Below are positions 1-21,320 of a stretch of DNA of 21,320 nucleotides, piece by piece (position 1 is the first letter of the stretch; the number at the start of each line of letters is the position of its first letter). The notes beneath the pieces were generated by a model, which had not been told where the DNA came from, made no database searches, and saw nothing but the letters and a program-made list of their open reading frames with translations. The stretch spans positions 1-21,320 of IMG/VR virus record IMGVR_UViG_3300042868_006362; one strand, given 5' to 3'. This stretch comes from a virus. The translations under genes were made by a program, and so were the position numbers.

Positions 1-505
1 CGCGTAGTGCTGTTACCGCACGAGTCTGTGCAGCATTTTTCAATGCTGTATAGCCCGCCAGATTCGGATCATCGGCAATTTCTAAAGCCAAAGATTGCGC
101 GCTTGTCGTTGTTGGGATTTGGCTGTCATAGTCTTGCTCTAAGAAAGAGTAAGTCTGATATTGCGGCTCACCACCGGAACTTGTGCAGCCCATGATTTGT
201 GTGATCTGTGTCCAAGTGTTGATCTTGCGGATCGTGCCTGTGCCAGAGCCAACAGGAAACAAAACTGTTGAAGTTGTGTCGAAGCCTTCCAGTGTTACTG
301 TCGTGCCTGACACTGCACTCAAGCGGAAAACACGATTATTTGCGCGTGACCAGCCAGAAGTGAATTCAACATAATCATTGATTGCCAATGTGTTTGTAAC
401 TGTCAAGACAGCCGCAGATGCATTGGTTGCCGCTGTAACTGTCAAAGCGGAGGCGTAAGCCGTGGCAAGTGCCAAGACAATACCGTTAGGTAGAGAAACT
501 GCCAT
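1..505 (-). CDS. Major tail tube protein, partial (3' end beyond window)
   Basis: The reverse-strand frame opens with ATG at 505 behind a good AAGGAAAA ribosome binding site and stays open for 168 codons to the window edge. The product begins MAVSLPNGIVLALATAYASA and is rich in Thr, Ser, Ala and Val with alternating beta-type stretches, as in siphophage tail tube proteins. Position supports the call: it follows the DUF3168-type tail completion gene, which is where HK97-like phages carry the tail tube gene. Its product would polymerise into the tube around the tape measure protein. The assignment rests on gene order and composition, since no diagnostic motif is visible. Tandem terminators lie just upstream, so its level may be set separately from the head genes. 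Confidence 0.75.
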   Translation of the reverse strand, partial: MAVSLPNGIVLALATAYASALTVTAATNASAAVLTVTNTLAINDYVEFTSGWSRANNRVFRLSAVSGTTVTLEGFDTTSTVLFPVGSGTGTIRKINTWTQITQIMGCTSSGGEPQYQTYSFLEQDYDSQIPTTTSAQSLALEIADDPNLAGYTALKNAAQTRAVTALR

Positions 506-527
506 TTTAATTTTCCTTTCAAGGAAT

Positions 528-553
528 AAAAAAAGCCACCCGAATGGATGGCT
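528..553 (-). terminator. Intrinsic terminator before the tail tube gene
   Basis: Read on the minus strand, AGCCATCC pairs with GGGTGGCT (one G-U pair) around a four-base ATTC loop and is followed by a run of T. It is the second of two tandem terminators between the DUF3168-type gene and the tail tube gene. Confidence 0.75.
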
Positions 554-578
554 TGTGTTGCGCCCGAAAGGGCAGACG

Positions 579-607
579 AAAAAAAAGCCCACGTTTTACG
601 GTGAGCT
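579..607 (-). terminator. Intrinsic terminator after the tail completion gene
   Basis: On the minus strand AGCTCAC pairs with GTGGGCT around an eight-base loop, followed by eight T. The two stem arms are the same sequences as in the terminator at 12015-12038, with a different loop. A small GCCC/GGGC hairpin lies between this and the next terminator. Confidence 0.75.
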
Positions 608-626
608 TCGCTACTTCAATTTTTTG

Positions 627-971
627 CTATGACCAGAAGGAAAAATCCTGCATTGCGCCTCTAGCCTTGGTTACTTCGTCATACGTGGCGATTGAGCCGC
701 CTTCGATCTTTCCGTACAGTGGGCTAGTCACCATTAAGTCCTCAATCTGTCGCATCAGTGTTGCCGCTTCGCTTCTTGTTGCGCTCCAAACATTGATTTG
801 GAATCGTGCGTTCTTTTTATTCGAGGATTCCGCGCCAAGAAAATTGACTGCTTGACCGCCTTTTTGTTGATAAGTGATGAATGGTTTTGCTGTGCCTTCT
901 GGTGCTACATCGGGATAAACGCGATTACTCACCAGCGAAGCCAGCTTCGTGTATAAATCAGCCTCAATCAT
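627..971 (-). CDS. DUF3168-type tail completion (tail terminator) protein
   Basis: The 114-residue product starts MIEADLYTKLASLVSNRVYP and contains the family-typical sequence PFITYQQ near residue 30, then a beta-rich core (ARFQINVWSAT) and a helix. This matches the phage DUF3168/gp17-like family that caps the tail tube at the head-proximal end. Length is normal for the family. The ATG at 971 overlaps the end of the gp10-like gene by eight bases, which suggests coupled translation. Gene order (connector, closure, gp10, this gene, tail tube) is the standard HK97-type order. The family call is firm; the exact role is inferred from relatives. Confidence 0.85.
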   Translation of the reverse strand: MIEADLYTKLASLVSNRVYPDVAPEGTAKPFITYQQKGGQAVNFLGAESSNKKNARFQINVWSATRSEAATLMRQIEDLMVTSPLYGKIEGGSIATYDEVTKARGAMQDFSFWS

Positions 972-1359
972 TTTTTATCTCTTCGATTTTTTCAGCGAGT
1001 CGCGCTCTTGCTGCTGCCATGGCCTGCACAATCTTTGCGTCATAAGTCGGAACAATGAACGGATAAGCAGGTGCGCGGATCGTTCCGTATTCCAACAGGT
1101 GCCAATGCGGAGCCTTGCGTTTGTTCACGCCGACCGAATAGACTTGCTTTCCGTCCTGCGATAATTTTTCGTTGTGGTACTGATAGATCGAGTTTTTCAG
1201 ATTGCCTGTTTCGCCCACTGGCACACGAATCTGCATTTCTTCATAAAGAACTTTTGATGCTGCGTAAGCCGCTGGACGAATCGCCTGCTCTTGTATGTCT
1301 TTGGCGAATTGTTCTAAATTCTTTTGCAGTGATGATGTGTCAAATTTGATGTCAATCAT
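964..1359 (-). CDS. HK97 gp10-like head-tail joining protein
   Basis: The product has 131 residues. The sequence VPVGETGNLKNSI near residue 46 and HLLEYGTIRAPAYPF near residue 87 are characteristic of the HK97 gp10 family (also annotated as minor tail or neck protein). Proteins of this family sit at the connector/tail interface in siphophages. The start ATG overlaps the stop of the head closure gene as ATGA, and its own end overlaps the next gene. Length and position are normal. The N-terminal 40 residues are helical and charged. Confidence 0.88.
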   Translation of the reverse strand: MIDIKFDTSSLQKNLEQFAKDIQEQAIRPAAYAASKVLYEEMQIRVPVGETGNLKNSIYQYHNEKLSQDGKQVYSVGVNKRKAPHWHLLEYGTIRAPAYPFIVPTYDAKIVQAMAAARARLAEKIEEIKND

Positions 1360-1673
1360 TTGACCACCTCGCAGACTAAATCAACGTGATCGCGTTTTGC
1401 CTCATCTGGCAAAACTGCTTTAATTTGGTACGTGATGCTGTTGTAGCTAACCCGCATTGCTGCGGTAATGTCTTGACGGTATCGAATACGAATTGATGCC
1501 TTCGACACACTTACCTCTGCGTCAGCTTTGACCGATTCAACGCCATTCAAGAAACGGATATTTGCCCAAGTTGTCGCGAATGTTGACCACGTTTCGACAG
1601 GCTGCCCGATAGAGTCAACGCTTGAGCCTATGCTTTGAATCGTGATCTTGCGGTTCAATTGGCCTGCGTTCAT
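1356..1673 (-). CDS. Head closure protein (SPP1 gp16 / head-tail adaptor family)
   Basis: The 105-residue product begins MNAGQLNRKITIQ and carries ETWSTFATTWANI, then a beta-rich C-terminal half ending LVCEVVK. This layout is typical of phage head-tail adaptors of the gp16/HK97 gp7 type, which close the portal channel after DNA packaging. The ATG at 1673 overlaps the connector stop codon as ATGA. It lies exactly where the family is expected, between the gp6-like connector and the gp10-like protein. Confidence 0.88.
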   Translation of the reverse strand: MNAGQLNRKITIQSIGSSVDSIGQPVETWSTFATTWANIRFLNGVESVKADAEVSVSKASIRIRYRQDITAAMRVSYNSITYQIKAVLPDEAKRDHVDLVCEVVK

Positions 1674-2233
1674 AGTGCATAAACCTTGTAACGGTCTAAC
1701 ATGCGATCAGCGATGCCGAGCGAATAGGTTTGTCTATCCCCTTCCAGCTCACGACTAGCGAACAAAGCGCCAACGCATAACTTAATCCAAGCAATAATTG
1801 GTGCCGGAATACTTGCTGCATCAGCGTAGCCAGTCGAAAATATTACCTGCACACTTTCCGCTTGTTCTCTTACCTCAGGCCATGACTGACCGTAAGCAAG
1901 TTGCACCGATGCTTCGTAGTCACTACCTAAGACAGTTTGATAAACGCTAGAATCGAGCGTTGTCAAAGTGCCTGACGTATTGAAATACTTCACGGAATCC
2001 ACAACCGTGACCGTTGGCATCTTCAAAGCCAAATCATCGAAAGAATCAGTCATCAATTGCCACTTTTGCGGCATGATTGCGCGACCCATGATGTGCTCTG
2101 CGCTTGCCGTAGCCGCATCGATCAAGGCATTAATCAATGATTCCTCAACACCTGCATCTGTGCGCAAGTGTTCCTGCATCGCTGCGAGAGTTACCGGCTT
2201 TAATGTTGGTGCTGTGTGGAGACGTAATGCCAT
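1670..2233 (-). CDS. HK97 gp6-like head-tail connector protein
   Basis: The 187-residue product has an N-terminal helical segment with LAAMQEHLRTD and AALIDAATASAEHIMGRAIMPQKW, a beta-rich middle, then SVQVIFSTGYADAASIPAPI and a C-terminal helical part. This is the classic phage gp6-like connector, a ring attached under the portal. The ATG at 2233 has an AAGGAAT ribosome binding site inside the end of the preceding small gene. It overlaps the head closure gene by an ATGA. Length and context match the family. Confidence 0.9.
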   Translation of the reverse strand: MALRLHTAPTLKPVTLAAMQEHLRTDAGVEESLINALIDAATASAEHIMGRAIMPQKWQLMTDSFDDLALKMPTVTVVDSVKYFNTSGTLTTLDSSVYQTVLGSDYEASVQLAYGQSWPEVREQAESVQVIFSTGYADAASIPAPIIAWIKLCVGALFASRELEGDRQTYSLGIADRMLDRYKVYAL

Positions 2234-2235
2234 CG

Positions 2236-2403
2236 TTATTCCTTGGCTGCTTTTGTTTTCTTAGCTTCTGCTGCCCATCCTTCGGAAGTGGCAACCGCAA
2301 TCATTTCTTGATCTTCAACTTCGACTTCTTGGCCTTCTGTATATTCAACAGGATTGCAGCCACCGTGCCAGTAAGTGAAAGTCTTTTTGATATTCAGTTT
2401 CAT
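2236..2403 (-). CDS. Small 55-residue phage protein between capsid and connector genes
   Basis: A short frame runs from ATG at 2403 to TAA at 2238-2236. The product starts MKLNIKKTFTYWHGG and is acidic in the middle (EGQEVEVEDQEM) with a lysine- and alanine-rich tail. A GGGG stretch about seven bases upstream can serve as ribosome binding site. It lies two bases before the connector gene, whose ribosome binding site is inside its end. Small proteins at this site are common in HK97-type phages but I know of no assigned function. The coding call rests on tight packing, codon use and the fit between neighbours. Confidence 0.7.
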   Translation of the reverse strand: MKLNIKKTFTYWHGGCNPVEYTEGQEVEVEDQEMIAVATSEGWAAEAKKTKAAKE

Positions 2404-2417
2404 TTCATGCCCCAATA

Positions 2418-2446
2418 AAAAAGGCTCCCAACTTGAGAGCCTTTTT
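2418..2446 (-). terminator. Intrinsic terminator after the capsid gene
   Basis: AAAAAGGCTC pairs perfectly with GAGCCTTTTT around a nine-base loop. It is flanked by A on one side and T on the other, so it could act in both directions. It lies 15 bases past the capsid stop codon and probably lowers readthrough from the highly expressed capsid gene into the connector genes. Confidence 0.85.
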
Positions 2447-2460
2447 CGGTTTTCGGATAA

Positions 2461-3846
2461 TTAAGACGCTGCGATCTTCAACAACTTGATTGCTTGCGTA
2501 TTGCGCAATTTTCCGCCTACGCGCTTGCGAACGTAGAACTTAACGAAGCCAGGTGTAGTGATTTCATCGCGAGTAATACGCATGCCAACGCGATCCGTAA
2601 TCAAATAACCTTCTTTAAAGTCACCGAAAGCCAACGAGAACGCACCAGCACCAACCGCAGGCATATCTTCCGCCTCAGTGATGCCGTAGCCCATGAATGT
2701 CGCAGGCTGGCCAGCAGTCAAAGCTGGCTGCCACAAATATTGGTTTTGGCTGTCTTTGTATTTACGCAAAGCGGCTAATACCAATTTTGATGTGACGAAC
2801 TGAGCGTTTGCACGATAGCGCGCTCGCAATGAGTAGATCAAATCGTAGAAAATATCCGCAGATGTTGGTAATGCGGCTGCTTGACCGGATGCGATGTATT
2901 GCAATGTACCAAATGCACGGGCTGAATCTGCTGTTGTTACTGGAGTTGGCCCCGCCAAGAAACCTGTAGGCTTTTTAGTGCCGTTACCAGATACGAAAGC
3001 AACGCCCTCACCTTGTGCGATTGCTTCAGCCGCTGAATTAATCAACCAATCTTCAACGTTGAAAAACAAATCATCTAAAGATTCTTCAGACGCTTGCGGC
3101 TTAGCAGATGCCATGCCGAAAGTTGGCGCAACTTCTGCCAAGTCTGGTGTATTTGTTTGGTTGCGTGTGTCAGTTTCACCGACCCATTCAAAGCCAGCAC
3201 CGTTAATATCAAACAGTTCTTTATAGTCAGTGCTGCCGACTGTACGAACTGTTGCAATCTGGCGGATAGGTGAAAAATCTACGCTCAAACGTTGAATTTG
3301 GCGCTCGATGATTTCAGGCAATGCGAAGCCACCAGCAGAACCAGTTGAAGTCACTGTCTGGGCAGAGCGAGTTTCGCGACCATCAGCCTTAGATTTTGCT
3401 TCCAACGCTTTAGCAGCAGAAGCCGCTTTTTGCTGGCGCTCATGATCAGAAGGCGAACGCATCCAATCCAAGAAGGCATGGCGATATTCAACCGCTTCGC
3501 GAGTTTCGCCGCCCTGCTTTTCTTCCGAAAAAACACCCGGACGAGAAAGTTTAGTTTCCATTTTTTCCAAGCGGCTTTTTTGATCGCTCAGCGAGTCAAT
3601 TGCTGCGTCCATCTTCGCCAATTTAGCGTCGAAGTCAGCAGTAGAATTGCCTGACTTAATCGCTTCCAAGCGCGCATCATTTGTCTTTTTGTACTCATCA
3701 AAAGCATTGCCGATTTTTTCCAAAGAGTCTGCCACGCCTTTAATGCTTACTTCTTCGCGTTTTTCGTATGCGACAGCAAAGCCAATCGCTGTAAACATTG
3801 CCAATTTTGCGCGGAATGCGCTGTAGTGCTTATCAATCGTTTTCAT
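2461..3846 (-). CDS. Major capsid protein, HK97 family
   Basis: The product has 461 residues. Residues about 30-110 are charged and heptad-like (DSLEKIGNAFDEYKK, KMDAAIDSLSDQKSRLEKME), fitting the delta/scaffold domain that HK97-type capsid proteins lose to the prohead protease. The HK97 fold follows: VTSTGSAGGFALPEIIERQI, DFSPIRQIATVRTVG, then LAFGDFKEGYLITDRVGMRI and a C-terminal KFYVRKRVGGKL. The total length suits a capsid protein with a fused scaffold. The ATG at 3846 has an AAGGAAAATT ribosome binding site. The first 30 residues include a hydrophobic stretch (AMFTAIGFAVAY) that is a little unusual for a scaffold start. The cleavage point cannot be read from sequence alone. Confidence 0.95.
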   Translation of the reverse strand: MKTIDKHYSAFRAKLAMFTAIGFAVAYEKREEVSIKGVADSLEKIGNAFDEYKKTNDARLEAIKSGNSTADFDAKLAKMDAAIDSLSDQKSRLEKMETKLSRPGVFSEEKQGGETREAVEYRHAFLDWMRSPSDHERQQKAASAAKALEAKSKADGRETRSAQTVTSTGSAGGFALPEIIERQIQRLSVDFSPIRQIATVRTVGSTDYKELFDINGAGFEWVGETDTRNQTNTPDLAEVAPTFGMASAKPQASEESLDDLFFNVEDWLINSAAEAIAQGEGVAFVSGNGTKKPTGFLAGPTPVTTADSARAFGTLQYIASGQAAALPTSADIFYDLIYSLRARYRANAQFVTSKLVLAALRKYKDSQNQYLWQPALTAGQPATFMGYGITEAEDMPAVGAGAFSLAFGDFKEGYLITDRVGMRITRDEITTPGFVKFYVRKRVGGKLRNTQAIKLLKIAAS

Positions 3847-3854
3847 AATTTTCC

Positions 3855-4547
3855 TTATTTGGATGTGAGGGAAGTGAGCAGCTTGGTCGCTGCCTTCATT
3901 GCCACGGCGGTCGAATCAACAGAATCTCTCCGTACTTCTCCCATCCGCATGACTCTTGACACAAAGGCCGTTGAGTCTGATTTGCTAAAGCCTGCATCGC
4001 GCAGGATTCTTTCAGCATCTTTTGGCGTTGCCATTTCGTCAGACGATTTGACATTGGTAACGCGAGCTTTTTGATTTGCTGGGAAAGTCACTACTGACAC
4101 TTCCCATAAATCGATTTCTTTTAATTGACGAACATCGTGACCGTCAATCGTTGAGTAATCCCAAGACTTAGAGACAAAGCCAATAGAAAGCCCATTCAAC
4201 GCGCCAATCTTCAAGAGTGCGTGAGCTTCTTTGCCCTTCGTTGTGTTGAGCTCTAACTTGCCCTTGATGCGCAAGCCATTAGAGTCCTCAACCATTTCAG
4301 TCCAGATTCCGATTGGCTCATCTGCATCATGCTGCCAGAGCATCGCCGGCATAGTGCCTGCTGCTTTATGCTCTTTCAGGCTTTGCGTGAATGCGCCTTT
4401 GATAATCACATCGTCGTAATTATCACGAACACCAAACACAGAGCCGTAGCCTTCTATCGCCCCATCTTCGCCTGTAGATTTAATCTGCAATGCAAAAGAT
4501 CGAGTTTCGCGGCCGCTTAATCCGTCTTTTTTTTCAAATTTCTTCAT
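3855..4547 (-). CDS. HK97-family prohead protease (S78)
   Basis: The product shows IEGYGSVFGVRDNYDDVIIKGAF in slightly varied family form, then MLWQHDADEPIG with the likely catalytic His, and ALNGLSIGF with the likely nucleophile Ser, followed by EVSVVTFPANQKA. These are the signature blocks of the HK97 prohead maturation protease, which trims the capsid scaffold domain. I chose ATG at 4547 because a GAGGG ribosome binding site precedes it. The ATG four codons upstream (4559) overlaps the previous stop as ATGA and is an alternative. The C-terminal 60 residues (after MATPKDAERILRDAGFSKS) are a helical extension common in these enzymes. Confidence 0.92.
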   Translation of the reverse strand: MKKFEKKDGLSGRETRSFALQIKSTGEDGAIEGYGSVFGVRDNYDDVIIKGAFTQSLKEHKAAGTMPAMLWQHDADEPIGIWTEMVEDSNGLRIKGKLELNTTKGKEAHALLKIGALNGLSIGFVSKSWDYSTIDGHDVRQLKEIDLWEVSVVTFPANQKARVTNVKSSDEMATPKDAERILRDAGFSKSDSTAFVSRVMRMGEVRRDSVDSTAVAMKAATKLLTSLTSK

Positions 4548-4555
4548 TTTTTCCC

Positions 4556-4732
4556 TCATACTTTCAAGAGCAATAATTCATTGCGTCTCTTATTCTTTTT
4601 CTTTGGCGCATAAGAAAAAAGCGGCCTATAGCCGCTTAACCAATTTGCACCGCCAGAAGGCCCATTGACCGGAGGATCAACAGGAGGCTCTACTACCGGA
4701 GCCCATAAAAGAGAGCGAAATAAAAGAAGCAT
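4556..4732 (-). CDS. Small 58-residue proline-rich protein between virion protein and protease
   Basis: A frame runs from ATG at 4732 to TGA at 4558-4556. The product starts with a hydrophobic stretch (MLLLFRSLLWAPVV), then PPVDPPVNGPSGGAN, an aromatic part (WLSGYRPLFSYAP), a basic cluster (KKKNKRR) and a leucine-rich end. The start codon overlaps the stop of the upstream gene as TAATG. The stop overlaps the first ATG of the protease frame as ATGA. Such exact overlaps on both sides argue strongly for a real gene. Small proteins of this Pro/Gly plus basic plus Leu layout occur at the same place in other HK97-type phages as far as I recall; function is unknown. Confidence 0.75.
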   Translation of the reverse strand: MLLLFRSLLWAPVVEPPVDPPVNGPSGGANWLSGYRPLFSYAPKKKNKRRNELLLLKV

Positions 4733-6618
4733 TAGATCGCCCTGCTAATCTTCACTTTGACTTGTCCCGCTGCGACTGCTGTTGTGTCAGTGTGGACAGC
4801 CGCACCCGTAATGGCGATGCCAAGACCTAAAGCGAACCTGTAACCGTGGAAGCCGATGTTAGGATTTGCGACACCTGGCACACCTGAAACAGCAGCAGGA
4901 ACCGGAATAATCATTTCAGGTATATCAGTGCCGACCGTTGGCGCTGTTGCTTTGTTATATAGCTTGATGTAAGCAACAGTTGCGCCCTCGTTCGTAGCGT
5001 AAAACGAGGAAACATTGCTGGTGCCTGTAATAATCAATGCGCCGTTTGTTGTGGCTGCACTGTTCAAAAAATATGGTGTGGCAGGAACCACGGGATTAAT
5101 TGTCCCTGCCGTGACCGTAGCTGTAACCGTCCCTGATACTGGTTGAGTCGGAATAATTGGAGTGTAAGTAGTCTGCGCACCCCAAACATTTAGCGTTGTC
5201 GTTCCTGCTGTTGTTGCTGTTGTTAATCGAAGTCGGCAATATCTAGCCATGACATTAGTTGCACGAAGGACAGCCGCATTAAATGTTGTCGATGTTGCGC
5301 CTGCCTCTGATAATAGAGTTGCTGTAATTGGCTGCGCAAAGTCTGCTGTATTTGACCATTGAGCTGTTACAACGCCAGCCGTGCCCATGCTATTGCATTG
5401 GATCATCAGGCTTCTAATCTGTGAGCAGTCCAAGACAATCAAATCAGTATTGATCGCAATTACACCAGCCTGAGTAAATGAGAACTGCTGCAAAGGAACT
5501 GCCGATGCGACCACCTTTTCAGCATCAGACATCACGCCAATTTCTAATTTATTGTGGTTCTTGCCTGTGACGTAATCAACCACCACCGTAGTAGTAGATG
5601 CTGGAGCTGATGCGCCATTGATACACGTTACACTTGCTTCCATTTCGTCATGTTGTGACGGAATAGCGCGTGTATGCTCAGCGACTAAAACGCCGTTAAT
5701 GAAGAATCTGCATGACTCCGTCAATTGCTCAATGCGATAGTCAAGAAGTGCGGCAGTATTCAGCCCAAACGGAATAGTCACCGTGGTTGTTTCTGTCTCT
5801 GCCGCGCTTGGCGTTGTTGTTGGATTGCGCCCACTCTCACAAACTAATGTTGTGTTTGTTGTTCCGTCTAGCTTAAATCGAGCAAACCATCTGTCTGAGG
5901 TAGTGAAAGCCTCTGTCATGCCGATTCTAAAAGTCTGATTTGCAATACGCTGACTGAAACTCAATCGAGCGCGAAAAATCAATGGCGCAAAGTCCATATC
6001 ACGAACAATGCGCGTGATTGCGTTGATTGTCGTGCCTGTTGTCATCGTACACTGACCACTAGCAACCGATATTGCACCGCCAGAACCAGTCACAGGGCGA
6101 ACCAAAGCACGAGAAGCCGCGCCACTTGACCCGCCAACATAGGAAGTTCGTAATGTGATCTGTGTGTCACTGTCAACACTTGCAATGCCGACCCAAGCAC
6201 TTTCAGCGTCAGCATTTAACTTGAAGTAGTCTTTGTAGTGCACATCGGCAGCAAGAAAGCCCGATCCTGTAACAATATCGCCTGCAACTGCGACTGAGCC
6301 AATAGAAACCGCCAAAGACGTGTTTGCAAAATTAACTCGAAATGTACCTTCGTCAGTTGTAACAGCACCGCGAGTAATCAATGCGCCCGATGGATCCACG
6401 TGCAAAGGTAGATTGCCAGTATCAGTGGCTCCACTATAAGCAGGCCAGTATTCAGCACCAGCAGCGAACAACGCGCTAGGCATTTGGTCGACAACTGGAA
6501 TGCTTGCACCATCGCCACCAAGATCAAATTTGACGATCTGATACTTTACGCCACCGACATCATCAGCAGCAGCAATATCGCCGCCAGTGCCAGGATTCAA
6601 TTGAACATTGTCAGCCAT
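4732..6618 (-). CDS. Large virion-associated protein of unknown role (628 residues)
   Basis: The product begins MADNVQLNPGTGGDIAAADD with VGGVKYQIVKFDLGGDG, a start I associate with phage structural proteins that lie next to the portal gene. It is rich in Thr, Ala, Val and Gly with few charges, as in beta-sandwich virion proteins. Residues about 205-345 (FRARLSFSQRIANQTFRIGM through FFINGVLVAEH) look like a jelly-roll or concanavalin-like domain. The C-terminal third again looks like a separate beta domain. The ATG overlaps the portal stop as TAATG and follows GAGGGTGG. Possible roles are head decoration, head fibre or receptor contact; none can be proved from sequence. HK97 itself has no gene here. 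Confidence 0.7.
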   Translation of the reverse strand: MADNVQLNPGTGGDIAAADDVGGVKYQIVKFDLGGDGASIPVVDQMPSALFAAGAEYWPAYSGATDTGNLPLHVDPSGALITRGAVTTDEGTFRVNFANTSLAVSIGSVAVAGDIVTGSGFLAADVHYKDYFKLNADAESAWVGIASVDSDTQITLRTSYVGGSSGAASRALVRPVTGSGGAISVASGQCTMTTGTTINAITRIVRDMDFAPLIFRARLSFSQRIANQTFRIGMTEAFTTSDRWFARFKLDGTTNTTLVCESGRNPTTTPSAAETETTTVTIPFGLNTAALLDYRIEQLTESCRFFINGVLVAEHTRAIPSQHDEMEASVTCINGASAPASTTTVVVDYVTGKNHNKLEIGVMSDAEKVVASAVPLQQFSFTQAGVIAINTDLIVLDCSQIRSLMIQCNSMGTAGVVTAQWSNTADFAQPITATLLSEAGATSTTFNAAVLRATNVMARYCRLRLTTATTAGTTTLNVWGAQTTYTPIIPTQPVSGTVTATVTAGTINPVVPATPYFLNSAATTNGALIITGTSNVSSFYATNEGATVAYIKLYNKATAPTVGTDIPEMIIPVPAAVSGVPGVANPNIGFHGYRFALGLGIAITGAAVHTDTTAVAAGQVKVKISRAI

Positions 6619-8207
6619 TACGCGCCACCCTCATAAGTTGTCACTGTGCGTGTAATTTCGTCGTTTTCATCGCGCTCAACTGTTTGAATAGCCTTGACTG
6701 GATGCGTGTTGTTGACGATTACTTGAGCCGCTGGCACGTTTGCTTCCATCGTCACATTCGGAGCCTCTACATTGACCGTCACTTGTGGCGCTGGCTGATC
6801 TGGCATATTGATAGTAATCGGCATTTCAGAGCCTATTGATTTGATATGTTCTGCGTGCGTCTTGGTCATTTCAAGCAATGCCGCAGATAAATGCTTTTCG
6901 ATTTCTGCCGTCTGTAAATTCAATACTGTTGGCTGTGCCGTTTGGCGGGTCGCCAAAGAATCAAGCTTGCGCTCTAAATCACTGAAACTTTTCTGCTGCT
7001 GATCTGTTGCCGCCTGATCTGCGCCTTGAGCCATGTTCAATGGAGTCAAAGGATCATCCAAACCGTCGAGCGGGTCTTTTCCTTCTTCGTCACGAATCTC
7101 ATTGCGCGTATAAATTCCCATTTCAGCCATTGTTCTAGCCCATTGCGCACGGTCTTTCATGGAACCAGCACGCATGTAGCGAGTATCAAACTCTGCGAAA
7201 AGTGGCCCTGAACCATCAAGCAATGTTTCATCGAGTCTTTGCGTCCATGCACGATGCCAAGGCGCAAGGCAATGGATCAAATGAGCCGCAAAAAACGCCT
7301 CAGAGCTTGCAAATGTACTTGTCTTGTCGCTGTGACCAATCATGATAGGAAACACGCCGTAACCTCGGCAAACTTCCTCAATCTGCAATCTGCGGGTCTC
7401 TACATGCTGCGCGTCAACACCATTCATCGACGTGCTTAACCACTTTGCGCCGCGATCCAAAACAAGCGGGTCGCCAGTATTTGCAACGCCTGTTTTTTTC
7501 TTGATCCATGCGGTTAAACGCTCATGCTGCTCGGGGTTTAATGTTCCATCGACTGAATAAGTGCCGCTTGGACGTAAGCCGTTCGCATGCATTGCCGCTT
7601 GGCTTTGTTCTGTTGCAATCGCCAAGCCAATAGCTGAACGCGCAAGGGCAACCGCATCCATGCTTGTCGCCCAATCCCACTGCGCACCGCGAATGATGAA
7701 AACATCATCAGGCTTGAACTCACCAATTAAACCAAACTCATCATAACAACGATAGCGAATCTCATAACGTGAGATTTTTTGCATTGTCCATTGGTCAGGA
7801 GCAACCGGAATTAACTCACGAACGCGCCCATTTTCACCGCGAACCTTGATTGATAAGCCAGTGCCAGTCAATGCAGCATGAATCGTCATCAAACGCCGCC
7901 ATTCAAAGGACGTTTGCCACTCATTAGCACGGCGATTTAATAGGCGATACTCAGGGATATTGATTGCTTTTTTGCGCGTTACTCGCTCACCGTCTTTGAT
8001 TTCTCGATAAACATGTAAAGGAGGCGTAGCGCAACCATCGGCAATAACTTTCACGCATGCCAATACAGTCGAAACCTGCAACGCTGTCTTTTCATTGACC
8101 GAAACGCCAGCTATTTTTACGCCACCAGAACCGCCAATTAAATCAGCTATCTGGTCGTAACTTAGCTCAGCAGCTTTTCGCCCGAGAATACGATCAAGAA
8201 ATTTCAA
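6618..8207 (-). CDS. Portal protein, HK97 family
   Basis: The 529-residue product has the family start MKFLDRILGR, then VSVNEKTALQVSTVLACVKV, ANEWQTSFEWRRLMTIH, the central NGLRPSGTYSVDG segment and FASSEAFFAAHLIHCLAPWH. These are standard HK97-type portal blocks; the protein forms the dodecameric ring through which DNA enters. The C-terminal 150 residues (after DPLDGLDDPLTPLN) are a variable tail with QQQ and a Pro/Val/Asn-rich part. The start is TTG at 8207, two bases after the terminase stop. No in-frame ATG fits the conserved N-terminus, so the weak start is likely real and may limit portal synthesis. Confidence 0.93.
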   Translation of the reverse strand: MKFLDRILGRKAAELSYDQIADLIGGSGGVKIAGVSVNEKTALQVSTVLACVKVIADGCATPPLHVYREIKDGERVTRKKAINIPEYRLLNRRANEWQTSFEWRRLMTIHAALTGTGLSIKVRGENGRVRELIPVAPDQWTMQKISRYEIRYRCYDEFGLIGEFKPDDVFIIRGAQWDWATSMDAVALARSAIGLAIATEQSQAAMHANGLRPSGTYSVDGTLNPEQHERLTAWIKKKTGVANTGDPLVLDRGAKWLSTSMNGVDAQHVETRRLQIEEVCRGYGVFPIMIGHSDKTSTFASSEAFFAAHLIHCLAPWHRAWTQRLDETLLDGSGPLFAEFDTRYMRAGSMKDRAQWARTMAEMGIYTRNEIRDEEGKDPLDGLDDPLTPLNMAQGADQAATDQQQKSFSDLERKLDSLATRQTAQPTVLNLQTAEIEKHLSAALLEMTKTHAEHIKSIGSEMPITINMPDQPAPQVTVNVEAPNVTMEANVPAAQVIVNNTHPVKAIQTVERDENDEITRTVTTYEGGA

Positions 8208-8209
8208 TT

Positions 8210-9862
8210 TTAATTATCCCAAAATGAACCGCCAGACCCTTCAGGGTTTAGCGATAACAATGTGATTGCGTTGAACAAGGCCATAAGCGGATCGATCTTT
8301 GCCGACCCTGACACCTGTTTTGTAATATTGACCGCGTTACCCTGCGGAATAACCTTTGCATTGCCAACGCACCAAGCCATAAGGCCAGTGCCGCCATGCC
8401 ATAAAATCTTTTCGGCAAGCTTTCGCTCTGCTGTTTTAATAGCACCAGCCATTTTCCAGCCCTGCGAAATGCCTATAATTTTCTCTGCCGGTATGCCTTC
8501 TTCCGCCAGTGCGTCAAGAATGCCGCCTAAGCCGTGCGGGTCGACTCCGATTTTGTCTAACTTGCCTGATTGCTCAACCATGCCGCAAATTTCCGCGACC
8601 GCTTCAACGTCTTGACCGACTATAGAAATGATCGTTACATCGCCTTCTTTTTGGAAGTCGTAAAGCTTCGATACTTCGGACTTCCTGCGCTCTAAAACAG
8701 ATTCATGAGCCCAAGCATGTGACCATGTGAGCCAGCGCCTTGTTTCTTTTTCTCTGCCTGCAACCGTTAAGCCTAGCAAGTCGTCAAGACCGCCACCGTC
8801 AATACCTATGTCGATTACTTCGCACCGCTGAATTAGTGATTCAAGCGTGATCTTGTTGTCTGCTTGTTGCTGCCAGAAATCGGCACCTGCCCAACGATCC
8901 GAACGCAGATTCATGCCGATTTCGACATTCAAATGCTTGGCTAAGAACTGTTGAAATGCTCCGTCCTGCTTTGTCTTATTCTTCCTGAACTGATCTTCTA
9001 GCCATTCATTGCTAACAGATCGCCCTAAATTCGGGTTCGTGATGTAGAAGTTTTCAGGCTTTTCATAAGCCTTCGACTTGATCATCGATTCGGGAAACTC
9101 ATAGAGAACAGGTAAAGACTTTCTATCCTCGATTTTTCCGTCACGCACATCACGGAAATACTGCAATTTTTCTTTGAAAACACCTGCTGGTGGTTCATCG
9201 CTCTGTGTAGTCAGGTAAATTACCCAGCCTTCATTACGCGATACCTGACCGCCTAGCGCTTCCATAAACATCGATTCAGCATTTGACCGCTTGCCGAATA
9301 ACCAATGCTCATCAACCAGGACGCGGCCTGATTTTTTACCTGATACCGTGTCAGTATCAGCCGCAACCACTTTCAAAGTTGCCTTAGTGACTCTGTGCGT
9401 GATCGTTCTAATGTGATCCTGCACCTGAAACAATGCCGCCAATTCTTCATCAGCGCGTATCATTCCCGCCGCTGGTTTAAACGCGTTGTCTGCAACTTCT
9501 TTTGTAGGCGAGAGAATCAAATGCTCCTCATCTTCACGCCAGCACAGAATGACCGCAGTGAGCATGATTCCCGCTGCGATTGTGGACTTGGTATTTTTTT
9601 TGGAAATCAGCAAGTAAAACTCGCGTATCAGTTGATTTCCTGTTTCTGCGTCATACGCTCCGAAGATCGCAGACACAAAGTCAAACACCCATTGATCAGA
9701 GCATTCGCCAAGTTTCGGTCTGCCGGGTAAATCACTTACGCGCAGCTCCTTGAAGATCGCCAATGCTTGTTCGGCCTGATCTTCAAATATCGGCTTGGGA
9801 ATAATCGACTCATGATTGATTAGGCGTTTTTCCCAATCAATACAGGATGTTGACCATTCCAT
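8210..9862 (-). CDS. terL: Terminase large subunit
   Basis: The 550-residue product has the ATPase and nuclease halves of a phage packaging motor. The Walker A position holds a deviant SKKNTKST (residues 87-94), typical of HK97-like terminases that use K-x-x-N-x-K-S-T. Walker B is VLVDE (181-185), followed by LTTQSDEPPAGVF as coupling motif. The nuclease half shows DIGIDGGGLDDL (351-362) and IGVDPHGLGG (438-447), supplying the metal-binding Asp residues. The ATG at 9862 directly abuts the TAG of the small subunit. The subunit cuts concatemers and pumps DNA into the prohead through the portal encoded next. Confidence 0.95.
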   Translation of the reverse strand: MEWSTSCIDWEKRLINHESIIPKPIFEDQAEQALAIFKELRVSDLPGRPKLGECSDQWVFDFVSAIFGAYDAETGNQLIREFYLLISKKNTKSTIAAGIMLTAVILCWREDEEHLILSPTKEVADNAFKPAAGMIRADEELAALFQVQDHIRTITHRVTKATLKVVAADTDTVSGKKSGRVLVDEHWLFGKRSNAESMFMEALGGQVSRNEGWVIYLTTQSDEPPAGVFKEKLQYFRDVRDGKIEDRKSLPVLYEFPESMIKSKAYEKPENFYITNPNLGRSVSNEWLEDQFRKNKTKQDGAFQQFLAKHLNVEIGMNLRSDRWAGADFWQQQADNKITLESLIQRCEVIDIGIDGGGLDDLLGLTVAGREKETRRWLTWSHAWAHESVLERRKSEVSKLYDFQKEGDVTIISIVGQDVEAVAEICGMVEQSGKLDKIGVDPHGLGGILDALAEEGIPAEKIIGISQGWKMAGAIKTAERKLAEKILWHGGTGLMAWCVGNAKVIPQGNAVNITKQVSGSAKIDPLMALFNAITLLSLNPEGSGGSFWDN

Positions 9863-10255
9863 CTAAACCTTCTTGCCATTGGCAGCGATAAGTTTCGGTG
9901 GCGCACTAGGCGAAAATCTGCCCTTCGTTACCTCGCCTGCTGACTGCTGTTTAATTTCTTTCTTTCCAAGCTCAACGTCTTTTGCTTCTTTCCAGCCAGC
10001 CCGAGTCTTTAGCCAAAAGATTGCAGCAATAACATTCGGCTTGTCTTTATCAGTCGCCTGCTTATATAAGCTTTGCGCCACTTGCGCATTGGCTTGAATA
10101 AATCCAACCTTTAACTCTGCCGAAAAATACTTCCGCATTGTTGGCTCGGATATACCAACCACCGCCGCAATATCCTCAGAAGTAACGCCCATGCCAGAAA
10201 GCATCTTTACTTGCGCACGATCTTTTTCTGTTGGCTTGTATGCTGGCCTGCCCAT
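9863..10255 (-). CDS. terS: Terminase small subunit
   Basis: The 130-residue product starts MGRPAYKPTEKDRAQVKML and contains a helix-turn-helix near residues 22-47 (MGVTSEDIAAVVGISEPTM). It continues with AQSLYKQATDKDKPNVIAAI, the helical oligomerisation region, and ends with a basic tail. This is the usual small terminase layout of HK97-type phages, which recognises the packaging site. It sits three bases after the methyltransferase stop and is directly followed by the large subunit. Confidence 0.88.
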   Translation of the reverse strand: MGRPAYKPTEKDRAQVKMLSGMGVTSEDIAAVVGISEPTMRKYFSAELKVGFIQANAQVAQSLYKQATDKDKPNVIAAIFWLKTRAGWKEAKDVELGKKEIKQQSAGEVTKGRFSPSAPPKLIAANGKKV

Positions 10256-10258
10256 GCT

Positions 10259-10882
10259 TTACTCTTTAATTGCTTTATTACTGTCTAGCTCAACATCAGC
10301 AAATGTCGCGCCTGTTGCAGCATGCGTAGCCTGCTTACCTGTAAATTCTTGCCAGCGACGAACGATCACATCTACATACTTTGGATCAAGCTCCATCAGG
10401 CGGGCTTCTCGTCCTGTTTTCTCGCATGCAATCAACGTCGATCCGCTTCCGCCGAACACATCAAGCACGGTGTCGCCGCCCTTGCTGCTGTTGCCCAAGG
10501 CTTGTTCGATCAGTTCGACTGGCTTTTGCGTTGGGTGAACGTACTTTCCTGTCGCGCCACGGCTCAAACTCCAAACATCAGACTGCGCCTTGTCGCCGTA
10601 CCATGCGCCGCCCTTGCAGTAGAAAATAAACTCATGCTGCGGCCTGTAATTGGAATTCCCAAGACCTATAGACTTCTTGTCCCACACGATGCAGGCAGAT
10701 GCTTTAAGACCACACTCTTCCATTGCAGCCTCAAACTCGCTATAGGTGCGCCAAGGGAAGCAGACGTAAGTCGCGGAGCCGGATTTGCTCAAGGCAACCG
10801 CCGAAGCCAGTGCGTCACGCACAAGCGCGATCAGGTCGTCGCCCTTCTTGTCGTCGCCAAGGATCATTCCATGCGCTTTCAC
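10259..10882 (-). pseudogene. C-terminal part of a split DNA methyltransferase (frame 2)
   Basis: This 207-residue frame is the rest of an N4-cytosine/N6-adenine (beta-type) methyltransferase. It holds the target-recognition middle, SLSRGATGKYVHPTQKPVEL (residues 106-125), and the S-adenosylmethionine-binding DVFGGSGSTLIACE (141-154). The catalytic DPPY motif is missing because it lies in the preceding frame. One extra base in the nine-G run at 10915-10923 would join the two frames into one normal protein reading GGGAVAGSTPKGALVKAHGM. As it stands a GTG start at 10882 overlaps the upstream TGA (GTGA), so separate translation is possible. It may be a phase-variable gene, a -1 frameshift gene, a real mutation or a sequencing indel. 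Confidence 0.8.
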
Positions 10883-11532
10883 GAGCGCACCTTTTGGGGT
10901 TGAACCTGCGACCGCCCCCCCCCATAGCTCATGCCATACGGAGGGTCGGTAAACACCATGTCAGCCTTGCCGCCAGCCATCAGCGTCTCAACCGCATCAA
11001 TGCTAGTCGAATCTCCGCACATCAATCTGTGCTTACCTAGCAGCCAAACATCGCCCAACTTGCTGATTGGATCAGGCTGCACTTCTGGCACAAAGTCCTC
11101 ATCGGTCAAACCTGGTGCGATTTCTTCAGGCGTTAATGCTGCAATTTCATCGTCACTAAAACCAGTCAATGCTAGGTCATAGCCAAGCTCGCCAAGTTCT
11201 GAAAATTCAACGCGCAGCATTTCATCATCCCATCCAGCATTCAGTGCTAGTTTATTGTCAGCGATAATGTAAGCACGCTTCTGCGCATCCGTAAGGCCAG
11301 CAAGCTCGATGCATGGAGCCTCGGTAAAGCCCAATTTACGAGCAGCTAATACGCGACCATGACCTGCAATGATCCCGTTTTCACCATCGATCAAGATAGG
11401 ATTAGTCCAGCCAAATTCGCGAATGCTGGCTGCAATTTGTGCGACCTGCTCATCACTGTGAGTGCGACTATTCCTTGCGTAAGGGATTAAATCTGCAACC
11501 TTGCGCATCATGATTTCGATATTTCTACTCAT
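10879..11532 (-). pseudogene. N-terminal part of a ParB-like / DNA methyltransferase fusion (frame 1)
   Basis: The first 217 residues begin with a ParB/sulfiredoxin-like nuclease-type domain: KVADLIPYARNSRTHSDEQV, then GIIAGHGRVLAARKLGF with the GHGR loop at 57-60. The methyltransferase part starts GDVWLLGKHRLMCGDST and reaches the catalytic DPPY at 196-199. Soon after, the frame crosses nine G (10915-10923), reads RSQVQPQKVRS and stops at TGA 10881-10879. Intact fusions of this kind are common next to phage terminase genes and modify phage DNA. The ATG at 11532 has an AAGGACTT ribosome binding site. The break at a homopolymer is the notable feature; see the following frame. Confidence 0.82.
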
Positions 11533-11621
11533 AAGTCCTTTTTATAGGGGAAATTTTCTGCGAATGAGGTAACAGTCGGTGTCCAGCCCTCTAGACCTCC
11601 AGACTTTGACCTACCCCCCCA
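11533..11621 (-). other. Candidate cos (packaging) region
   Basis: This 89-base gene-free stretch lies between the HNH endonuclease and the methyltransferase/terminase genes. On the minus strand it begins with a GGGGGGG run followed by TAGGTCAAAGTCTGGAGG, and later holds GAAAATTTCCCC. HK97-like phages often carry their cohesive-end site beside the HNH gene upstream of terminase, in a stretch of similar makeup (from memory). The exact cut positions cannot be told from sequence. Confidence 0.45.
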
Positions 11622-11930
11622 TCACATCTTGCCTAGTCGCGTTCTCTGTTCCTGCTTAGTCTTCGCTGCATGGCAGTCATGACAAAGCGGCTGAAGGTTC
11701 GTCTCGCTATTACTTCCACCCTGTTCAAGCGGCGTAACGTGATCAACCTCAGTAGCCGCAGCAACCTTGCACAACACACACATGCAATCAGCGCCAAGCA
11801 ATACAGTCTCGCGCTTACGTTGCCATGATCTGCCGCGCTCACGTGGTGTTGTGCCTGCCTTAGTAGCAAGTACACTAACGCGACCAAGTGAAGCGGCTGA
11901 TAGTCTTGTCTTAAGTGTCGTGATTGCCAT
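11622..11930 (-). CDS. HNH endonuclease
   Basis: The 102-residue product has Cys51 and Cys54 (CVLC), then the catalytic EVDHVTPLEQGG (61-72), NLQPLCHDCHAAKT (78-91) with the second pair of zinc ligands. This is a complete HNH domain. In HK97-type phages such an enzyme next to terminase stimulates cos cleavage together with the terminase large subunit (family knowledge). The ATG at 11930 is fixed by a stop codon two codons upstream in frame, but it has no clear ribosome binding site. It is the first gene after the two late-region terminators. Confidence 0.92.
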   Translation of the reverse strand: MAITTLKTRLSAASLGRVSVLATKAGTTPRERGRSWQRKRETVLLGADCMCVLCKVAAATEVDHVTPLEQGGSNSETNLQPLCHDCHAAKTKQEQRTRLGKM

Positions 11931-12014
11931 AGTTCAAACGCAAACGAAAGACTCGATCACTTAGACCGATTCGCCAATCAAGGCTGTTGTATCTTGCTTG
12001 CGAAACCTACAAAT

Positions 12015-12038
12015 AAAAAAAGCCCACCGAAGTGAGCT
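12015..12038 (-). terminator. Intrinsic terminator with TTCG tetraloop upstream of the late genes
   Basis: On the minus strand AGCTCAC pairs with GTGGGCT across a TTCG loop closed by C-G, the very stable tetraloop type, followed by seven T. It lies between the putative late promoter and the HNH gene, where a lambda-like phage places terminators that the Q protein overrides. Confidence 0.85.
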
Positions 12039-12162
12039 ATAAACTACCGATTAAGGTAGAGGAGTTTTCTAGGCTAATTGATCCGTTAAGCGCTTGCCAC
12101 ACGCAACTATAGTCGGCTATACCAGCGACCGCGAACCTCGCAATCCTTAACTGGCCTGAATG

Positions 12163-12198
12163 TGAAAAAGCCCCGATTCAATTAAGAGCCGAGGCTTT
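12163..12198 (-). terminator. Intrinsic terminator in the Q-to-late gap
   Basis: On the minus strand AAAGCCTCG pairs with CGGGGCTTT (one G-U pair) across a 14-base loop, with five T in its tail. It is the first of two terminators met by transcripts coming from the early operon or from a promoter near 12240. Confidence 0.7.
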
Positions 12199-12236
12199 GT
12201 ATCCTTTAGTGCGCAAAACTCAACACTAGCGAAAAC

Positions 12237-12265
12237 ATGGTACAACTTGTGACACAGCACATCAA
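12237..12265 (-). promoter_or_regulatory. Candidate late promoter
   Basis: On the minus strand TTGATG and TACCAT are spaced by 17 bases, and the spacer contains one of two TTGTGWCACA palindromes. Each hexamer matches only four of six consensus bases. The main support is position: after the Q-like gene, and 40-70 bases ahead of a terminator, like lambda pR' and tR'. Confidence 0.35.
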
Positions 12266-12292
12266 CATCTATTTTGTGTCACAAAGTGTTGT
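12242..12292. repeat. Paired palindromes (inverted repeat) in the late control gap
   Basis: TTGTGACACAG (12247-12257) and TTGTGTCACAA (12274-12284) are each near-perfect palindromes and together form an interrupted inverted repeat. Outer ACAAC (12242-12246) and GTTGT (12288-12292) extend it. Two copies 27 bases apart suggest a protein-binding site rather than a terminator, as no T run follows. Confidence 0.6.
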
Positions 12293-12295
12293 TTT

Positions 12296-12487
12296 CTATC
12301 TGCAATAGTTGAGTGTCAATTCCACATACGTCACGCCTGTTGGAATAAATTCAGCATTGCGATCGGACGCTCTATGTATTTTGGTCGTCTCATGTTTATC
12401 CTGCTTCTTCACTTCGAATAGTGCTATCTTACCCTTCTCTATTCCATCCGCTAATTCTCGCAGCATAGAAACTGTTGATTCGTTCAT
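12296..12487 (-). CDS. Small 63-residue protein downstream of the Q-like gene
   Basis: The product begins MNESTVSMLRELADGIEKGK with a helix, then a polar middle and a strand-like end (GVTYVELTLNY). A GAAAGGGAATACT ribosome binding site precedes the ATG at 12487. It lies 15 bases after the Q-like gene and is the last gene of the early operon before the control gap. I do not recognise a family. Codon use and spacing fit a real gene. Confidence 0.65.
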   Translation of the reverse strand: MNESTVSMLRELADGIEKGKIALFEVKKQDKHETTKIHRASDRNAEFIPTGVTYVELTLNYCR

Positions 12488-12502
12488 AGTATTCCCTTTC
12501 GT

Positions 12503-12856
12503 TTAATTTCCATACATACAATGAGCCAAATTCTCATGCATGAAAGCTAGTCGTTGCGAATAGCGCTCACGTGTGAGATTTAGCAGTTGCGCCTTGGTCT
12601 TCTGTGGGCGCTTGTCTTTGTATTCCAGTGTTACCACTGCAACGAATACCGGTGCAAAGCTGTGAAGGTGATTCATTAGGCGCTGCACCTCATCAGGCAA
12701 TTCATCGGCAACATATGTATCTGTACTACGATTCGCTTGCACTCGCTCATTCAAGAAGTGCGATTGCTTTGGATAACCTAAGTTCGGTCGATCCTGCGTT
12801 AGTGCCGCCCAAAATCTCAGGTCGTCTTTGATTCGGTCTATTGGTGATTGTGTCAT
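12503..12856 (-). CDS. Q-like late antiterminator candidate
   Basis: The 117-residue product has an N-terminal tryptophan-containing segment (DDLRFWAALTQDRPNLGYP). It then shows LPDEVQRLMNHLHSFAPVFV, a strand-turn with TLEYKDKRPQKTKAQLL, and a C-terminal helix-turn-helix-like NLTRERYSQRLAFMHENLAHC. The order 'divergent loop, tyrosine before a lysine-rich turn, Arg-Tyr recognition helix' fits phage Q-type antiterminators and sigma-region-4-like relatives. Context agrees: it stands at the end of the early operon just ahead of a gap with a putative promoter and two terminators, then the late genes. The ATG overlaps the previous stop as ATGA. A RinA-like activator is the main alternative. Confidence 0.6.
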   Translation of the reverse strand: MTQSPIDRIKDDLRFWAALTQDRPNLGYPKQSHFLNERVQANRSTDTYVADELPDEVQRLMNHLHSFAPVFVAVVTLEYKDKRPQKTKAQLLNLTRERYSQRLAFMHENLAHCMYGN

Positions 12857-13035
12857 TCTTTCTCCTTATAGTTCGCGCACTTCTTACCGTGCTTAGTTCC
12901 CTTGCTGCAAATCTTGATAACCTTGTCGAATACCTGCTCTGTCCGTTGATATATGCAGCCTTGGCATGTCACAGACTCGCGCTTGATCATCTGCTCTAGC
13001 GGGTCTTTGTAGCGGCCTTGTGGGTAGATGGTCAT
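12853..13035 (-). CDS. Small cysteine-containing phage protein (60 residues)
   Basis: The product carries CQGCIYQ (residues 24-30), then ICSKGTKHGKKCANYKE near the end, four cysteines that could bind one zinc ion. It is lysine-rich and basic. Short proteins with this Cys pattern are common in early or middle regions of phages of Gram-negative bacteria, usually without known function. It overlaps the Q-like gene by ATGA and lies eight bases after the previous gene. Confidence 0.7.
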   Translation of the reverse strand: MTIYPQGRYKDPLEQMIKRESVTCQGCIYQRTEQVFDKVIKICSKGTKHGKKCANYKEKE

Positions 13036-13043
13036 ATCTCGCC

Positions 13044-13241
13044 CTATATTTTTACGGTAACGATTACGCCTAATAAATGGGAAAATTCGCCAGCCATGAA
13101 CGCAAATCTTCTTGAACTTAGGTCGATGTCAGAAACACGAAAGCCTGTTCTTTGCTCGTAGTCAGTGACTAACAGGTTGATTTGCTGCTCAAGCTTTAGG
13201 CGCTCATCCTTTATTCTTTGGTACTCGGTTGCTTCGCTCAT
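13044..13241 (-). CDS. Small helical protein (65 residues), unknown function
   Basis: I place the start at the ATG at 13241 (MSEATEYQRIKDERLKLEQQ), which overlaps the upstream stop as ATGA and has a GGAGGCATGCA ribosome binding site. A frame extension upstream is possible but would overlap the membrane protein gene. The N-terminal 35 residues look coiled-coil. The rest contains GFRVSDIDLSSRRFAFMAGE. No family is recognised. Confidence 0.65.
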   Translation of the reverse strand: MSEATEYQRIKDERLKLEQQINLLVTDYEQRTGFRVSDIDLSSRRFAFMAGEFSHLLGVIVTVKI

Positions 13242-13429
13242 TGCATGCCTCCAAACTTGAGAACACACACCCAAACAAAGAAGGCAATCGCCATTAGCAA
13301 GCCAAACACATCAGCACCGATTTCAACCTCTTCTTTTCTTGGATGCTTTCCAATTACTCGCCCGCTTCTCACTAACAATCCAACAATCCCAAGCCAAAAC
13401 ACCACCGTCAAATAAGTATCAATGCCCAT
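13238..13429 (-). CDS. Small membrane protein (63 residues)
   Basis: Two hydrophobic segments are clear: residues 6-20 (YLTVVFWLGIVGLLV) and 42-58 (VFGLLMAIAFFVWVCVL), joined by a basic and acidic loop (RSGRVIGKHPRKEEVEIGA). The ATG at 13429 has TGAGGTGAATT in front. It overlaps the next gene by ATGA. It probably sits in the inner membrane; a lysis role is unlikely at this early-operon place but cannot be excluded. Confidence 0.65.
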   Translation of the reverse strand: MGIDTYLTVVFWLGIVGLLVRSGRVIGKHPRKEEVEIGADVFGLLMAIAFFVWVCVLKFGGMQ

Positions 13430-13437
13430 AATTCACC

Positions 13438-13761
13438 TCAAGAAATAGTTTTAAAATTGCCGCCATTCGGATAAGCCTCTTTGCATCTGCTCATCGCAAT
13501 GTCCATCGCTCTATTGTCACGCTTGGGCTTTTCCATCGTGTGAAGCATCGGCCTAGTAGCGATCCGCGCCTTATCAACTTCAGATTCAAAGTACCAAGCT
13601 CTATCACGGCCTTCGATGACACTTTTTATCGGCAAGGCATCACAAGCTCGATTGATTGCCGTTGTTGTGGCTTTGAATATTCTTGCCAACTGATAGACTT
13701 TGTATTTCTTGTTGCTGTTGTTCTGTAGTAGCTCTAATACTTGCGCTTCTAATTCGCTCAT
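13438..13761 (-). CDS. Winged-helix DNA-binding protein (107 residues)
   Basis: The start at ATG 13761 gives MSELEAQVLELLQNNSNKKY and overlaps the preceding stop as ATGA with a GAGGTG ribosome binding site. Residues 1-52 look like a small winged helix: YKVYQLARIFKATTTAINRA as helix-turn-helix, and IEGRDRAWYFE as the wing. The C-terminal half is basic. Small regulators of this layout occur in phage early operons; a role in gene control or replication is inferred only. Confidence 0.65.
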   Translation of the reverse strand: MSELEAQVLELLQNNSNKKYKVYQLARIFKATTTAINRACDALPIKSVIEGRDRAWYFESEVDKARIATRPMLHTMEKPKRDNRAMDIAMSRCKEAYPNGGNFKTIS

Positions 13762-14078
13762 GGCTGCACCTCGCGCCATGATGTGAATTCTGCCCACTCT
13801 GGCATATCTGCAAAAAACCTAGCCTCTTCTTTATTTCCAACAGCCAAGCCCCAGAAGTGGCCATTCCAATACTGAAAACCAGATCTCCATACATCGCCTT
13901 TTGTTTCATATACGCCAGCTTTTGAAGGCTTAGTCCCTGCATCGTTCCATGCGTCAGACTGTGACGCCGGCAGAAATGCCGGATTAGGCAAATGTGGATA
14001 ACCATCCTCGCGCAAAAGAAGGTTAGGCAATTCGCCCACGCTATCCATTGCCGCTGCTTTTAGTTTGCTTTCGTTCAT
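13758..14078 (-). CDS. DUF551-like small protein, copy 1 (106 residues)
   Basis: The C-terminal part reads FQYWNGHFWGLAVGNKEEA and ends SWREVQP, a pattern seen in DUF551-like phage proteins (spaced W, G and final W-R). The N-terminal 45 residues (PNLLLREDGYPHLPNPAF) are an extension not present in its paralogue at 17670-17891. The ATG at 14078 overlaps the upstream stop as ATGA and follows AGGGGTG. Its 3' end shares a nearly identical 22-base stretch with the paralogue's 3' end, with one mismatch. Function is unknown. Confidence 0.7.
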   Translation of the reverse strand: MNESKLKAAAMDSVGELPNLLLREDGYPHLPNPAFLPASQSDAWNDAGTKPSKAGVYETKGDVWRSGFQYWNGHFWGLAVGNKEEARFFADMPEWAEFTSWREVQP

Positions 14079-14410
14079 GCTGTCACCCCTAAAGTTTGCT
14101 TATCTCGAAATCTTGGCGCCAATAATGGCGATAGCGGCGGCAATTTTTTCTCTTCTGCCATCTGGTAATAAGCATCGAGATCATCAAGAATTTCTCGATA
14201 ACTACGATTAATGTCATAAACACCAACCAACGTATTTGCATAAAGATTTACGCGCTTTTCAAATTGCGGCCTGTCTGACTGGCACCCAAATAATTTGCCG
14301 CCGATAAAGAAAAAAGCGATCTTTGCTCGCGCCCTGCCATAAATCCGCATCGCCTTTGCTATCGCAACCGACTTATCTTCTGGCGCTCTAAACTGTCCTT
14401 TACGTGCCAT
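14075..14410 (-). CDS. Phage protein of unknown function (111 residues)
   Basis: The product starts MARKGQFRAPEDKSVAIAKA and is helical and basic in its first half (RIYGRARAKIAFFFIGG). It then shows FEKRVNLYANTLVGVYDINR and a C-terminal PPLSPLLAPRFRDK. I chose ATG at 14410, which has AAGGAG five bases upstream and overlaps the previous stop as TGATG. A GTG one codon earlier is possible. No family is recognised. Confidence 0.65.
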   Translation of the reverse strand: MARKGQFRAPEDKSVAIAKAMRIYGRARAKIAFFFIGGKLFGCQSDRPQFEKRVNLYANTLVGVYDINRSYREILDDLDAYYQMAEEKKLPPLSPLLAPRFRDKQTLGVTA

Positions 14411-14706
14411 CACAACTCCTTAAATTTAATTTTTGTATGCTCAATCGCTGCCACGGCTTCATCAACACTAGTCACAACTCGGTAGCAGTCGAACCATAAA
14501 AACTTGAAAACTTCCTCTTTGGCTGTTAATGGCTCTTTGCTATCCTTCTTCACTTCTAACCACACCGACATCGTTGGACTAATCCTTACAGACAAGTCGG
14601 GAATGCCATTGCCAACACCACTAAAATCTTTTACGTCATAACCTAACTTTCTAAGTCCCTTTCGGATTTCAGAATGGTTTTCATCAGTTCTTCGCGCATA
14701 CGCCAC
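14410..14706 (-). CDS. VRR-NUC / PD-(D/E)XK-type small nuclease
   Basis: The core reads GVGNGIPDLSVRISPTMSVWLEVKKDSKEPLTAKEE, giving the D...ExK catalytic layout of VRR-NUC nucleases, stand-alone enzymes frequent in phages. The N-terminal RRTDENHSEIRKGLRKLGYD and the C-terminal YRVVTSVDEAVAAI also fit. I choose the GTG start at 14706 because GGAGGG stands six bases before it. A longer TTG-started frame (14724) would place that site inside the gene. It overlaps the previous small zinc protein by 23 bases. It probably helps in processing recombination or replication intermediates. Confidence 0.75.
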   Translation of the reverse strand: MAYARRTDENHSEIRKGLRKLGYDVKDFSGVGNGIPDLSVRISPTMSVWLEVKKDSKEPLTAKEEVFKFLWFDCYRVVTSVDEAVAAIEHTKIKFKEL

Positions 14707-14896
14707 GTTTAGCCCTCCATGCAAGTCTTTTCTCGATCACTTCTAGCTTGTCCTCTTTGTAATCGCTGCAATGAATATCGCGCTTGATGCTCACAAACTC
14801 GAATGCCGGTAATTTCTTGCACCGACTAAAGCCGACCTTTGTCATGCGCTCATCTGCTTTTAGGTCTAGGTTTTGGCATTTGATGCATTCGGTCAT
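14684..14896 (-). CDS. Small four-cysteine phage protein (70 residues)
   Basis: The product starts MTECIKCQNLDLKADERMTK, with later Cys residues in FSRCKKLPAF and DIHCSDYKE. This C-x2-C...C...C spacing suggests a zinc-binding fold. It continues VIEKRLAWRAKRG. The pattern is common in phage proteins beside DnaC-like loaders. The ATG at 14896 overlaps the loader stop as ATGA. Function is unknown. Confidence 0.72.
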   Translation of the reverse strand: MTECIKCQNLDLKADERMTKVGFSRCKKLPAFEFVSIKRDIHCSDYKEDKLEVIEKRLAWRAKRGVCAKN

Positions 14897-15684
14897 GCTG
14901 CTTTCCTATGCGAAGCCCAATCAAACACAACAACTTTGCCGCCACCTTCACGCAATCGATCCATAACTCGATCACCGATAAATGCGCCTAGTTCGTTGAC
15001 GCTCAAATTACTAATCAATAAAGTTGGCTTCATTCGCTCATATCGTCCATTGATGATTTCGAACAAATAAAGCTTTTCTGTCTCGCTTCCAAACTGAACA
15101 CCGACTTCATCGAGGATCAACAAATCAGGATCGATAAAACTTTGAATTGCTTCGTCTTCTGTCGTTTTTACTTCTCGCGAGTACGTTTCTTTGATTGTCC
15201 TAATCGCTTTGATTACCGATACAAAAACAGGCTGCTTTCCTTGCTTGATGATTTCGTTTGCTATACCAATCGCCAAATGTGTTTTGCCAGTTCCAACGCC
15301 GCCACAAAAAATTAAACAAGTTCCTTGCTGCACGACATCATCAAAACCAGACGCATAAGCTTTTGATACCTCTAACGCCCTGACTGACTTTGCACATCGC
15401 GGAATGTAGCTATCAAGCGTCCTATTCGCGAATCTTTCAGGTATTGCCGCCCTACCTAACCGATCCTTCCAAATTCTTTCTTGGCGCTCTTTTGCGTCTC
15501 TTTCGTGTCGATCTTTGGCGTTTTGCTTGTCGGTAATTTCTAGGCATTTATCACAACCTGATTGACCCAACTTCCAAACATACGAAACATATTCACCGTG
15601 AATTTCACAAACTTTCTTTATCTGCTCCAGCTTGAATGAAACCCTTTGCGGCATTGCGTCATCGTCAAAAACTTCCATCTGCAT
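14893..15684 (-). CDS. DnaC-like helicase loader ATPase
   Basis: The 263-residue product has an N-terminal zinc-type segment (CEIHGEY, then SGCDKC at 42-47) and a charged helical linker. The AAA+ core shows Walker A GGVGTGKT (128-135), Walker B LLILDEVG (188-195), sensor 1 LLISNLSV, and the arginine-finger region DRVMDRLREGG. The layout matches phage DnaC/IstB-type loaders that deliver the host DnaB helicase to the origin. It lies directly after the O-like initiator, with which it overlaps by 20 bases, so the pair corresponds to lambda O and P or to an O-DnaC pair. Start ATG 15684 follows AAGGGG; the ATG at 15678 is equally possible. Confidence 0.9.
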   Translation of the reverse strand: MQMEVFDDDAMPQRVSFKLEQIKKVCEIHGEYVSYVWKLGQSGCDKCLEITDKQNAKDRHERDAKERQERIWKDRLGRAAIPERFANRTLDSYIPRCAKSVRALEVSKAYASGFDDVVQQGTCLIFCGGVGTGKTHLAIGIANEIIKQGKQPVFVSVIKAIRTIKETYSREVKTTEDEAIQSFIDPDLLILDEVGVQFGSETEKLYLFEIINGRYERMKPTLLISNLSVNELGAFIGDRVMDRLREGGGKVVVFDWASHRKAA

Positions 15685-16399
15685 TTACCCCTTGTGCGTA
15701 GTCTTTATTTTCGAATCCGTTGTGTGCAGATGGTCTTTGTGGCGCCACCTTTGCCTTGGGTGCCATCCAATCAGCTCGGAAGCTACTCCACCCCCTTTCG
15801 CAAGCCATCATCAAGGCATCTGAAATACTTATCCCCGCCTTCACCGCCTCCCTTGCAATCCCATCAATCGCGGTCTTGGTTAGCTTTGCTTTTCTCTGCT
15901 TCACAAAATCGCTTGCAACTTGAGATTCAGTACCTAACGAAATCAAGAGACCAACTGCATCAAACGTATCGCCAGAACCTTTTTTATCTTTTTTATGATT
16001 CATTGATGGTTCTATTGATGGTTCCTTGATGGTTATGGGTGAACATGGTTCGGGGGTGGGGTGAACAATATTCGGGGGTTGGGGTGAACGACGTTCGGGG
16101 GTGGGGTGAACGACGTTCTGTGGTGAATGTGGTTCGGGGGTGAACAATGTTCGGAGGTCAATGTAATAAACAGTGCTACGACCATTGCGCATTCCGCGGC
16201 TTACCACGCCCATTACTTCAAGATCAGTGATGTGCTTTTGAACAGCTCTATCAGACAGACTGCACTTTTGAGCAAGCATTTGGACTGATGGGTAGCATTC
16301 GCCTTGATCATTTGCGTTATCGCACAGAGCCAGCAAAACCATCTTCGTTACCGATGGCAATTCAGACTTCCATACTTGAGTCATTAAAGCGATGCTCAT
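15665..16399 (-). CDS. Phage replication initiator (lambda O-like)
   Basis: The 244-residue product has an N-terminal winged helix (residues about 10-82: SVTKMVLLALCDNANDQGEC, then LAQKCSLSDRAVQKHITDLE and RNGRSTVYYI). A proline-rich linker (85-122) follows, then a charged stretch and a C-terminal helical domain. The linker is encoded by an array of palindromic repeats (16041-16152), so the gene probably contains the origin it acts on, as lambda O does. The C-terminal part should contact the DnaC-like loader next door. The ATG at 16399 overlaps the previous stop as ATGA. Confidence 0.85.
   Translation of the reverse strand: MSIALMTQVWKSELPSVTKMVLLALCDNANDQGECYPSVQMLAQKCSLSDRAVQKHITDLEVMGVVSRGMRNGRSTVYYIDLRTLFTPEPHSPQNVVHPTPERRSPQPPNIVHPTPEPCSPITIKEPSIEPSMNHKKDKKGSGDTFDAVGLLISLGTESQVASDFVKQRKAKLTKTAIDGIAREAVKAGISISDALMMACERGWSSFRADWMAPKAKVAPQRPSAHNGFENKDYAQGVNADGSF
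16003..16034. repeat. Short direct repeats beside an AT-rich stretch in the O-like gene
   Basis: TTGATGGTT occurs three times (16003-16011, 16015-16023, 16026-16034) with 12 and 11 base steps. It lies beside an AT-rich stretch (about 15979-16000). In lambda the AT-rich unwinding region lies on the same side of the iterons, downstream in the O gene. Confidence 0.6.
16041..16152. repeat. Iteron array: candidate replication origin inside the O-like gene
   Basis: Six copies of an 11-base imperfect palindrome of type GAACNNNGTTC start at 16041, 16063, 16086, 16108, 16125 and 16142. Flanks rich in GGGG and GGTG repeat with them. The steps are 22, 23, 22, 17 and 17 bases, so copies fall in different reading frames. 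The conserved thing is therefore the DNA and not the peptide. Lambda's origin has the same form: palindromic iterons inside O next to an AT-rich stretch. Confidence 0.8.
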
Positions 16400-16749
16400 G
16401 CAGTCAACCCCAATCTTTTTAAAACTCTGTGAGTCTGCGCAACACCATCTTTAAACTGAGCGATCATCAATTCACGGCTAAAGCCTTCAGGACGTGGCGC
16501 GCGACCGTCTAAAACATCGTGGCAAGCTGAGCAACCGAAAGCAGCAGCAGTATCAGGAGACTTCAAGCCCATGCCTTTACCGTCTGCTAATTCGTTTGAA
16601 TGGCAAAGAACTGTTGTGCTTGTGTCGAAATTGCATATCGGAAAACGCAAGGTGCATTCTTGATTGCGCGCAGCACGGCGAATAGGCGTACTCTTTGCGC
16701 GGCTTTTGCGCATTGGTTTAGTGCTACGTTTCATTGGTGAGCGTTTCAT
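16396..16749 (-). CDS. YbcO-like putative nuclease (DUF1364)
   Basis: The 117-residue product begins with a very basic tail (MKRSPMKRSTKPMRKSRAKS) and then RRAARNQECTLRFPICN. Later it shows VLCHSNELADGKGMGLKSPD and FGCSACHDVLDGR. This matches the DUF1364 family with YbcO of the DLP12 prophage, a putative Cys/His metal-dependent nuclease. Pairing with a NinB-like gene immediately upstream is usual in lambdoid phages. The ATG at 16749 overlaps the NinB-like stop as ATGA. Confidence 0.82.
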   Translation of the reverse strand: MKRSPMKRSTKPMRKSRAKSTPIRRAARNQECTLRFPICNFDTSTTVLCHSNELADGKGMGLKSPDTAAAFGCSACHDVLDGRAPRPEGFSRELMIAQFKDGVAQTHRVLKRLGLTA

Positions 16750-17183
16750 GCGTCACCTGCTGGAAACTCAAGCAACACGCCGCGCTCGCGGAAATCAGCC
16801 TGCATTGCTTCTGCATACTTACTTAACTGTTCTTTGTTCATCAGCGATGTGACAGGCCAAGAGCGCATTGCGACTAGCTTCTGTTCGTAGCGCAAACCTT
16901 TGATAACTTGATCATAAGCATCGCGAAACTCTTCATCTTCCGAGCGCAGAATTGGCACTCCATGATGCAACTTGCAATAGCATTTCCAGCCTAGTGCGCT
17001 TTCTTCGCGCAACTCTCTAGCTAATTGTTCGTACCATGCATGCGTTATTGCGTTTTGAGATAGGCTGCGATCTTTGCCAGTCTTGACATTGACGCGCAAA
17101 AATTTGAACTCGTTGTATGTGGAACGAATCAAGCCAATGATGTTTTGAAGTGATGTATCACTGTTGATGGTGTATGTAGTCAT
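16746..17183 (-). CDS. ninB: NinB-like recombination protein
   Basis: From the ATG at 17183 the product has 145 residues and starts MTTYTINSDTSLQNIIGLIR. Residues near 35-50 read KTGKDRSLSQNAITHAWYEQ, matching the R-S-L-x-Q-N signature of NinB. It continues LGWKCYCKLHHGVPILR and ends with a helix and GVLLEFPAG. NinB aids lambda Red/Orf recombination on single-stranded DNA. The start overlaps the preceding stop as ATGA; a longer upstream reading was rejected for that reason. The family match is moderate and rests on one motif and on the adjacent YbcO-like gene. Confidence 0.6.
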   Translation of the reverse strand: MTTYTINSDTSLQNIIGLIRSTYNEFKFLRVNVKTGKDRSLSQNAITHAWYEQLARELREESALGWKCYCKLHHGVPILRSEDEEFRDAYDQVIKGLRYEQKLVAMRSWPVTSLMNKEQLSKYAEAMQADFRERGVLLEFPAGDA

Positions 17184-17491
17184 ACCAACCTCAACTGAAC
17201 AGGAACGATTGATACTGGATGAACAGTCTTGCCGCTGAAATTGCACTTACGAACAGGTGCCGAACGCTCTAAGCGATTAGCTGCGACCAATTCATTAACG
17301 CGACCGCTAACAGTAGAAACGTCAATGTTGTCGCCTATTAAGTTTTCGTAAAAGTATTTAATCTCACGCAAAGATAAAGGCTCTTGAGCATGAGCCACGA
17401 TTGAATAGATCGAATCGCAGACAGTCGCTTTATATGCGTTGCCAATGCCGTGATAGGCATCGATTGAAGTGTCTAGGACTTGAGTTCTCAT
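17180..17491 (-). CDS. Winged-helix small protein (103 residues)
   Basis: With the start at ATG 17491 (MRTQVLDTSIDAYHGIGNAY) the product contains a winged-helix-like region: EPLSLREIKYFYENLIG, then VSTVSGRVNELVAANRLERS. It ends with strands around TVHPVSIVPVQLRL. The start overlaps the previous stop as ATGA and has AGAGGTG in front. A longer frame exists, but it would run through the upstream gene. It may bind DNA; no named family is recognised. Confidence 0.65.
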   Translation of the reverse strand: MRTQVLDTSIDAYHGIGNAYKATVCDSIYSIVAHAQEPLSLREIKYFYENLIGDNIDVSTVSGRVNELVAANRLERSAPVRKCNFSGKTVHPVSIVPVQLRLV

Positions 17492-17673
17492 TGCACACCT
17501 CTGCAACGATGGCAAAGTGTGTGCACTGGAGTTTTTGATGCGTTCCAATACTGAGCGATAGAGCGCATCTTTTTGCATGATGTGCAAAAGCGCTGCGCAG
17601 ATGGCAGGCATTTGTGTGGAATTTGGTTAGCGTGGTGAATGGCATCAACCACGCGAGGCGCTAGGAATATCAT
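17488..17673 (-). CDS. Small zinc-ribbon-like protein (61 residues)
   Basis: The product starts MIFLAPRVVDAIHHANQIPH and carries FCTSCKKMRSIAQYW and LCHRCRG, two C-x2-C pairs about 24 residues apart, a zinc-ribbon layout. The ATG at 17673 overlaps the preceding stop as ATGA with GAGGTG five bases upstream; an earlier start in the track of this frame lies inside that ribosome binding site. Function unknown. Confidence 0.65.
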   Translation of the reverse strand: MIFLAPRVVDAIHHANQIPHKCLPSAQRFCTSCKKMRSIAQYWNASKTPVHTLCHRCRGVQ

Positions 17674-17891
17674 GACTGCACCTCGCGCCATTGAATGACC
17701 AAATAAAAAGTTTCTTTTATGTCTTTGTATTGAATTGCTTGATCTTTATCACGGCAAGCAAAACCCCAAAATTCACCGTTCCAATATTGAAAAGAATCGC
17801 CCAAATTTGTCACTTTGTTGCGCACAGCGTTTTTTACCTCACACAAGCAAGCATGATCTGGCTTAGCGTCTGAATTGTTCCAATTACTCAT
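17670..17891 (-). CDS. DUF551-like small protein, copy 2 (73 residues)
   Basis: The product contains FQYWNGEFWGFACRDKDQA and ends QWREVQS, closely similar to the C-terminal part of the protein at 13758-14078. The start MSNWNNSDAKPDHACLCEVK matches the WNDAGTKPSKAGVYE segment of copy 1. It lacks the N-terminal extension of copy 1. The ATG at 17891 overlaps the upstream stop as ATGA, after AAAGGTGG. The pair shows duplication within this phage or acquisition from related phages. Confidence 0.7.
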   Translation of the reverse strand: MSNWNNSDAKPDHACLCEVKNAVRNKVTNLGDSFQYWNGEFWGFACRDKDQAIQYKDIKETFYLVIQWREVQS

Positions 17892-18058
17892 GGCTGACCA
17901 CCTTTCAGCAGTGAATCAGCCACTTCGCGAGCAAAGCGCTTTGCGATCGTATGCGCTTGCACCTTTGTTGAATCGTTCTTATTTGCGATCATGTCGCGCT
18001 CTGTTATGCGCCAGTTTTTCAGCGCATCAATGGCTTTTTGTGTTGCTTGTTCTGTCAT
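17888..18058 (-). CDS. Small helical protein (56 residues), unknown function
   Basis: From ATG 18058 the product reads MTEQATQKAIDALKNWRITE and is wholly helical in look, with a basic middle and LLKGGQP at the end. An AAGGAAT ribosome binding site precedes this start, which decides it over longer readings of the same frame that would overlap the gene upstream. The stop overlaps the next gene as ATGA. Confidence 0.65.
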   Translation of the reverse strand: MTEQATQKAIDALKNWRITERDMIANKNDSTKVQAHTIAKRFAREVADSLLKGGQP

Positions 18059-18096
18059 GTGCTTTATTCCTTTCATTGATTCGATTAGCGAATTCA

Positions 18097-18327
18097 TCAA
18101 AGCCGTTGGTGGAAACTTGTTCTGCAACGTGACGCCATGGGCAGCTTGTGCACTTGTTTTGGTCGTTCCATTCGCATACACAAGGAACTAACATTTGACC
18201 AATCGTTTGCTAGTTCTCTAATTGCGCGGCTTTGAGTGATGTCTTCCTGATCGCACTTAGCTTTGAATGCCAAAAATTCGTCAGGGTTAAACAAACTTTT
18301 AATAACTATGTTTCGTGGTGATTTCAT
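18097..18327 (-). CDS. Small protein with ribbon-helix-helix-like start (76 residues)
   Basis: The N-terminal half reads NIVIKSLFNPDEFLAFKAKC and DITQSRAIRELANDW: one strand followed by two helices, the order of ribbon-helix-helix DNA-binding proteins. The C-terminal 30 residues (MERPKQVHKLPMASR) are basic and look unstructured. A GGAG lies seven bases before the ATG at 18327. It is the second gene after cro, so a regulatory role is plausible. No family is firmly recognised. Confidence 0.6.
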   Translation of the reverse strand: MKSPRNIVIKSLFNPDEFLAFKAKCDQEDITQSRAIRELANDWSNVSSLCMRMERPKQVHKLPMASRCRTSFHQRL

Positions 18328-18377
18328 GGTGTGCTCCGTGTTGGTTAATTCGTGTTTGGTGCTTCGTTCGTTCGGTG

Positions 18378-18635
18378 TTAGTTAGCTGTCACATGGGTTT
18401 CTCCGGTAGTTCGCTTGCTCTTAAGTTCAGGCCAGATTTTTTGCCAGTCATTTACAAACATCTTTTTTCTAGTTACTAGACCATTTGTTTTTTGCTCAAT
18501 CAGAACGGCTTTTTCTGGTGAAATTGGCGCTTTGCCTGATGCCATTTGAGATAAGTAAGAAAGTGACACGCCGATTTCTTGCGCAAGGCTTGTAGCCCTT
18601 CCTCTTTCCTGATCAATGTAATTTTTCAGATTCAT
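18378..18635 (-). CDS. cro: Cro-like repressor (85 residues)
   Basis: From ATG 18635 (AAAGGGCAATT upstream) the product starts MNLKNYIDQERGRATSLAQE. A helix-turn-helix covers residues 14-40 (SLAQEIGVSLSYLSQMASGK), followed by ISPEKAVLIEQKTNG, the YdaS/Cro-type layout. It is the first gene of the leftward early operon and faces the CI gene across a promoter with an operator at 18660-18677. As in lambda it should turn down repressor synthesis and shift the phage to lytic growth. Longer readings from TTG would cover the promoter and are rejected. Confidence 0.88.
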   Translation of the reverse strand: MNLKNYIDQERGRATSLAQEIGVSLSYLSQMASGKAPISPEKAVLIEQKTNGLVTRKKMFVNDWQKIWPELKSKRTTGETHVTAN

Positions 18636-18657
18636 AATTGCCCTTTCGATTGAGTGA

Positions 18658-18686
18658 AGTTTAGTGTTCATTAAACCTGTTGTCAA
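18658..18686 (-). promoter_or_regulatory. Leftward early promoter (pR-like) with operator
   Basis: On the minus strand TTGACA and TAAACT are spaced by exactly 17 bases, a near-consensus sigma-70 promoter. The operator GTTTAATGAACACTAAAC (18660-18677) fills the spacer and the -10 box. Transcription would start about 20 bases before the cro ATG. The promoter is a near twin of the one at 20003-20031. Confidence 0.88.
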
Positions 18687-18708
18687 GTAAAAGTTTAGTA
18701 TTTGCTTG

Positions 18709-18726
18709 TTTAGAATTTACTAAGCA
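18709..18726. promoter_or_regulatory. Second operator near the repressor start
   Basis: GTTTAGAATTTACTAAGC has the same half-site design (GTTTAG, six bases, CTAAAC-like) as the promoter operators. It lies 11-28 bases before the CI ATG. A further single half-site GTTTAG is at 18693-18698. Binding here could control the repressor gene's own promoter, which I cannot place with confidence. Confidence 0.65.
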
Positions 18727-18736
18727 AAATAAACGT

Positions 18737-19384
18737 ATGAAACCTACTGAAATAAGACGAATAAGACTTGCTGAGTGGTTCGAGAATCGTTCGATACCGA
18801 ATGATGAGAAGAGCTACATATCACAGCTAATTAATGGGAAAGCCTCTTTTGGGGAGAAGGCAGCTCGCCGCCTTGAAACTACCTATGGCATGGGTCTTGC
18901 GTACCTAGATCGCTTAGAAATAGAGGCGATGGAAGAAGCAATGCCAACACGCCCAAATGAAATAATAATAAATCAATATAAAGATGTTGCAGGGGCAATG
19001 GGAACCGGGCTTATTTTACAAGACCAACCGGGAGAGATTATTAGTATTAGCGTAAGTGAAGAATGGGTAAGAAAGAATGTAAAGTATTGCACCTCAGTGC
19101 AAAATTTATGTGTTGTTACAGGCTTCGGTGATTCCATGGTCGGCATGTATAAGCCCGGCGATCCTCTGCTAGTAGATATTGGCGTGAAAACACTTGATTA
19201 TGATGGCGTGTATTTTTTTAGGATCGGAGACGAGGGTTTTATTAAGACTCTGCAACGAATACCAGGTGTAGGAATCAGGGTAATATCTGAGAACAAGAAA
19301 TATGAGGCATGGACTATTACAAAGGACATGCAATTTGAAATTCTCGCCAAAGTATTGAAAGCTTGGGAGGGAACTGATTTATAA
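18737..19384 (+). CDS. cI: CI-like repressor with LexA/S24 peptidase domain
   Basis: From ATG 18737 the product has 215 residues. The N-terminal helix-turn-helix covers about 23-48 (DEKSYISQLINGKASFGEKA). The C-terminal domain is of the S24 type: GFGDSMVGMYKPGD with catalytic Ser133, and FIKTL with Lys170. An Ala85-Gly86 pair in KDVAGAMG is a candidate self-cleavage site, so the repressor is probably RecA-inducible. No good ribosome binding site stands before the ATG, as for lambda cI made from a leaderless transcript. It should bind the GTTTAG-type operators at both early promoters. A lipoprotein gene follows 14 bases later in the same transcript. Confidence 0.92.
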   Translation: MKPTEIRRIRLAEWFENRSIPNDEKSYISQLINGKASFGEKAARRLETTYGMGLAYLDRLEIEAMEEAMPTRPNEIIINQYKDVAGAMGTGLILQDQPGEIISISVSEEWVRKNVKYCTSVQNLCVVTGFGDSMVGMYKPGDPLLVDIGVKTLDYDGVYFFRIGDEGFIKTLQRIPGVGIRVISENKKYEAWTITKDMQFEILAKVLKAWEGTDL

Positions 19385-19398
19385 AAAGGAAGAAGTAA

Positions 19399-19758
19399 AT
19401 GAAGAAACTATTATTGGCCGCCTGCTTTGGATTGCTAATTTCTGGCTGTGGCGGTCAAAGCACAGAAGAAAAACTACCAGAAACCTACGCAGTAACATAT
19501 TCAGTCACCGGAATTAACACTAGCTCAGCATCAATAACATACGAGAATAGCACTGGTGGAACTTCACAAGAAACCGTAAAACTGCCGTGGTCAAAGAGTT
19601 TTACATTTAAGCGTGATGCATTTTTATATATCTCAGCTCAGAATCAAAGCAACGCTGGCACCGTTACAGCTTCAATAAAAGCCAACAATACAACCATAAA
19701 AACATCAACATCGAACGGCGCTTATGCAATTGCCACTGCTAGCGGGTCATGCTGCTAA
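19399..19758 (+). CDS. MmpS-like lipoprotein, probable lysogenic conversion gene
   Basis: The 119-residue product begins with a lipoprotein signal peptide (MKKLLLAACFGLLISGC) with Cys17 in the lipobox. The mature part is beta-rich: YSVTGINTSSASITYENSTG, then VKLPWSKSFTF, ISAQNQSNAG, and a closing GAYAIATASGSCC. The order 'ITY.N..GG, LPW, SAQN' resembles the MmpS-type small membrane protein fold. AAGGAAGAAG precedes the ATG, 14 bases after cI and before a terminator, so it would be made in the lysogen. Candidate roles are exclusion of other phages or an envelope change; both are inference. Confidence 0.8.
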   Translation: MKKLLLAACFGLLISGCGGQSTEEKLPETYAVTYSVTGINTSSASITYENSTGGTSQETVKLPWSKSFTFKRDAFLYISAQNQSNAGTVTASIKANNTTIKTSTSNGAYAIATASGSCC

Positions 19759-19777
19759 TAATTACATAATCCAATCT

Positions 19778-19801
19778 AACCCGCTATATGCGGGTTTTTT
19801 T
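19778..19801 (+). terminator. Intrinsic terminator of the cI-lipoprotein transcript
   Basis: AACCCGC pairs with GCGGGTT across a TATAT loop and is followed by more T. It ends the lysogenic transcript 20 bases after the lipoprotein stop codon. Confidence 0.88.
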
Positions 19802-19804
19802 ACG

Positions 19805-19911
19805 CCTATTGTCTTCCTGTAGGGTCTATTGTCTGCCTATTGTCGGTTGACATTTTAATTTTATTCAAGCCAAAGATATTTACACGTAATTGACACGTAA
19901 GTTTTACACGT
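19805..19911. repeat. Two sets of short direct repeats in the gene-free gap
   Basis: CTATTGTC occurs three times (19806-19813, 19826-19833, 19837-19844). ACACGT occurs three times (19882-19887, 19893-19898, 19906-19911), spaced 11 and 13 bases, close to one helical turn. Such phasing suggests protein-binding sites. The rest of 19802-19967 is AT-rich and shows no gene. Confidence 0.5.
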
Positions 19912-19967
19912 CAACAAATATACCTATTTTTACGACAAAAACACCATTCCGCATCGCACAATAAAAA

Positions 19968-20007
19968 GTTAAGTAAATACTTAAAATAAGTTAATTATTT
20001 ACTTGAC
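19968..20007. repeat. Inverted repeat at the -35 region of the rightward early promoter
   Basis: GTTAAGTAAATA (19968-19979) and TATTTACTTGAC (19996-20007) are inverted copies with one mismatch, separated by 16 AT-rich bases. The right arm runs into the -35 box TTGACT, so a protein bound here could block or help the promoter. Confidence 0.55.
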
Positions 20008-20031
20008 TCACGGTTTAGTGTTTGCTAAAGT
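20003..20031 (+). promoter_or_regulatory. Rightward early promoter (pL-like) with operator
   Basis: TTGACT and TAAAGT are spaced by 17 bases. The operator GTTTAGTGTTTGCTAAAG (20013-20030) occupies the same place in the spacer and -10 box as in the cro promoter, and both promoters share TTTACTTGAC at the -35 side. This predicts control by the same repressor and a transcript starting near 20038. Confidence 0.82.
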
Positions 20032-20037
20032 AGATGC

Positions 20038-20610
20038 ATCGAGAAACGCAAAACACCGCGAATCAAGATAAGCCTTCCTGACTTGGTATGAATCCGAAAT
20101 CGAGCTGTGAACCCACGGATAGGAAGGCACTGAATATCGCGCAATGCTCCGTGCACGTGGCAAAGCAAATCTAGGTTGGTTTCGCGGTTCCAGCCTAACT
20201 ACTTATCAGCTTTGGCGACGTCGTTGAGTGTTAGCTACTGGCGGCAACATTGATACCAAAGTAACTCGCTGAAAGGAAAACACCCTGCTTTATGGGCGTC
20301 AGAGCTGATAAGTGGTTGAGCAACAAGGGAGCTAGTGCCTGAGTAAATAACTAGCTAGTGGTGTCAAGCACTAACCAAGATTGACTCGAAGCTTTGCCGA
20401 TGATAGCCGAATGACTCACGTAACGAGTCACTACACGCATGAGCATTGGATAGCAACGAATCGGTAAGTGGAATGCGCAAATCCCGCTGCTAGTGCTCAG
20501 TCGTGTGGTGAATGCTCAGTGGTGATGAGCACTATATACGGATCGGCACCTTGAGGTCTAGAACGTCGAGAGAATTACCGAAAGCAGGAGATCACTACCT
20601 GCCACCACTT
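20038..20610 (+). ncRNA. Candidate large structured leader RNA of the rightward early operon
   Basis: About 590 bases between the promoter and the first credible start codon (20632) show no convincing gene but many complementary segments. Helices visible by eye: 20055-20062 with 20181-20188 (8 pairs); 20072-20079 with 20121-20128 (8), enclosing 20092-20096 with 20116-20120 (5); 20196-20211 with 20303-20318 (16, two G-U); 20393-20401 with 20460-20468 (9, two G-U), enclosing hairpin 20412-20417 with 20425-20430; 20491-20499 with 20526-20534 (9, perfect); 20584-20588 with 20598-20602 (5). Loop segments 20440-20447 and 20511-20518 are complementary over eight bases, a possible kissing contact. 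No U-run terminator is seen, so transcription should continue into the small genes. I do not recognise the family. Confidence 0.6.
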
Positions 20611-20631
20611 CAATTTAACAGTGAGAGAGAC

Positions 20632-20760
20632 ATGGAAAAGAAAATCTGCACATTGACAATGCTTCGCTCTGAATTGCGAAATCACATGCTTTGGAGAGAT
20701 TCCGCTTTGCGCTCAATTATGCGCAATCAAAACGGAACTCTTTCTTACACTTGGTTTTAA
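20632..20760 (+). CDS. Small 42-residue protein, first gene of the rightward operon
   Basis: From ATG 20632 the product reads MEKKICTLTMLRSELRNHML and ends QNGTLSYTWF. A GAGAGAGA stretch precedes it. Longer readings of this frame would run back into the structured leader and are not supported. It is basic and helical; function unknown. The next gene's AAGGAG begins right at its stop codon. Confidence 0.6.
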   Translation: MEKKICTLTMLRSELRNHMLWRDSALRSIMRNQNGTLSYTWF

Positions 20761-20770
20761 GGAGATAGAC

Positions 20771-20995
20771 ATGAAAAAAGTAGATGCATTTTACTGGTTC
20801 GCCTCAGTTTTTCTAGTCAGCTTTGTTTGCTGGTTCACTGGCGACGATTTAGAAGCACAGATTGCAGCAGAGGAACACGCAAAGCACTCGCTACAACTTG
20901 CACAGCGAGAAGCAGCAGAACAGAAGGCTGAGTTTGAATACCTGGCTAAAAAAGCCGAGCGCATGACGGGCTTTGCTGGAGTGACTAGCAAATGA
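20771..20995 (+). CDS. Small membrane-anchored coiled-coil protein (74 residues)
   Basis: The product has one membrane segment at residues 7-23 (FYWFASVFLVSFVCWFT), followed by an alanine-, glutamate- and glutamine-rich helix (LEAQIAAEEHAKHSLQLAQR) that looks coiled-coil. AAGGAG lies before the ATG. The topology, one N-terminal anchor and a helical tail, resembles small phage exclusion or host-takeover proteins, but no family is recognised. The stop overlaps the next start as ATGA. Confidence 0.7.
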   Translation: MKKVDAFYWFASVFLVSFVCWFTGDDLEAQIAAEEHAKHSLQLAQREAAEQKAEFEYLAKKAERMTGFAGVTSK

Positions 20996-21093
20996 AAAAG
21001 TACCGTCCAAGTTTGAAATTTTGGTATCAGGCATATCAAGGCTATCCAAATCCACGGCGCTTAATCAAGGCGCTTGCAGCTAGATTTTTTTGA
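20992..21093 (+). CDS. Very small basic protein (33 residues)
   Basis: A frame from ATG 20992 to TGA 21091-21093 gives MKKYRPSLKFWYQAYQGYPN followed by PRRLIKALAARFF. The start overlaps the previous stop as ATGA, arguing for translation by coupling. It is strongly basic and aromatic. Peptides of this type occur in phage early operons; function unknown. Confidence 0.5.
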   Translation: MKKYRPSLKFWYQAYQGYPNPRRLIKALAARFF

Positions 21094-21133
21094 AGTTTAA
21101 CCGTTTATTTAGTCCCGAACGAAAGGCTAAAAA

Positions 21134-21320
21134 ATGAACCAAGATACACGCACACACTGGAAAAAATTAACCGATCCGCGCTTTATGGGCGTGTATGCCC
21201 TGCCAAATGAAGGCGATGATTTGACAGTGGAAATCACTCACGTTACGCATGAAGAAATCACGATGATGGGCGGTAAGAAAGAGATGCACACGATAGCGCA
21301 TCTTAAGGGCAATAAGCCGC
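21134..21320 (+). CDS. Conserved phage early protein, partial (3' end beyond window)
   Basis: From ATG 21134 (AAAGG upstream) the frame reads MNQDTRTHWKKLTDPRFMGV, then LTVEITHVTHEEITMMGGKK and HLKGNKP up to the window edge. This resembles a phage protein family I recall next to single-strand annealing and exonuclease genes, where it starts with 'HWKKL.NP.Y.GAY'. Its presence suggests the recombination module lies just to the right. No biochemical role is known to me. Confidence 0.7.
   Translation, partial: MNQDTRTHWKKLTDPRFMGVYALPNEGDDLTVEITHVTHEEITMMGGKKEMHTIAHLKGNKP

Follow-up and report, generated by a model that had tools for sequence, protein, structure and literature searches.

A modular RNA with a tRNA-like domain in the early leader of a temperate phage belongs to a widespread family of phage RNA modules

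Background

Among the described RNAs with which a large phage RNA may be compared, GOLLD and ROOL assemble into nanocages and are found close to tRNA islands (PMC12286853). Phages are also known to make anti-sRNAs (PMC4104026), and the abiF RNA represents a known type of RNA antitoxin, in which the RNA neutralises AbiF in trans (PMC12373285). Defences that target tRNAs, and phage tRNAs that evade them, have also been documented (PMC10264068, PMC13096335).

The window considered here, that is, the whole stretch of DNA that was analysed (21,320 nt), comes from a temperate phage of lambdoid type and is a 21.3-kb fragment in IMG/VR. Its terminase has 72% identity to that of Burkholderia phage Bcep176, and its replication and structural genes lie on the minus strand. 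The original prediction placed in it a large structured RNA as the leader of a repressor-controlled early operon, and offered as possible roles an antitermination leader like HK022 put, an RNA of the GOLLD or ROOL kind, or an antisense or decoy RNA. We find that the stretch is a real, folded, non-coding phage RNA, and that its 3' half, consisting of an A arm and a tRNA-like B domain, belongs to a widespread modular phage RNA family. The B scaffold is kept by compensatory change, while the inserts in its slot differ between phages and the modules change order and neighbours.

Results

The gene for a CI-like S24 (LexA-type) repressor is located at 18680-19384 on the plus strand (Pfam Peptidase_S24, 1.5e-15; PHROG repressor, 1.3e-31), and nine IMG/VR relatives of this repressor were found. 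The gene in the Cro position (18378-18686, minus strand) matches Pfam YdaS_toxin and HTH_3, and thus encodes a YdaS/Cro-like regulator. Rightwards of the repressor gene come a small putative lipoprotein gene, a terminator-like T run, a promoter, about 590 geneless bases and, from 20632, short early genes. The first protein gene of the operon (20632-20760, plus strand; 42 aa, MEKKICTL..) has a 69% identical homologue in another viral contig, L029, and the second (20771-20995, plus strand; 74 aa, with a hydrophobic N-terminus) has homologues in the equivalent position in L029 and L034; neither matched Pfam or PHROG. Upstream of the early promoter, at 19880-19913, a TTACACGTAA-like repeat occurs three times and is kept in the related contig L002 amid diverged surroundings. 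These repeats are possibly the site of a second regulator or of the repressor.

The promoter (20003-20031, plus strand) is of the sigma70 type, with the -35 element TTGACT at 20003-20008, a 17-bp spacer and the -10 element TAAAGT at 20026-20031. Inside it, at 20014-20029, an operator-like imperfect inverted repeat, TTTAG(N6)CTAAA, can be read from the sequence. The promoter lies downstream of the repressor gene, and the original prediction had given it a CI-type operator. Conservation with L002 resumes just 3' of the promoter, at CATCGAG, six bases past the -10 element, which is the predicted transcription start. The leader itself spans 20038-20631 (plus strand), and wholly inside it there are no plus-strand ORFs of at least 50 aa; one ORF (20512-20760) starts within the leader and overlaps the credible 42-aa gene. 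Single-base, frameshifting indels relative to L002 are present within 20038-20433. A coding explanation of the leader was rejected on the basis of the ORF scan and these indels, and no conserved reading frame was found across it, so the claim of some 590 bases with no credible gene stands. The minimum free energy of 20038-20634 is -191.7, compared to -170.2 +/- 6.5 for shuffled sequences (z -3.33), and none of 100 shuffles was as stable. This stability, together with homologues that show compensatory changes, bears out the prediction of a large structured RNA in a repressor-controlled early leader.

Searches by the repressor, by the 74-aa protein, by exact 18-20-mers and by BLAST of phages, plasmids and genomes recovered only one close copy of the RNA, that in L002. 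It is 84-92% identical (92% over 376 nt), while the neighbouring repressor is 59% identical, and the L002 sequence is truncated by the end of its contig. This is the only one of the nine phages with related repressors to have the RNA; L003-L007 and L010, which are related phages, have genes at that place instead, so that the leader element is one that is gained and lost. Through the homologue of the 42-aa protein, a shorter RNA (z -7.1) was identified upstream of that gene in L029. It shares with the window a long helix around CCAAAGUAA and a hairpin with the invariant loop UGCUUUAU, and a gapped pattern based on this sharing led to two further phages, L030 and L034. The RNA of L034 is complete and ends just before the next gene. 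A genome match (L022) and 27-bp matches in L024 and L025 were rejected as chance on reading, as were chance matches to the pattern in L031, L032 and L035-L037. Another complete relative, at 391-790 in L114, has the module order reversed with respect to the window, with the A arm first and the domain around the long helix last.

Three complementary segments had been listed for the leader, and all are present in the sequence. The 5' domain (20038-20194, plus strand), common to L002 only, contains a hairpin of GCCTTCCT and AGGAAGGC (20072-20128); its first ~95 nt are identical in L002, as is its predicted 8-pair helix (20055-20062 with 20181-20188). The following domain, C (20196-20318, plus strand), is closed by a 16-pair helix (20196-20211 with 20303-20318) that encloses CCAAAGTAA and the hairpin CCC-UGCUUUAU-GGG (20283-20296), and is also found 5' of the 42-aa homologue in L029. 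We consider the 16-pair helix to be real because it is kept in L002, where one G-U pair has become G-C, and because a helix of different sequence occupies the same place, around the same conserved hairpin, in five other loci (L029, L030, L034, L107 and L114). Among homologues the stem of the UGCUUUAU hairpin is CCC/GGG, CGC/GCG, CUC/GAG or CAC/GUG while its loop is invariant, and its position varies, being before, after or within other modules. Further downstream, a hairpin TGACTC-ACGTAAC-GAGTCA (20412-20430, plus strand) has the same stem in L114, and the form TGATTC..GAATCA in L064 and L005. In L005 this hairpin lies at 7236-7290, 3' of an ssb-like gene, in a 270-nt gap.

The A arm (20429-20510, plus strand) consists of CACUACACG-CA-UGAGCAUUG, an insert at 20449-20490, and UAGUGCUCA-GU-CGUGUGGUG, and was recognised by pattern search, covariation and folding. 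The window and L034 have ACGCATGAG...CTCAGTCGTG in common, and the gapped A pattern, itself derived from these two sequences, occurs in at least 119 viral stretches among the viral contigs searched. A few of these are coding chance matches; those in L041, L047, L056, L098, L115 and L125 were set aside because the sequence there is apparently coding or does not conform. Most of the stretches represent a single non-coding module, CCAA(G/C)ACGCAUGAGGAUUG - ~30 to 65 nt - CAGUCCUCAGUCGUG-UUGGUG - 27 to 113 nt - CACCAACAA, which among the matches listed is frequently tandem and frequently adjoins tRNA genes. In 44 distinct A arms the pairs next to the searched core vary yet stay paired, the inner pairs being formed in 42-44 of the 44, the first in 44/44 (28.5 in shuffles) and the fifth in 42/44 (24.5 in shuffles). 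The arm folds in isolation as modelled (z -3.99), and the arrangement helix-ACG-CA-UGAG.../...CUCA-GU-CGU-helix, immediately 5' of an acceptor-like strand, is found in the window at 20435-20505. The last of the three listed helices, of 9 pairs (20491-20499 with 20526-20534), is affected by this arm: its strands are indeed complementary, but 20491-20499 pairs instead with 20440-20448 within the A arm, which 44 distinct homologues support. The 9-pair helix can thus be no more than an alternative fold; a bulged version of it can form in L034. T-arm-like inserts are enriched ~11-fold (9 in 18.7 kb, compared to 0.044 per kb). In L078 (3501) and L126 (reverse complement, 371) an A arm alone is followed by an intrinsic terminator, apparently as a stand-alone small RNA.

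The B domain (20503-20610, plus strand) is composed of an acceptor-like helix (20505-20510 with 20603-20608), a D-like hairpin (20514-20530), an insert (20531-20583) and a T-like hairpin (20584-20602). In its canonical form the acceptor-like helix measures 6-8 bp; AAU and a 4-bp hairpin whose loop is AGGCUGAU come next, then a variable insert, and finally a 5-bp hairpin, with AGAUCAGCA as its loop, that directly abuts the acceptor 3' strand. The D-like and T-like loops are joined by a 6-bp kissing interaction, GGUGAU (20521-20526, 5' side) with AUCACU (20591-20596, 3' side) in the window and GCUGAU/AUCAGC, ACUGAU/AUCAGU or AUUGAU/AUCAAU elsewhere. A reading of 20518-20524 as the acceptor strand was dropped, as this is the loop of the D-like hairpin. 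In 24 sequences the 21 pairs of the B core are 99.4% formed, with 31-55% in slid-partner controls, a percentage that is partly built in because the script that picked the sequences required the outer helix and both hairpins and, for most, a kissing match of at least 5. Changes on both sides, seen in 13 pairs (4.7 in shuffles), two of them kissing-loop pairs, and an independent model search are stronger evidence for B than the percentage paired. The model, R1, was a covariance model made from 16 B domains, the window, L034 and P1 not among them, and it did not include the kissing pairs. It detects the window at 20503-20610 (51.3 bits; E 6.7e-12, with E-values only approximate), and also detects P1, IME207, ZC08 and Gungnir39. 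R1 gave in addition a weak match (18 bits) on the minus strand at 11001-11042, which was rejected because it falls inside a coding gene and has neither insert nor T-like hairpin. Unconstrained folding of the two pieces, by a method that excludes kissing loops, gave the same A arm and the same positions of the B acceptor helix and hairpins.

The arm order of B, namely acceptor, 3-nt linker, 4-bp arm, slot, 5-bp arm, no linker and acceptor, and the lengths of these elements are those of a tRNA in which an insert occupies the position of the anticodon arm. Instead of NCCA, the 3' end usually reads AACAA or TCAA, and CACCAC-UUCAA in the window, and B is therefore not an aminoacylatable tRNA; the window domain was not called by ARAGORN and did not match the Rfam tRNA model. 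The outer strand of A and the acceptor strand of B both use 20505-20510, so that the outer helices of A and B are mutually exclusive. This sharing may reflect a switch, or may be a sign of processing that separates A from B. The competing pairings, of the A arm with 20526-20534 and of the A outer strand with the B acceptor, could together form a conformational switch.

B itself or close relatives of it are found in isolated phages. In HK620 and HK633 one lies in the late leader between Q and holin, in mEp460 just after the S24 repressor, that is, in the same place as in the window, in ZC08, CASP1 and Gungnir39 beside tRNAs, and in P1 between tRNA-Thr and tRNA-Ile/ban, within the ban operon that the C1 repressor controls. 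With short partial matches included, a 206-nt HK620 probe matches 636 and a 451-nt mEp460 probe 2,037 of 5,426 E. coli genomes, where the matches are unannotated save for an occasional hypothetical protein or neighbouring tRNA. In contrast to these 636 E. coli genomes, the exact patterns were found in 0/369 Gammaproteobacteria and 0/399 Burkholderiales species genomes, which is weak evidence of absence because only exact variants, in one genome per species, were covered.

This distribution bears on the first of the roles proposed. In the window, L002 and mEp460 the RNA lies directly between a repressor-controlled promoter and early genes, and the HK620 module is also in a leader. The RNA might then act in cis, its nascent fold modifying RNA polymerase by put-like antitermination or controlling translation or stability of the early operon, and the sharing of 20505-20510 by A and B and the competition of the 9-pair helix with A make switching conceivable. 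We consider such a cis-acting leader unlikely, however, as related modules are also found in tRNA clusters far from promoters (ZC08, P1, Gungnir39) and directly before terminators (L061, L078, L126), coding genes precede the RNA in L029, L030 and L034, and other phages with related repressors lack it. Antitermination of the put kind is without positive evidence, the Rfam scan of the window giving no put-like match, and the occurrence of related modules in the HK620 late leader, in tRNA clusters (ZC08, CASP1, Gungnir39, P1) and before terminators is not what would be expected of a put site that acts purely in cis.

The RNA of phiV10 and its relatives matches that of mEp460 at 83% identity as far as the first base of B, where it gives way to a genuine tRNA-Arg that begins at the G corresponding to the B start. 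This swap is the strongest indication that B takes the place of a tRNA. The mEp460 B domain in turn has copies of 96-97% identity that follow a different A arm in IME207 and in P1-like phages, which indicates that the units move independently. The interchangeability of B and tRNA-Arg between phiV10 and mEp460, and the tRNAs directly before A arms in L050, L055, L073 and L138, would fit cassettes for tRNA processing or expression, in which the arms would serve as spacers and protection for tRNAs and the tRNA-like domains would be tRNAs that have decayed but are kept for processing by RNase P and RNase Z. This is improbable, given that the window, L002, L034 and mEp460 have no nearby tRNA gene, and that the kissing loop and hairpin stems covary strongly, unlike decaying tRNAs.

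The P1 operon (L165) has A-like arms (ACAGGTAAG..) at 1705-1790 and 2210-2280, with the T-arm-like inserts AGAGGGTTCGAATCCCT and GGGTTCATATCCC; the latter recurs in another arm of the same operon. An annotated dicF-like region (L165 992-1093, P1 68791-68892) lies in the ban leader 5' of the A-like and B modules. Its presence in the same operon leader, and the existence of phage anti-sRNAs, would suit a regulatory RNA like DicF or AgvB that base-pairs with host mRNAs or sRNAs. Such a role is very doubtful, since the inserts are mostly folded themselves and by eye no invariant, seed-like single-stranded stretch recurs between phages.

In Rfam 15 the window had no match at gathering or at E<=5 beyond chance level (matches to mir-2329, isrK and Trp_leader were far below the cut-offs), and the module regions of the scanned homologue loci matched no family apart from adjacent tRNAs and abiF. 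The family thus remains as unfamiliar as it was originally, and the suggested kinship to GOLLD or ROOL is not borne out, as neither covariance model matched the window (gathering, E<=5) or the homologues. The RNA is nevertheless large, ornate, phage-encoded, modular and near tRNA genes, with strongly conserved kissing loops, and might by analogy with these nanocages assemble through its loops into an RNA-only particle. This too is improbable, as the RNA has no relation to GOLLD or ROOL in sequence or model, the kissing partners can pair inside one B domain with the geometry of a tRNA elbow, and both the inserts and the order of the modules are highly variable, a condition ill suited to a precise symmetric cage.

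Discussion

The explanation we favour overall, although tentatively, is that of a modular early leader RNA whose tRNA-like body displays inserts and which acts in trans as a decoy. As to function alone, a role in trans as a decoy or mimic, aimed at host factors that bind RNA or cleave tRNAs, seems the most likely, with somewhat greater reserve, and the antisense or decoy idea of the original prediction is thus preferred in the form of a protein-directed RNA mimic. Such a role fits the constant scaffold with fast-changing inserts, the enrichment of T-arm-like inserts, the presence of abiF in L061 and the neighbourhood of phage tRNAs. Modules in the repressor-controlled leaders of the window, mEp460 and the P1 ban operon are likewise in its favour, and the terminator-ended arrays of some loci fit, as a trans-acting RNA could end in this way. 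In L061, a module array closes with a terminator-like hairpin (2788-2824) that Rfam identifies as abiF RNA (RF03085, 54 bits). The ORFs scanned in this 4.5-kb locus included no Abi_2 gene, but the locus is incomplete and an AbiF partner could lie elsewhere. Against a decoy, the inserts of the window matched no known RNA in Rfam, abiF in L061 was the only Rfam antitoxin motif in the scanned loci, and the window RNA has no terminator of its own ahead of the first gene.

As a decoy, the RNA would be made early, upon inactivation of CI, within the left transcript. It would fold and would probably be processed by tRNA-type enzymes, or else persist in the leader, and would then act in trans, its tRNA-like body displaying a variable segment in the place of the anticodon arm. 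Host proteins that bind or cleave RNA, such as nucleases that target tRNAs or toxins controlled by RNA antitoxins, might bind or cut the decoy and not the real substrate, and the rapid replacement of inserts on an unchanging scaffold would mirror shifts in host targets. More generally, kissing-locked tRNA-like domains with interchangeable inserts, swappable with tRNAs, could be an RNA platform common to many phages, including P1 and lambdoid phages, for modular counter-defence against nucleases and RNA-controlled toxins, a proposal that we also regard as speculative. If true, it would constitute a modular RNA arm of phage counter-defence.

Irrespective of function, a strongly covarying class of structured RNA has gone without annotation in phages that rank among the best studied (P1, HK620, mEp460), and in a considerable fraction of the sequenced E. 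coli prophages. With a name, the class would offer annotators a model and structural biologists a new kind of tRNA-like fold whose elbow is a kissing loop, and it would become testable why phages keep non-coding RNA blocks beside tRNAs and in repressor-controlled leaders.

Comparison with known RNAs

A literature search by sequence and subject, with most subscription journals and many preprints outside its scope, found no description of these RNAs. Weinberg 2017 reportedly describes phage motifs of tRNA-like form under the name TLS-PK. Within the reach of these searches the family is new, although prior description elsewhere is possible, and no known phage RNA matches its tRNA-like, insert-bearing, swappable design. 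It is apparently a widespread, unnamed RNA class that is present in the classic phages P1 and HK620.

The position of the HK022 put RNA, in the leader of an early operon, is shared by the RNAs of the window and mEp460, but the present RNA is far larger and is also found outside leaders, and antitermination is without evidence. ToxI of type III toxin-antitoxin systems and the AbiF RNA (RF03085) are likewise structured RNA repeats, and theirs can neutralise a toxin protein in trans. Here the folds are unrelated, the repeats are not identical, and no toxin gene was recognised beside the window RNA by Pfam or PHROG. GOLLD and ROOL are likewise large, ornate phage and prophage RNAs of unknown function, often near tRNA islands, and GOLLD has a conserved 3' part and a variable 5' part, as here (PMC12286853). 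They differ in that their models do not match, and in that the present family is made up of small exchangeable modules with a tRNA-like core. With tRNA (RF00005) and tmRNA, B shares the order and lengths of its arms, and in phiV10 a genuine tRNA takes its place. Unlike in a tRNA, the contact between the D and T loops of B is a 6-bp Watson-Crick kissing loop, the anticodon arm gives way to an insert of 27-113 nt, and the end is AACAA or TCAA instead of NCCA.
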